Below are positions 1 to 64,000 of a DNA stretch of 64,000 nt, piece after piece. The stretch is taken from positions 1-64,000 of the forward strand of contig NZ_NHRY01000276.1 in NCBI RefSeq assembly GCF_002937115.1, written 5' to 3'. This DNA comes from Rhodopila globiformis (GTDB lineage: Bacteria; Pseudomonadota; Alphaproteobacteria; Acetobacterales; Acetobacteraceae). Both the position numbers and the translations under genes were made by a program. The notes below the pieces were generated by a model. It was not told the DNA's origin and made no database searches. It was given only the letters and a program-made list of their open reading frames with translations. Each line of letters begins with the position of its first letter. Positions within the stretch are counted from its first letter, which is position 1.

Positions 1-1795
1 ACCGGCGATGGGTTTCGTCGAGCCTGCGCCCGGAGGAAGGGCTGCCGTGGGACATGGGCGAGGCCGCGTGCGTGACCGGCGGACTGGGGTGCATGGCCGG
101 CGGCGCGCCGGGATGGAACCCGCCGCCTTGGCCGGCGTGGCTCCACGTGCCGGGACCGGTCAGGCCGGTCCGGAAGCCTGATCCCGGCGGCTCGGGCCGG
201 CGCATCGGCGCGGAGTGGAAATTCGATGCCGAGGGATTGGCGTGGCTTGCCGGAGCCGGACCGGACGCGCCGGGATGGACACCGGCTCCGGGCGCCCCGC
301 CATGGAAGACCGGCCCGGCCCCGGGTGCAACGGCATGCACCCACCCGCCTGGCAAGAGATGCCAGCCCGGAGGGGCGCCGGCCGGGCGCGGGTGGGCCCA
401 GGCCTCGGGCGGACCAGCATGCCGCGGCGGGCCAGAGCCGGCCGGGCCGGGGCCGAAGCCCGGACGCCAGGCGCTGTTCCGATAGCCCGGCAGGCCGCGG
501 GCTTCGGGATGGAAGCGCTCCATATGGATGCGATAGGGCTCCGGCGCCGGCCGCCAGTGATGGAAGTGGTCGTAGTATCCCCAGCCGAGGCCGGCGGCGA
601 ACACCAGGAACACCGGCGCGGTGTCGATCACCGCCACCGGCGCGCCGGCGACATAGCGGATTCCGTCGACGCCATCGTCCCCGGGCGGCAGCCCATAGGG
701 ATAGGGTGCCGGGTCCGGCGGAGGCGGCGCCACGATCCGGACGGAGTCCGCAACGCTGAGCCAGTAGCCGCGGCGGTTGTTGATGGCGTCGGCCTGCTGC
801 TGCCAGTAGGCGTCGGGCGAGTCCTGCGTGACCCGCGCCGCGCCGTTCGCCAGGGCGACCATGGCGACATCGGTGCCGTCGGGCAGCACGCAGGCCCAGC
901 GGTCCGACCCGCCCTGCGGCGAGCAGGTCAGGGTGTCGCCGTGGGCGGCGATATAGTCCTGCAATTGGCTGGCATAATCGCCGCCGAGCCCGACGATTCC
1001 GTCCAGCCCATAGGCCCGGTCGTTGGCCAGCAACGTAGCGGTGTCGCGCACGACCGGATGCACGAGCGTGTCGGGCGGTGGCGGCAGGGTGGCCCAGATC
1101 CCGCGCCGCGCCGCCTGGGCGGCCTGTTCCTGCTCGCGATAGGAGTCCGGCGCCTCGGCGGTGACGCGGGCCGCGCCGTTGACCAGCGCCATCTGCGCGA
1201 CGTCGCTGCCGTCCGGCGTCCGGCAGACGAAACCGGCGGCGCTCCGCGGACGGCAGGTGACCAGGTCGCCCTCGGTGGCGAGGAAGTCCTGCATCTGCCT
1301 GGCCGGCTCGCCGGTGAAGCCCTCGATGCCGAACAGGCTGACACGGGTATCGGCCGCTTCGAGCTGAGCGGTGTCGGCAACCCTGGCCTGGACCAGGGTG
1401 ACCACCTCGGTCCCCGGGCCGGGGTCCGAGGCCGGGGTGGAGGGGCGGATGTCGTCGGGCGGCGGTCCGGCCAGCAGATCCGAACCCGGATTTGGCCCGG
1501 CCAGCACGTCGGGGCTGGAGTCGGCGGTCCTGATGCCGTGCGCGGTATCGGGGGCCTGCGTCGCCCGGGACGATGGGGCGGCCTCAGGCGGCGTGCGGTC
1601 CGAGGCTGGCGGCGAACTGGCGTCTGTCGGCGCGAATGCCGCCGTAAGCGGCGGCGGCGGGCTGGCCCCCGTGTCCGGCCCGCCGATCGGCGTCCGTGCC
1701 GTCGCGGCACCGCCGCACAATGACGCTGCCACCGCCGCTGCCACGGCCCAGGGCAGGCGATGCCGATATGCCTCGTTTCTGCGCTTTATCGACAT
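1..1795 (-). CDS. Exported protein with two degenerate SNase-like domains (3' end outside window)
   Basis: The frame is open from an ATG at 1795 through the left edge, giving at least 598 codons with no stop. Residues 13-33 are a hydrophobic signal or anchor segment after a basic start. A Pro/Ser-rich linker follows to about 130. Two tandem modules then resemble the thermonuclease (SNase) fold, about 131-235 and 245-342. Each has the family pattern of a beta strand, a G-I motif (SLFGIEGF, DGIVGLGG), a Cys pair, 'DGxDVAxxALxNGAARV' and an R-G-I/Y-W end. The usual catalytic Arg and Glu around the VRLxGIxxPE motif are not conserved in either copy, so nuclease activity is doubtful. From about 410 the protein is Pro/Gly/His-rich. 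The domain assignment is mine from pattern; the function is unknown. Confidence 0.8.
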   Translation of the reverse strand, partial: MSIKRRNEAYRHRLPWAVAAAVAASLCGGAATARTPIGGPDTGASPPPPLTAAFAPTDASSPPASDRTPPEAAPSSRATQAPDTAHGIRTADSSPDVLAGPNPGSDLLAGPPPDDIRPSTPASDPGPGTEVVTLVQARVADTAQLEAADTRVSLFGIEGFTGEPARQMQDFLATEGDLVTCRPRSAAGFVCRTPDGSDVAQMALVNGAARVTAEAPDSYREQEQAAQAARRGIWATLPPPPDTLVHPVVRDTATLLANDRAYGLDGIVGLGGDYASQLQDYIAAHGDTLTCSPQGGSDRWACVLPDGTDVAMVALANGAARVTQDSPDAYWQQQADAINNRRGYWLSVADSVRIVAPPPPDPAPYPYGLPPGDDGVDGIRYVAGAPVAVIDTAPVFLVFAAGLGWGYYDHFHHWRPAPEPYRIHMERFHPEARGLPGYRNSAWRPGFGPGPAGSGPPRHAGPPEAWAHPRPAGAPPGWHLLPGGWVHAVAPGAGPVFHGGAPGAGVHPGASGPAPASHANPSASNFHSAPMRRPEPPGSGFRTGLTGPGTWSHAGQGGGFHPGAPPAMHPSPPVTHAASPMSHGSPSSGRRLDETHRR

Positions 1796-2054
1796 GTTGG
1801 GGCCTCGGTTGTTACCTGCGTATGGATGGCTCCGGCATCGGGACGATCAGGAGGGCGCGAACCGGTGACAGCGGCAGCGGGCGCAGGATAGGCGTAAACA
1901 GCACGGCACGCGGGCATAACGGCCCTCTTCGGAGAGATTCGGTTAACGAACCGTAACTCTCCAGCAGGCGTCGTGCAACCGGCGCGGGTATGATACGACA
2001 GACGATCATCAGAATTTGCACGCCATGGCTGAGGCAGAGTCATTTCCGCTGACG

Positions 2055-2156
2055 ACAGCAAACCGCAGGTCGGTTGGGACACAAAGTCGTTACCTTGTTG
2101 TCATGGCGGGCGCAGGCGCGCCGTCGGGCCGTCCCAACCTCCCTGCGATATGCTGT
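2055..2156. repeat. Family A MITE-like element, copy 1
   Basis: Imperfect 26-bp terminal inverted repeats at 2055-2080 and 2131-2156. The left arm begins ACAGCAAACCGCAGG and ends GGTTGGGAC; the right arm, reversed, begins ACAGCATATCGCAGG and also ends GGTTGGGAC. The interior is short and holds a degenerate TCATGGCGGGCGCAGG core. The same arms recur at 45976-46100 and 56459-56677. Confidence 0.75.
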
Positions 2157-2216
2157 ATCTTGCCTTCATCCGTTTTTGTTGCATACGCAAAGATGCACAA
2201 GCGTTTGCGGGAACCG

Positions 2217-2416
2217 TATGGCAGGCCGCCATCCGGCCGGACGGCGACGGGTGCTCCGGTATCGCGGCGTCTTGGCGTTGAACGGGAACGGCGCAACCGT
2301 ACCCGGCGATGATGGGGGCGCAACATCGGTGGCTGGTGGGGTTGGTTCGACCGATAAAGCGCCAGGACGCCAAGTTCATGGCCATCAGGCCGCCGCCTGC
2401 CGCGATCGATGGCATG
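2217..2416 (+). repeat. Family C dispersed repeat, copy 1
   Basis: About 200 bp related to the reverse complement of 19711-19906. Shared blocks in order are GCCCGGACGGCG-like, CCGGTATC, GGCGTCTTGGCGTTGAACGG, a variable centre, then GACGCCAAGTTCATGGCC and a G/C-rich tail ending in GGCATGA. The internal TTGGCGTC/GACGCCAA pair can form a stem. No open frame is conserved between the copies, so this is a non-coding repeat. Confidence 0.7.
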
Positions 2417-2800
2417 ATACGGTTTCCGGGGAAAATTACCGGATCCCTCGCTCCTCAGGCCAACGCAGGCGGTACCCGCAGTCGCGGGAAAACGACCAAC
2501 GTTTCTCGGGTGCCGTATTACACTGCGTTCGCACGGAATTCCGCAGAGTTTTTCGGGACGCCCGCAGCATGGTCGCCCCATTGGCGGCGTCCGATGATCC
2601 CCCGCGCTTCGCGCAAAGCGCAGTATCCGCTTTCTCTGCGCAACTCCGTGCAAACACCGTGGAACTCCGTGTTCGCTTGATTGCTGTCGGTGAAACCAGC
2701 ACCGGCCATGACAGTATGAGCCACGGCTGCAGCGGATCGTTTCCAGGCCCCCGCATCCGGTAGAGCGAAATCCCGGCAGAACCGCCCGGCATGGGACATT

Positions 2801-4411
2801 CTACTGTGGCGGCGTCGCGGCCACGCTGTCCAGGGCCGCGGGCACGACCGGCGGCCTGGTGGCGACGGCCGGGGCGTTGATGTCGGCACTGTCCTCCTGC
2901 CAGCCGCCCCCCAGCGCGTTGTACAGCCCCACGACATCGTTGCTCAGCGCGACATCCGCCTGCACCAGTTGCTGGCGCGTGGCGGTCAGCGTGCGCTGCG
3001 CGTCCAGCACCTCGATGAAGTCAGCCAGGCCGTGGGAATAACGATCGCGCGCCAGGTATTGCGTCGTTTGCGCCGATTTCACCGCCACGCGGATGCGGTT
3101 GCGGGCCGCCCGGTCGGTGCGGTAGGCGACCAGGGCGTCCTCGACTTCCTGCAAGGCGTTCAGCACCGTGCTGCGATAGGCCAGCGCCGCCTGCGCTTCC
3201 TGGGCGCGGGCCAGGCGCAGGTTGGCGGTCAGCTGGCCGCCCTGGAAAATCGGCAGCGAGATGCTGGGGCCGAACGAATAGAAACTGCTCGCCCAGTTGG
3301 TCAGGTAGGCGCCGTCCAGCGCCCGCAGCCCGAAACTGCCGGTCAGCGACACATCCGGGTAGAAGCTGGCGGTGGCGACCCCGACATTGGCGGTGGCCGC
3401 GTGCAGTTGCGCCTCGGCCTGGCGGATATCGGGACGCCGCCGCGCCAGCGTGGAGGGGATGCCGATGCCGATCACCGCCGGCAGTTTCGGCAGCGGCGCG
3501 ACGCGGCCGAGGGTCGCGTCAAGCGTGCCGGGCGGCTCGCCGACGAGCACGCTCAGGCGGTTCATCGCCTGCTCGCTCTGCTTCTCGTAGCCCGGCAACT
3601 GCGACTGGAAGTTGGCGAGCTGGGTGGTCGCCTGGTCGACGTCCAGTTCCGTCGTCAGGCCCTGGCGCTGCCGCATGCGCGTCAGGTCATAAGCTTCCTG
3701 CGCGACGCGGATGTTCTGCACCTGGCTGGTGGTCAACGCCTGGGCGCCACGCAACTGTATATACGCCTGTGCCACCTGCCCTTCCAGCATCACCAGCGCG
3801 TCGTTGGTGGCCTCGATCTGCGCCTCGGTGCTGGCGCGCGCCTGTTCCTCCGAACGCCGCACCCGGCCGAACAGGTCGAGTTCCCAGGACGAGTTCAGCC
3901 CGTACTGGAACAGGTTCACCGGCTGGCCAAACTGGTTCAGCGCGCCGATGATCGAGGAGGCGGCGCGGGTGCCGAGGCCCGGGCTGAACGTGTTCAGCGG
4001 CGACCCGGGCGCGCCGAGAGCCTCTGCCTGGCCATAGGTGCCCTGTGACAGCAGCAGGCCGCGCAGCCCAAGCTGCTCGCGCATGTAGCTGCCGCTGCCG
4101 TTGACGGAGGGCAGGCCGGCGGCGCGGGCGGCGACCTCGCCCTGGCGCGATTCCACCACGCGCAGCACCGCCTGCTGCAAATCCAGGTTGCCGCTGATGG
4201 CCCGATTGATCAGCCGCGTCAGGACGGGATCGTGGAAGCCCTGCCACCATGCCGGGTCGGGATTGGACTGCGGGGTGACCGGTGCGCGGGTGCGGTGCGC
4301 CGACGGATCCCTCCAACTGGCGATGCTGGGCGCCTTCGGCGGAACGAAATCCGGGCCGACCGTGCAGGCGGACAGGCCCAGGGCCAGAGCGCAGGCGATG
4401 GCCCGGCGCAT
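2801..4411 (-). CDS. Outer membrane factor (NodT/TolC family) lipoprotein of a multidrug exporter
   Basis: 536 residues, normal for NodT-type outer membrane factors. The N-terminus is a lipoprotein signal with lipobox LSAC (Cys16), followed by the family signature TVGPDF. Two outer-membrane-efflux repeats can be followed (roughly 60-270 and 280-500), including the ELDLFGRVRR and LARRRPDIRQAE motifs typical of the family. It forms the outer-membrane channel that docks with the periplasmic adaptor. The start codon directly abuts the stop of the DHA2 transporter gene (TGA at 4412-4414), so the two are translationally close. It is the last gene of a three-gene minus-strand operon. Confidence 0.95.
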   Translation of the reverse strand: MRRAIACALALGLSACTVGPDFVPPKAPSIASWRDPSAHRTRAPVTPQSNPDPAWWQGFHDPVLTRLINRAISGNLDLQQAVLRVVESRQGEVAARAAGLPSVNGSGSYMREQLGLRGLLLSQGTYGQAEALGAPGSPLNTFSPGLGTRAASSIIGALNQFGQPVNLFQYGLNSSWELDLFGRVRRSEEQARASTEAQIEATNDALVMLEGQVAQAYIQLRGAQALTTSQVQNIRVAQEAYDLTRMRQRQGLTTELDVDQATTQLANFQSQLPGYEKQSEQAMNRLSVLVGEPPGTLDATLGRVAPLPKLPAVIGIGIPSTLARRRPDIRQAEAQLHAATANVGVATASFYPDVSLTGSFGLRALDGAYLTNWASSFYSFGPSISLPIFQGGQLTANLRLARAQEAQAALAYRSTVLNALQEVEDALVAYRTDRAARNRIRVAVKSAQTTQYLARDRYSHGLADFIEVLDAQRTLTATRQQLVQADVALSNDVVGLYNALGGGWQEDSADINAPAVATRPPVVPAALDSVAATPPQ

Positions 4412-5983
4412 TCAGTGGCCTCCGCCGCGCGATGACGTCTTCATCTCCGACATCAGCAGGGCGGTCGGGATCATGATGAACGCCCCCAGCGCCGTCAGCG
4501 CGAAAACGTCGTTGTAGGCCAGTATGGCGGATTGCTGCTGCAGCGTCTGGAACACCTGCCCTGGCGCCATCTGGGCCGCCTGCGCCGCCGAGTGGCCAAT
4601 GTCGACCAGTCCCTGCTGCGTCTGCTGAAGAAGAACGTTGTACGGCTGGCTGGTCGGGCCGAGGTTGCGGACCATGTGCGCCTGGCTGCTCTGCGAATAC
4701 TGGGTCACCATCGCAGTCGAGATCGAGATGCCGACGCCGCCGAACACGTTGCGCGCCGAGGTGAACAGGGCGGTCGCGTCACCATTCAGCCGTGGTGTCA
4801 CAGTGGCATACGCAAGCGTGCTGATCGGCACGAACAGCAGCGCCAGCCCGGCCGTCTGCGCCGCGCGGTACAGCACCAGGTGGAAGAAATCCAGTTGCGG
4901 CACCAGGTTCGTCGAATACAGCAGCGCCATCCCGAGCGACAGGCCGCCCGCCGCAATGATGTATTTGGTCGGCACGTAGTTCATGATCCGCCCGGTCACC
5001 GGGATCAGCATCGCCAGCAGGACGGCGCCCGGCGCCAGCACCAGCCCCGCCCAGGTGGCGGTATAGCCAAGCTGAATCTGCGCGAACTGCGGGATCAGCA
5101 CCGCGCTGGCGTAGAGCACGAACCCCATGATGCCGATCTGGATCGTGCCCATCGCAAGGTTGCGGTCCTTGAACACCCGCAGGTTGACCACCGGGTTGCG
5201 GGCATACAGCAGGTAGAAGGTGCCGAAGACGAAGCCGCACAGCGACAGCAGCAGGGTGACGCGGATGAAGGTCGAGCCCAGCCAGTCGTAGTCCTCGCCA
5301 CGGTCCACGCCGACTTCCAGGCAGCCCAGGGCGAGCGCGATGAATCCGACGCCGATATAGTCGAACGGCGGCGCCGTGCGCTTCTCCTGCTGCACCAGCG
5401 GCGGGTCCTCGACCAGTTGCATCACGCCGAAGAAGGTCAGGATGCCGACCGGGATATTGATCAGGAAGATCAGGTGCCAGCTGTAGGTTTCGGTCAGGTA
5501 GCCGCCGAGCACCGGCCCCACGACAGGCGCGATGATGATCGCGATGGCGGTCAGCGAGAACGCCTGCTGACGTTTCTCCGGCGGAAAGTAGTCGAGGATG
5601 ATCGACTGCTGCGTCGGCTGCAGCCCGCCGCCGAAGAACCCTTGCAGCGCGCGGAACAGCAGCAGTTCCGTGAACCGGTCAGCCGTGCCGCAGGCAAACG
5701 AGGCCGCGGTGAAGGCGCCGATGCAGATCAGGAAATAGCGCTTCCGGCCGATGCGGCGGCTGAGCGCGCCCGAGATGGTCAGCACGATGCCGTTGGCGAC
5801 CAGGTACGTGGTCAGCGCCCAGGCCGCCTCGTCGGAACTGACCGACAGGCTGCCGGCGATGTGCGGCAAAGAAACGTTCACGATTGTGGTGTCCAGCACC
5901 TCCATGAAGGCCGCGAGCGTCACCGCGACGGCGACCACCCAGGGGTTCGCGTTCGGCTGCCAGCGCTGCTGCGCGCCGCTCAT
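4412..5983 (-). CDS. emrB: DHA2-family (EmrB/QacA) drug:H+ antiporter
   Basis: 523 residues with about 14 hydrophobic segments, the size and topology of the DHA2 branch of the major facilitator superfamily. Visible motifs are LDTTIVNVSLPHIAGSL in the first membrane segment, the loop motif SRRIGRKRYF, and the antiporter motif region GPVLGGYL with the following LIFLINIPVGI. It should export amphiphilic drugs using the proton gradient, working with the upstream HlyD adaptor and the downstream outer-membrane factor. Its start overlaps the end of the adaptor gene by 4 bp (ATGA). The drug spectrum cannot be read from the sequence. No local regulator gene is visible. Confidence 0.95.
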   Translation of the reverse strand: MSGAQQRWQPNANPWVVAVAVTLAAFMEVLDTTIVNVSLPHIAGSLSVSSDEAAWALTTYLVANGIVLTISGALSRRIGRKRYFLICIGAFTAASFACGTADRFTELLLFRALQGFFGGGLQPTQQSIILDYFPPEKRQQAFSLTAIAIIIAPVVGPVLGGYLTETYSWHLIFLINIPVGILTFFGVMQLVEDPPLVQQEKRTAPPFDYIGVGFIALALGCLEVGVDRGEDYDWLGSTFIRVTLLLSLCGFVFGTFYLLYARNPVVNLRVFKDRNLAMGTIQIGIMGFVLYASAVLIPQFAQIQLGYTATWAGLVLAPGAVLLAMLIPVTGRIMNYVPTKYIIAAGGLSLGMALLYSTNLVPQLDFFHLVLYRAAQTAGLALLFVPISTLAYATVTPRLNGDATALFTSARNVFGGVGISISTAMVTQYSQSSQAHMVRNLGPTSQPYNVLLQQTQQGLVDIGHSAAQAAQMAPGQVFQTLQQQSAILAYNDVFALTALGAFIMIPTALLMSEMKTSSRGGGH

Positions 5984-7194
5984 TGCGGCGTCACCGTCAC
6001 CGTCGGCTCCACCGACAGGCCGAGCGGCAGGGTCTGGCGGGGCGCCAGCCCGTGGTCGATGATGATCTTCACCGGCACGCGGCGGACGATCTTGACGAAG
6101 TTGCCGGTGGCGTTCTCGGCCGGGAACGCCGAGAACCGCGCGCCGCTGCCTTGCTGGATGCTGTCCACGTGGCCGCGCAGGTTCAGGCTTGGGTAGGCAT
6201 CGACGCTGATCGACACCGGCTCGCCGGGATGGATGTCGGCCAGCTGGGTCTCCTTGAAATTGGCGGTCACCCAGACCTCGGGCTGCACGATGTAGAACAC
6301 CTGCTGCCCGGGCTGGAGGAAGGTGCCGAGATCGACGTTGCGCCGCGTGATGGTGCCGTCGGTCGGCGCGGTCAGGTTGGTGTAGGACAGGTTGACCTCG
6401 GCCTGCTCCAGGTTGGCCTCGGCCTGGCGCACCTGGGCGTCGCGCTGTTTGACCGTGTCCTCGACGGCCTGGATGGTCTGCTGCACCAGGGAGGCGATCT
6501 TCACCTGGGCGTCGGCATTGCTGACCGCGGCGTTGGCGGACAGCATCTGCGCGTTGGCCTGGTCGATGCTGGTCTGCGTCGTCGCGCGTGGATCGACGCT
6601 GTGCTGGCGTTTGTAGTCACGCTCCGCCTGCACCTGGTTGGCCTTGGCCTGCTGCAACTGCGCCTGCGCCTGCGCCTGGTTGGCCGGCGCACGGACGCGG
6701 GCGACCTCGAGATCGACCTGCGCGCTGGACAGCTGCGCCCTGGCCAGCCCAAGGGCCGCACGCGCCTGGTCGCGCGTGGCGATGTAGTCGCGTGGATCGA
6801 TCCGCAGCAGCAGGTCGCCTTTGTGGACGAACATGTTGTCGTCGACATTGAGCTGGGTGACGTAGCCCGCGACCTTGGGCGCGAAGGCGGTGGCGTTGCC
6901 TTCCGTATAGGCGTCGTCGGTGGTTTCCTCGTTGCGGGTCATCAGCCAGTAGACGACGGCGAGGATCACCACCGCCACGACGACGATGGCGAGGATGATC
7001 AGCGGCCAGCGCCGCTTCGGCTTCTGCTCGCCGTTGCGGTCGTCGTCGTGATCGCTGCGATCCTGCTGGTTGGCGGGCTTGCCTGGTCTGGGCTCGGGCT
7101 GGTCGGCTCGCACTGGCTGGCGGTCGCGCCGGTCGTGCGGGGCTGCCTCCTGCCGATCGGCCTGATCGGCATTGCCGACTGTGTCACCCGCCAA
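5980..7194 (-). CDS. emrA: HlyD/EmrA-type periplasmic adaptor protein
   Basis: 404 residues. Residues 1-62 are charged and probably disordered (many D, R, Q). A single membrane anchor (about 63-84) is followed by TTDDAYTEGN, the conserved start of the EmrA periplasmic region. A biotinyl-lipoyl-like half motif (VAGYVTQLNVDDNMFVHKGD) follows, then a long Ala/Gln-rich coiled-coil hairpin (about 140-275) and the second half domain with APTDGTITRRNVDLGT. It bridges the inner-membrane transporter and the outer-membrane channel. It is the first gene of the exporter operon and overlaps emrB by 4 bp. Confidence 0.95.
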   Translation of the reverse strand: MAGDTVGNADQADRQEAAPHDRRDRQPVRADQPEPRPGKPANQQDRSDHDDDRNGEQKPKRRWPLIILAIVVVAVVILAVVYWLMTRNEETTDDAYTEGNATAFAPKVAGYVTQLNVDDNMFVHKGDLLLRIDPRDYIATRDQARAALGLARAQLSSAQVDLEVARVRAPANQAQAQAQLQQAKANQVQAERDYKRQHSVDPRATTQTSIDQANAQMLSANAAVSNADAQVKIASLVQQTIQAVEDTVKQRDAQVRQAEANLEQAEVNLSYTNLTAPTDGTITRRNVDLGTFLQPGQQVFYIVQPEVWVTANFKETQLADIHPGEPVSISVDAYPSLNLRGHVDSIQQGSGARFSAFPAENATGNFVKIVRRVPVKIIIDHGLAPRQTLPLGLSVEPTVTVTPQ

Positions 7195-7393
7195 ATGCTG
7201 CCCCTTTGCCGCTGTGCAGCAGGAACGCGGACGGCGGTCGAAGTTACGTTCATTTTACGGTGAGGTCATGTGACCGGACGACGCGCGTGAGGTCGTTGGC
7301 GTTCGGTCATGGTAGGCGCAGGCCCACCATCTATGTCTTCTGCCGATACCCGCACCGCAAGGCGTTGATGGCGGCCCGGAGCCTGTGCCCGGG

Positions 7394-7620
7394 CTTGTCC
7401 CTACGCAATGCACACATCCTGGAAACGAGTCGGAAATGACCGTAAAATCAAGTGCTTGTCTGGGCGCCAAGAGCGTTCCCCCATCGTCATGGCCCGGCTT
7501 GTCCGGGCCACCTGTCGCGGCACAAGTGCTGGAATAGGTGGCCCGGACAAGCCGGGCCATGACGAAAGGGAAACGCAGCGGCGGACCGTTTCCGAGATGT
7601 GTGCATCCCGTAGGGCTTGT
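7394..7620. repeat. Family D inverted-repeat element, copy 1, enclosing a REP palindrome
   Basis: Arms of about 34 bp: the left (7394-7427) contains CCCTACGCAATGCACACATC and ends GGAAACG; the right (7587-7620) starts CGTTTCCGAGATGTGTGCAT. They match apart from a few changes. The perfect palindrome at 7485-7564 sits between them. Related arms occur at 19602-19634 and 19942-19977. Confidence 0.65.
7485..7564. repeat. REP-like palindrome, perfect 29-bp arms
   Basis: CGTCATGGCCCGGCTTGTCC... on the left is exactly mirrored by ...GGACAAGCCGGGCCATGACG on the right, with about 22 bp between. This is the cleanest copy of the CGTCATGGC/GCCATGACG palindrome family of this window. Confidence 0.85.
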
Positions 7621-7791
7621 CCCGGGTAGCCGCCATGACGATTGGGAGCGCTGCGGCCGCCGTGACGACAGCGCGAAGCGGCCAGCACGGCCGGCCGCCT
7701 GTGCACCGTACCTGTGCACCGTATTCCAGGCGGCCGGCGACGATCGACATAACGGATTGCCATCGAGCCGAGGACGCCGGAGACTGGGGGC

Positions 7792-8871
7792 ATGGCTGGC
7801 GCTCCGACTGATCGAATCCCCGTCCTAACGATCCTGCTGCCCGTGCTCGGCGTGGCGATCTGGTTCCTCATCGGCAAGGTGGGGCTGGAAGTGCTGGCGC
7901 TGGTGCCCGCGGTGGCGCTGCTCGGCAACGTGGTGGCCGCCGTGCACCATGCCGAGGTGGTCGCCCTGCGGGTGGGCGAGCCGTTCGGCACACTGGTGCT
8001 GGCGCTGTCGGTCACGGTCATCGAGACGGGCCTGATCATTTCGATGATGCTGGGCGCGGAGCCGAACCCGGCGCTGCTGCGGGACTCGATCCATGCGGTG
8101 GTGATGCTGGTGCTGCATGGGCTCGCCGGCTTGTGCATCGTCGTCGCCGCGGTCCGCCAGCGCGAGGCCGAGTTCCGGGTCGAGGGGGCGAATGCCCTGC
8201 TCGCCGTTCTGCTGCCGATGTCGGTGCTGGTCCTGGTCCTGCCGAACCATCTCGTTACGGTGCCCGGGCCGTTCTATTCGACGCGGCAACTGGCGTTCGT
8301 CTCGGCCGCCTGTCTTGGGCTCTATGTCGCCTTCCTGTTCATCCAGACCAACTGGCACCGGGTCTATTTCCTGCCGGTCGGCGAGGCGGAGACGTTGGCG
8401 CATGACCGGCCGAGCGGGCGGATCACCATCGCCTCGCTGGGCCTGTTGCTGGTCGCCCTGCTGTCCGTCGTGCTGCTGGCGAAGAGCCTGGCGCCGGCGC
8501 TGGAAGGCGGGGTGCAGGCGGCCGGGGCGCCAGCCGCCATCGTCGGCGTGATTATCGCGGCCATTGTGCTGCTGCCGGAGACGGCGGCCGCGGTACGGGC
8601 CGCGGCGCGCAACCGGCTGCAGGCGAGCATCAACCTCTCGCTCGGCAGCGGGGTCGCCTCGATAGGGCTGACCGTGCCCGCGGTGGCGCTGGTGGCATCC
8701 TGGATCGGCCGGCCGCTCGAGCTTGGCATTACCGAAGGCGCCACCGTGCTGATGACGCTGGGGTTTATCGTCGCGGTGATCACCTACGGGACCGGGCGGA
8801 CGAACCTGCTGTCGGGCATCGTTCACCTGGTGCTGCTGGCGACCTACATCTTTACCGTGTTCGTGCCCTGA
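7792..8871 (+). CDS. chaA: Ca2+/H+ antiporter, ChaA type (CaCA superfamily)
   Basis: 359 residues, about 11 hydrophobic segments. The two alpha-repeat motifs of cation/Ca2+ exchangers are visible: GTLVLALSVTVIETGLI (about 65-85), with the ion-coordinating Glu, and LLPETAAAVRAAARNRLQAS (about 260-280), with the second acidic residue, followed by NLSLGSGVASIGLT. The length and the PNHL and FLFIQT loops fit ChaA-like proton-driven exporters of Ca2+ (possibly Na+ or K+) rather than YrbG. The ATG at 7792 is preceded by GGAG and GGGGGC stretches. It is monocistronic and divergent from emrA. Confidence 0.92.
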   Translation: MAGAPTDRIPVLTILLPVLGVAIWFLIGKVGLEVLALVPAVALLGNVVAAVHHAEVVALRVGEPFGTLVLALSVTVIETGLIISMMLGAEPNPALLRDSIHAVVMLVLHGLAGLCIVVAAVRQREAEFRVEGANALLAVLLPMSVLVLVLPNHLVTVPGPFYSTRQLAFVSAACLGLYVAFLFIQTNWHRVYFLPVGEAETLAHDRPSGRITIASLGLLLVALLSVVLLAKSLAPALEGGVQAAGAPAAIVGVIIAAIVLLPETAAAVRAAARNRLQASINLSLGSGVASIGLTVPAVALVASWIGRPLELGITEGATVLMTLGFIVAVITYGTGRTNLLSGIVHLVLLATYIFTVFVP

Positions 8872-8996
8872 GCCGATGGTGCGGGCTGCTCGCGGTCGAG
8901 ATCGGGAACGGCCTGTGCGGAACGGCGCCGACGCCGGATGGCTGGGACCGATTGCGTCGGGCACTGTGTTCCGGCGTGGGCAGCCGGCCGGGAGAA

Positions 8997-9737
8997 CTAC
9001 CCCAGCATCTGCACCATGCCGGTGGCGAGATCATAATATCCGGCTGTAATGCTCAGCTTCTTCTGTCTCACGAGATCGCTGAGCACAGGCGAGGAGTCAC
9101 GCAGCAAGGCCGCCTGGTTGAGCGCATTGTCCTTTTCCGCGGCAACCAGGTTGCCGTTCGCCTGATCGACCGCCGGGCGGATCAGCCGGTAGAGCGTGCT
9201 GATCTGGCCGGGAACCGGCTTGCCCTCGACCGCCGCCTTCACCGCGCCGCAACCCGAATGGCCCAGGACCATGATCGTCCTGGTCCCCAGCACGGCCGCG
9301 CCGTATTCCAGGCTGGCGATGATTTCAGCAGTAACGACATTGCCGGCGACGCGGGTGACGAATACTTTGCCGATACTCTGGTCGAAGACCAGTTCAACCG
9401 GCACGCGCGAATCGGCGCACGACAGCACCGCCGCGAAAGGCTCCTGCTTGCCGGCCGTTTGCTGCTTCAGCACAGCCAGGTCCTCCTGGAAGGAGATCAG
9501 CTGTTTCGAAACGAAGCGCTTGTTGCCGTCGAGCAGCGCCTGAAGCGCGGCGTCGGGTGTCATCGCGGTCTGTGCCCGGGCCGCTCCACCAGGGCCGATC
9601 AGGGTGATGATGCCGCCGGCAAAGGCGGACAGCGCGGTTCGCCGACCGATTGGAAAGAAGCCGGTGCAGCACTCACAGGCGCTCGGCCCATGTCGGACCG
9701 GGCTATGGAAACGTTCATCCGGCATATGCAGCTCCAT
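8997..9737 (-). CDS. Exported beta-class carbonic anhydrase
   Basis: 246 residues from the ATG at 9737. The zinc ligands of beta-carbonic anhydrases are present: Cys107 and Asp109 in SCADSRVPVE, then His160 and Cys163 in VLGHSGCGAVKAA. The N-terminus carries GRRTALSAFAGGIITLIG (about 31-48), a Tat-like twin-arginine signal ending near ARAQ, so the enzyme is probably periplasmic. An in-frame ATG at 9725 has GGAG six bases upstream and is an equally good start; the frame stays open further upstream but that part does not look coding. It interconverts CO2 and bicarbonate. It is a single gene, convergent with chaA. Confidence 0.93.
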   Translation of the reverse strand: MELHMPDERFHSPVRHGPSACECCTGFFPIGRRTALSAFAGGIITLIGPGGAARAQTAMTPDAALQALLDGNKRFVSKQLISFQEDLAVLKQQTAGKQEPFAAVLSCADSRVPVELVFDQSIGKVFVTRVAGNVVTAEIIASLEYGAAVLGTRTIMVLGHSGCGAVKAAVEGKPVPGQISTLYRLIRPAVDQANGNLVAAEKDNALNQAALLRDSSPVLSDLVRQKKLSITAGYYDLATGMVQMLG

Positions 9738-10481
9738 GAACTTCCGGCGCATGGCTGGGGTGGCAACCGCGGGCCGCGGATCATACTGCAACTGGTGACG
9801 TAGAACAGGAAGGCTTTGGCGCCCGGGGCAGCTGGAGGTCACTTCACTTCGGCCGGACGGCGCGATCGGCCACGATCGCTCCCGGCCGCGCTGGCCTTCG
9901 TTGTCCTGGGCCCAGGGCGGCGCCGAGGCCCGCTTATGCGTGCCAGGGCACGCCTGATTCCAGGAAACGATGCGGTTTCCATGACACGCTTCTCCGTGGC
10001 GCTCCATGGAGTCTTCGTTCCCTCCGTGTTGAAACGCCGAGGGCAATGCGCCCCCGACCTGGCCGCATCGGCACCGCCGGCACAGGCTGGCTCCCCGGAC
10101 GCCCCGGACCCGGTCAGGCAGGGGCGACAATGGCCGTGGCCGCGGCGCCCGGTGCGACAGGGTCGGCATGACGTGATCCCTCGTGACCCCGGCATGGCGC
10201 AACCGTGACACCCACGCACAGTTCAATCAGCAACCGGCAAGCTCTCTGCGAATTGTGCCAGACGCGCGAAATATTCTGTCGCAGCAGCCGCCTGAGGCGA
10301 AATCGCGCCACCGGCTGCCCGGACGGTATCACGACCACGCAAGCGGTTAACCAAAATCCGGTTAATTCAAACTATTGCATTGCATCAACAGCATTTTCTC
10401 ACCTGCACCGCTTGTCGAGCCTGCCTATATGCCGCTAGGTCAAAGCGAAGCGAGCCGGCAACCAGAGCGGGAGACGCACCC
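9738..10481. other. Intergenic region upstream of the PDH operon
   Basis: About 740 bp with no supported gene. Open frames on both strands look like chance high-GC frames. The part next to pdhA is less GC-rich and carries a direct repeat GGTTAA at about 10346 and 10360 (GGTTAACCAAAATCCGGTTAA region, split by a few bases), about 120 bp before the start. It may be regulatory. I could not assign a promoter with confidence. Confidence 0.45.
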
Positions 10482-11492
10482 ATGGCGCAAGCGGCTGAAA
10501 CGAGAAAGCGCGGCAGGACGAAGGAAAAGACCGTCGATCACGACCTTCTTCTGAAGGCGTATCGCAGCATGCTGCTGATCCGCCGCTTCGAGGAGAAGGC
10601 CGGTCAACTCTACGGCATGGGCCTGATTGGCGGATTCTGCCACCTCTACATCGGCCAGGAGGCCGTCGTCGTCGGCATGCAGTTGGCCATCTCCGACGGC
10701 GACCAGGTCATCACCTCCTACCGCGACCACGGCCACATGCTCGCCACCGGCATGGAGGCGCGCGGCGTGATGGCGGAACTGACCGGGCGCTCGGGCGGCT
10801 ATTCGCACGGTAAGGGCGGCTCGATGCACATGTTCAGCAAGGAGAAGGCCTTCTTCGGCGGGCACGGCATCGTCGGCGCGCAGGTCAGCCTGGGCAATGG
10901 CCTCGCGTTCAGCAACTGGTACCGCGGCAACGACCGGGTGTCGCTGACCTATTTCGGCGAGGGCGCCTCCAACCAGGGCCAGGTCTACGAAAGCTTCAAC
11001 ATGGCGGCGCTGATGAAGCTGCCGACGGTGTTCATCATCGAGAACAACAAATACGGCATGGGCACCTCGGTCGAGCGCGCCTCGGCCAGCCAGGACCTGT
11101 CGAAGAACGGCGCGCCTTGGGGCATCCCGGGCATGCAGGTGGACGGCATGGACGTACTGGCGGTGAAGGAGGCCGGCGACCAGGCGGTGGCGCACTGCCG
11201 CGCCGGCAAGGGGCCGTTCCTGCTGGAGATGAAGACCTACCGCTACCGCGGCCACTCGATGTCGGACCCGGCGAAATACCGCACGCGGGAAGAAGTGCAG
11301 ATGATGCGCACGCAGAACGACTGCATCGAGAACGCCCGCCACCGGCTGGAGGAGGCCGGCGTCGAGGACAAGGCGATCAAGGCGATCGACGACGAGGTGA
11401 AGGCGACCATCCAGGACGCCGCCGACTTCGCGCAGAGCAGCCCGGAGCCGGATCCCTCGGAACTCTACACCGACGTGCTGCTGGAGGCGTAA
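10482..11492 (+). CDS. pdhA: Pyruvate dehydrogenase E1 component, alpha subunit
   Basis: 336 residues from the ATG at 10482, which has GGGAG about ten bases upstream. The family pattern is clear: RSMLLIRRFEEKAGQLYGMG near the start, SYRDHGHMLA, and the GGSMHMF loop. The thiamine diphosphate/Mg motif is GEGASNQGQVYESFNMAAL ... ENNKYGMGT. The phosphorylation-loop-like YRYRGHSMSDPAKYR is also present. With PdhB it decarboxylates pyruvate and reductively acetylates the lipoyl group of E2. First gene of pdhA-pdhB-pdhC-GNAT-lpd; the next gene starts 3 bp after its stop. Confidence 0.97.
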   Translation: MAQAAETRKRGRTKEKTVDHDLLLKAYRSMLLIRRFEEKAGQLYGMGLIGGFCHLYIGQEAVVVGMQLAISDGDQVITSYRDHGHMLATGMEARGVMAELTGRSGGYSHGKGGSMHMFSKEKAFFGGHGIVGAQVSLGNGLAFSNWYRGNDRVSLTYFGEGASNQGQVYESFNMAALMKLPTVFIIENNKYGMGTSVERASASQDLSKNGAPWGIPGMQVDGMDVLAVKEAGDQAVAHCRAGKGPFLLEMKTYRYRGHSMSDPAKYRTREEVQMMRTQNDCIENARHRLEEAGVEDKAIKAIDDEVKATIQDAADFAQSSPEPDPSELYTDVLLEA

Positions 11493-11495
11493 GCG

Positions 11496-12878
11496 ATGGC
11501 CACACAGATCCTGATGCCGGCCCTGTCGCCCACCATGACCGAGGGCAAGCTGGCGAAATGGCTGAAAGGCGTCGGCGACGAGGTGAAGGCCGGCGACGTC
11601 ATCGCCGAGATCGAGACCGACAAGGCGACCATGGAAGTGGAAGCGGTGGACGAGGGCAAGCTGGCCCGCATCCTGGTCGACGAGGGCACCGAAGGCGTCG
11701 CGGTGAACACCCCGATCGCCATGCTGACCAGCAACGGCGAGGATGTCTCGGCCGTTGCGGCGCCCGCGCCCAAGGCGGAGGCCCCGATGCCGAAGGTCGC
11801 GGCCGAGGGCGCCGACGCCAAGGCAATCGCCGAGCAGGGCGCCAAGGGCCAGCGCGCGGCGGCTCTGGAAGCCGCCCCGGCGCCGGAGAAGGACTGGGGG
11901 CCGACCAAGCCGATCACGGTGCGCGAGGCGCTGCGCGACGCCATGGCTCTGGAGATGCGGCGCGACGGCGACGTCTTCCTGCTGGGCGAGGAAGTCGCGC
12001 AGTACCAGGGCGCCTACAAGATCAGCCAGGGCCTGCTGGACGAGTTCGGGCCGAAGCGGATCATCGACACGCCGATCACCGAGCACGGCTTCGCCGGCCT
12101 GGCCGTCGGCGCGGCGCTGAACGGGCTGAAGCCGATTGTCGAGTTCATGACGTTCAATTTCGCCATGCAGGCGATGGACCAGATCATCAACTCGGCCGCC
12201 AAGACGCTGTACATGTCGGGCGGACAGATGGGCTGCCCGATCGTGTTCCGAGGCCCGAACGGTGCCGCTTCCCGCGTCGCGGCGCAGCACTCGCAGTGCT
12301 ACGCGAGCTGGTACGCGCACGTACCGGGGCTGAAGGTGGTGGCGCCGTGGTCGTCGGCCGACGCCAAGGGGTTGCTGCGGGCGGCGATCCGCGACCCGAA
12401 CCCGGTGATCGTGCTGGAGAACGAGATCCTCTACGGCCACACCTTCGACTGCCCGGTGGACGACGACTTCATCGTCCCCATCGGCAAGGCCAAGATCGAG
12501 CGGGCCGGCAGCCACGTCACCCTCGTCGCCTTCAGCATCATGGTCGGCGTGGCGATGAAGGCGGCCGAGACACTGGCGGAACAGGGGATCGAGGCCGAGG
12601 TGATCAACCTGCGCAGCCTGCGCCCGCTGGACACCGCCGCGATCGTCGCGTCCGTGAAGAAGACCAACCGGCTGGTGACGGTGGAGGAAGGCTGGCCCTA
12701 CGCCGGCATCGGCGCCGAGATCGCCATGCAGGTGATTGAGCACGCGTTCGACTGGCTGGACGCCCCGCCGGTGCGCGTCCACGGCATTGACGTGCCGCTT
12801 CCCTACGCCGCGAATCTGGAGAAACTGGCGCTGCCGCAGCCCGAATGGGTGATCGACGCGGTGAAGAAGATCATCTGA
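11496..12878 (+). CDS. pdhB: Pyruvate dehydrogenase E1 beta subunit with N-terminal lipoyl domain
   Basis: 460 residues, longer than ordinary E1 beta (about 330), because residues 1-78 form a lipoyl domain (lipoyl Lys43 in ETDKATME), followed by an Ala/Pro/Lys-rich linker to about 130. The E1 beta body follows: [53 protein letters not shown], and a C-terminal transketolase domain ([15 protein letters not shown]). This fusion is a known alphaproteobacterial arrangement. The lipoyl domain is nearly the same as that of the E2 encoded next, pointing to duplication. It lies between pdhA (3 bp) and pdhC (15 bp). Confidence 0.97.
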
Positions 12879-12893
12879 CGGGGAGCGTTGACC

Positions 12894-14237
12894 ATGGCGA
12901 CCAATATCCTGATGCCGGCCCTGAGCCCGACGATGACGGAAGGCACGCTGGCACGCTGGCTGAAGAAGGAAGGCGACAGCATCAAGGCCGGCGACGTCAT
13001 CGCTGAAATCGAAACCGACAAGGCGACCATGGAGGTCGAGGCGGTCGACGAGGGCGTGCTGGGCAAGATTCTCGTTGCCGACGGCTCGGCCAACATCGCG
13101 GTGAACGAGCCGATTGCCATCCTGGTGGAGGAAGGCGAGGCGGTGCCGGCCGCGCCGGCCGCAGCCCCGGCGCCGCAGCCACCCGCACAGAAGCAGGCGC
13201 CGCAGAAAACGGAGGTGGCATCGCCCACGCCGAAGACCGAGCCAGCACCCGGGCCGAAGGCTCCGGCACCGGCGGGCAACGGGCATGACACCTCGGGCGA
13301 GCGCATCTTCGCCTCGCCGCTGGCACGGCGCATGGCGCGGCAGGCGGGGATCGACCTGCGCAGCCTGAAGGGCAGCGGGCCGAACGGACGGATCATCCGG
13401 GCGGATATCGAGGCGGCGCGGAAGGGCGGCGTCGCACCCGCGGCCGAGGCTCGTGCGCCTGCCGCGCCGGCCGTGGCTCCGGCGGTCGCGCCGCCTTCGG
13501 CTCCGCCGCTGGGACAGGCGGCAGCACCGGCGATCACGGCGCCGCACAAGCTGGTGCCGCATACCTCGATGCGGAAGGTGATCGCGCGGCGGCTGAGCGA
13601 GGCGAAGGCGACGATCCCGCATTTCTACGTCTCGATGGACATCGAGATCGACGCGCTGATCGACCTGATGAAGCAGTTGAACGCCAAGGCGCCGAAGGAA
13701 GGCCCGGGGGCGTATGCGATCACCATCAACGACCTGGTGATCAAGGCCGCCGCCGCGACGCTGCGGGAGATGCCGACGGTCAACGCCAGTTGGACCGACG
13801 ACGGCATGGTCTTCTACGACGACGTCGACGTCAGCGTGGCGGTGGCGATCCCGGACGGGCTGATTACGCCGATAATTCGGAAAGCGGATCAGAAAGGACT
13901 GGCAACGATCAGCCGGGAGATGAAGGATCTGGCCGGCCGGGCGCGGGCCGGGAAGCTGAAGCCCGAGGAATTCCAGGGCGGTGGGTTCTCGATCTCCAAC
14001 ATGGGCATGTTCGGGGTGACCGAGTTCGCGGCGGTCATCAACCCGCCGCAGGGGGCGATCCTGGCGGTGGCGGCGGGGCAGAAGCGGCCGGTGGTGAAGA
14101 ACGACGCGCTGGCGATCGCGACGGTGATGACCTGCACGCTCTCGGTGGACCACCGGGTGGTGGACGGCGCGCTGGGGGCGCAATGGCTGCGCGCGTTCAA
14201 GCGGCTGGTGGAGGATCCGCTGGGGCTGCTGCTGTAG
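12894..14237 (+). CDS. pdhC: Dihydrolipoamide acetyltransferase (E2) of pyruvate dehydrogenase
   Basis: 447 residues from the ATG at 12894; GGGGAG lies just upstream. One lipoyl domain (1-77, Lys43 in ETDKATME), then an Ala/Pro linker. The peripheral-subunit-binding domain is at about 140-175 ([16 protein letters not shown] ... [12 protein letters not shown]). A second flexible linker leads to the catalytic domain with [29 protein letters not shown] and the active-site [14 protein letters not shown] near the C-terminus. It transfers the acetyl group to CoA and forms the complex core. Confidence 0.97.
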
Positions 14238-14312
14238 GGTGATGGGACGGCGCTGTTGGCCGGTAGCGAGGCCGCACCGGCCCCTCCCGCCGGGGCCGGG
14301 ACACGCACAGCC

Positions 14313-14798
14313 ATGACGGATGGTGCGACACTTCGTCCGGCCACCCCGGCCGATCTGCCGGAAATCGTGCGGCTGATCCGCGCGCTGGCGGAGTACGAAC
14401 ACCTGCTGCACGAAACGACCGTTACTGACGACGACCTGCGCGAGCCGCTGTTCGGCCCCCTGCCCCGCGCCCATGCCATCCTGGCCGAAGCCGATGGACG
14501 ACCCGTCGGCCTCGCACTGTTCTACTACACCTTCAGCACCTTCAAGGCCCGTTCCAACATCTTCCTGGAAGACCTGTTCGTCGAGCCCGCGCATCGCGGC
14601 GCCGGCATCGGGCTGGCGCTGATGCGCCACGTCGCGCGGCGGGCCGTGGCGGAGAACTGCGCGCGCCTGGAATGGCGCGTGCTCAACTGGAACCAGCCCT
14701 CGATCGATTTCTACCAGCGCATCGGCGCGGAAACGATGCAGGACTGGCACACACGACAACTTGGCGGCGAGGCACTCCTCGCCCTGGCGGAAGGATAG
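14313..14798 (+). CDS. GNAT-family N-acetyltransferase inside the PDH operon
   Basis: 161 residues from the ATG at 14313. The GNAT fold is clear: LRPATPADLPEIVRLIRALAEYE at the start (motif C/D), FLEDLFVEPAHRGAGIGLALM with the acetyl-CoA-binding Q/RxxGxG/A loop (R-G-A-G-I-G), and WRVLNWNQPSIDFYQRIGA (motif B). The pattern around LAEYEHL, the FLEDLFV strand and NxxSIxFY resemble the diamine/thialysine acetyltransferase (SAT-like) subgroup, so a small amine substrate is plausible. It lies 75 bp after the E2 gene and 4 bp before lpd, in the same direction, so it is probably co-transcribed with the acetyl-CoA-producing complex. The substrate is not known. Confidence 0.92.
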   Translation: MTDGATLRPATPADLPEIVRLIRALAEYEHLLHETTVTDDDLREPLFGPLPRAHAILAEADGRPVGLALFYYTFSTFKARSNIFLEDLFVEPAHRGAGIGLALMRHVARRAVAENCARLEWRVLNWNQPSIDFYQRIGAETMQDWHTRQLGGEALLALAEG

Positions 14799-14802
14799 TC
14801 CC

Positions 14803-16203
14803 ATGGCGGAGCAAGCATTCGATCTGGTCGTCGTCGGCGGTGGTCCCGGCGGCTACGTGGCCGCGATCCGGGCGGCGCAGCTCGGCATGAAGACCGCGGT
14901 GGTGGAGCGCGAGCACCTGGGCGGCATCTGCCTCAACTGGGGCTGCATCCCGACCAAGGCGCTGTTGCGCACCAGCGAGATCAACCACCTGCTGCATCAC
15001 CTGCCGGATTTCGGTTTCGCGGCGGTGGAATCCCGTTTCGATCTCGACAAGGTGGTGCAGCGGTCGCGCGCGGTGGCGAAGCAGCTTTCGTCCGGAGTGG
15101 CGCATCTGTTACGCAAGAATAAGGTCACCGTGTTCGACGGCAGCGGCAAGCTGGCCGGCAAGCAGACGCTGGCAGTCAGCAAGGACGGCAAGGACGTCGC
15201 GACGCTGAAGTCGCCGCACATCATCCTCGCCACCGGCGCCCGCGCCCGGCAGCTTCCGGGGATCGAGGCCGACGGCAAGCTGATCTGGTCCTACAAGGAA
15301 GCGATGGTGCCGGCCAGCTTCCCGAAATCGCTGCTGGTCATTGGCTCCGGCGCCATCGGCATCGAATTCGCCAGCTTCTACCTGAACATGGGCGCGCAGG
15401 TGACGGTGGTCGAACTGCTGCCGCGCATCCTGCCGGTCGAGGACGAGGAAATCTCGGCCTTCGCCCACAAGGCGTTCGAGAAGCAGGGCATGAAGATCAT
15501 GGTCAACGCCTCGGTGAAGAGCGTCAGGAAGGGCGAGGACAACGTCGCCGCAACGGTCGAGGCGGGCGGAAAAACCCGGGAGATCACCGTCGATCGGGTG
15601 ATCTCCGCCGTCGGCATCGTCGGCAACGTTGAGAACATCGGCCTGGAAGGCACCGGCGTGAAGGTCGATCGCACGCACGTCGTGATCGACGAATACTGCC
15701 GCACCGGGGAACCCGGCGTCTATGCCATCGGCGACCTGACCGGACCGCCCTGGCTGGCGCACAAGGCCAGCCATGAGGGCGTGATCTGCGTCGAGAAGAT
15801 CGCCGGCCTGAACGACGTTCATCCAATCAACGTGCAGAACATCCCCGGCTGCACCTATTGCCGCCCGCAGGTCGCCTCGGTTGGCCTGACCGAAACGAAA
15901 GCCAGGGAAGCCGGACACGAACTGAAGGTCGGCCGGTTTCCTTTTATAGGAAACGGCAAGGCGATCGCGATGGGCGAGCCTGAGGGCATGGTCAAGACCG
16001 TGTTCGACGCCAGGACCGGAGAACTGCTCGGCGCGCACATGATCGGCGCTGAAGTAACGGAAATGATCCAGGGCTACACCATCGCCCGCACCCTGGAGAC
16101 GACGGAAACCGACCTGATGCACACGGTGTTCCCGCATCCCACGGTCAGCGAAACGATGCACGAGGCGGTGCTGGACGCCTACAAGCGGGCTATTCATTTC
16201 TGA
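14803..16203 (+). CDS. lpdA: Dihydrolipoamide dehydrogenase (E3)
   Basis: 466 residues from the ATG at 14803, preceded by AAGGA. FAD-binding VVVGGGPGGYVAAIRAAQ at the N-terminus, the redox disulfide in GGICLNWGCIPTKAL (C-x4-C), the NAD-binding LLVIGSGAIGIEFASFY, the second FAD contact YAIGDLTG, and the C-terminal HPTVSETMHEAV with the catalytic His-Glu pair. It reoxidises dihydrolipoamide of the PDH complex. Last gene of the operon, followed by a REP-like palindrome. Confidence 0.97.
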   Translation: MAEQAFDLVVVGGGPGGYVAAIRAAQLGMKTAVVEREHLGGICLNWGCIPTKALLRTSEINHLLHHLPDFGFAAVESRFDLDKVVQRSRAVAKQLSSGVAHLLRKNKVTVFDGSGKLAGKQTLAVSKDGKDVATLKSPHIILATGARARQLPGIEADGKLIWSYKEAMVPASFPKSLLVIGSGAIGIEFASFYLNMGAQVTVVELLPRILPVEDEEISAFAHKAFEKQGMKIMVNASVKSVRKGEDNVAATVEAGGKTREITVDRVISAVGIVGNVENIGLEGTGVKVDRTHVVIDEYCRTGEPGVYAIGDLTGPPWLAHKASHEGVICVEKIAGLNDVHPINVQNIPGCTYCRPQVASVGLTETKAREAGHELKVGRFPFIGNGKAIAMGEPEGMVKTVFDARTGELLGAHMIGAEVTEMIQGYTIARTLETTETDLMHTVFPHPTVSETMHEAVLDAYKRAIHF

Positions 16204-16244
16204 ACCGTAGCGGTGGCGGCACCGTGCCGCGGTCCGCGCCCCAT

Positions 16245-16322
16245 CGTCATGGCCGGGCATGTCCCGGCCATCCACCCCCCGCCGTCGAAGCGCAGATGGC
16301 CGGGACACGCCCGGCCATGACG
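16245..16322. repeat. REP-like palindrome after lpdA
   Basis: CGTCATGGCCGGGCATGTCC ... GGACACGCCCGGCCATGACG, 27-bp arms with one mismatch and the spacer CCACCCCCCGCCGTCGAAGC followed by GCAG. It lies between convergent lpdA and argB and might end transcripts from both sides, although there is no T-run. Confidence 0.8.
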
Positions 16323-16415
16323 GAAAGATAACGGACCAGCCGCCTGATCCTTTCTACGCCTTGTCCTGTATACGTATGGGAACACGCCCAGCCGAGGGAG
16401 AAGGAACGATCGCCC

Positions 16416-17327
16416 CTACCGCCGGATCAGCGTGCCCGGCCCGGCCTCGGTGAACAACTCCAGCAGGCAGGCGTGCGGCACGCGGCCATCCAGGATCACC
16501 GCGCCCTTGACGCCCTGGCGCACCGCCTCGACACAGTTCTCCACCTTCGGGATCATGCCGCCGGTGATAGTGCCGTCCTCGATCCGTTCCTGCACCTCGT
16601 GCAGGCTCATCGACTGGATCAGCTTCTTCTCCTTGTCGAGCACGCCCGACACGTCCGTCAACATCAGCAGCCGCGTCGCGTTCAGCGCGCCGGCAACGGC
16701 GGCGGCCACGGTGTCGGCGTTGATGTTGTAGGTCTCGCCATCGGCGCCGACGCCCACCGGCGCGATCACCGGCACCAGCCCGCCGCCGGTCAACGCATGG
16801 ATCACCCGCACGTCAACGCCGATCGGCTCACCGACGAAGCCCAGGTCGAGCACCTTCTCGATGTTGCTGTCCGGGTCCTTCGCGGTGCGGGCCAGCTTGC
16901 GGGCGCGGATCATGGCGCCGTCCTTGCCACAGATGCCCACCGCCAGCGCGCCGGCGCGGGTGATCAGGCCGGCGACGTATTTGTTGACCGTGCCGGCCAG
17001 CACCATCTCCACCACCTCGACCATCGCGGCGTCGGTAACGCGCAGCCCATCGACGAATGTGGACTGGATCTTCAGCCGGTTGAGCATGGCGTTGATCTGC
17101 GGCCCGCCGCCATGCACCACCACCGGGTTGATGCCGACCTGCTTGAGCAGGGCGATGTCGTTGCCGAACTGCTGGGCGAGGTGTTCCTCACCCATGGCGT
17201 GGCCGCCGTATTTCACCACCACGGTCGCCCCGGCGTAGCGGCGCAGGAACGGCAGGGCGTGGGCCAGGACCTCGGCCTGCTGGGTGGCCGCGGCGATGTC
17301 GATGGCTTGGGTGCTTGGCTCGCTCAT
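16416..17327 (-). CDS. argB: Acetylglutamate kinase
   Basis: 303 residues from the ATG at 17327. The amino-acid-kinase family motifs are present: [13 protein letters not shown] at the N-terminus (phosphate-binding Lys), [36 protein letters not shown], and [16 protein letters not shown] with the ATP-side [22 protein letters not shown] lies near the end. It phosphorylates N-acetylglutamate in arginine synthesis. In many alphaproteobacteria argB directly follows engB at the end of the rpmH-rnpA-yidC-engB cluster; here about 5 kb separates them. Confidence 0.96.
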
Positions 17328-17372
17328 GCCGCGCGTGTAGGGCCGTGAGGGCCGGAGGGTCAAGCTGCGAGC

Positions 17373-17743
17373 CTATGACCGTTGCAAAGGTAGAAGCCTG
17401 ATCCGCATGCGGTCCGGCTCGATGGTCAACAGGGCGCCGGCTTCCAGTTCGGCCGCCATTTGCCGCAGGGCCGCAACCATGTGTAGCCCGATCGCAGCGA
17501 TACCGACGTCCTCCGCCCGGATCTGCACAACACTCGGCCCGCCGCCACCTGTCGCTGCGAGGATCGCGCTGAAGTCGAGATCGTGGGTCAGCACCACGTA
17601 ACCATGCGTGCCGGCATACCGCATGATCTCCGATCGGAGGCATCTGGCGCGCCGACGGTGGACCAATGCACAGCTTCCGTCCCGGCCTCCGTCAGCGTGC
17701 CAACCCACCGCGGCGACAGATTCATGTCAACGAGCAGTTTCAT
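17373..17743 (-). pseudogene. DUF5615-type PIN-like toxin gene with a frameshift
   Basis: The ATG at 17743 gives a good DUF5615 start (MKLLVDMNLSPRWVGTL...) that reads about 35 codons to near 17635. The rest of the family sequence (EIMRYAGTHGYVVLTHDLDFS ... to a stop at 17373) is in the next frame. One missing G in the GATCGGAGATC stretch at about 17630-17640 explains the break. The DUF433 partner is directly upstream and overlaps by 4 bp, which supports toxin-antitoxin identity. It could be a true pseudogene or a sequencing error. A shorter product could start within the second frame but would lack the N-terminal acidic strand. Confidence 0.75.
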
Positions 17744-17970
17744 GCTCCGGCGATGGCAACCTCACGCTCTTCCGCACGCCACGCCGCGTAGCGTAGTGCC
17801 TGAAGGATGTCCTCGTGCTCAAGATATGGGTAGTCTGCCAGGATCTCCTCGATCGAGCGCCCGGCGCCGATCTGGCCGACGATCATGCCGACGGTGACAC
17901 GCATGCCGCGAATGCAGGCCTTGCCGCCCATGACGCCTGGCTGTTGGGTAATACGGTCGAGTTGGTCCAT
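17740..17970 (-). CDS. DUF433 antitoxin-like protein
   Basis: 76 residues from the ATG at 17970. The DUF433 signature is visible: a short helix (MDQLDRITQQPGVMGGKACI), RGMRVTVGMIVGQIGAG with the winged-helix-like fold, then SIEEILADYPYLEHEDILQALRYAAW. DUF433 proteins are usually paired with a DUF5615 PIN-like protein and are taken to be antitoxins. The stop overlaps the start of the frameshifted DUF5615 gene (ATGA), as expected for such a pair. Confidence 0.88.
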   Translation of the reverse strand: MDQLDRITQQPGVMGGKACIRGMRVTVGMIVGQIGAGRSIEEILADYPYLEHEDILQALRYAAWRAEEREVAIAGA

Positions 17971-18027
17971 GCACTGCCTCCCTGCGGCGACGGCCCTCGA
18001 TACCACAACGAAGCCGCCGACGCAGCG

Positions 18028-19476
18028 TTACGCCCGCCCCAGGAAGTCCAGCACCCGGTCGGTGACCACCTTCTTCGGGAACATCCCTGCCAGCGCCCGC
18101 GCCCGGGTCAGCGGATCGCTGGCGAAGAAGCGCTCATACAGCACCTGCCGACTGCCGAACGAGCTGCACGCAATGTCCCAGGCCAGGTGGAACAGCTTCA
18201 CCCGGTCCAGCGCCGTGCTGCCGTCGGTCGCCAGGTACTGCTCGATGTCTCCGCGCAGCGGCGTGGCGAAATCCGCCTGTGTCGGCAGGATCATCAGGCT
18301 GGAGGAACCCAGCAGCTGCAGGATCTCCACCATCCGCGGATACGCCGTCATGAACAGGTTGCGCGTCGTCTCGGCCGGCAGCTGCGACGGGCACATCACG
18401 CCCCATTCGTCCGGTTCGGCATCCGCCTCGGCGGCGCGCATGCAGGCGCGCATCAGTTCGGTGTACATCACCAGCTCGCCGATGCGTTCCTCGGCATGCG
18501 GCAGGTGGCCGTTGCCCAGCGTCTCGGTCATCAGCAGCGCGACGCCCAGCACCAGCTCGCATTTCGCCAGGTTCTTGGCACAGCCCTGGTGCGCGCTGTG
18601 CGCCGAGGAATGCGTCACCGCCGCGGTGTTGTTCAGCAGCCCGACGTCGCCGTGGATGAACACCCGCTCCCACGGCACCAGCACGTCGTCGAAGAACACG
18701 ATGCTGTCCATTTCCTCGAACCGCGAGCCCAACGGATGGTCGAAATGCGACTTTCCCTGGTCGAAACTGTCGCGGCAGAGGAAGCGCAGGCCGGGCGTGT
18801 CGCACGGGATGGCGAAGCTCAGCGCGAACGGGCTGTAATGATCCAGGTGCTGCGCCAGGCGCGGGGCGTAGACGGCGATCTCGTCCGCCAGCGGCCCCAG
18901 TGTCGCCAGCACCCGCGCGCCGCGCACCACCAGCCCGGCCGAGGTTTCCTTCACCACCTGCAAGGCCGTGCCTTCCTGCAGGTTGAACATGCCGCTGACG
19001 TTGCGGCTGCGCTGCAGGTTGATCAGCGCATGCGTCAGCGTCAGGTCGTTTTCGGCGATGTAACGGTAGTAGCGCCGCATGTTCTCGGCGAATTCCGGCC
19101 GGCCGCGGCCGAAATAGTCCGCCGAACCCGCCCAGCAGGCAAACGTCACGTTCATGAAGTCCGGCGAGCGGCCCATCATGCCGCAGGTCGTTCGCGCCCA
19201 GCGCAGCATCATCTCCCGCCGCCGCACGAGGTCGTCCTGCGTGCGCGGGATGATGAACGACAGGCCCAGCGTGTCGCCGGTGTCCGGGCAGGTGAACGTC
19301 ATCGCCGCGCGCTGCGCCGGGTCGGTTTGCAGATCGTACAGGGAGGCGATGGCGCGTGCCCCGTTCGCCAGGCCGGAATGCGTGGTGACGTCGGCCACGC
19401 GTTCCCCACGCAGCCACACCTCGGTTTTGCGCTGCCGCAGACCCGCCAGATACTGCGTGCCGTTGCGTGCCGGCAT
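18028..19476 (-). CDS. 4-hydroxyphenylacetate 3-monooxygenase (HpaB) family oxygenase
   Basis: 482 residues; GGAGGGAG precedes the ATG at 19476. It shows the HpaB/PvcC acyl-CoA-dehydrogenase-like fold: RTGxxYLxGL-type start (RNGTQYLAGLRQRKTEVWLR), RTQDDLVRRREMMLRWA, and the substrate/flavin loop SRNVSGMFNLQEGTALQVVKET. FDHPLGSRFEEMDSIVFFDDVLVPWERVF lies in the middle (given here as overlapping pieces). HpaB proteins hydroxylate phenols using FADH2 from a separate reductase; no reductase gene is adjacent, so the substrate and partner are open. It lies alone between a toxin-antitoxin relic and repeats. Confidence 0.9.
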   Translation of the reverse strand: MPARNGTQYLAGLRQRKTEVWLRGERVADVTTHSGLANGARAIASLYDLQTDPAQRAAMTFTCPDTGDTLGLSFIIPRTQDDLVRRREMMLRWARTTCGMMGRSPDFMNVTFACWAGSADYFGRGRPEFAENMRRYYRYIAENDLTLTHALINLQRSRNVSGMFNLQEGTALQVVKETSAGLVVRGARVLATLGPLADEIAVYAPRLAQHLDHYSPFALSFAIPCDTPGLRFLCRDSFDQGKSHFDHPLGSRFEEMDSIVFFDDVLVPWERVFIHGDVGLLNNTAAVTHSSAHSAHQGCAKNLAKCELVLGVALLMTETLGNGHLPHAEERIGELVMYTELMRACMRAAEADAEPDEWGVMCPSQLPAETTRNLFMTAYPRMVEILQLLGSSSLMILPTQADFATPLRGDIEQYLATDGSTALDRVKLFHLAWDIACSSFGSRQVLYERFFASDPLTRARALAGMFPKKVVTDRVLDFLGRA

Positions 19477-19710
19477 GGCTCCCTCCCGCTCTTGCTTATC
19501 GCGGGACTTTCCGGCCCGTCTGCCCGTGGGTCAAGCGCGGGTGCCGATGGGCGCCGATGATTGCGCGGCGCGAGGTCGCCGTTCCATCGTCATGGCCGGG
19601 CGTGTCCCTACCGGATGCACACACCTCGGCAACGACCACAAAACCAGAGGCTTGCCCGACGGCTGGGACCAGGCGCTCGCCGCCATGGCCCGGACGCGCG
19701 CGGCCGCCTG

Positions 19711-19906
19711 TCATGCCTTTGGTTGCGGCAGGTAGCGGGTTGGCGGCCATGAACTTGGCGTCTTGGCGTCTTATCGACGTTCTCTACCGCACGGACCGCC
19801 GATGTAGCGCACCCATCCCCGCCCGGTGCGGCAGCATGGTTCCCGTTCAACGCCAAGACGCCAAGATACCGGGGTACAAAGCGCCGTCCGGGCGGGCGGA
19901 TGATTG
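19711..19906 (-). repeat. Family C dispersed repeat, copy 2
   Basis: Reverse-complement relative of 2217-2416. In plus orientation it starts TCATGCC, contains GGCCATGAACTTGGCGTCTT, then a variable centre, GTTCCCGTTCAACGCCAAGA, CCGGGG and CGCCGTCCGGGCGGGCGG. The family D arms flank it. Confidence 0.7.
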
Positions 19907-19966
19907 CATTATCACGCCCTCGCTCGCCGCTGGTGGGGCATCGTTTCCGAGATCTGTGCATGCGGT

Positions 19967-20035
19967 AGGGCATGTCCTGGCCATCTACGCTTCGACGGCG
20001 GGGGGTGGATGGCCGGGACCCGCCCGGCCATGACG
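19967..20035. repeat. REP-like palindrome (left arm degenerate)
   Basis: Left arm GGGCATGTCCTGGCCATC, right arm GATGGCCGGGACCCGCCCGG then CCATGACG. The spacer TACGCTTCGACGGCGGGGGG-like matches the spacers at 16245-16322 and 29524-29603. It overlaps the right arm of family D copy 2. Confidence 0.7.
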
Positions 20036-20111
20036 ATAGGGCAACAGCCGCGCAACAGCTCCGACGGCCGCGGCCATCGTCCACCAGCACGGAGCCGGCG
20101 CCGCCGGCCGG

Positions 20112-22223
20112 CTACCAGCCGCCTTCCAGGTACGCGCGCACCGTCTGTGCCGCGATCAGGCCCATCACCGGGATGACTTCCAGCGGATCATCCTCCAGCA
20201 GCGCATGCGCCACCACCGCAAGATCCGCGGTCCGGTCGCGATACTTCGCCTCGGTGCTGGCTTGCGCCCACAGCGCCATCAGCAGAAAGCGCTCGCCCCA
20301 GGCAGCCCGCTCCGGCGGCAGGATCTCCGCCATCACCCGCTGCATCATCCCCTTGCGGTCCGAGCGAGGCAGCCCCGCCAGGAGCTTGCTGATCTCCGGC
20401 CCGTCCTCGAACCACGAGCCGATGATCGGGTCCTCCTCCATCCAGCGCAATCCGTGCTCATGCAGCGCCGCGATCCCGCCTTCCGGCGCCTCGTCCAGTT
20501 TCAGCTCATGGAACAGCCGCTCGGCCTCGGCTTTCGGATCGAGGCGGCGGTCCTTCCATTCGCTGCCGCCGGCGACCTCGGCGACCTGCAGCAGCGGCTC
20601 CGGCGGCACGGCATTGTGCTCGATCCCGGTGGCGATGGCGTGCTGGATCGTGGCGTCGACGTAGCTCTTGTCCACCCGCGTGAAGATGCCGCCCATCTGG
20701 GCGTCCTTCAGCAGCCGGTTGACCTTGCTGCGCCCCAGGTCGACGTCGATCCAGGCATCCATCACGCCAGTGCCGTGCCGCAGCAGAACGCCGCCGAACA
20801 CTCCCTTCTTGCCGCCGCGGCTGAGCGTCAGGACGCTCTGCGCGCCCGAGCCGTCGATCATCGTGGCGTAATACTCGATGTCGGCTGGAGCCTCCGGCCA
20901 CGAGCCGATTTGCACCCCCGCCACCCGCGCCTTGCGCACCGCGCTGTCCACCGCCGGCCGATCGGCCGGGGGAATCCAGCTGCGGACGGCGATGATGCGG
21001 CGGAGCGCGTCGGGCGACAGCGTATCCGGACGCGCCGCCTGCTCCAGCGCCCGGGCGGCATCGCGGCGGACAGCCGAATCGTCGTCCAGCAGCATCAGCG
21101 GCACCGCGTCGCGCAGCATCGGCTGCGACGACAGCGCCAGCTCGGTCGCCAGGAAGCCGCGCAGCGTCGCCGGCATCAGCGCGCTGGAGCGCCGCAACGT
21201 CTCGACCACCTCGAACGGCGAGGTCAGCATGTTCGCCAGCTCGTCCAGGAACCCCCGCAGCATGCCCTGCATGTCGGCGGTCGGCTCCAGCTCCTGCAGC
21301 GTGAAGCCGGCGGTGGCCAGGGCGGTCTGCATCTCCTCCGACACCGGCACCCGCGCCTCGGTCAGGGCCGAGGCCATCAGGAACCAGTCTTCCTGCGGCA
21401 GCGTCTTCGCCTCGCCCAGCTTGATCAGGGTCTGCTGGTAGTCGTCCAGCATGCGCTCCGCCCAGTCCCAGCCGCGGTCCAGCCGGTAGCGGACGAATTC
21501 AAGCTGCAGCGACAGCATCTGCATGTAGCTGGTGACCAGCTTGTCGTCCCGCTGCTTGCCATCGGTCGATGCGGCCTCGATCAGGCCTTCCGTGATCACC
21601 GGCAGCGTCTGCGGCATCTGTTCCAGCCAGGTGCGATCCTCGATCGTCAGCTCCCCGTCGCGGCTGCGGGCCAGCTTCCTGGCGATCGCCTTGATGCGGC
21701 TGCGCTCGGTGCCGGTTGCCGGCGGCGGTTCGGTCGGGTCGTCACCGATCAGCGGGGCCTCGTCCTCGTCCTCCAATGCCCCCAGCAGATCTTCCATCTC
21801 CTCGTCATCGAGGTCGGGGCCTTCCAGCTCGTCCAGCAGGTCGTCGACCACGGCCTCGATCTCGTCCTTGCTGCCGGAACGGGAAACCACCTTGGCCTGC
21901 TGCAGCGTCTCGTGCTCGAAGCTCCACAGGCCCTCCACGGTCATGGCGAAGGCATTGTAGGCGGCCGAGACGCGGAACGCCGTCCAGGTCTTCAGCGCCT
22001 CGATCCGCACGTCGCAGTCGCCGTCGATCAGCTCGAACGTCTCCTCGTTCAGCACGAGGCTTTCGTTGCCGGCCAGCTTGGCGGCGGACAGCCGAGTCTT
22101 GTACTCCTCCTCGGTATCCGGATCGAAGAAGTAGTCGGCCAGCACACTCTCGGCCAGCGCGATCAGCAGTCCGTCCGTCGGGTCCGGCCTGGCCTTGCGC
22201 GGCGCGGCGGGTCGTTTGGCCAT
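20112..22223 (-). CDS. Unrecognised 703-residue soluble protein, partly HEAT-like
   Basis: I do not recognise the family. The frame shows normal coding composition for the region and ends within about 35 bp of engB. No signal peptide or membrane segment is seen. Residues about 125-160 are highly acidic (runs of D and E). A helical-repeat stretch around 370-430 (LRGFLATELALSSQPMLRDA, LDDDSAVRRDAARALEQAAR) looks HEAT-like. A beta-rich part around 470-540 contains SRGGKKGVFGGVLLRHGTGV. The C-terminal 100 residues are helical. It lies upstream of hpaB and downstream of engB on the same strand, in the place where argB usually sits. Function unknown. Confidence 0.85.
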   Translation of the reverse strand: MAKRPAAPRKARPDPTDGLLIALAESVLADYFFDPDTEEEYKTRLSAAKLAGNESLVLNEETFELIDGDCDVRIEALKTWTAFRVSAAYNAFAMTVEGLWSFEHETLQQAKVVSRSGSKDEIEAVVDDLLDELEGPDLDDEEMEDLLGALEDEDEAPLIGDDPTEPPPATGTERSRIKAIARKLARSRDGELTIEDRTWLEQMPQTLPVITEGLIEAASTDGKQRDDKLVTSYMQMLSLQLEFVRYRLDRGWDWAERMLDDYQQTLIKLGEAKTLPQEDWFLMASALTEARVPVSEEMQTALATAGFTLQELEPTADMQGMLRGFLDELANMLTSPFEVVETLRRSSALMPATLRGFLATELALSSQPMLRDAVPLMLLDDDSAVRRDAARALEQAARPDTLSPDALRRIIAVRSWIPPADRPAVDSAVRKARVAGVQIGSWPEAPADIEYYATMIDGSGAQSVLTLSRGGKKGVFGGVLLRHGTGVMDAWIDVDLGRSKVNRLLKDAQMGGIFTRVDKSYVDATIQHAIATGIEHNAVPPEPLLQVAEVAGGSEWKDRRLDPKAEAERLFHELKLDEAPEGGIAALHEHGLRWMEEDPIIGSWFEDGPEISKLLAGLPRSDRKGMMQRVMAEILPPERAAWGERFLLMALWAQASTEAKYRDRTADLAVVAHALLEDDPLEVIPVMGLIAAQTVRAYLEGGW

Positions 22224-22259
22224 GGTGCATGCTCCCCTGTTCCGTCGGGACGGGTGCCG

Positions 22260-22982
22260 TCAGGTCCTGGCCGCTTCCGCCAGCGTGGCCAGGTCTGCCC
22301 TGAGCGCGGCGATTCCCTCTCCGGTTTCACTGCTCGTCGACAGTATGCGCGGATACGCCGCCGCATGCGAGCGGGCAAGCCGCCCGGCCTCCTGGATCTT
22401 ACGCGCCAGGGCGGCCGGCTTGAGGCCGTCGGTCTTGGTCAGAACGATCTGGAACGTTACCGCGGCGCGATCGAGCAAAGCCATGACGTCGTGATCCGCC
22501 TGCTTCACTTCAATGCGGGCATCGAGCAGCAGCATGACCCGCCGCAAGGTCGGGCGGCCGCGCAGGTAGTCGAACATCATGCCCTGCCAGTCGGCCTTGA
22601 TGTCCTTCGACGCCCGCGCATACCCATACCCCGGCATATCGACCAAGGTCAGCCGATCGGCGAGGTTGAAGAAATTGAGCTGGCGGGTGCGGCCGGGCTC
22701 CTGGGAAACCCGGGCCAGCGCCTTGCGCCCGGTCAGCGCATTCAGCAGCGACGACTTGCCGACATTCGATCGGCCGGCGAACGCAATCTCGGGGCCCGCC
22801 GGCGGCGGCAGTTGCGCCAGTTGCTGGGCCCCGAAAAAGAACGTGCAGTCCCCGGCGAACAGCAGGCGCCCGGCCTCGAGCGCCGCCTCGTCCGGGGCGG
22901 CGTCGGCGAAAGCCGGCGCCTCCGCCGTCACGTGCGCGCCAGCGAGGGCTTGGTCAGCCGCGTCTGCCGCTGGATCAGCCAT
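22260..22982 (-). CDS. engB: Ribosome biogenesis GTPase EngB (YihA/YsxC)
   Basis: 240 residues. G1 motif GRSNVGKSSLLNALTG (about 70-85), G2 region RTRQLNFF, G3 DMPGYGYA, and G4 LTKTD followed by a helical end. Residues 1-40 are an Ala/Asp-rich extension. It is an essential GTPase for 50S subunit assembly. It overlaps the end of yidC by 55 bp, so the true start may be a little inside; the ATG at 22982 is the longest option. It belongs to the rpmH-rnpA-yidD-yidC-engB cluster. Confidence 0.95.
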   Translation of the reverse strand: MADPAADAADQALAGAHVTAEAPAFADAAPDEAALEAGRLLFAGDCTFFFGAQQLAQLPPPAGPEIAFAGRSNVGKSSLLNALTGRKALARVSQEPGRTRQLNFFNLADRLTLVDMPGYGYARASKDIKADWQGMMFDYLRGRPTLRRVMLLLDARIEVKQADHDVMALLDRAAVTFQIVLTKTDGLKPAALARKIQEAGRLARSHAAAYPRILSTSSETGEGIAALRADLATLAEAART

Positions 22983-24685
22983 TGCTGCGCGATCGAGAGG
23001 GTGTTGTTCCAGCTCCAGTAGATGATCAGCCCGGCGGGGAAGCTCGCCATCATGAAGGTGAAGACGATCGGCATGAACTGGAACAGGCGCGCCTGCGTCG
23101 GGTCCGGCGGCGGCGGGTTCATCTTCTGCTGCAGGAACATGGTGATGCCCATGATCAGCGGCCAGGCGCCCAGGTGCAGCAGCGGGAGATAGTGCGCCGG
23201 ATTGAACGGGATCAGCCCGAACAGGTTGAACACGTTCGTCGGGTCCACCTGCGACAGGTCGTGGATCCAGCCGAAGAACGGCGCCTGCCGCATCTCGATG
23301 GTGACGAAAATCACCTTATACAGCGAGAAGAACACCGGGATCTGCACCAGCATCGGCAGGCAGCCCGAGGCCGGGTTGACCTTCTCCGCCTTGTACAGCC
23401 CCATCATCTCCTGCTGCATCTTCTGCGGGTCGTCCTTGAACCGCTCGCGGATCGCCGTCATCTTCGGCGACAGCAGCTTCATCTTGCTCATGGAGCGGTA
23501 GGAGTAGTTCGCCAGCGGGAAGAACAGCCCCTTGACCAGCACGGTGAACACCAGGATGGCGACGCCGAAGTTGCCGAACAGCCGGTTGAGGAAGTCCAGC
23601 GCGAAGAAAATCGGCTTGGTCAGGAAATAGAACCAGCCGAAATCCACCGCCTTGTCGAAGCTGGGGATGTGGTACTGGCTCTCGTACTGGTCCAGCAGCG
23701 ACACCACCTTGGCGCCGGCGAACGTATGCGTGGTCAGCTCCGCCGAACCGCCTGCCGGGACGGTCTGCGGATCCTGGGTGATGTAGTCCGCCTGGTAATG
23801 ATTGCCGTTATCGTCCTGATAGTAGAACTTCACCTTCGACGGCACCGACTGGTCGGGGATCAGCGAGGTCAGCCAGTACTTGTCGGTGATGCCCGCCCAG
23901 CCGCCCGTTGCATCGGCCTCGTAGGCGATGCCGTTCTTCTTCTCGCCCTCGCTCTTGGCCTTGCTGTAGGTGGTTTCCTGCAAGGTGCCGTCCACGACGC
24001 CCAGCAGGCCCTTGAACAGCACATAGTAGCCGGCGACCTTGGGTTCGTAGTCGCGGCGGATGCGCGACCAGGGGAACAGCTTCACCGCCTGGCCGGTGGC
24101 GTTCTTCACCGTCTGCTGGACCGAGAACATGTAGTGGTCGTCGATCGACAGCTCGATCTGGAACGTCAGCCCGGCGCCGTTGTCCCACGACAGGGTCACC
24201 GGCGTGGCCGGCGTCAGCGTCTCGGTCGAGGCGGCCCAGACCGTGTCGTTGCCGGGCAGCTTCACGTCCTCGCCCGCCGGCGCGGTCCAGCCGTACTGGA
24301 TGTAGTACGGATGATCCTCCGACCGGGGCTCCAGCAGGCGCACCAGGGGCGACGAGGGGCTGATTTCCTCGTGGTAGTCCTTCAGCACCAGGTCATCCAG
24401 CCGCGCGCCCAGCAGGCTGATCGAGCCTTCGACCTGCGGCGCGTCGATCTTCACGCGCGGCACGTTGCGCGGCACCGCGGCCTGGGATGGCGTTTCGGTG
24501 GCCGGGGATGGCGCCGCGCCGGCATCGGGCGCGCCTTCGCGCGGCGTCGTCACCGGATGCTGTACGTTCGCCACGTGGCTGGTGGGCGGCATCTGCTTCG
24601 CCACGTGCGGCGCCACCAGCAACTGGAAGCCCAGCAGGATCGCCAGCGATGCCGCAATCGCCAGGAAGAGCCGTTTTTGGTCCAT
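22928..24685 (-). CDS. yidC: Membrane protein insertase YidC
   Basis: 585 residues from the ATG at 24685, which overlaps the yidD stop by one base (TGATG). N-terminal membrane segment (LFLAIAASLAILLGFQLLV), a large periplasmic domain (about 60-360, typical of Gram-negative YidC), then the conserved insertase core: GNFGVAILVFTVLVKGLFFP, MKLLSPKMTAIRERFKDDPQ, NPASGCLPMLVQIPVFFSLY and a final hairpin ending in FPAGLIIYWSWNNTLSIAQQ. It inserts and folds inner-membrane proteins alone or with Sec. Confidence 0.97.
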   Translation of the reverse strand: MDQKRLFLAIAASLAILLGFQLLVAPHVAKQMPPTSHVANVQHPVTTPREGAPDAGAAPSPATETPSQAAVPRNVPRVKIDAPQVEGSISLLGARLDDLVLKDYHEEISPSSPLVRLLEPRSEDHPYYIQYGWTAPAGEDVKLPGNDTVWAASTETLTPATPVTLSWDNGAGLTFQIELSIDDHYMFSVQQTVKNATGQAVKLFPWSRIRRDYEPKVAGYYVLFKGLLGVVDGTLQETTYSKAKSEGEKKNGIAYEADATGGWAGITDKYWLTSLIPDQSVPSKVKFYYQDDNGNHYQADYITQDPQTVPAGGSAELTTHTFAGAKVVSLLDQYESQYHIPSFDKAVDFGWFYFLTKPIFFALDFLNRLFGNFGVAILVFTVLVKGLFFPLANYSYRSMSKMKLLSPKMTAIRERFKDDPQKMQQEMMGLYKAEKVNPASGCLPMLVQIPVFFSLYKVIFVTIEMRQAPFFGWIHDLSQVDPTNVFNLFGLIPFNPAHYLPLLHLGAWPLIMGITMFLQQKMNPPPPDPTQARLFQFMPIVFTFMMASFPAGLIIYWSWNNTLSIAQQWLIQRQTRLTKPSLART

Positions 24686-24927
24686 CAATGCCCCATCTGT
24701 CCGTCGCTCCCGGGGACGGGATCGACGCCACCTTCATGCCACGGATTGCAGCGCAGGATGCGCTTCGCCGCCAAAACCGAGCCGCGCGCCGCGCCGTGGA
24801 TGCGCAGCGCCTCCACCGCATACTCGCTGCAGCTTGGCCAGAACCGGCAGTTTGCCCCGATCAGGGGGCGCACCGTCCACTGGTAGACGCGCACCGCCCC
24901 GATGCCCACGCGCGCCGCCGGGGTCAT
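24685..24927 (-). CDS. yidD: YidD family membrane-insertion factor
   Basis: 80 residues. The family pattern is intact: YQWTVRPLIGANCRFWPSCS with the conserved Cys pair, EYAVEALRIHGAARG, and KRILRCNPWHEGGVDPVP. YidD is a small amphipathic membrane-associated protein thought to assist YidC. It overlaps rnpA by 4 bp upstream and yidC by 1 bp downstream, so translation of the three is coupled. Confidence 0.96.
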   Translation of the reverse strand: MTPAARVGIGAVRVYQWTVRPLIGANCRFWPSCSEYAVEALRIHGAARGSVLAAKRILRCNPWHEGGVDPVPGSDGQMGH

Positions 24928-25298
24928 GTTACCCCGGTCCGGTTCAGCGCGCGCCGGATATCATCTTGCAGAACCATGAAATCTCGTTTGCGTGTGCTGT
25001 CGCGGCCAATCAGCACCAGGTCCACGCCGGTGACCGGACGGTCCTTCAGCACCAGCCTGGCCGCTTCCTTGAGCCGCCGCCGCGTGCGGTTGCGCACCAC
25101 GGCGTTGCCGATTTTCTTCGTCACGGTGAAACCGAGCCGCGCCGGCTGGACGTCCGCACGCGCCAGGGCCTGCAGCACGACGCCGCCCACCGCTGCCTTC
25201 CGCCCGGAGGCGGCGGCGCGCAGAAACTCCGCCCGGCGCTTTAGTCGTCCCGGCTTCAAGCCGGGCGGCGCCGCGGGCTGGGCTGGCATGATTGGCAT
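24924..25298 (-). CDS. rnpA: Ribonuclease P protein component
   Basis: 124 residues from the ATG at 25298; a second ATG at 25289 is also possible. The RnpA signature is visible: LKRRAEFLRAAASGRKA, RLGFTVTKKIGNAVVRNRTR with the RNR motif, RRRLKEAARL, and DLVLIGRDST near the end. It binds the RNase P RNA and helps process tRNA 5' ends. The frame continues upstream through rpmH, but that part is antisense-like noise. Only 20 bp separate it from rpmH. Confidence 0.95.
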   Translation of the reverse strand: MPIMPAQPAAPPGLKPGRLKRRAEFLRAAASGRKAAVGGVVLQALARADVQPARLGFTVTKKIGNAVVRNRTRRRLKEAARLVLKDRPVTGVDLVLIGRDSTRKRDFMVLQDDIRRALNRTGVT

Positions 25299-25318
25299 AC
25301 CAGCGTACGCGTTCCGGG

Positions 25319-25453
25319 TCAGGCGGACAGACGCTTGCGGCCCTTGGCGCGGCGGTTGGCCAGGACCTTGCGGCCACCCACGGTCGCCATGCGGGCGCGG
25401 AATCCGTGGCGATGCTTGCGGACCAGCTTCGAGGGTTGATAGGTACGCTTCAC
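25319..25453 (-). CDS. rpmH: 50S ribosomal protein L34
   Basis: 44 residues starting with GTG at 25453, preceded by GGAGAG at about eight bases. The sequence is textbook L34: [20 protein letters not shown], then [20 protein letters not shown] and LSA. First gene of the rpmH-rnpA-yidD-yidC-engB cluster. The GTG start is unusual for this gene but no in-frame ATG fits. Confidence 0.97.
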
Positions 25454-25567
25454 GACGACTCTCCGAAAAACCAAGGGCACGGCGACCTGACGTCCCGTGC
25501 CTGTGCAAGCATGCCGGCGGGTGCGCCCGTTGCAGCGACCCGTCGGGGGGAGGGGCGGCTTATAGGG

Positions 25568-26611
25568 TCACGGCCGCACCCCGTCAATCTTTGCGCTCGA
25601 ATCGGCGGCCAGCCAGTCGAGCAGCACCGTGTGGAAGCGCGCCGGCGCCTGGATCTGCGGCGCGTGGCCGAGGTCGGGGAATTCGACCAGCTTGGCGTTC
25701 GGGATCGCCGCGGCGGCTTCGTGGCCAAGCGCCGGGTAATTGCCCAGGGTCGGCCGGACCGAAGCGGGCGCGAGCGCCTTGCCGATGGCGGTGGTATCCT
25801 TGTCGCCGATGACCAGCAGCACCGGCATGGCGAGGTGCGGCAGCTCATATACCACCGGCTGGGTGTAGATCATGTCGTAGAGCAGCGCCGAGTTCCAGGC
25901 GACGACGTCTCGCCCGGGGCCGCGGTACATCCCGGCCAGCATTTGCACCCAGGTCTCGTAGGCGGGCTGCCAGGCGCCCGCGTAGTAGGTCGTGCATTCG
26001 TAGTCGCGGATGCGGTCCGCCGTGGTGTTGAGCTCCTGCCGGTACCAGGCGTCGACGCTCTGCCAGGGGACGCCCTTGGCTTTCCAGTCCTCCAGGCCGA
26101 TTGGATCAACCAGCACCAGGCGGTCCGTGTCCTGCGAATACATCAGCCCATAGCGGATCGCCAGCATGCCGCCGGTGGAGTGCCCGGTGATCGTCGCCTT
26201 GCCGATGTGCAGCGAGTCCAGCAGCGCGTGCGTGTTCGCGGCCAGTTGCTGGAAGCTGTACTGGTAGTGCGCCGGCTTGGTGGACTTGCAGAAGCCGATC
26301 TGGTCGGGGGCGACGACGCGGAAGCCGGCTCGCGTGAGGACGGTGATGGTGGCCTGCCAGGTGGCGGCGCAGAAGTTCTTGCCGTGCAGCAGCACGACGG
26401 TGCGGCCGTTCGGGTGCGCCGGCGCGACGTCCATATATGCCATGTCCAGCGCTTCGCCCTGCGAGGTGAAGCGGTAATGGCTGACGGGCCAGGGGTAGTC
26501 GAAGCCTTGCAGGTCAGGGCCATAGGCGGGCGCGTCCGCGGCCCGGGCGGACAGTGGCAGCAGCAGGGCGGCGATCAGGCCGAGCAGCGGCAGCAGGGGA
26601 AAGAGGCGCAT
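25568..26611 (-). CDS. Exported alpha/beta-hydrolase
   Basis: 347 residues with a signal peptide (LLPLLGLIAALLLPLSARAA, cleavage near 25). Alpha/beta-hydrolase landmarks: oxyanion region VVLLHGKNFCAATWQ, nucleophile elbow GHSTGG (Ser at about 144), acid in LLVIGDKDTTAIG and His in FPDLGHAPQIQAP. The family includes epoxide hydrolases, esterases and haloalkane dehalogenases; the substrate cannot be told. The enzyme is probably periplasmic. It is monocistronic, just upstream of the toxin-antitoxin island and 115 bp beyond rpmH in the same direction. Confidence 0.9.
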   Translation of the reverse strand: MRLFPLLPLLGLIAALLLPLSARAADAPAYGPDLQGFDYPWPVSHYRFTSQGEALDMAYMDVAPAHPNGRTVVLLHGKNFCAATWQATITVLTRAGFRVVAPDQIGFCKSTKPAHYQYSFQQLAANTHALLDSLHIGKATITGHSTGGMLAIRYGLMYSQDTDRLVLVDPIGLEDWKAKGVPWQSVDAWYRQELNTTADRIRDYECTTYYAGAWQPAYETWVQMLAGMYRGPGRDVVAWNSALLYDMIYTQPVVYELPHLAMPVLLVIGDKDTTAIGKALAPASVRPTLGNYPALGHEAAAAIPNAKLVEFPDLGHAPQIQAPARFHTVLLDWLAADSSAKIDGVRP

Positions 26612-26920
26612 GACCGGGCTTTCGTGCAGCAGGTTGCGAGAACGCCGGGTCCAGTCGTCCGGTTTGCTGGACCGGCAACCGGCGACGCGGAGGTATCAGG
26701 ACCTGGCGAAATGGTACAGGAGCCGTGATCAAACGCAGGGTCAATCCATCCGCCCCGGGCGGGAGGGCAAACCAGCAAATGGCCGCACGGCAGATCATCA
26801 AGAAGACCTTGGGACGAGCCTATACAAAGGGGGGACGATCAGGCCGAATAGGTCAGTCAGACGGTTGGCTGTACGGCATTCTTGTTGACATCTATCCGTC
26901 ATTGACGGATAGATGTCATT
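26612..26920. other. Intergenic region before brnT
   Basis: About 300 bp with no supported gene. Its last part holds the 31-bp palindrome described separately; I saw nothing else of note. Confidence 0.5.
26887..26917. promoter_or_regulatory. 31-bp near-perfect palindrome, probable brnT operator
   Basis: GACATCTATCCGTCA, one T, TGACGGATAGATGTC: two exact 15-bp arms with a single-base centre. It ends three bases before the GTG start of the toxin gene. Type II toxin-antitoxin operons are usually repressed by their antitoxin at such palindromes, so it is probably the autoregulatory operator. Its position next to the start codon could also hide the ribosome-binding site in a hairpin. Confidence 0.75.
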
Positions 26921-27190
26921 GTGGAGATTGAGTTCGATCCGGCCAAGAATGAAGAAAACGCCCGGCGGCACGGCGTGTCGCTGGCATTTGGTGCGGTGGT
27001 GTTGGCGGCACGCGTCGGTGAGAGCGAGGATCGGCGGACCGATTACAGCGAGGTCAGGATCAAAGCTTTCGCCGACATTGAAGGACAGTGGTTCGCTTGC
27101 GTGTACACCATGCGCAGCGAGGTCTGTAGCATTATCTTCGGCCACCCTGTACGCCCAAAGGAGGTCAGAAAGTGGCTCGAAATGCGGTGA
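26921..27190 (+). CDS. brnT: BrnT family (DUF497) toxin
   Basis: 89 residues with a GTG start. BrnT motifs: EIEFDPAKNEENARRHGVSL at the N-terminus (F-D-x-x-K-x-x-x-N-x-x-K/R-H-G-V), the DYSEVRIKAFADIEGQWFAC strand pair, and the CSIIFGHPVRPKEVRKW end with the R-x-A/P-x-x-x-E/K-x-R/K-x-W pattern. BrnT is a RelE-fold ribonuclease toxin. It overlaps the downstream HTH gene by 19 bp. A palindromic operator lies immediately upstream. Confidence 0.9.
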   Translation: MEIEFDPAKNEENARRHGVSLAFGAVVLAARVGESEDRRTDYSEVRIKAFADIEGQWFACVYTMRSEVCSIIFGHPVRPKEVRKWLEMR

Positions 27191-27543
27191 AGCCGACCCG
27201 GATGACAATGACCCCTGAAATGCTCGACAAAATCAAGCGAAGCGGCGTGGATTGGCAGCGGATTCGCAGGATGACCGAAGCTGAGATTGAACAGGCCATC
27301 GCTTCCGACCCGGATGCGGCTTCCCCGATGACGGACGCGAAAATCACCGCGGCACGCGTCCAATGGGTCAGACGGCGAACCGGCCTGTCGCAGTCCCAGT
27401 TCGCTGCGGCCTTCAGGATTCCGCTGCGGACACTCCAGGAATGGGAACAGGCGCGTCGCGAGCCGGACGCAACTGCGCTGGCCTATCTGACTGTTATTGA
27501 GCGTGACCCCCCGGCGGTGCAACGTGCCCTGGAGACAGCCTGA
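27172..27543 (+). CDS. Antitoxin: BrnA-like segment plus XRE-type HTH
   Basis: 123 residues from the GTG at 27172, which has AAAGGAGG at the right distance inside brnT. Residues about 28-55 (WQRIRRMTEAEIEQAIASDP, then DAASPMTDAKI) resemble the N-terminal region of BrnA antitoxins. The second half is a Cro/C1-type helix-turn-helix (RRRTGLSQSQFAAAFRIPLR, then TLQEWEQARREPD), whereas classical BrnA uses a ribbon-helix-helix domain. It probably neutralises BrnT and represses the operon at 26887-26917. An internal ATG at 27202 is possible but loses the strong ribosome-binding site. Confidence 0.85.
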   Translation: MARNAVKPTRMTMTPEMLDKIKRSGVDWQRIRRMTEAEIEQAIASDPDAASPMTDAKITAARVQWVRRRTGLSQSQFAAAFRIPLRTLQEWEQARREPDATALAYLTVIERDPPAVQRALETA

Positions 27544-27720
27544 CGCGATTGAGACCGGGCTAACGTCGATCACTCCGACTTGCGTAATGCAACCTCTTGC
27601 GGCCTGCCCCGCTGGACCGCGTCCGGGGTGATGCGGAAAGCCACTGTTTTGCCAATCCGGCGTGGCACCGATGGTGATGAGATGTCGTTGCTCGCCGTCG
27701 TTGCCGGCAAACCGTCAATT

Positions 27721-27736
27721 TGCCAGCATGCTGGCA
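27721..27736. promoter_or_regulatory. 16-bp perfect palindrome upstream of broken fitA
   Basis: TGCCAGCATGCTGGCA is its own reverse complement and ends 20 bp before the fitA start codon; GGGAGG follows at 27743-27748. This is the expected place of the operator of a FitAB/VapBC operon. Confidence 0.6.
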
Positions 27737-27851
27737 CAATTCGGGAGGCTTTGCCCATGGCAACCTTGCTCATCCGCAATATCGGGGACGATCTGCATAT
27801 CCGCCTGAAGGCGCAAGCCGCCGCTCACAGGCGCTGAATGGAGGAGGAAAC

Positions 27852-27966
27852 CCCATTTGCGTTAAAATTGGGCTGGCTGTTGCCTCCTCGTCATGGCCCG
27901 GACAAGCCGGGCCATGACGGAATGGCAAGCATCGTGCCGCCGCCACGCGATTTTAACGCCAATGGG
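27852..27966. mobile_element. 115-bp MITE inserted in the fitA antitoxin gene
   Basis: Terminal inverted repeats of 19 bp: left CCCATTTGCGTTAAAATTG (27852-27870), right reversed CCCATTGGCGTTAAAATCG (27948-27966), 17 of 19 identical. The flanks carry a 7-bp near-direct repeat, AGGAAAC on the left and AGGAAGC on the right, which fits a target-site duplication. The host coding frame (MEEEAR) is rebuilt when the element and one flank copy are removed. The interior contains the REP-like palindrome 27889-27919. No coding capacity. Confidence 0.8.
27889..27919. repeat. Minimal REP-like palindrome inside the MITE
   Basis: CGTCATGGCCCGG, loop ACAAG, CCGGGCCATGACG: 13-bp perfect arms. It is the shortest complete copy of this palindrome family in the window. 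Confidence 0.8.
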
Positions 27967-28145
27967 AGGAAGCCCGCCATCTGCTCCGCCAGGCATGGCG
28001 GTCGCGCCGAGTGAGGCGCCACAGCGCTTCGGCCAAGCCATGCGCGCGATCTTCGAGCCCCTCGGCGGCATGGAGATCCCGGACATTCCGCGGGAGATGC
28101 CCCGCCAGCCGCCGGATTTCTCGGGCCGGCGTGGGATCCACCCGT

Positions 28146-28568
28146 GTGATCGTGCTTGACACCAACGTCATTTCCGAACTGGCGAGGCCGCAAGCAGATC
28201 CAGCTGTGATCGCCTGGGCTGACGGTCAGCCCATCGCGACGCTGTATGCAACGGCAATCAGCGAAGCCGAGATGCTCCATGGCATTGCGCTTCTTCCACC
28301 CGGCGGCCGCCGCGAGGCTCTTCATCGCGCCGTCACGACGACGTTTGCGATCTTGTTGGCTGGACGCATGCTTCCGTTCGACAGCGCCGCCGCCGCGTTC
28401 GCCGACTGGGCAGCCGATCGGCGGCGGGTGGGGAAACCGGTTCGGACGGCGGATCTTCAGATCGCTGCGATCACGCAATCACGCGGCGCGGCGGCTATCG
28501 CCACACGCAACACCCAAGACTTTGCCGGGTGCGGCGCGCCCCTGATCGATCCCTGGCGAGGCTGCTGA
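28146..28568 (+). CDS. PIN-domain toxin, FitB/VapC type
   Basis: 140 residues from the GTG at 28146, which overlaps the end of the broken antitoxin. PIN landmarks: IVLDTNVISELARP (Asp5), AISEAEMLHGIALLP (Glu at about 44), RTADLQIAAITQSRGAA (Asp at about 105) and ATRNTQDFAGCG (last acidic position). All four metal-binding acids are present, so it looks catalytically intact as an RNase, although its own antitoxin gene is destroyed. Translation would now depend on initiation at the GTG itself. Confidence 0.9.
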   Translation: MIVLDTNVISELARPQADPAVIAWADGQPIATLYATAISEAEMLHGIALLPPGGRREALHRAVTTTFAILLAGRMLPFDSAAAAFADWAADRRRVGKPVRTADLQIAAITQSRGAAAIATRNTQDFAGCGAPLIDPWRGC

Positions 28569-28777
28569 CGATCAGATCGCTCCCATGACGCAAATCGCTG
28601 CTGCCATGGCATAAATGGGTTTCCGAGGTCCACATGGCAGGGTCACCACCGCGAATCCGACAGCACTGAGGCACGCCGTGACAACGTCCGGAGCAGCGGC
28701 GCCATGGCGTCAGGCATTGACGGCGATGCAATCATTGATGACAGTGCAATCATACTGCCTGGAGAGCTACTGCCCCA

Positions 28778-29026
28778 ATGAGCAGCATCACGATCCGCAA
28801 CCTTGATCCGGCGATCAAGGAACGGCTGCGCATCCGCGCCGCAGAGCATGGCCATTCGATGGAGGCTGAAGCACACCGCATCCTGCAGGCCGCCCTGCAG
28901 GCCTCGCCCCGGAGGCGCGCGCGTAGCTTCTATGACCGCATCCATGACCGCTTCGCGGCTCTCGGCGGTATCGACCTGGAGTTGCCTCCCCGCGAGCCCG
29001 GCCGCGAGCCGCCCCGGTTCGATTGA
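28778..29026 (+). CDS. FitA/VapB-type antitoxin (ribbon-helix-helix)
   Basis: 82 residues; GGAGAG precedes the ATG at 28778. N-terminal Arc-like ribbon-helix-helix: SSITIRNLDPAIKERLRIRA, AEHGHSMEAEAHRILQAAL, then a toxin-binding C-terminal tail rich in Arg/Pro. It shows the intact form of the motif (HGHSMEAEA) that is broken in the neighbouring pseudogene. Its stop overlaps the next start (TGATG), so the pair is translationally coupled. Confidence 0.9.
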   Translation: MSSITIRNLDPAIKERLRIRAAEHGHSMEAEAHRILQAALQASPRRRARSFYDRIHDRFAALGGIDLELPPREPGREPPRFD

Positions 29027-29445
29027 TGTTCATCCTCGATACGTACATCCTGTCCGCGATGATGCGCCTTGATCGTGTCCCGGAGGTTGCCGCCTGGATG
29101 GAGGCACAGGACGAGCGGCGGTTGTTCACTGCGACTATCTCGCAGGCGGAATTCTTCGCGGGTCTTGCCGTCATGGCGGACGGCCGCCGCCGCCGCGACC
29201 TCGAGAAGACCGCGCGTGAGATGTTCGACGAATTCGAGGAGCGCCTCCTGCCGTTCGACCAAGGCGCGGCGATGGCATACGCCGCGCTGTTCGCTTTTCG
29301 TCGGCAGGCCGGCCGCCCGGCCGCCCCGCACGACCTCATGATCGCCGCAATCGCGCGGGCGACCGGGGCGTACATGGTTACCCGCGATGTCGAAGGCTTC
29401 GCAGGTTGCGGCGTGACCGTCATCAATCCCTGGGCGCCGGCATGA
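29026..29445 (+). CDS. PIN-domain toxin, FitB/VapC type
   Basis: 139 residues from the ATG at 29026. PIN motifs: MFILDTYILSAMMRL (Asp5), ISQAEFFAGLAVMADGRRR (Glu), PHDLMIAAIARATGAYMVTR (Asp), DVEGFAGCGVTVINPW (Asp). The four acids are kept, but the usual DTNVISEL is DTYILSAM: the conserved Asn is Tyr and the SEL Glu is Ala. It is probably an active RNase toxin with a drifted first strand. Partner of the upstream FitA-like antitoxin. Confidence 0.9.
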   Translation: MFILDTYILSAMMRLDRVPEVAAWMEAQDERRLFTATISQAEFFAGLAVMADGRRRRDLEKTAREMFDEFEERLLPFDQGAAMAYAALFAFRRQAGRPAAPHDLMIAAIARATGAYMVTRDVEGFAGCGVTVINPWAPA

Positions 29446-29523
29446 CCGGTGCGGTGGTTGTCGCCCCCGCCATGGAGCCGCCACTCGTGCCGCCGCTCGG
29501 CGCGGTCGCGGCCGTTCTCTCTC

Positions 29524-29603
29524 CGTCATGGCCGGGCGCCAGTCCCGGCCATCTGCGCTTCGACAGCGGCGGGTAGATGGCCGGGACACGCCCGGCCATG
29601 ACG
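29524..29603. repeat. REP-like palindrome before cydC 3' end
   Basis: CGTCATGGCCGGGCGCCAGT... paired with ...GGGACACGCCCGGCCATGAC+G; the spacer TGCGCTTCGACAGCGGCGGG matches those at 16.3 and 20.0 kb. It lies between the converging fitB-like and cydC genes. Confidence 0.75.
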
Positions 29604-29622
29604 ATAAGAAGACGACCCTGTC

Positions 29623-31251
29623 CTATGCCGCCGCCGCGACCGCCTTCCCGCCGGACAGCCGGAAGATCCGGTCCAGCCGCTCGACCCCGGTCAGCCGGTG
29701 GGTGATCAGGATGATCGTCCGTCCCGCCGCCGTGTCGTTCAGAGTCTCCAGGAACGCCCGCTCGGTCTCCGCGTCCAGCCCGGCGCACGGCTCGTCCAGG
29801 ATCAGGATCGGCGCCGGCGACAGCAGCGCCCGGGCCAGCGCCAGGCGGCGTCCCTGGCCGCCGGAGAAGCGCGTGCCGCCCTCGCCCACCCAGGTCTCCA
29901 GCTTGTCCGGCAGCGCCCGCACCACGTCGCCGATGCGCGCCGAGTCCAGCGCCGCCCACAGCGACACCTCGTCGGCGTCGGGCCGGGCCAGCAGCAGGTT
30001 GGCACGGATCGTGTCGTCGAACAGGTGCGTGGTCTGCCCCAGCCAGCCGATACGGGCACGCACCAGCGCCGCCGGCAGGAAGGCGATGTCGGTGCCGCCC
30101 AGGGTAACCTGCCCGGAGCGCGGCGCCACCACCTTCAGCGCCAGCGCCGCCAGGGTGGATTTCCCCGCGCCCGACGGACCAAGCAGCGCCACGCGGGCGC
30201 CTTCCGGCACCTCCAGCGTCAGGCCGTCGAACACCAGGGGCCGATCGGGAGACCAGCGGAACTGCACGCCTTCGAAGCGCAGGGTCGTGCGTTCGGGCAT
30301 CGCCACCGGATCGGCCGGATCGGGCACCGGCACCGGCGCGTCGGCCGCCTCCATCACCCGATGCGCCGCGGCGGCGGCATGGCCGGCGGCGGCGCCGGCG
30401 CGCGGCAGGCCACTGATCGCCTCGAACGCCGCCACTACCAGGAAGGCGGCCGCGACCGCCGCCGCCGGATGGGCGCCGGCCTCGGACAGCACCGCCAGCA
30501 CGGCCAACTGGGCACACAGGAAGGCGCCGGCGCTGGCCAAGGCAAGGCGGCCCGCCATCGCCTTCTGCGCGGCGAACAGCTTGGCCTCCTTGCTCTGCAC
30601 CGCCGCCAGCATGCGGCCCTCGGCGGCAAAGGCGCGAACCTCGCGCAGGCCGGTCAGGGCGTCCAGCGCGGCGATGCGCAGCGCGCCGGCCTCCACCGCC
30701 AGGCCGGTGCCGGTGCGCATCGACACGCGCGCCGCGATCCAGGGCAGCACGAAGGCGGCAATGGCGAACAGCACGCCGACCTCGATCGACAGCGCCGCCG
30801 AACGGTGCCCGATCAGCAGCACGATCGCCGGCAGCAGCAGCATCGCGCCCATCAGCGGCAGGATGATGCGTAGGTACAAGCCGTCCAGCGCCTCCACGTC
30901 ACCCACCAGGCGCGCCAGCATGTCGCCGGCCTGGCGGAAGCCCAGGCCCCCTGCCCCGGTCCGCGCCAGCGACTGGAAGAACCACACCCGCAGATCGGCC
31001 AGCGCGCGGAACGTGGCGCTGTGGGTCACCACCCGTTCCAGGTAGCGCAGCACCACGCGGCTGACGCCCAGGAAGCGCAGCACGAACGGCAGCGTCACCA
31101 CGCCGGCCGCCGCGGCGCCGATGGCATAGCCCGAGACGGTCATCAGGCCGACGCCGGCCTCCAGCGCCGCCAGGGAGATGATCACACCGATCGCCAGCCA
31201 GATGAACTGGCCGCCCCAGATCAGCAGAATTCGTGTCAGGGGAGCCATCAT
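29623..31251 (-). CDS. cydC: Heterodimeric thiol ABC exporter subunit CydC
   Basis: 542 residues. Six hydrophobic segments (1-290) with the CydC-like GLMTVSGYAIGAAAAGVVTL and SRVVLRYLERVVTHSATFRA. The ATPase domain has Walker A LLGPSGAGKSTLAALALK, signature RFSGGQGRRLALARAL, Walker B ILILDEPCAGLD and switch His in ILITHRL. With CydD it exports cysteine/glutathione to the periplasm and is needed to assemble cytochrome bd oxidase. It overlaps cydD by 4 bp. No cydAB in the window. Confidence 0.94.
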   Translation of the reverse strand: MMAPLTRILLIWGGQFIWLAIGVIISLAALEAGVGLMTVSGYAIGAAAAGVVTLPFVLRFLGVSRVVLRYLERVVTHSATFRALADLRVWFFQSLARTGAGGLGFRQAGDMLARLVGDVEALDGLYLRIILPLMGAMLLLPAIVLLIGHRSAALSIEVGVLFAIAAFVLPWIAARVSMRTGTGLAVEAGALRIAALDALTGLREVRAFAAEGRMLAAVQSKEAKLFAAQKAMAGRLALASAGAFLCAQLAVLAVLSEAGAHPAAAVAAAFLVVAAFEAISGLPRAGAAAGHAAAAAHRVMEAADAPVPVPDPADPVAMPERTTLRFEGVQFRWSPDRPLVFDGLTLEVPEGARVALLGPSGAGKSTLAALALKVVAPRSGQVTLGGTDIAFLPAALVRARIGWLGQTTHLFDDTIRANLLLARPDADEVSLWAALDSARIGDVVRALPDKLETWVGEGGTRFSGGQGRRLALARALLSPAPILILDEPCAGLDAETERAFLETLNDTAAGRTIILITHRLTGVERLDRIFRLSGGKAVAAAA

Positions 31252-32945
31252 GCCACACCTCGCGCCGAGACGGCCTTGCCATGCCGCAGATCCAGCCGCC
31301 GTCCGCCGAAGCCGTGCGCGGCGGAGGAATGGCTTGCCAGGATCACCGTCCGGCCGATGGCCAGGCGGCTGAGGCTTTCGAACACGTCCTTCTCCGTCGC
31401 CGGGTCCAGGTGCGCCGTCGGCTCATCCAGCAGCAGCAGCGGCGCATTCTTGAGGTAGGCGCGGGCGATCGCCACCCGCTGCGCCTGGCCGCCGGACAGG
31501 CCGTAGCCGCCCTCGCCGATCATCGTATCCAGCCCCCGCGGCAGGCCGGAGACGAAGGAGTCCAGCTTGGCGGCGCGGGCGGCGTCGGCGACTTCCTCGG
31601 CCGTCGCCTCGGGCCGCGCGAACAGGATGTTGTCGCGGATCGAGCCGGCGAACAGCACCGGGCGCTGGCCGATCCAGGCCGTCAGCCGCGACAGCGCCTG
31701 CGGCACGAGGTCGGTGATGTCGGCGCCGTTGAGGGTGACGCGGCCGCTGTCGGGGTGCACGAAGCCCAGCAGGATCTCGATCACCGAGGACTTGCCCGAC
31801 CCCGACGGGCCGGCCAGCACCAGCGTCTCCCCGGCCGCGAGGCGGAAGGACAGCTCGTCCAGCGCCGGGCCGCGGGCGGGGTCCCAGGTCAGGGTGACGT
31901 TGTCGAACGCGACGGTGACGCCGCGGGCGTTGACGGTGCGGATTTCCGCCGGCGGCACCGGCTGCGGCAGCGGCGGCAGGTCAACCAGGGATTCCGCCGC
32001 GCCGGTGGCATGCAGGCGGTCCTGGTAGGCGGCCGAGTAGGTCCGCAGCGGCGCGAAGAACTCCGGCGTCAGCAGCAGCACGGCCAGGGCTGGCCACAGG
32101 TCCGCGGTGAAGGCGGCGTCGCCGCTGTTGCGCAGGGTGAAGAAATAATGAATCGCCAGCACCACCATGGCGCCCGCGGCGGCGATGTCCAGCACCATCG
32201 AGGACAGGAACGCCACCCGCAGCACTCGCATGGTGCGGATGCGCAGTTCCTTTGCCGCCCGCGCCAGCGCCTGCGCCTCGTCCTGGGCGCGGCCATACAG
32301 AACGATGGTGGCGATGCCGCGGACGCGGTCGAGGAACCGGGCCTGCAGCCGGGCCAGCGCCAGGAACTGGGTGCGCGAGGCCGCCGCGGCGCCGATGCCG
32401 GCGACCGCCATGCCCACCGGCACCAGCAGCCCGAACCCCGCCACGATCAGCGCGGCCCGGGGATCGGCGTACAGCACCGCCAGCAGCACGATGACCGGGC
32501 CGGCCATGGCGAAGGTTTCCGCCGGGACGTAGCGGGAGAACAGGCCGTCCAGCGCCTCCACCCGGTCGACCACGATGGTGGCGAGGTCGCCGGAGTGCCG
32601 GCTGCGCAGCAAGGCGGGACCGGCATGCAGCAGGCGCGTCAACGCGTCGCTGCGCAGCCGCCGCCTGGCCGCGGCGCCGGCGGAGAACGCCGCCTGCTCG
32701 GTCAGGTAGGACAGCACGGCCCGCACCAGCGCCAATGTGCCGAAGACGGCCAGGGCCAACAGCGGGATCTCGCCGCCGGCGAAGGCCCGGGCGAGAACCG
32801 TGGCGGCGGCGAACGCCTGCCCGATCGCCAGAACCTGACCGATGACATGCAAGACGAGCACGGGACGCGCCGCGCGGACACCCGCGCGTTGTTCCCGCCG
32901 CAGCCATGACCTCGCGGCTGCCTTGGTGGTATCTGCCTGCGCCAT
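31248..32945 (-). CDS. cydD: Heterodimeric thiol ABC exporter subunit CydD
   Basis: 565 residues. An N-terminal six-segment membrane domain (about 25-320) includes the CydD-type SRHSGDLATIVVDRVEALDG, FSRYVPAETFAM, and LLTPEFFAPLRTYSAAYQDR. The ATPase half has Walker A LAGPSGSGKSSVIEILLGF, signature YGLSGGQAQRVAIARA and Walker B LLLLDEPTAHLDP. It pairs with CydC. First gene of the cydDC operon, transcribed away from the AT-rich region at 33.1 kb. Confidence 0.94.
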   Translation of the reverse strand: MAQADTTKAAARSWLRREQRAGVRAARPVLVLHVIGQVLAIGQAFAAATVLARAFAGGEIPLLALAVFGTLALVRAVLSYLTEQAAFSAGAAARRRLRSDALTRLLHAGPALLRSRHSGDLATIVVDRVEALDGLFSRYVPAETFAMAGPVIVLLAVLYADPRAALIVAGFGLLVPVGMAVAGIGAAAASRTQFLALARLQARFLDRVRGIATIVLYGRAQDEAQALARAAKELRIRTMRVLRVAFLSSMVLDIAAAGAMVVLAIHYFFTLRNSGDAAFTADLWPALAVLLLTPEFFAPLRTYSAAYQDRLHATGAAESLVDLPPLPQPVPPAEIRTVNARGVTVAFDNVTLTWDPARGPALDELSFRLAAGETLVLAGPSGSGKSSVIEILLGFVHPDSGRVTLNGADITDLVPQALSRLTAWIGQRPVLFAGSIRDNILFARPEATAEEVADAARAAKLDSFVSGLPRGLDTMIGEGGYGLSGGQAQRVAIARAYLKNAPLLLLDEPTAHLDPATEKDVFESLSRLAIGRTVILASHSSAAHGFGGRRLDLRHGKAVSARGVA

Positions 32946-33212
32946 GATGGGGCGACTTAACCCAGCCGGACGGCGAAAGACAGCCCGCCGTGGCCATAGA
33001 GCCGGTTAAAAAGCCGCAAAGGTACCGTCATGCGGGCCGGCACCCGGGGCGCTTGCGTTGCCTTGACCCGCGCCGCGGGAATGGCCCGTTGGCAGGACCA
33101 TTTATTTGCAGAAATCACTTTCATGACATCTCCTTCCACGTGCATATCTGAAAATGTGCAACTTATCTCAATAAAATCACAATATGTTGAAAGCTATTGC
33201 CCCGGGGAGAAC

Positions 33213-33391
33213 CCCCGGCTCTGCCGGGGTGGCTGTCAGAGTTCGACATTTCCGGGAGTATGTTCTTCGCCGTTGGGGCGCATGTCGCTCGCGTCTGCGC
33301 AGCGGCACTCTCTTGCGCCTTGGCCGGTTGCGAAAAGGCCCCTTTGAGGGGCCCGCAACCGAAAAGCCTCCGGCTCTGCCGGAGGATTTTT
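33213..33391 (+). other. Hairpin-flanked 179-bp unit: candidate small RNA or palindrome-associated element
   Basis: First hairpin CCCCGGC-TCT-GCCGGGG (33213-33229). The second is compound: GGTTGC ... GCAACC enclosing GGCCCC-TTTGA-GGGGCC (33326-33360). The third is CCTCCGGC-TCT-GCCGGAGG (33367-33385), followed by ATTTTT. The first and third share the CCGGC-TCT-GCCGG core, as at the two ends of small IS200/IS605-derived elements. The order of hairpins ending in a terminator would equally fit a small RNA. I cannot decide between these. Confidence 0.4.
33367..33391 (+). terminator. Intrinsic (rho-independent) terminator
   Basis: Eight-base-pair GC-rich stem with TCT loop followed by ATTTTT. It is the only textbook intrinsic terminator I noticed in the window. 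It lies just before the sensor kinase frame, so it would stop transcripts arriving from the AT-rich region upstream. Confidence 0.75.
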
Positions 33392-33401
33392 ACTTTGATA
33401 C

Positions 33402-34763
33402 ATGTGCATGAACGTATCATTTGGTATAACGGTGCGAAGCTCACCGGGTGTCCAAATGATGCAACAGATCGACTGCGCACCGGCCTGCCGATCGGCCGAA
33501 ATGGCAGAGGATGGGATGCACCGACGGATAAGCGAGGCGGGACAGGCGATCACGGTGCTCTGCCGCTCCCCGCCGGCGCTGGAAGCCCAACTCGCGGCTG
33601 CCCAGCGGGACTGCGCGCGCTACAAGGCCGCCTGGCTCGCCGCCCAGCGGCTGGAGACGCTCGGCTTGCTGGCCGGCGGCATGGCGCATGATTTCAACAA
33701 TGTGCTGCAGGCGGTCCTGACGGTCGCATCGCTGCTGCGCCGTCACCCGGCGGATCATGACCGGGTGCTGCGCCAGGCCGCGATGCTGGAGCGCGCCACC
33801 GAACGCGGCATGGCCATCACCAGCCGCCTGCTGGCGCACAGCCGCGTCCAGGAGGCGGGGATCGAGACAGTCGATCCGAATATCCTGTTGCCGCACGTGC
33901 GTGACTCCCTGCTGGCGGCGATGCCGGACCTTGCCATCGCGGTTGACGCCATTGCCGATCTGCCGTCGTTGAAGACGGATCGCGCCCAGTTGGAAATGAC
34001 GCTGATCAACCTGGCCAACAATGCGCGCGACGCGATGATCGGCATGTCCGGGCGGATCAGCCTGTCGGCCAGATGGACAACCGAGGTCCCTCACCAACCG
34101 GACCTGGCCTGTCCGCATGGCTTCGTCTGTTTCGCCGTGCAGGACGCCGGCACCGGCATGGACGCGGAAATGGTGGCGCGCGCGACCGAGCCGTTCTTCA
34201 CCACCAAGCCGGCGGGCAAGGGCACCGGCCTCGGCCTGGCCCTGGCGCATCGCTTTGCCCGCCAGTCCGGCGGCGCGCTGGCCATCGACAGCCGCCCGGG
34301 CGAGGGCACCACGGTACGGCTGTACCTGCCGGCCCGGCAGGAGACGTGCGCCTCGGCCGCCGGGTCCGGGACCTGCTTCGCCGTGCCGGGTCCGGTCGTG
34401 CTGCTGGCCGGGGACGAACCCGTGGAGCGTGACGGGCTGCGCACCAGCCTGCTGGCCCGCGGCTTCCGCGTGATGGATGCCGACTGCGCCGAAGATGGCA
34501 TGCAACCCGACCTGCTGGTGGCGGACCTGTCGCCGGACCGGCAGCCGGCGGCGGTTTGCGCCTGGCGACGCCGCCTGCCGGGCTTGCCCGTGGTGGCCCT
34601 GTTCGATGACGGCGCGCCGCAGCCCGCGCTTGACGGCGCCGTCATCCGCCTGGCCCGGCCGATCGCGCCGCCCGAGGTTGCCGCGGCGGCGGCGCGGTTG
34701 CTGGCCGAGACCGGTCAGTACATCACGTCCCCGCCGTTGGGCGAGAGGGTCGCGCCGACATAG
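33402..34763 (+). CDS. Hybrid sensor histidine kinase with a reduced receiver-like domain
   Basis: 453 residues if started at 33402; ATGs at 33456 and 33516 (the last after AGAGGA) are alternatives, and the first 40 residues look poorly conserved. Coiled helix (about 58-85), H-box AGGMAHDFNNVLQAV (His96 in long numbering), N-box LINLANNARDAM, G1 AVQDAGTGMD, F-box EPFFTTKPAGKGTGLGLALA. The C-terminal 110 residues are receiver-like: VVLLAGDEPVERDGL and LLVADLSP (possible phospho-Asp), but the usual Lys-Pro is ARP. No sensor or membrane domain is seen. It overlaps the converging SDR gene by 49 bp. Confidence 0.85.
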   Translation: MCMNVSFGITVRSSPGVQMMQQIDCAPACRSAEMAEDGMHRRISEAGQAITVLCRSPPALEAQLAAAQRDCARYKAAWLAAQRLETLGLLAGGMAHDFNNVLQAVLTVASLLRRHPADHDRVLRQAAMLERATERGMAITSRLLAHSRVQEAGIETVDPNILLPHVRDSLLAAMPDLAIAVDAIADLPSLKTDRAQLEMTLINLANNARDAMIGMSGRISLSARWTTEVPHQPDLACPHGFVCFAVQDAGTGMDAEMVARATEPFFTTKPAGKGTGLGLALAHRFARQSGGALAIDSRPGEGTTVRLYLPARQETCASAAGSGTCFAVPGPVVLLAGDEPVERDGLRTSLLARGFRVMDADCAEDGMQPDLLVADLSPDRQPAAVCAWRRRLPGLPVVALFDDGAPQPALDGAVIRLARPIAPPEVAAAAARLLAETGQYITSPPLGERVAPT

Positions 34764-35461
34764 AAGCCGCCCTCCGGCCCGGCCAGCAGCAGGGCGGTGG
34801 CGGCGATTTCCTCCGGCCGCCCGAACCGACCCGCCGGCAGTGCCCGGATGAATGCCTGCCGATCGGCCGGGTCCATGGTGGCGGTCAGGTCGGTGTCGAT
34901 GGGGCCGGGGGCGATGGCGTTGACGCGGATGCCGCGCGGCGCGGCCTCCCATGACAGGGCGCGGGTGAAGCCGATGATCCCGGCCTTGGCGGCGGCATAC
35001 GGCGCGGCATTGGCGGCACCCTTCAGCCCGCGCTGCGAGGCGACGTTGATGATGCAGCCCCGTCCGCGCGCCAGCATCGCCGGCCAGACCGCCTGCGCCA
35101 TGAAGAACATGCCCTTCAGGTGGACCGACAGGATGCGGTCGAACTCGGCCTCGGTGTAGGCTTCGAACGGCTTGCGGATGTTCATCCCGGCGTTGTTGAA
35201 CAGGATGTCGATCGGCCCGAGTTCGGCGGCCGCCGAGTCGGCGAAGGCCCGCGCCGCGGCGATGTCGGCGACGTCGACCGAGCGGTGCAGGACACGCCGG
35301 CCGAGCGCGCGGATCTCGGCTTCCGTGGCGTCGGCCTGCGCCGCGTCATCCAGGTGGCAGAAAGCGATGTCGGCGCCCTCCTGCGCGAACAGCAGGGCTG
35401 TCGCCCGGCCGATGCCACGTGATCCACCCGTGACCAATGCGATCTGGCCTTGTAATTTCAT
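34715..35461 (-). CDS. SDR-family oxidoreductase (FabG-like)
   Basis: 248 residues from the ATG at 35461. Classical short-chain dehydrogenase: nucleotide-binding ALVTGGSRGIGRATALLFAQ, DILFNNAGMN, catalytic Ser in INVASQRG and Tyr-x-x-x-Lys in APYAAAKAGIIGFTRALSWE, then RVNAIAPGPIDTDLT. The absence of a Gly-x-Asp at the adenine site and the following H-L-D-D suggest no simple cofactor call. The substrate is unknown; such enzymes often act on sugars, hydroxy acids or acyl thioesters. Its 3' end runs 49 bp into the kinase gene on the other strand. It is divergent from panC with 69 bp between. Confidence 0.92.
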   Translation of the reverse strand: MKLQGQIALVTGGSRGIGRATALLFAQEGADIAFCHLDDAAQADATEAEIRALGRRVLHRSVDVADIAAARAFADSAAAELGPIDILFNNAGMNIRKPFEAYTEAEFDRILSVHLKGMFFMAQAVWPAMLARGRGCIINVASQRGLKGAANAAPYAAAKAGIIGFTRALSWEAAPRGIRVNAIAPGPIDTDLTATMDPADRQAFIRALPAGRFGRPEEIAATALLLAGPEGGFYVGATLSPNGGDVMY

Positions 35462-35530
35462 TGCCTCGCCTTCCTTTAAGGTCGCGGCATGTTGCCGGTG
35501 ACCACAGCCTGAACCAAGGTCTGTTTCCCG

Positions 35531-36367
35531 ATGCTGATTGCCCGCACTCTTCCTGACCTGCGTGACGCCTGCATGCGCCTGCGCCGACACGCCGGCTCCC
35601 TGGCCCTGGTGCCGACAATGGGGGCGCTGCACGAGGGCCATCGGACGCTGGTGCGCCGCGCCGTTGCGTCCGGGGCGGCGGCGGTGGCGTCGGTGTTCGT
35701 CAACCCGCTGCAGTTCGGGCCGAACGAGGACCTTGCGCTGTATCCGCGCGACGAGGCGGGCGACCTGGCGGCACTGGAGGCCGAGGGCTGCGCGCTGGCT
35801 TGGTTGCCGGACGTGGCGACGATGTATCCGGACGATGCGGAGACCACGGTGGTCGTTGCCGGCCCGGCCGAGCGGTGGGAAGGCGACGCCCGCCCCGGCC
35901 ATTTCCGCGGCGTGGCGACGGTGTGCGCCAAGCTGTTCGGCCAGGTGCGGCCGGACCGCGCCTATTTCGGCGAGAAGGACTGGCAGCAGCTTCAGGTGGT
36001 GAAGCGGATGGCCGCCGACTTGCTGCTGCCGCTGGAGATCGTTGGGGTGGAGACGGTGCGGGAGGCCGACGGGCTGGCGCTGTCGTCCCGCAACCGGTTC
36101 CTCTCGGCGGCGGAGCGGACGGTGGCCCCGCGGCTGAATGCCGCCTTGCGGGCGGCCGCGGCACGGATCGCGGCCGGTGAAGCCGCGGACGCGCCGCTGG
36201 CGGAGGCTCGGGCCGACCTGGGCGCTGCCGGCTTTCTGGTCAACTATTTCGCGCTGGTGGATGGGCCAAGCCTGACGCCGATTGCCGCCGCGGCGCCGGA
36301 CGCGCGCCTGATCGCGGCGGCGAAGCTGGGCGCCGTGCGGCTGCTGGACAACATCCCCGTTCGCTGA
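35531..36367 (+). CDS. panC: Pantoate-beta-alanine ligase
   Basis: 278 residues. Class I aaRS-like nucleotidyltransferase fold with LVPTMGALHEGHRTLVRRA (HIGH-like motif), SVFVNPLQFGPNEDLALYPR, RPGHFRGVATVCAKLFG, YFGEKDWQQLQVVKRMAADL and the KMSKS-like LALSSRNRFLS. It joins pantoate and beta-alanine with ATP in pantothenate (CoA) synthesis. It stands alone; panB is not in the window. Confidence 0.96.
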   Translation: MLIARTLPDLRDACMRLRRHAGSLALVPTMGALHEGHRTLVRRAVASGAAAVASVFVNPLQFGPNEDLALYPRDEAGDLAALEAEGCALAWLPDVATMYPDDAETTVVVAGPAERWEGDARPGHFRGVATVCAKLFGQVRPDRAYFGEKDWQQLQVVKRMAADLLLPLEIVGVETVREADGLALSSRNRFLSAAERTVAPRLNAALRAAAARIAAGEAADAPLAEARADLGAAGFLVNYFALVDGPSLTPIAAAAPDARLIAAAKLGAVRLLDNIPVR

Positions 36368-36473
36368 GGCGGCTGGCAGAACCGCGCACACGGCCGCCCG
36401 CCTGGGTTGGCGCGCCGCGCCGCCCATCGCCGCCGTGGTACACATCTACCATCGCCGGCATGCCGCGCCCCAT

Positions 36474-36504
36474 CGTCATGGCTGGGCGTGTCCCGGCCGT
36501 GACG
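36474..36504. repeat. Degenerate REP-like palindrome
   Basis: CGTCATGGCTGGGCGTGTCC ... GGCCGTGACG: short arms of the same family with several changes, between converging panC and cysE. Confidence 0.55.
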
Positions 36505-36561
36505 CTAGGGAGACGATCTTGAGGGTGACGATGAGGCGACGCGGGTGCGATGCCCCCGGTA

Positions 36562-37425
36562 TCAGATTGTGTAGTTGAACGACTGGTACGCCAGGTCGCT
36601 CAGCGTCTGGTTCATCGACCGGGACGGTTCGTCGGTCTCGGCAATCCGCACCACCTTGGCGGGAACGCCTGCCATCGTCGCGTGCGGGGGTACCGGCTTC
36701 AGCACCACCGACCCGGCGGCGATGCGGGCATGCTCGCCGACTTCGATGTTGCCCAGGATGGCCGCGCCGGCGCCGATGACCACGCCGTGCCGCACTTTCG
36801 GATGCCGATCGCCATGCTCCTTGCCGCTGCCGCCCAGGGTGACGTGGTGCAGCATCGAGACGTTGTCGCCGAGCGTGGCGGTCTCTCCCACCACAAGGCC
36901 GGTGGCGTGATCCAGGAAGATGCCATGCCCGAACCGCGCCGCCGGATGGATGTCGGTCTGGAACACCTCGGACGAGCGGCTTTGCAGGTACAGGGCGAAA
37001 TCCCGCTCCCCGTGGCTCCACAGCCAGTGGTTCAGCCGGTGCGCCTGGATCGCGTGGAAGCCCTTGAAATACAACAAAGGCTCGATCAGCCGATCGCAGG
37101 CCGGATCGCGTTCCAGCACCGCGGCGATGTCGGCCTTGGCGGCCTCGACGATGCAGGGGTCGTCGGCGCACGCCTTGGCGAAGGCCTGCACGATCAGCGG
37201 CAGGGAGACGACGTCGTTGCGCAGGCGCGCGGCGACGCGGTGGAACACCGCCGTCTCGAAACTGGGCTGGTTGAGGATCGAGTCGAAGAACAACGGCGCC
37301 AGCTTGGGCTCCCGCTCATAGGCTTCCTCGGCTTCGCGCCGCAGGCGGGCCCACAGGGCGTCGGTGACAGCCGCCGTATCGTCCTGAGGAACCAGGGTCA
37401 GGCGGCAGGGGTTCGGGCGCTGCAT
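36562..37425 (-). CDS. cysE: Serine O-acetyltransferase
   Basis: 287 residues. An N-terminal helical domain (about 20-150, KLAPLFFDSILNQPSFETAV, YFKGFHAIQAHRLNHWLW) precedes the left-handed beta-helix of hexapeptide repeats (DIHPAARFGHGIFLDHATG, VVGETATLGDNVSMLHHVTL, GGSGKEHGDRHPKV, then HGVVIGAGAAILGNIEVGEH). The C-terminus ends in ...FNYTI; a terminal Ile is the residue that CysE inserts into CysK to form the cysteine synthase complex. It makes O-acetylserine for cysteine synthesis. Confidence 0.96.
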   Translation of the reverse strand: MQRPNPCRLTLVPQDDTAAVTDALWARLRREAEEAYEREPKLAPLFFDSILNQPSFETAVFHRVAARLRNDVVSLPLIVQAFAKACADDPCIVEAAKADIAAVLERDPACDRLIEPLLYFKGFHAIQAHRLNHWLWSHGERDFALYLQSRSSEVFQTDIHPAARFGHGIFLDHATGLVVGETATLGDNVSMLHHVTLGGSGKEHGDRHPKVRHGVVIGAGAAILGNIEVGEHARIAAGSVVLKPVPPHATMAGVPAKVVRIAETDEPSRSMNQTLSDLAYQSFNYTI

Positions 37426-37573
37426 GGTGGTTCCCGATCAAGAGTTGCTGCCGCCCTGTTATAGAGCGGTTTCCCTTCATGTTCGGATCAAACCCGCGTT
37501 CGTCAACACCTCGGGCGAAAAACAGTCACCGGCCGCAGGGACGGCCCCCCGAACCGTCAGGCTGGCGTCCGCG

Positions 37574-38617
37574 TCAGCCCGGCGTTTTGCCCACTGTGTC
37601 CGCGGCATAGGCGTCACGCGCGCCCAGCGGCTTGGCATGTCCCTCGGTCGAATCCGCCACCGTCTGCCGCTCGGCCTGGGCATTGATCACCGCGCCGAGC
37701 AGGGCGACGAAGGCCGAGAGATACAGCCAGGTCAGCATCACGACCACCCCGCCGAGCGCGCCGTAGGTCTTGTTGTAGCTGTTGAAGTGGCTGACGTAGA
37801 CGGAAAAGCCGATGGAGCCGACGATCCACAGCACCGTGGCAACGATGGCGCCCGGCGTCACCCAGCGCCAGCGCGCCTCCTTGCGGTCCGGCGCGTAGCG
37901 ATACAGCACCGCCAGGCCGGTCATCACCACGACGATCAGCAGCGGCCATTCCAGCCCCAGCACCGCCCACTGCCCCACCACGCCCAGCCCGATCCAGCCG
38001 ACCATCGCCGGCAGGACGCCGACCAGGGCGATGGTGATGACGCCGCCGATCAGCGTCAGGATGGTCAGGCCGATGGCGATCAGGTTGAACCTGAAGAAGC
38101 TGCGGGTCTCCTTCTGCTGGTAGGCGATATCCAGGGCGGTGATCAGTCCGCTCATGCCGCGCGAGGCGCTCCAGAGCGCGAACAGCAGCGTCACCACGGC
38201 GCTGAGGCCGAGCGTTCCGCTGGAAGCGCTGACCAGGCTGTGCAGTTCGTTGCCGATCATCTCGGCGGTTTGCGGCGGCAGCACGGTCGAAAGCGAGGCG
38301 ACCTGCTGCTCGACCTGCTTCGGGTCCAGCAGCAGCCCATAGATCGAAACCAGGGCGGCCAGGCCCGGGAACAGCGCCAGGATAATGGCGTAGGTCACGC
38401 CGCCAGAAACCAGGAAGAGGTTGCTCTCCTGGACCTCGCCCCACGTCCGCACCAGGATGTCGCGCCAACCGCGCGGAGGGATCTGCGTCGGTTCCTCGGC
38501 ACCGCGGCCGCGGCTCGCCGATGGGCCGGTCTGCGGCTGGGGATCCGTGGTGGCTTGCCGGGGCGCCAGTTCCCCCAGGTCGTCCTTCAGTTTGTTCAGC
38601 CGCTCCGACGCTCCCAT
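37574..38617 (-). CDS. YihY/BrkB family inner-membrane protein
   Basis: 347 residues from the ATG at 38617 (GGGGAG upstream). A cytoplasmic N-terminal part (1-55) precedes six hydrophobic segments. Family motifs: NLFLVSGGVTYAIILALFPG, SASRGMSGLITALDIAYQQK, TRSFFRFNLIAIGLTILTLI, WRWVTPGAIVATVLWIVGSI and YNKTYGALGGVVVMLTWLYL. Formerly annotated as ribonuclease BN; the family function is not established, and a transport or envelope role is usually assumed. It is followed downstream by cysE on the same strand (148 bp). Confidence 0.92.
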   Translation of the reverse strand: MGASERLNKLKDDLGELAPRQATTDPQPQTGPSASRGRGAEEPTQIPPRGWRDILVRTWGEVQESNLFLVSGGVTYAIILALFPGLAALVSIYGLLLDPKQVEQQVASLSTVLPPQTAEMIGNELHSLVSASSGTLGLSAVVTLLFALWSASRGMSGLITALDIAYQQKETRSFFRFNLIAIGLTILTLIGGVITIALVGVLPAMVGWIGLGVVGQWAVLGLEWPLLIVVVMTGLAVLYRYAPDRKEARWRWVTPGAIVATVLWIVGSIGFSVYVSHFNSYNKTYGALGGVVVMLTWLYLSAFVALLGAVINAQAERQTVADSTEGHAKPLGARDAYAADTVGKTPG

Positions 38618-38744
38618 GCGATGGCTCCCCTGCTGATCAGGCGGTGAACGGACGCAGGACGAACAGGTTGCGGCGCGCCGACGATTTCCGCGTCGCAATC
38701 TGTCACCCGCGTGCCCGGTCCGGCGTGCAGCCGTGGCGAACGGA

Positions 38745-39419
38745 TCAAACGAGGGATGCCGCCGGCTCCAGCAGGTCCGGCCCGTCGTTGCGCACGTTGC
38801 CGACGCGCTTGTCCACCGGCCAGAGCCGCAGCACATCCTCGGGCGACGGGCGCAGCAGTGCCTGCGGATCGCCCTCGGCCTCGCCCAGCCAGACCGGCCA
38901 GTCGGCCGGCTCCAGGATCACCGGCATGCGCTCGTGCAAGGCCGCCATCTGCCGGTTGGCGTGCGTCGTCAGGATGGCGAAGCTGCGCAGGATCTCGCCG
39001 TCCGGCGCGCGCCAGCCTTCCCAGATGCCGGCGAAGGCCATCGGCTCGCCATCCGCGCGGGCGATCGCGAACGGTGTCTTGCCGCCGGGATCGGCTCGCC
39101 ACTCATAGAAGGCCGCCGCCGGCACAAGACAGCGGCGTTTGGCGAAGGCGGCGCGGAACATGCCGGAGGACGCGACGGTCTCCGCCCGCGCGTTGATCGG
39201 GCGGCGGGCCGTCTTGAGGTCCTTGGTGAACGCCGGCACGAAGCCCCAGTTCAGCAGGTCCAGATGGCGTTCGCCGGTGTCGGGGTGCCGGCGTACCACG
39301 GGCGCGTCCATGCGCGGCGCCATGTTCCACGTCGGCTTCAGGTTCGGCAGTGGATTGGTAGTCCCGAACAGCCGGGCGATCAGGTCCGGAGGCAGGAAAC
39401 TAGCATAGCGTCCGCACAT
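38745..39419 (-). CDS. SRAP-domain protein (HMCES/YedK family)
   Basis: 224 residues from the ATG at 39419; the second residue is the conserved Cys (MCGRYASF), which forms the covalent DNA crosslink after Met removal. Other family marks: PTWNMAPRMDAPVVR, LNWGFVPAFTKDLKTARRPI, NARAETVASSGMFRAAFAKR, RCLVPAAAFYEWRAD and HERMPVIL (catalytic His). SRAP proteins shield abasic sites in single-stranded DNA. It is independent of known SOS genes here. Confidence 0.95.
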   Translation of the reverse strand: MCGRYASFLPPDLIARLFGTTNPLPNLKPTWNMAPRMDAPVVRRHPDTGERHLDLLNWGFVPAFTKDLKTARRPINARAETVASSGMFRAAFAKRRCLVPAAAFYEWRADPGGKTPFAIARADGEPMAFAGIWEGWRAPDGEILRSFAILTTHANRQMAALHERMPVILEPADWPVWLGEAEGDPQALLRPSPEDVLRLWPVDKRVGNVRNDGPDLLEPAASLV

Positions 39420-39632
39420 GCTGGGTACAGTGCGACAAACCGCGCGGTTGGGGAAGCCTCTGTCGCTGTCGTGACAGTGGGGCGAGGACCCGGCGCCAAA
39501 TTCTTCTCCGTCCACCACGTTGGCCTGACGCGGGTGGGACGAGTCCTCCCGCTCGCGCCGTTATGAGGGAACGCCGCCCCGGCCACGCCATTCCGACAGG
39601 ATGGACAGGATGGAACGGCAAAGGACGGACGC

Positions 39633-40802
39633 ATGAAGGCACTTGCATGGCACGGCAAAGGCAGCATGCGCTGCGATACCGTTCCGGACCCGAAAATCGA
39701 GCATCCGCGCGACGCGATCATCAAGGTGACCGCCTGCGCGATCTGCGGCTCCGACCTGCACATCTACGACGGTGTCATTCCGTCGATGCAGCACGGCGAT
39801 ATCCTCGGCCACGAAACAATGGGCGAGGTCGTCGAACTCGGCTCCGAAACGAAGAACCTGAGGATCGGCGACCGCGTGGTGGTGCCGTTCACCATTTCGT
39901 GCGGCGAGTGCTTCTTCTGCAGGCGCGGCTTCTACTCGGGCTGCGAGCGGACCAATCCGGACAAGTTGAAAGCCGAGAAACTGTGGGGACATTCGCCGGC
40001 CGGACTGTTCGGCTATTCGCACCTGCTGGGCGGCTATGCTGGCGGACAGGCCGAATACTTACGCGTGCCATACGCCGATGTGGGGCCGATCAAGGTGCCG
40101 GACGGGCTGACGGATGAACAGGTGCTGTTCCTGTCGGACATTTTCCCGACCGGCTACATGGCTGCGGATTTCTGCAACATCCAGCACGGCGACACCATCG
40201 CCATCTGGGGCTGCGGCCCCGTCGGCCAGTTCGCCATCCGCAGCGCGTTCCTGCTGGGCGCCGGCCGGGTGATCGCGATCGATACGGTGCCGGAGCGGCT
40301 GGCGATGGCGCGCGAAACCGGGGCGCTGACGATCGATTTCAAGGCCGAGGATGTCTATGACCGCATCCAGGACCTGACCGCCGGCCGCGGCGCGGACGCC
40401 TGTATCGACGCGGTCGGCACCGAGGCGGATGCCACCGGCAGCGCCGACTCCCTCGTCGACCGCGTCAAGGTCGCCACCTTCATGGGCACCGACCGGCCGC
40501 ACGTGCTGCGTCAGGCGATTCATTGCTGCCGCAACTTCGGCACCGTTTCGGTTGTCGGCGTCTATGGCGGCTTCCTCGACAAGGTGCCGATGGGCTCGGC
40601 GATCAACCGCGGGCTGACCTTCCGCATGGCGCAGACGCCGGTGCAGCACTACCTGCCGAAGCTGATGGAGCGCATCCAGAAGGGCGAGATCGATCCGTCG
40701 TTCGTCATCACCCACCGGGCTAAGCTCGAGGACGGGCCGGAGCTGTACAGGACGTTCCGGGACAAGCAGGACGGCTGCATCAAGGTCGTCATGAAACCCT
40801 GA
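39633..40802 (+). CDS. Zinc-dependent alcohol/formaldehyde dehydrogenase family protein
   Basis: 389 residues of the medium-chain dehydrogenase superfamily. Catalytic zinc site [11 protein letters not shown] and [12 protein letters not shown]. Structural zinc loop [20 protein letters not shown] with four Cys. Nucleotide-binding [20 protein letters not shown]. The long insert [20 protein letters not shown] with QAEYLRVP is typical of the glutathione-independent formaldehyde dehydrogenase-like branch. NAD(P) and the substrate are not certain. The SDR gene starts 15 bp downstream, so the two are probably co-transcribed. Confidence 0.93.
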
Positions 40803-40817
40803 CAGCGGAGCATCATC

Positions 40818-41606
40818 ATGGCCTCGGACACAAGCGCGCTGGCAGTCGTCACCGGCGCCTCCAGCGGCATCGGCCTGGAACTGGCGAAATGCTGCGCAAG
40901 AAACGGATTCGACCTGCTGATCGTTGCGGATGAGCCGGAGATAGAGCAGGCCGCTTCCACCCTGCGCCACCTCGGCGTCAAGGTCGATGCGATCGAGGCG
41001 GACCTGTCCACGATCGAAGGCGTCGACAAGCTGTATCTGGCGATCGGCAACCGCCCGGTAGAGGCGCTGCTGGCCAATGCCGGACGGGGCCTGGGGAAAG
41101 CCTACCTTGACCAGGATTTCGCGGCGGCGCGCAAGGTTGTCGACACCAACATCATCGGCACGATCTACCTGATCCACAGGGTTGGCCGCGACATGCGTGA
41201 CCGCAGGCGCGGCCGCATCCTGATCACCGGCTCGATCGCCGGGTTCATGCCGGGCGCGTATCAGGCGGTGTACAACGCCACCAAGGCCTTCCTCGACTCG
41301 TTCTCGTTCGCCCTGCGGCACGAGGTCGCGGGCGACGGCATCACCGTCACCTGCCTGATGCCCGGCGCCACCGAGACGGATTTCTTTGAACGCGCCGATC
41401 TGACGGATACCAGGATGGGCGCGGTCCGCAAGGACGATCCGGCGATGGTGGCCGAACAGGGCTTCGCTGCGATGATGCAGGGCCAGGGCGATGTCGTCAC
41501 CGGCTGGCACAACAAGCTGATGACGGCGATCGCGTCGGTGACGCCGTCCGACCTGCTGGCGAGGGCGCACAAGGCGATGGCGCAGCCCGGAACGGCGAAG
41601 CGGTGA
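40818..41606 (+). CDS. SDR-family oxidoreductase
   Basis: 262 residues. VVTGASSGIGLELAKCCARN (cofactor motif), ALLANAGRGLGK, ILITGSIAGFMPGAYQAVYN with ATKAFLDSFSFALRHE (catalytic Ser, Tyr, Lys), then CLMPGATETDFFERA. The pattern resembles the DltE/YqjQ-like classical SDR group. Substrate unknown. Probable second gene of an operon with the alcohol dehydrogenase; such pairs are often annotated in stress or detoxification contexts, but nothing in the sequence proves it. Confidence 0.92.
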   Translation: MASDTSALAVVTGASSGIGLELAKCCARNGFDLLIVADEPEIEQAASTLRHLGVKVDAIEADLSTIEGVDKLYLAIGNRPVEALLANAGRGLGKAYLDQDFAAARKVVDTNIIGTIYLIHRVGRDMRDRRRGRILITGSIAGFMPGAYQAVYNATKAFLDSFSFALRHEVAGDGITVTCLMPGATETDFFERADLTDTRMGAVRKDDPAMVAEQGFAAMMQGQGDVVTGWHNKLMTAIASVTPSDLLARAHKAMAQPGTAKR

Positions 41607-41760
41607 CCGTTTTGCCAGGATAAGGGAAGACAGGGCGCGATCACCAGCGGGGACGCTTGTCAATCCCGGGGCTTGTCTTGCTATGCTCATTGTGACAGAC
41701 CTCGACCGGAGACGTTTTGGCGCGATATAGGAGCTGAAACGATATAAATAGGTGCCGGGG

Positions 41761-42606
41761 ATGCCGTCGTTTGCTCGCGGTTTCATGAGTGCACGCGGGA
41801 TGCTGCTTGGTTGCCTGGTTCTTACCACGGCACAGGCGGGGCCATTGGCTCCGCCGACCGAGGCCGCCCATCCCCGCCCCGAGCCGACGGTCAGGATCAA
41901 GAAGCACGGTTCCGCTCATGCCCGGCGTTCCGTCAAAGCCGCCCATTCGTTCCACAATAGAAACAGAGCCGCGCCGCGACGGCAAACTGACGCCAACCGG
42001 GCCGAAGTCAACCGGGCCGACGTCAACCGGGAGGTCATGCGCGCCATTCGTGTTGCGGAACGGAAAGCCAAGGCCGATCCGGCGGTCCTGACGGTGATCG
42101 CCTGGCAGGAAAGCCGCTTCGATCCGAAGGCACGCAACCAGCACTCCTCGGCACGCGGGCTGCTTCAGTTCACTACGGTAACATGGCTGACGGTCGTCCG
42201 AGACTTCGGCGCGCGGCACGGACTTGCGCGTTATGCCGCGGCGATCAAGACTGGCCGCGACGGCCGGCTGACGGTCACGCCGCATGCGCTGCGCCGGAAG
42301 ATCCTGGCGCTGCGCGACAACCCCGAGCTGGCGGCGATCATGGCGGCGGAACGGCTGCAGCAGGAGCGCGGCGCGCTCGAGGCGCAGCTCGGGCGGCCGG
42401 CAAGACCGGCTGACCTGTACATGCTGCATTTCCTCGGCCCGACCGGCGCGCGGGAATTCCTGACCGCGCTGGCACGGAGTCCGAACAAGCCGAGCATCGA
42501 CGTCGTCGGGCGCGTCGCCGAGCCGAACCGCAGCCTGTTCATCCGCGACGGCCACGTGCTGACGGTCGCCGATACCTACAATATGATAGAGGCCGCGCTG
42601 CGGTAG
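41761..42606 (+). CDS. Exported lytic-transglycosylase-like (SLT) protein
   Basis: 281 residues from the ATG at 41761 (a GTG at 41752 is also in frame). Signal peptide-like MSARGMLLGCLVLTTAQAGP region, then a basic linker (about 50-90) with a duplicated RAEVNRADVNREV. The SLT domain holds the catalytic Glu in VIAWQESRFDPKA, followed by SSARGLLQFTTVTWL, and MLHFLGPTGAREFLTAL later. It should cleave or bind peptidoglycan. Its 3' end overlaps the converging glycerophosphodiesterase gene by 31 bp. Confidence 0.88.
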   Translation: MPSFARGFMSARGMLLGCLVLTTAQAGPLAPPTEAAHPRPEPTVRIKKHGSAHARRSVKAAHSFHNRNRAAPRRQTDANRAEVNRADVNREVMRAIRVAERKAKADPAVLTVIAWQESRFDPKARNQHSSARGLLQFTTVTWLTVVRDFGARHGLARYAAAIKTGRDGRLTVTPHALRRKILALRDNPELAAIMAAERLQQERGALEAQLGRPARPADLYMLHFLGPTGAREFLTALARSPNKPSIDVVGRVAEPNRSLFIRDGHVLTVADTYNMIEAALR

Positions 42607-43475
42607 CCGGACACGGCGCCCGGCTGCCCGGGGCCGACGCAGGACAGCGCAAGGTCGGGACGGTCGGAAATCAGCCCGTCCACGTCCCAGGCAACCAGCC
42701 GAACCATGTCAGCCGGCGTGTTGACCGTCCAGGGCAGCACCGAGAGACCCACGGCGTGGGCCTCCCGCACCTGCGCCTCGGTCAGATCGGCTGCGTCCGG
42801 CGCCCAGACCGGACCGCCTTCCGCGGCCACGCAGGCCGGGATCGACGCGACGTCGACGATGCCGTCCCACCACAGGGCGGACTCCCGCACCGTCTCCGCC
42901 CGCGTCAGCCAGGCGAGCCGGACGTCCGGCCGCCGCCGGCGGACATGGCGCTGCACCCGCCAGTCGAAGGATTCGATCGTGACGCGGGCGGCCGCGCCGG
43001 CGGCGTCGATCACCGCCAGCGTGGCGTCGGCCAGGACGGTCGGCGGCGCGGTCCGCTCCGGATGGCGCGGGTCGCTCTTGACCTCGATGGTGAAGCGCGC
43101 CGCCGGCAGGGCCGCCAGCACGGCGGCAAGGGTCGGGATGCGTGCGCCGTCGATCGGGCGCTGGCCGGGAAACAAGGCCGCGGTCGGCGATCCGGGACGC
43201 AGCCGGCCGACGTCATAAGCTTGCAGTTCCTGGCAGGTCAGTGAGCGGAGCAGCGGGCCCGGACCCTCCAGCCACGCACCGGCGGTGCCGCGGACGAGGT
43301 CCGGGTTCAGCGCGGGGTCATGGCAGACCACCACGATACCGTCCGCGGTCATGCCGACGTCCAGTTCGAACGCCGTCACGCCGAGAGCGGCGGCGGCCAG
43401 GAAACCTTCCAGTGTGCTTTCCGGGAACAGGCCGCGCGCGCCGCGATGCCCTTGTATGTCGATCTGTCGTGTCAT
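42576..43475 (-). CDS. Glycerophosphodiester phosphodiesterase (UgpQ-like)
   Basis: 299 residues from the ATG at 43475. GDPD motifs: QGHRGARGLFPESTLEGF (catalytic His-Arg), AFELDVGMTADGIVVVCHDP (metal-binding E-x-D and second His), TIEVKSD, VTIESFDWRVQRHVRR, and the C-terminal LSVLPWTVNTPADMVRLVAW with DVDGLISDRPDL. It hydrolyses glycerophosphodiesters to glycerol-3-phosphate and an alcohol. No signal peptide, so probably cytoplasmic. Confidence 0.94.
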   Translation of the reverse strand: MTRQIDIQGHRGARGLFPESTLEGFLAAAALGVTAFELDVGMTADGIVVVCHDPALNPDLVRGTAGAWLEGPGPLLRSLTCQELQAYDVGRLRPGSPTAALFPGQRPIDGARIPTLAAVLAALPAARFTIEVKSDPRHPERTAPPTVLADATLAVIDAAGAAARVTIESFDWRVQRHVRRRRPDVRLAWLTRAETVRESALWWDGIVDVASIPACVAAEGGPVWAPDAADLTEAQVREAHAVGLSVLPWTVNTPADMVRLVAWDVDGLISDRPDLALSCVGPGQPGAVSGYRSAASIIL

Positions 43476-43511
43476 CTGACGCCCGAGCCAACCCTGTGAA
43501 ACAGAAGCGGC

Positions 43512-43929
43512 ATGAATAGCCAGGAAATCACCGCCAGGCTCAAGCAGCACGAAGCCGTGCCTCGCCATCCAGGACGCCACCTACGCCGCCCTGTTCGACT
43601 CTCGCGCCCGCGGTAATGCCCGTCCCGACAGCGACACGGACATCATGATTGAACTGGATCCCGCAGCGCCGGTTTGGGGGCTGGGACTGTGTTGGGATCA
43701 AGGAGTACATTGAAGGCTTGTTCGAGGAATAGGTCGGTGTTGTTAATCTTACTGTGTCAAAAGTTGCAGGAAAGTCAATATTATCAATGGCTTATGGTAA
43801 ACCACACCGCGTAAGAAAACCGCGCAATTTCAATATGTTAGACAGAAATTGACACAGTAAGATTAATCGCGACGGGCCAAGCGATACGTGCGCCCAATGG
43901 CTCTTGCCGATGTCATCGATGCCTTCTGA
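43512..43929 (+). pseudogene. MNT nucleotidyltransferase antitoxin, frameshifted and split by a MITE
   Basis: Reading across frames restores an MNT-type minimal nucleotidyltransferase. MNSQEITARLKQHEA (43512 on) is followed, one base shifted, by LFDSRARGNARPDSDTDIMI and ELDPAAP, with the G/D-S then D-x-D catalytic pattern. IKEYIEGLFEE and VVN follow in a further frame. After the 124-bp MITE comes AKRYVRPMALADVIDAF and a TGA at 43927. At least two frameshifts plus a stop (TAG at about 43730) precede the insertion. These proteins AMPylate or pair with HEPN toxins; a HEPN remnant follows. Confidence 0.8.
43743..43866. mobile_element. 124-bp AT-rich MITE with 18-bp perfect terminal inverted repeats
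   Basis: TTAATCTTACTGTGTCAA at 43743-43760 and its exact complement TTGACACAGTAAGATTAA at 43849-43866. Base composition is far more AT-rich than the surroundings. Removing it, with a TA or TTAA duplication at the borders, restores GTTGTTAATCGC (VVNR) of the host gene, so the insertion was precise. A TA duplication would point to an IS630/Tc1-type enzyme, a TTAA one to a different type. It has no coding capacity. Confidence 0.85.
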
Positions 43930-44020
43930 TACCGGCTCGACGCACCGCTGGCTGTTTCGCATCAGGCATCACATGGTGATGGCCAAGAGTTTTGTGGCCG
44001 GCATCGATTATGATCAGTAA
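43919..44020 (+). pseudogene. HEPN (DUF86) toxin remnant, N-terminal 33 codons
   Basis: ATG at 43919 overlaps the end of the MNT gene, as in intact MNT-HEPN operons. It encodes MPSDTGSTHRWLFRIRHHMV then MAKSFVAGIDYDQ and stops at TAA (44018-44020). The block IRHHMVMAKSFVAGIDYDQ matches the first helix of DUF86 HEPN toxins; the catalytic R-x4-6-H further on is missing. The rest of the gene is not found downstream. Confidence 0.65.
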
Positions 44021-44344
44021 AAATGCTGGCATCGGTCAACCGAAGGGCGGAGCTATTGCCGCCCATCGGGGTGATACGCCGCCCATGACCAGCGCAACCC
44101 AAGAACGCCAACCGGCGCTGGCCGCCGCTGTAATTTATAACGGCGGCGGACGGCCGCTTAGGGCCTAAGGCAGAATAAATGCTCCGCTTGTCGCACGGAC
44201 GCTCCAACCGTCATGGCCGGCGCAGGCCGGCCATCCACGCCTTTTGCCCCGATCAGCAGCGCAAGGCATGTGTGGCGGCCCTGCGGGCGCCATGACGCGG
44301 AAGGGCCAGTGCGCCGCGGTGGAGCGGTATTTTGGCTCAAGCCG
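44021..44344. other. Intergenic region ending in a family B element
   Basis: No gene. The first 140 bp are unrecognised and contain short GC-rich stems (e.g. GGCCGCCG...CGGCGG-type); the remainder is the family B element at 44162-44343. Confidence 0.5.
44162..44343. repeat. Family B MITE-like element, copy A
   Basis: Imperfect terminal inverted repeats of about 25 bp: left GGCCTAAGGCAGAATAAATG then CTCCGC, right reversed GGCTTGAGCCAAAATACCGC then TCC. The interior is a CGTCATGGC...GCCATGACG palindrome of the subtype with CCATCCACGCCTT. The element ends one base before the MHS transporter stop codon. A second copy is at 52388-52575. Confidence 0.75.
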
Positions 44345-45712
44345 TTAGCCGATCGTGGTGCGCGCTGTGGCCGGGCTGAGCGTGGCTGCGTGCTCCTCCG
44401 AAATATCGCGATTGGTGTAGTCAGGCAGGAACATCACGACGACAGCGCTGACCAGCCCGCAGAGGACAAGATAGGCGCCGACCGCATAGCCCGACCCGAA
44501 CGTCGCCAGCAGGGCAGTGGCGATCAGCGGCGCAGGACCGCCGGCAACGATCGAGGCGGCCTGGTAGCCGAGCGAGGCGCCGCTGTAGCGCAGCCGCGGC
44601 GTGAAGCATTCCGCGATCAGCGCCGCCTGCGGGCCATATACCATCGAGTGCGGTACCATCGAGAGCACGATGGCGATGAAGATGATCGTCGGATTAGCCG
44701 TGTTCAACAGCGGGAAATAGACCACGGCATACGCGGCCGTGGCCAGCGCGCCGATGAAATACATGCGCCGGCGCCCGATCCGGTCCGAGAGGGATCCGAA
44801 TACCGAGATCAGCATCATGTCCACCGCCGCCGCCACCACCACCGCGATCAGCAGGAAATTCCGCGAGGCGTGGAGCACGTTCAGGCCGTAGGTAAAGACG
44901 AAGGCAAAATAGATATACGCTGGCGCCTGCTCGGCCATGCGGACCAGCGCTGTGAGCACGATCTCCTTCGGTTGGCGCTTCACCACTTCGAGCACCGGCA
45001 CGCGCTCGATGCGGTTCTCCGCAGCAATTCGCTGGAAGGTAGGCGTCTCGAGAATGCCGAGCCGGATCCAGAGCCCAATCCCCACCATGACGATGCTAAG
45101 GAAAAATGGCACGCGCCAGCCCCAGGCGAGGAACGCCTCGGTTGACATCGACGCGCTGAATACGAGCACCGCGACATTCGCCAGCAACAGGCCGCCGGGC
45201 CCACCCAGCTGCGGAAACGACGCGATCAGCCCGCGATTGTGGTTGCCCTTCGCCCATTCCATCGCCAGCAGCACCGAGCCGCCCCACTCACCGCCTACCC
45301 CGACGCCCTGGATGAAGCGAAGGACGGTCAGGATCACACCGCCCCAGATGCCGATGCTCGCATAGGTCGGCACCAGGCCCACGGCGAAGGTGGCCATGCC
45401 GCTGATGAGCAAGGTGGCGATGAGCGTCGCCTTGCGGCCGATGCGGTCGCCGTAGTGGCCGAAGATCGCCGCGCCGATCGGACGCGCGATGAAGCCGACG
45501 GCGAAGGTGGCAAACGCTGCCAGCGTGCCAACCAGCGGATCCTCTTTCGGGAAGTACAGCTTGGCGAACACGAGAGCGGCGACCTGGCCGTACAGCAGGA
45601 AGTCGTACCACTCGATGGTCGTTCCCACCACGCTTGCGAGCGCTGCCCGCCGCAGTTGCCGGTCATGGTCGCCCACGTAATCTGCATCCATCGGCTTGCC
45701 GATGCCGCTCAT
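44345..45712 (-). CDS. MHS-family (metabolite:H+ symporter) MFS transporter
   Basis: 455 residues, 12 hydrophobic segments. MHS signatures: ASVVGTTIEWYDFLLYGQVA near the start, RPIGAAIFGHYGDRIGRKAT (MFS loop motif), GVGVGGEWGGSVLLAMEWAK and GWRVPFFLSIVMVGIGLWIR with LGILETPTFQ. This group imports dicarboxylates, betaines, alpha-ketoglutarate or shikimate; the substrate is not determined. Upstream of its start (45736-45786) are three tandem 16-19-bp repeats that could be operator sites or slippage repeats. Some codons look less GC-biased than in the neighbours. Confidence 0.93.
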   Translation of the reverse strand: MSGIGKPMDADYVGDHDRQLRRAALASVVGTTIEWYDFLLYGQVAALVFAKLYFPKEDPLVGTLAAFATFAVGFIARPIGAAIFGHYGDRIGRKATLIATLLISGMATFAVGLVPTYASIGIWGGVILTVLRFIQGVGVGGEWGGSVLLAMEWAKGNHNRGLIASFPQLGGPGGLLLANVAVLVFSASMSTEAFLAWGWRVPFFLSIVMVGIGLWIRLGILETPTFQRIAAENRIERVPVLEVVKRQPKEIVLTALVRMAEQAPAYIYFAFVFTYGLNVLHASRNFLLIAVVVAAAVDMMLISVFGSLSDRIGRRRMYFIGALATAAYAVVYFPLLNTANPTIIFIAIVLSMVPHSMVYGPQAALIAECFTPRLRYSGASLGYQAASIVAGGPAPLIATALLATFGSGYAVGAYLVLCGLVSAVVVMFLPDYTNRDISEEHAATLSPATARTTIG

Positions 45713-45735
45713 CTGAACGTTCTCCCAGGTTCTTG

Positions 45736-45786
45736 GCGTGCAGCTTGTTTTTTTGCGTGCAACTTATTTGGCGTGCAGTTTATTTG
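45736..45786. repeat. Three tandem repeats upstream of the MHS transporter
   Basis: Units GCGTGCAGCTTGTTTTTTT (45736-45754), GCGTGCAACTTATTTG (45755-45770) and GCGTGCAGTTTATTTG (45771-45786). The T-run in the first unit is longer. They lie 24-75 bp upstream of the start codon of the minus-strand gene. Confidence 0.75.
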
Positions 45787-45975
45787 ATATGTAACGGCAT
45801 GGGAAGCAGCAGCTCCAACTGCGAATGAGTTGTGATCGCGATGACTGGGGTGGGTCCTGGATGCAATGGTTGGGTTGAACCCGCTCACCGGCGGCCCATA
45901 GGAAATTCGCAGCAGGTCCGGGATGCGCTTCGGTGCCCGCATGCGCTCACTCGGTGCCCTGCTTGGATCATGGCT

Positions 45976-46100
45976 ACAGCAGACCGCAGGTCGGTTGGGA
46001 CACTGAGGCCCCCTGTCCTCATCGTCATGGCCGGGCTTGTCCGAACCATGACGATGAGGGAGCGCCGTCGCCCTGTCTCAATCGCCCTGCGGCCTGCTGT
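45976..46100. repeat. Family A MITE-like element, copy 2
   Basis: Arms 45976-46001 (ACAGCAGACCGCAGGTCGGT then TGGGAC) and 46075-46100 (reverse: ACAGCAGGCCGCAGGGCGAT then TGAGAC). Core: CGTCATGGCCGGGCTTGTCC...CCATGACG at 46024-46054. Confidence 0.75.
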
Positions 46101-46302
46101 AGTACCGCCGCCGGAGATCCGGAGGCCGTCGCTTCAGCTCTTGTGGCCCGTGGTGGGCCGAAAGGCGAAGGGCCTTCCGCCACCTACAGTTTGATGGCGC
46201 TCCCGGCGTACGGCATTGGCGTCGCAGTCATCGCAGGTAGGTCCAGGCGGCGGCGGAGCCTGGATTGGCTATCGCTCGTTAACACAGCCGTCCAGCCCGC
46301 CC

Positions 46303-46511
46303 GCGGGCACCACGATGGATGAAAATGCGCGAGATCGGTGCCATCCCGTCATGTGGGCGCAGGCCCACCATCCACGCCTTCTGCCGATACCAGCAGCGCA
46401 AGGCGTGGATGGCGGCCGCCATGACGGGGAGGCGATGACCCTGCGAGACCGGATTTTCGAAGCAGTCCCCTTGGCCGCGCGCGGCCACCACGATGGATGA
46501 AAATGGGCGAG
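46303..46511. repeat. Direct-repeat pair bracketing a REP-like palindrome
   Basis: 46303-46333 and 46481-46511 are 31-bp direct repeats with two mismatches; common part CACCACGATGGATGAAAATG. Between them lies the palindrome 46347-46426 (CGTCATGTGGGCGCAGG ... GGCGGCCGCCATGACG). Confidence 0.6.
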
Positions 46512-46524
46512 GCCGAAGCCTCTC

Positions 46525-46598
46525 CGTCATGGCCGGACGTGTCCCGGCTATCTACCCTTGTCGAAGCGCGGATAGCCGGGACACGCCCGGCCATGACG
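46525..46598. repeat. REP-like palindrome
   Basis: CGTCATGGCCGGACGTGTCC ... GGACACGCCCGGCCATGACG with spacer GGCTATCTACCCTTGTCGAA; same subtype as the copies at 16.3, 20.0 and 29.6 kb. Confidence 0.75.
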
Positions 46599-46800
46599 AT
46601 AGAGAGACGACCAGCGCCTGCAAGGCCACAATTTCATAGAAGTTGCCCATGCGGCTTTCCGTGCTCGGACAGGAACTGCCGCCATCTTATCTCACGCCTC
46701 CGGAACAGTTCGGATAAAGAGGCAGCAAACTGGACGAGGCACCCCGTCGATTGCCGCCGCGGCAAGCCGCCTGTGCCGCCTCCCGGCTCCCTGGCAGTTC

Positions 46801-47514
46801 TCAGGCGGTTGCGTACTCCCCTCGCCCGAACATCCGGTCCAGCGCCACCGGCGCCGCCTTGTCGAACGGCGTGGTTTGCGCCCGCACCGCGTCGACCGCG
46901 GCCAGCGCCTTCTTCACCGCGGGACGGTCGTTGATCGCCGCCACCCAGCGGGCGATGTTGGGCAGCTTCGCCGCCGCCTCCTGCCCCGGCAGCGTCGGCA
47001 ACAGGCGCAGCCACGGATACGTCGCGACATCCGCGACCGAGTAGTCACTGCCGCCCAGGTACGGCACGGCCGCCAGCCGGCGGTCGATCACCTCGCAGAC
47101 CCGATGCACCTGCGTGGCATAGCGGCTGCGGGAATACTCGTTTCCCGGCGGCGCGAAGCGGAAGAAATGCACGTACTGCCCGAACATCGGCCCGACCGTG
47201 GACATCTGCGTCATCAGCCACTGGACCACGTCGAACCGCGCCGCCCTGTCCGCCGGCAGCAGCTTCCCGGTCTTCTCGGCCAGGTAGAGCAGGATCGCCC
47301 CCGACTCGAACACCGTGTACGGCTTGCCGCCCGGCCCATCGGAGTCGACGATGACCGGCGCCTTGGCATTGGGGTTCAGCGCCAGGAACGCCGCGTCGAA
47401 CTGCTTGCCGGCGAACACGTCCACCGGTTGCACCGTATAGGCAAGCGCCAGTTCTTCCAGGGCGACAAACACCTTGACGACGTTGGGGCTGCCCATGCCA
47501 TAGAGCGTTATCAT
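46801..47514 (-). CDS. Glutathione S-transferase family protein
   Basis: 237 residues. An N-terminal thioredoxin-like domain (MITLYGMGSPNVVKVFVALE, LNPNAKAPVIVDSDGPGG, VFESGAILLYLAEKTGKLLP with the glutathione-binding E-S) is followed by an all-helical C-terminal domain with YSVADVATYPWLRLL. The SPN at the active-site turn and MTQMSTVGPMFGQYVHFFRF place it near the nu-class YfcG/YghU proteins, which reduce disulfides or peroxides. Monocistronic, divergent from gltB. Confidence 0.93.
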   Translation of the reverse strand: MITLYGMGSPNVVKVFVALEELALAYTVQPVDVFAGKQFDAAFLALNPNAKAPVIVDSDGPGGKPYTVFESGAILLYLAEKTGKLLPADRAARFDVVQWLMTQMSTVGPMFGQYVHFFRFAPPGNEYSRSRYATQVHRVCEVIDRRLAAVPYLGGSDYSVADVATYPWLRLLPTLPGQEAAAKLPNIARWVAAINDRPAVKKALAAVDAVRAQTTPFDKAAPVALDRMFGRGEYATA

Positions 47515-47742
47515 CGTTTGTTCCTCCCGCTGGATTGGCGCCGGCAGTCTGGCATGATACCAGCGCGTCAGGAAGCCGCACCGTGCTTCCGCCCGGTTTT
47601 GCGCCCTTGCAGGGGAAAACGCAGATAGATACGCTGCGTTGCGGCAGGATCATTGCCATTTTTCGGCCCACAGGGCAAAAGGGCCACTCGTGCGCCGTGC
47701 GCGCCCAGCCGGCAAAGTGTTTCGCCAAGGAAGTTTGTTGCA

Positions 47743-52386
<4,644 letters not shown>

Positions 52387-52387
52387 G

Positions 52388-52575
52388 GGCCTGATGCAGA
52401 ATAACCGCTTCCACCGTCGCACGGACGGTCCACCCGTCATGGCGGCCGCAGGGCCGCCATCCACGCCTTACGGTGCTGGTATCAGCAAAGGGCGTGGATG
52501 GTGGGCCTGCGCCCATCATGACGTGGAGCGGCCTTTGCGCCGGTTCCGGCAGATCGGTTATTTCGCCTCGAGTCC
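52388..52575. repeat. Family B MITE-like element, copy B, between gltB and gltD
   Basis: Starts one base after the gltB stop: GGCCTGATGCAGAATAACCG then CTTCC; right end reversed GGACTCGAGGCGAAATAACC then GATC. Core CGTCATGGCGGCCGCAGG ... GGGCCTGCGCCCATCATGAC. Homologous along its whole length to 44162-44343 (shared GTCGCACGGACG next to the left arm). Confidence 0.75.
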
Positions 52576-52649
52576 TAAGACCTGCATTTGAAAGGGCAAG
52601 GCCACCGGTCCCGGGAAGGGACCGGTCCGGCTGCCATCTGGAGACGAGT

Positions 52650-54101
<1,452 letters not shown>

Positions 54102-54109
54102 GGAAAGGC

Positions 54110-54292
54110 CAGGGCTCCGCCCTGGACCCGCCAAGGGCCGACGGCCCTTGGAACCCGGTAATGACGGATGAACAGGAGGGGGGCGACCGTGCCGTTGCAA
54201 CGGCTGTGTTGCCCCCCTCCTGTTCATCCGCCGTCATGGGATCAAAGGGGCGTCGCCCCTTTGCGGGGTCGAGGGGCGGAGCCCCCGCCTTC
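54110..54292. repeat. Large inverted repeat between convergent gltD and VOC gene
   Basis: Two imperfect arms of about 80 bp. Left order: CAGGGCTCCGCCCTG, CCAAGGGCCGACGGCCCTTG, AATGACGGATGAACAGGAGG. Right, reversed: GGGGCTCCGCCCC, AAAGGGGCGACGCCCCTTT, ATGACGGCGGATGAACAGGA. Each arm itself contains small hairpins. It lies between two converging genes and could end transcription both ways. Confidence 0.7.
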
Positions 54293-54293
54293 C

Positions 54294-55295
54294 CTACCCC
54301 CGGCCGGTGATCGCGTCCCACCAGGGGCAGGCGCCCGGTTGCTGGACGTAGGTGTTCTGCAGGACGTGCAGGGGGCGGCGTTCGCCTGCGGCGGCGGCCT
54401 TGAGCCGCAGGGCGCGGGCGTGCGCGCGCTGGTCGTCGGGCAGCCAAGTGCGGTCGTGGCCCCACAGGCTGGGGCCGACGGTGACTTCCGTGGGCGTCCA
54501 GTTGCCGGGGGTGACGTCGCGGCCGCCCCAGCCGTATTCCAGCATGAAGCCGGACGGCGAACGCAGGTAGTAGGACGTCACCGCGTCGTTCGGGTGGCGG
54601 CCGAGGGTGGTGGCGATCTTCTCCGGCTCGCCCAGGGCGATGTCGTAGCCCTGCCCGACGTCGTCCAGCGAGAACAGCTCGACCATCAGGTGGTGCAGAT
54701 CCTGCCGGCCGGTCTCGATCAGCGCGACCGAGTGGTGGCGCGGGTTGACGTGCAGGAAATAGGCGCGGAACGGCGTGGTGATGTAGTCGCTGACCGCGAA
54801 GCCGAGCAGGTCGCAGTAGAAGCCCAGCAGGTCGTCGATATTCCTGACGTGGAACACGACGTGGCCCATGCCGAGCGGACCGGTGCGGAAGCCCGAGATC
54901 GCGCGGCCGGGCTGGAACGGCGTGTCGGCGATGGCGGGGCCGTGGAAGGCTTCCAGGTGATTGCCGCCCGGGTCGTCGAAGCTGATCAGATCCCTGACGC
55001 AGCGCTGGTCAGCAAGATGGGCAGGTTCGCGGCGGACCTTCACGCCGGCGGCGTCGAGCCGGGCGGCGAGCGTATCCAGCGCGGTTGCGTCAGCGACCTC
55101 GAAGCCGAAATAGCGCTCTCCCTCGGCCAGGGAGCGATCGATCACCAGGCGCTGCTGGCGGTCGTCCATGCGGAAGGCGCGGATTGTGTTGCCGCGCTCG
55201 ATCATCTGCATGCCCAGCCAGCCGGAGGCGAAACTCGTCCAGTCGGACAGGTTGGACCCGCCAACGCCGACATAGCCCAGACCACGGATTTCCAT
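54294..55295 (-). CDS. Two-domain VOC protein, extradiol dioxygenase (BphC) like
   Basis: 333 residues, the usual size of type I extradiol dioxygenases. The N-terminal VOC domain (GLGYVGVGGSNLSDWTSFAS, GMQMI) and the C-terminal VOC domain carry the metal ligands: His in GMGHVVFHV, His in NPRHHSVAL, Glu in SGFMLEYGWG. HHLMVELFSLDDVGQGYDIA is typical of BphC/HsaC enzymes. It probably cleaves a catechol-like ring using Fe(II). No other genes of an aromatic pathway are adjacent, so the substrate is unknown. Confidence 0.9.
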   Translation of the reverse strand: MEIRGLGYVGVGGSNLSDWTSFASGWLGMQMIERGNTIRAFRMDDRQQRLVIDRSLAEGERYFGFEVADATALDTLAARLDAAGVKVRREPAHLADQRCVRDLISFDDPGGNHLEAFHGPAIADTPFQPGRAISGFRTGPLGMGHVVFHVRNIDDLLGFYCDLLGFAVSDYITTPFRAYFLHVNPRHHSVALIETGRQDLHHLMVELFSLDDVGQGYDIALGEPEKIATTLGRHPNDAVTSYYLRSPSGFMLEYGWGGRDVTPGNWTPTEVTVGPSLWGHDRTWLPDDQRAHARALRLKAAAAGERRPLHVLQNTYVQQPGACPWWDAITGRG

Positions 55296-55381
55296 GGCTT
55301 GTTCCTCCCGTTGCGGTCGTGTCTTTCGACCCGGCCTGCGAATCTAGCAGCCGATGGGCGGGAGGCAAGAACGGACGGCGG

Positions 55382-55918
55382 TCAGGCTGGCGGGGGCCGT
55401 TGGATCAGGGCGGTGATCTGCTCGATCAGGCGGTCGCCCTCGACCGGCTTGCGCAGGACGTGGCAATTCCCGCCCGGGATCGCGGCGACCGATGTCGTCT
55501 CATCCGCGTAGCCGGTCAGCAGGATCGCCGGCAGGTTCGGCTGGACCTGCCGGGCCTGGTGGATGAGGCTGATGCCGTCCTCGCCCGGCATGGCCAGGTC
55601 GGTCACCAGGACATCGAATCCCGGGCCATGGCGCAGCAATGTCATAGCCTCCGCGGCACTCGGAGCCTGGGCGGTCTCGAACCCCTCCACCTCCAGCAGA
55701 TCGGCCAGCGTCTCCCGCACCGGATCGCTGTCATCGACCAGCAGGATGCGCCTGGGTCCGGTCACGACGTCCTCTGCCGGGATGGCGGCTTGGCGAAGGC
55801 CGTCGTCGCGACAGGACGGGCCGGGTATGGATCCACAACATGCATCCGGGTTCGGCGACGTGGCCGGCGGCTCAGCCGCCTGGACAGCAAGATGCTGGCT
55901 GATGCACAGGTCATTCAT
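55382..55918 (-). CDS. Single-domain response regulator (receiver)
   Basis: 178 residues. Residues 1-55 are a low-complexity extension. The receiver domain has acidic pocket RILLVDDSDPVRETLADLLE (Asp62/63), phospho-acceptor Asp107 in VLVTDLAMPGEDGISLI, Thr in ILLTGYAD and Lys in HVLRKPVEGDRL. No output domain, so it is CheY-like. Such receivers often pair with hybrid kinases like that at 33.4 kb, but no link is shown here. An internal start would remove the extension. Confidence 0.9.
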   Translation of the reverse strand: MNDLCISQHLAVQAAEPPATSPNPDACCGSIPGPSCRDDGLRQAAIPAEDVVTGPRRILLVDDSDPVRETLADLLEVEGFETAQAPSAAEAMTLLRHGPGFDVLVTDLAMPGEDGISLIHQARQVQPNLPAILLTGYADETTSVAAIPGGNCHVLRKPVEGDRLIEQITALIQRPPPA

Positions 55919-56104
55919 GCGGATCTCCGTTTCCGCGTGTGGCCGTGATAGAAGCGCCGTCCGGAAAGCATATCGTTACAGAAACTTGTAGCATGGCGGC
56001 CCACACACGTGATGGTTGAACAGGATATGCCAGTCTAGACCAATAATAATGCAAGTCCTCACGGTATCGCGAAATTGGCACGCCACAAGGAGAAACTTCG
56101 TTGT

Positions 56105-56120
56105 ATGAAACATGTTTCAT
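56105..56120. promoter_or_regulatory. 16-bp perfect palindrome in an AT-rich stretch
   Basis: ATGAAACATGTTTCAT followed by AATGAAAC. It lies about 185 bp upstream of the receiver gene start, in the most AT-rich part of the window outside the MITE. It may be a regulator-binding site; the protein is unknown. Confidence 0.4.
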
Positions 56121-56458
56121 AATGAAACAATATAAATTAAATTTATTGTCAGTGCGCGGCTAATCGTGAGAACTCAACGCTTTGTGATGCAACTGCCTAT
56201 GTCGCATCGTGCACCGCACAATTCTGGAACAGGGAGTGATCGTCAGCCTCCGGCATGTCGTTCTGAAGCCAAACCATAATTGCCGGGAGCCATCCCGCCT
56301 CGCCCTCGCAACAGACGGGCCGTGCCGCTGGTCGCCGGGCATTATTGTCCTGTACAAGGTTGGCCGTGGCATAATATTGCAACGCCGATGCCGAGGCAGG
56401 GGCGTTATACTGATACACAACGCTTCCCGGCCAGGTTGTATTCAATGACAGGCCGGCT

Positions 56459-56677
56459 ACAGCAGACCGCAGGTCGGTCGGGACAAGACCTCGGGTGGGG
56501 CGATCTGCCCCCATCGTCATGGCGGCTACCCGGGACAAGAGCCCGGGCACAGGCTCCGGGCCGCCATCCACGCCTTTGCACGGCCGCGACACCGCCAGGC
56601 GTGGATGGCGAGCCTGCGCCCGCCATGACGATGAAGGAACGCCGTCGTCCTGTCCCAACCGACGTGCGGTCTGCTGT
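56459..56677. repeat. Family A MITE-like element, copy 3 (longest)
   Basis: Arms 56459-56484 (ACAGCAGACCGCAGGTCGGT then CGGGAC) and 56652-56677 (reverse ACAGCAGACCGCACGTCGGT then TGGGAC), 24 of 26 identical. Core palindrome from CGTCATGGCGGCTACCCGGG at 56516 to CGCCCGCCATGACG near 56632, with the CCATCCACGCCTT subtype stem. Confidence 0.8.
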
Positions 56678-56880
56678 AACACGGTTGTCGCCTCCGTCGC
56701 TTTTTGTTGCGATATTGTATAAAGCGCGCTTCCGCCCGGGTTGGCACGAGGACCATCATACCACCGGGAAAAGGCTTGTCCGCTGCGCAGGCTTAACCGC
56801 CATGGATATCAAATCGGCTTGCCTCCGCGGTGAAACCGCCGGGCGGGTGCGCATATCGTCCGCAGCCAGATTGATCGGAT

Positions 56881-58245
56881 GTGCTGTTGCCTACGCTTCC
56901 ACCGCGGACATTGCGCCGCAGGCAGGCCGCGACCCTCGCTGCCGCAACCGTCCTCAGCCGCTGTACCGCCGTGCCGCATATCACCGGGCTGACCGGTCAC
57001 GATGTCGCCCTGCCCGGCCATCGGCAACCACGCGATCCAGGTCCGCTGGACGAGAGCGCCGCCTTGCTGGAGGAATTCAACCTGCAGCGCGCCCTGTCCG
57101 CGGCGCCGATCGTCATCGGCAACAAGGTCACGCTGCTGCCCGGCGGGGCGCAGGCATTCGCGGCCATGTTCCAGGCCCTGGGCGCGGCCAAGGACAGCAT
57201 CAACCTGGAGTATTTCATCCTGGCCGACATCGAGTCCGGCGGCGTCCATCTGTCGGAGATCCTGCTCGATCGGCTGAACGCCGGCGTCAGGATGAACATC
57301 ATCTACGACAGCTACGGCTCGCGCAACACACCCGCTGCCTTCTTCGACAGCCTGAAGCGCGCGGGCGCCAAAATGCTGGACTTCCACCCGATCGACCCGC
57401 TCAAGGCCGGCCTGAAGTGGGCACCGAACGACCGCGATCACCGCAAGATCATGGTGGTCGACGGCCGCGTCGGCTTCACCGGCGGCATCAACCTGGACAA
57501 GGCGTATGAGAACCCGCCCAGCGCCGGCATCCCGCCCGACGGCAACACCGCGCACGCCTACTGGCTGGACACCGCGGTGCGCATCGAAGGCCCGGCGGTG
57601 GCCGAGCTGCAGAAGCTGTTCTTCGGCACATGGCAGGAGCAGAAGGCCCCTGCCCCGGATCCGGCCGATTATTTCCCGTCTCTGCCGCGCATGGGCGTGC
57701 AGACCATCCGCATCATCGGCAGTTCCCCGGGCGACAAGGAGCCGCTGTACTACGCCTCCCTGCTGACCGCGATCAAGAACGCCCGCCGCCGGGTCTGGCT
57801 GTGCAGCGGCTACTTCGTGCCGCCGCACCAGGAGCGGGAGGACCTGTACCAGACCGCCCGCGCCGGCATCGACGTCCGCATCGTCGTCCCGGCGTTCAGC
57901 GACGTGGAGGCCGCCGTTTATGCCGCCCGCGCCGCCTACGGCGACCTGCTGGAGTCAGGCGCCCGTATCTATGAGGTGCACGACGCGGTGGTGCATGCCA
58001 AGCTGGCGGTCGTCGACGATACCTGGACCGTCGTCGGGTCCTCCAACCTCGACCGCCGCAGCGTCATTTTCAACCAGGAGGTCGACGCCGTGATCCTGGG
58101 CCACGACACCGCGGCGCAGGTGGAGGCGCTGTTGCGGCAGTACATGACCATGGCCCGGCCGGTGACGCTGGACCGCTGGCGGCGGCGGTCGATCACCGAA
58201 CGCGTCCGGGAGCTGGAGGCCCGCATCTGGCAGTACTGGATGTGA
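56881..58245 (+). CDS. Phospholipase D/cardiolipin synthase family protein
   Basis: 454 residues with a GTG start. The N-terminus has a hydrophobic stretch ending in LSRC, a possible lipobox, rather than the two membrane segments of ClsA. Two HKD motifs: DHRKIMVVDGRVGFTGG (about 186-202) and VHAKLAVVDDTWTVVGSSN (about 372-390), the latter followed by LDRRSVIFNQEVDAVILG. LEYFILADIESGG matches the cardiolipin-synthase pattern. It probably joins two phospholipids or exchanges head groups. The long first motif surroundings (KWAPNDRDHRKI) are ClsB/ClsC-like. Confidence 0.9.
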   Translation: MLLPTLPPRTLRRRQAATLAAATVLSRCTAVPHITGLTGHDVALPGHRQPRDPGPLDESAALLEEFNLQRALSAAPIVIGNKVTLLPGGAQAFAAMFQALGAAKDSINLEYFILADIESGGVHLSEILLDRLNAGVRMNIIYDSYGSRNTPAAFFDSLKRAGAKMLDFHPIDPLKAGLKWAPNDRDHRKIMVVDGRVGFTGGINLDKAYENPPSAGIPPDGNTAHAYWLDTAVRIEGPAVAELQKLFFGTWQEQKAPAPDPADYFPSLPRMGVQTIRIIGSSPGDKEPLYYASLLTAIKNARRRVWLCSGYFVPPHQEREDLYQTARAGIDVRIVVPAFSDVEAAVYAARAAYGDLLESGARIYEVHDAVVHAKLAVVDDTWTVVGSSNLDRRSVIFNQEVDAVILGHDTAAQVEALLRQYMTMARPVTLDRWRRRSITERVRELEARIWQYWM

Positions 58246-58485
58246 CCCGGATTGTGTCAGAGGCGCACCGGTTGCGGCGCAGAGGCCACCGGCGGCGGGC
58301 ACGATGCCGCGTCCGCCGATCCGCGATCAATACCATCCGCCGCTCTGTCCCCCGCTTGACCGACACAGGCCGGTCTGGCCAAACTCGCCGCAACGGGAAC
58401 GTCCAAGGCAAACGCCGCCCATGCCGGCCATCCGCCTTTGGCGTCCCGAACGTTCGAAAACAGCAATAGCACGAAAGGGAGTGCG

Positions 58486-58971
<486 letters not shown>

Positions 58972-58998
58972 CGCCGCCAGGCAAGGGGGGACAAAATC

Positions 58999-61380
<2,382 letters not shown>

Positions 61381-61401
61381 CGAGGCAGAGGGAACCTTCC
61401 A

Positions 61402-62196
61402 ATGTATGATTTCACATACGACAAACCCGGCAGCCTGGCCGATGCGGTGAAGCTGCTGTCGGACGACATGGATGCCAAGGCGCTGGCCGGCGGGCAGACG
61501 TTCATTCCGGTGCTGAAGCAGCGGCTGAACCGGCCCTCGCGCGTCGTGGACCTGGCGAAGCTCGGCCTGTCCGGCATCACCGTCTCGGGCGACAAGGTGA
61601 CCATCGGCGCGATGACCACGCATGCGACGATCGCCAGCAGCGCGGAGATCAAGGCGAAGATCCCCGGCCTGCAGCACCAGGCCTCGCTGATTGGCGACGA
61701 GGCGGTGCGGCATCGCGGCACCATGGGCGGGTCGCTGGCGAACAACGATCCGGCCGCGTGCTATCCCTCGGCCGTGCTGGCCCTGGGTGGGACGATCAAG
61801 ACCGATCGGCGGTCGATCCCGGCGGATGAGTTCTTCCAGGGGATGTTCACCACGGCGCTGGAACAAGGCGAAATAATTACGTCAATTGAACTTCCAATCC
61901 CGGAGAAGTCGGCCTACGAGAAGTTCCGCAACCCGGCGTCGCGCTATGCAATCGTGGGTGTGTTCGTGGCGAAGTTCCCCTCGGGCGTGCGGCTGGCGAT
62001 CACCGGCGCGGGCCAGGGCGGCGTGTTCCGCCATACCGAGTTCGAGAAGGCGCTGTCGGCGAATTTCTCGCCCGATGCGATCGCCGGGATCAAGACGCCG
62101 GCGGATGGGCTGAACAGCGACATCCATGCCAGCGCGGAATACCGGGCGCACCTGGTCAACGTCGTGGCCCGGCGGGCGGTGGCGAAGGCCGGCTGA
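61402..62196 (+). CDS. coxM: Molybdenum hydroxylase FAD-binding medium subunit (CoxM-like)
   Basis: 264 residues. FAD-binding AGGQTFIPVLKQRLNRPSRV and VRHRGTMGGSLANNDPAACY, both typical of the family, then the C-terminal CO-dehydrogenase flavoprotein domain (SAYEKFRNPASRYAIVGVFV). It accepts electrons from CoxS. It starts 21 bp after coxL. No coxD/E/F/G maturation genes follow in the window. Confidence 0.95.
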   Translation: MYDFTYDKPGSLADAVKLLSDDMDAKALAGGQTFIPVLKQRLNRPSRVVDLAKLGLSGITVSGDKVTIGAMTTHATIASSAEIKAKIPGLQHQASLIGDEAVRHRGTMGGSLANNDPAACYPSAVLALGGTIKTDRRSIPADEFFQGMFTTALEQGEIITSIELPIPEKSAYEKFRNPASRYAIVGVFVAKFPSGVRLAITGAGQGGVFRHTEFEKALSANFSPDAIAGIKTPADGLNSDIHASAEYRAHLVNVVARRAVAKAG

Positions 62197-62539
62197 ACGG
62201 CCCGGCGCGATGCGGTCAGCGGCGCCGGGCGATGCGGCGCCGCTGTGTCCGTGCTTCCGTGACGAGACTCGACACAGGCCGCCGTGGACACCGCCATCGT
62301 GCGGCGTACCTTCAGCTCTTCGCGGCTACGCCGTTTCAAGACCTGCGTCTGAAGGCCGGACTGCCACTGGGACGGGACGCTTGCAGGCCGCCGCGCACGC
62401 CCTGCTTGAAGACCTGATACTGAGCGGACATGGTGCTTATCCGGAAGGAAATCCGCCCATTTAACGATGCGCGGCCAATTTTTCGGCAACAGGGTCTGTC
62501 GCTGATGCAATCCTGACCTGCGCTCTCCATCATAGCGTT
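62197..62539. other. Intergenic region after coxM
   Basis: About 340 bp. Open frames here look random; I saw neither a repeat of the window's families nor a clear terminator. Confidence 0.5.
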
Positions 62540-62734
62540 ATGGCACAGTACATCATTCTCCCCGCAGAAGATGGGTCCGGCTTCAACATAGCGGTGTCAG
62601 GAAGCGACGGCGCACGCCACACCATGCTTGGGTTCGCCACCGAAGCCGATGCCCAGGCGTGGATCGCCCTGGACAGGCGTCTGGATGACGTCAACGCCTC
62701 CTCCGCCTATCTCCAGCCGAACGCGACCCAGTAA
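62540..62734 (+). CDS. Small hypothetical protein, 64 residues
   Basis: MAQYIILPAEDGSGFNIAVS ... GARHTMLGFATEADAQAWIA ... LDRRLDDVNAS. It has a coherent beta-beta-alpha look with the pattern 'TEADAQAWI', as in small uncharacterised alphaproteobacterial proteins. There is no clear ribosome-binding site, which lowers confidence. Function unknown. Confidence 0.6.
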   Translation: MAQYIILPAEDGSGFNIAVSGSDGARHTMLGFATEADAQAWIALDRRLDDVNASSAYLQPNATQ

Positions 62735-62872
62735 TACCGGCGACCTCGCCGAACGGCGAACCGTCGATGGGCGTGGCCGCCGGCATGCGTGACCCCGGTC
62801 CCTCCCGAGCGACGCGTGTCATGCCGTTGACGGTGATGCCTCCGGGGATCCGTCACCTCCGGCCGTGCCCGA

Positions 62873-63757
62873 TCACAGCGCCGTCCGTTCCGGCAGGCCC
62901 AGCAGATCGGCGATCACCAGCGGCAACCGCCCGGGCATGCCGATGGCGCGGCAACTCTCGCGCCAGCGGCCCAGGTACTCGCGAACCGGCAGCGCCGTCC
63001 GCTCCGGCCAGAGATTCATCCCCTGATACTCTTCGATCAGCACCGGCTCCGGCTCAATCAGGCCAAGGATCGACGGAACGACGCCCTGGGCGATGCCGTC
63101 CAGCCCGGTGACGTGGATGAACGTGCCGCGTTCTTTGTCGAACCAGCGCAGCAGGTCGGTGGCGCCAGCGCTGCGGGCGTCCTGCCTGTAGCGGCTGACG
63201 ATCGCCTGCCGGTAGTCCCGGATGGCGTTGGCATAGCCGGCCTGTCCGGCAAAGACCGGGTCGGCCTGCCAGCTTTCGGCGAGCAGACCCAGCGTGCGCA
63301 GCGCGAAAGCCTCGGCGAGGGATTCTTCCAGCCATTGCGAGGGCGGTTTCGGCGCCGCCGTAACCTTCCAGCTGTTGGCCAGGCAATGGCCGAGCTCATG
63401 GGACAGCTGGTAGGCCAGCTGGCACCACGCGCCGGGGGCGGTCATGTTGAGCATGATCCAGGCCTCGCCGGCGGGCTGCTCGTGCAGCCAGATCGAAGGA
63501 TAGCCGCCGTGCTTGTTCTGCACGATGATCCCGTCGGGCTGCGCAGGCGAGCGCAACGTGAGGCCGGCAAGCCCGACCTGCCGCACGCGCGCGATCACCC
63601 CGGCGGCGCTGTCCGCCGGCCCGTGCCAGTCGCCGCGCAGGTCGAGCGGACAAGTTGCAAGCGTAACGGAAGCCGGCCGGGCGGACCTACCCGGCATCGT
63701 CAGGCACAAGCTCGCGCCGAGCAGCAGGCGGCGCCGGATCCGGATTGTCTGGTTCAT
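62873..63757 (-). CDS. Exported HExxH putative zinc metallopeptidase
   Basis: 294 residues. N-terminal twin-arginine-like signal (IRIRRRLLLGASLCLTM). QLSHELGHCLANS contains the zinc-binding H-E-L-G-H; 20-25 residues on, WLEESLAEAFALRTLGLL offers the third Glu ligand of a gluzincin. I do not recognise a named family. Its 5' end overlaps the preceding glycosyltransferase frame by 71 bp, so a later start is possible, but that would lose the signal. Confidence 0.75.
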   Translation of the reverse strand: MNQTIRIRRRLLLGASLCLTMPGRSARPASVTLATCPLDLRGDWHGPADSAAGVIARVRQVGLAGLTLRSPAQPDGIIVQNKHGGYPSIWLHEQPAGEAWIMLNMTAPGAWCQLAYQLSHELGHCLANSWKVTAAPKPPSQWLEESLAEAFALRTLGLLAESWQADPVFAGQAGYANAIRDYRQAIVSRYRQDARSAGATDLLRWFDKERGTFIHVTGLDGIAQGVVPSILGLIEPEPVLIEEYQGMNLWPERTALPVREYLGRWRESCRAIGMPGRLPLVIADLLGLPERTAL

Positions 63758-64000
63758 GCGGACGGCTCTTCGGGAACATCCGGCTGGCCAGGAAAGGCGG
63801 CAGCTGGTACTGCGGGAAACACCGCGAGGTGCTGGCGGGATGCAGGTAGTGCAGGCACAGGCCGGCGCGGTCGCGCACGCCGTCGATGCGGAACCGCTCG
63901 GCGGCCGCCTTGCTGAACAGGTAGTCCTCGCTCCAGTTGACGTCAGGGAACTTCACCGCGTCCCAGACCTTGCGGCGGAACGCGTAGGAGAAGCCGTAAC
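63687..64000 (-). CDS. Glycosyltransferase-like protein, C-terminal part only (5' end outside window)
   Basis: Open frame entering from the right edge and ending at 63687. YGFSYAFRRKVWDAVKFPDV, NWSEDYLFSKAAAERF and LHYLHPASTSRCFPQYQLP resemble the end of a family 2 glycosyltransferase domain (the W-x-E/D-D acidic pair and the later His). The N-terminal part with the DxD motif is outside. The last about 25 residues are low-complexity and overlap the next gene. Confidence 0.65.
   Translation of the reverse strand, partial: YGFSYAFRRKVWDAVKFPDVNWSEDYLFSKAAAERFRIDGVRDRAGLCLHYLHPASTSRCFPQYQLPPFLASRMFPKSRPHEPDNPDPAPPAARRELVPDDAG

Follow-up and report, generated by a model that had tools for sequence, protein, structure and literature searches.

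Where and when the cell wall is made is partly set by extra domains on class A PBPs; accessory domains of this kind are ODD of E. coli PBP1A and UB2H of E. coli PBP1B. To our knowledge, the sensing of the envelope by Gram-negative membrane Ser/Thr kinases is still a largely open question. The PASTA fold differs from the SNase fold, and SNase and OB folds bind nucleic acid. PASTA domains are described as named for PBPs and Ser/Thr kinases, their partner set (PMC9426605, PMC4632501), and those of S. aureus PBP1 as binding peptidoglycan and being required for division (PMC9426605). Tudor-SN (SND1), a eukaryotic protein, combines a Tudor domain with repeats of the SNase fold arranged in tandem, whose catalytic residues are degenerate; it is described as still nucleolytic, cleaving RNA although its catalytic residues are mostly degenerate, with the Ca-binding Asp retained in SN1 and SN3 (PMC5900569). 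In the literature searched, mostly open-access, no report was found of a link between SNase domains and PBPs or of inactive bacterial SNase domains. The protein presented here shares with Tudor-SN the tandem repeats and their degenerate residues, and differs from it in its signal-type start and its paired Cys.

The window is a stretch of 64,000 nucleotides from Rhodopila globiformis. On its minus strand, translation gives one open frame running from 1795 to 2, with 598 codons and no stop. Since base 1 of the window is also base 1 of contig C276, the 3' end of the coding sequence is missing, and the secreted-type protein is 598 residues long as far as it is encoded. It begins with a signal-peptide-like N-terminus judged by eye (residues 1-34, MSIKRRNEAYRHRLPWAVAAAVAASLCGGAATA, then R; 1694..1795, minus strand, as are all features given here), in which a hydropathy scan (19-residue windows, threshold 1.7) flagged no segment. 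A Pro/Ser/Asp-rich linker, variable across homologues, follows (residues 35-128; 1412..1693). The next sections are two SNase-like modules from which the catalytic residues are absent, module A (residues ~133-236, with C181 and C191; 1088..1399) and module B (residues ~243-345, with C291 and C302; 761..1069), and a third conserved domain (residues ~372-441; 473..682). The chain continues in a Pro/Gly/Ala/His-rich low-complexity tail (residues 442-598; 2..472), which runs off the contig.

The two modules are 46.7% identical over 107 columns and both contain the VALVNGAARV-type strand. Each has one Cys pair, and the sole other Cys of the protein, C27, lies in the signal-peptide region; a disulfide would presumably form within each module. 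The initial annotation was thus right in describing two tandem modules, each with a Cys pair and this strand. It had also placed a His/Pro/Gly-rich tail of more than 180 residues behind them. The composition holds (H+P+G = 48%), but the length does not: this section is really a conserved domain of about 70 residues, which had been overlooked, and a tail of 157 residues. The tails of homologues are similar in composition and have basic residues at the end.

The AlphaFold2 model, based on a 12-row alignment, has a mean pLDDT of 84.3 over the 313-residue core and a pTM of 0.48, a value at which the individual domains are trustworthy and their mutual placement is not. A Foldseek search with the two-module core returned the tandem SN domains of SND1 as first match (E 5.6e-10), followed by staphylococcal nucleases (E 2.5e-4). 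Module B was aligned on staphylococcal nuclease by VIA-align with a Z of 13.8 and an rmsd of 2.2 over 106 residues. These VIA-align rows cover module B, and module A is assigned to the SNase fold because of its identity to B and its similar pattern of strands and helices. The Pfam SNase profile (PF00565, gathering cut-off 21) gives 13.9 bits for the whole protein and 16.2 for the core. It matches 10 of 20 module rows at E<=1 (best E 0.013; 15.5 bits), and no module scanned reaches the cut-off of 21 bits. Direct sequence searches of solved structures gave nothing useful; only the profile of thermonuclease-type proteins, A4, arrived at an SNase structure by sequence. There is also a weak match to NCBIfam PRK06518.1-3 (15.2 bits; cut-off 283). 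The SNase fold proposed from the letters of the window is therefore upheld by the predicted structure and by the profile-profile comparison given below, but not at the Pfam cut-off.

The modules were next compared with secreted alphaproteobacterial thermonuclease-type proteins (PF00565). When 20 modules were compared by hhalign with 10 of these proteins, obtained from the search at class level, the probability was 98.9% (E 3.9e-17), and with a wider module set it rose to 99.5% (E 3.4e-22). The fold, the Cys pair and the Y..E..A...RGIW end are the same in both. However, the modules lack both catalytic loops together with D21, E43 and R87, occur as C-terminal fusion domains and remain below the Pfam cut-off. 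The first deletion removes 15 columns, in the loop after RLxGID (APE...C...CG), and the second removes 5 columns, in the loop with the R87-type Arg. The numbers D21, R35, D40, E43 and R87 are those which we take to be the active-site residues of staphylococcal nuclease, to which A4 was aligned by HMMER with the active-site motifs in register.

In the joint alignment, D at D21 is found in none of 59 short modules and in 26 of 38 thermonuclease-type rows; for E at E43 the corresponding counts are 0/59 and 21/38, and for R at R87 they are 0/59 and 26/38. The contrast is graded, since the thermonuclease-type relatives are often eroded too. Their rows were obtained from 47 loci, 8 of which had no usable ORF; with L103 and L104 there were 41, and 38 remained when L115, L167 and L103, which have no anchor motif (L.G[IVLM], preferably with P three positions on), were dropped. 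Cutting at this motif may favour canonical rows. Each Cys is present in 59/59 short modules and in 35/38 thermonuclease-type rows; the Cys pair is common to both and hence is no novelty of the module. The alignments with thermonuclease-type proteins agree with the initial annotation that both modules of the window protein are devoid of the usual catalytic residues.

Loss of the catalytic site in the modules is well supported by these alignments, and full inactivity is likely. It is likely rather than proven because the R35-type Arg, absent in the 24 Rhodopila-type modules, is kept in 15 of 25 modules from PBPs and Pro-rich-linker proteins; in addition, some modules retain an acidic residue, D or E, at position D40, among them module A of the window protein with E. 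A weak nuclease or some other hydrolase activity could be exerted by a rebuilt site, and D66 and N74 are nearly invariant across the module set. According to the description of Tudor-SN (PMC5900569), residue loss is no proof of inactivity. However, D21, E43 and R87 are absent in 59/59 modules and both loops are shortened. The invariant columns of alignment A5 are L22, C49, C59, G75, A94, G100 and W102; no His, Asp, Glu or Ser is among them. Residual or altered enzymatic activity is therefore considered quite improbable.

The genome of the window also codes two thermonuclease-type genes over the Pfam cut-off, L103 (46.8 bits) and L104 (37.4 bits), both without the standard APE motif. In L103, L104, L031, L034, L147, L184 and L185 the thermonuclease-type domains have partly eroded active-site motifs, and several appear by eye to be on membrane-anchored linkers. 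They are possible intermediates toward the dead module.

The shell that remains could keep a DNA- or RNA-binding face without cutting, and the secreted protein would then hold extracellular DNA in the matrix or envelope. The known binding of nucleic acid by SNase and OB folds is consistent with this, as are the first Foldseek match, SND1, described as an RNA-binding protein, and the His and Arg in the tail. However, the deleted loops are those which carry the catalytic residues of the nucleotide site, and DNA binding would not explain why the module is fused to the C-termini of PBPs and membrane kinases, as presented below. Nucleic-acid binding is thus an unlikely role.

A maximum likelihood tree was calculated with the active-site columns removed. 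It contains 93 rows and 102 columns, few for this number of rows, is unrooted, and omits 4 near-duplicate rows. In this tree 56 of 57 short modules are found on one side of a branch with bootstrap 95 and SH-aLRT 92. L183, labelled as a short module both here and in the joint alignment, groups outside the modules beside a thermonuclease-type row and is not counted as a member. The inner order is weak because of the 102 columns, and an unrooted tree does not distinguish gain from loss; the direction, that is loss, is taken from the wide occurrence of the catalytic form. Profile, tree and structure prediction demonstrate, at the level of sequence and model, that the modules are related to the thermonucleases. 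The best reading is that the module, which would have a single origin, arose from a nuclease by one loss of the active site. Its ancestor was most likely a secreted, Cys-paired thermonuclease, a kind widespread in Alphaproteobacteria. With the catalytic loops deleted, what remained would have been a shell of the OB fold held together by a disulfide.

The A and B modules of the window protein cluster with modules of other secreted proteins (86/95), and the B modules form a group with support of 100/100. This clustering points to a doubling of the module by duplication within the secreted-protein lineage, and the window protein would be a doubled soluble copy. It is important to note that the fold, the lost catalytic residues and loops, the signal-type start (by eye) and the paired Cys agree with a tandem pseudo-nuclease on an envelope protein, as had been suggested.

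Matches to the window protein at E<=0.001 were found in 12 of 59 genomes, its own included. Eight loci of the same genus besides the window (L002-L009) have the same architecture, while the remaining three matching genomes have parts only. Nine of the 33 genomes examined for the genus, again with its own included, encode the double-module protein. A scan of contigs with the window protein as single query found nothing, but a profile scan with the nine-row alignment A1 succeeded: 11 loci with Acidisphaera, Rhodopila or Acetobacteraceae titles match the window core at 50-58% identity. Since these named loci encode the same architecture, it is not a product of chance. The core averages 71% column identity among the homologues, while tails and linkers vary. 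Weak Pfam matches of the core to DUF333, Phage_spike and DUF7858 (best E 0.0032, 9 members) were discounted as fortuitous or local similarity.

No constant gene partner of the double-module protein was found across the 11 loci, several of which end at contig edges, and sharing is lineage-local. Two upstream ORFs are common to five of these loci and a downstream set to three; one family of window neighbours is also present at L019, L021 and L024. At window positions 2801-7194 (minus strand) there are lookalikes, by eye, of an RND-type outer-membrane factor, an EmrB-type MFS pump and an EmrA/HlyD-type adaptor.

The third domain has the motif GWGYYDH..HW..AP..YR.H.E.FHP.G.GL and is modelled at pLDDT 82.8 as a small β domain of six strands and one helix. 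It has no confident fold match: a Foldseek search gave no match at E<=0.001, and the VIA Z value was at most 2.1. The fold is accordingly not claimed as new. Its relatives were found in 5 of 250 genomes, its own included, belonging to 2 of the 58 genera sampled (g1 and g2), the window genus and one other genus of the family. In these the domain makes up small ORFs by itself or occurs twice in one ORF; some of them begin, as judged by eye, like lipoproteins, and four such proteins scanned had no Pfam match at E<=1. Loci of this family are L011, L012, L014, L015 and G000:C201:13491-13667 (L194), with the pattern GWGYYD..W..AP....HLE..HP.G.G.

The presence of lipoprotein-like ORFs with the third domain in the window genus has a bearing on what the module binds. 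It might dock on a protein and not on a polymer, the partner being, for example, a lipoprotein which activates class A PBPs or some other protein of the envelope; the third-domain lipoproteins would then be candidate partners of the secreted form. Gram-negative class A PBPs are described as dependent on outer-membrane lipoprotein activators (PMC10746261). However, hits to the third domain came from 2 of 58 genera sampled (g1 and g2), and neither is one of the three genera of Acetobacteraceae in which PBPs carry the module. Docking on a protein in place of a polymer is considered unlikely.

The mobility of the module is a feature which could not be seen from the window alone. Searches at the level of class, order and phylum scored the best 20, 16 and 12 candidates per genome, respectively, so that the tallies are lower bounds. 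With the own genome included in each, at least 18 of 240 genomes matched in the class, at least 27 of 299 in the order (in 11 of 64 genera) and at least 54 of 398 in the phylum. In the phylum, only the window protein and genus g267 are found below E 1e-24, the following match being at 2.6e-11; the weak matches inspected were mostly thermonuclease-type.

Class A PBPs with Transgly and Transpeptidase domains and a C-terminal module were found in 12 of the at least 27 genomes of the order, in three Acetobacteraceae genera. The five genomes of g267 contain six PBPs with a terminal module (five with both domains and one with Transgly only) and five Pro-rich-linker proteins with a terminal module, four of them with a clear hydrophobic segment. 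Over its entire length, one g267 PBP shares 97.5% identity with a sequence from Methylobacterium bullatum, and on this ground our guess is that g267 is Methylobacterium. The module is also present in a Microvirga ossetica protein titled 'PBP1A family' (WP_237050587.1). The module-bearing PBPs total 19, of which 18 have Transgly and Transpeptidase and one Transgly only; all four scanned with NCBIfam were over the PBP1A-family cut-off. The Rhizobium and Sinorhizobium rows among the 25 listed of 542 records end where the transpeptidase domain ends. Like ODD and UB2H, the module would be an additional extracytoplasmic domain on a bifunctional PBP, but it is SNase-related and sits at the C-terminus.

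The class A PBPs of the window genome, L101 and L102, are without the module. In the nine genomes of the genus with the double-module protein, no match to the module in a PBP-sized frame was found among the matches listed; conversely, no double-module protein was found among the matches listed for the 12 genomes of the order with a module-bearing PBP. The secreted form may substitute for the PBP-fused form, or the separate occurrence may merely follow phylogeny.

Four Ser/Thr kinases of the window genus (G022, G023, G001 and G014) have a terminal module behind a Pro-rich stretch. In three of them (L092, L181 and L182) the frame ends ahead of the last helix segment of the module and has no G.W. 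The best NCBIfam model for the two kinases scanned is NF033483 (PknB_PASTA_kin), with 288.6 and 297.5 bits, below the cut-off of 450. The match covers model positions 7-363 and 7-350 of 563 and leaves the C-terminal third unmatched; it may reflect the general resemblance of most membrane kinases to this model. A separate Ser/Thr kinase (L150 1301-3154, minus strand, G100) has, close to its C-terminal end, an SNase-like stretch (E 1.6e-4) which is longer and degenerate in a different way.

C-terminal modules are also present in the LCCL-domain proteins L089 and L093, in two short Acetobacteraceae proteins, L077 and L078, and in P0001, a protein with TIR and transmembrane parts encoded by a Caballeronia plasmid. 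The 106-residue frame L055, at a contig start, was left out of the classification. On plasmid p1 of Caballeronia sp. Lep1P3 (L048 2828-8011) the TIR-TM-module gene is followed by genes for a surface protein, a serine protease, a DUF4231 protein and a PGDYG-domain protein, a set which may represent an island for signalling or conflict. A Microvirga ossetica plasmid (L187 2376-3833, plus strand) codes a coiled-coil-looking protein with a signal-like start, by eye, and a C-terminal module.

In all 29 fusion proteins measured, the module match ends no more than 4 residues from the C-terminus. A hydrophobic segment precedes it in 19/19 PBPs, 3/4 kinases, 1/1 TIR protein and 4/6 Pro-rich-linker proteins, from which we infer an extracytoplasmic location. 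This constant position, often behind Pro-rich stretches, would also suit a stable, disulfide-stapled end cap without a specific ligand. However, conservation across partners and genera and the doubling in the secreted protein exceed the needs of an inert cap, and a purely structural spacer is very improbable. The shell would instead have become a mobile extracytoplasmic module, found as single copies at the ends of class A PBPs, Ser/Thr kinases and TIR, LCCL and Pro-rich-linker proteins.

In its use the module has a parallel in the PASTA domains which Gram-positive bacteria carry on PBPs and on PknB-type kinases; these have the same partner set and the same C-terminal position past a transmembrane segment, if the topology of the module is as proposed. 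The module differs in that it has no PASTA profile match, occurs as one copy in the fusions seen and is found in Gram-negative hosts. This parallel is an analogy, since the Pfam matches obtained for the fusion proteins at E<=0.01 include no PASTA profile. The main reading, with a probability of roughly 0.5, is that a dead nuclease has become an envelope-facing docking or sensor module, used in a PASTA-like manner, of which the window protein is a doubled soluble form.

Of the ligands named in the initial annotation (nucleic acid, metal or wall), the wall is best supported, because there are class A PBPs and membrane Ser/Thr kinases which carry the module as their C-terminal domain. What it reads is probably peptidoglycan, one of its precursors or a partner in wall synthesis; this is argued from the set of PBP and Ser/Thr kinase partners, the same as for PASTA, and from the binding of peptidoglycan by PASTA of S. 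aureus PBP1. As partners, TIR and LCCL are not specific evidence for the wall, and peptidoglycan itself is a guess from the company of the module. By this association, the module would bind an envelope ligand (peptidoglycan or a partner protein of cell-wall synthesis), and binding would place or regulate the enzyme attached to it. The window protein would be secreted and would act as a multivalent binder, in which modules A and B, the third domain and the His/Gly/Pro tail bridge components of the envelope. A more specific proposal is tentative: the module may be a Gram-negative counterpart of PASTA, made from a dead nuclease, which reads peptidoglycan or lipid II and has been exchanged among class A PBPs, Ser/Thr kinases and other membrane receptors, with the window protein, as a secreted bivalent form, competing with the membrane-bound forms or bridging them.

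The module is present on PBPs and kinases and, where scanned, is not caught by any Pfam model at cut-off. Its hosts include genera which are likely tractable (Methylobacterium-like), so that the question of a wall module is directly testable. It looks like a clean bacterial case of a single conversion from enzyme to binder followed by domain shuffling. The sequence comparisons suggest that a pseudo-nuclease family has come to be attached to cell-wall synthases and sensor kinases, the window protein being its secreted tandem form, and that a disused enzyme was turned into a binding part of the cell envelope.
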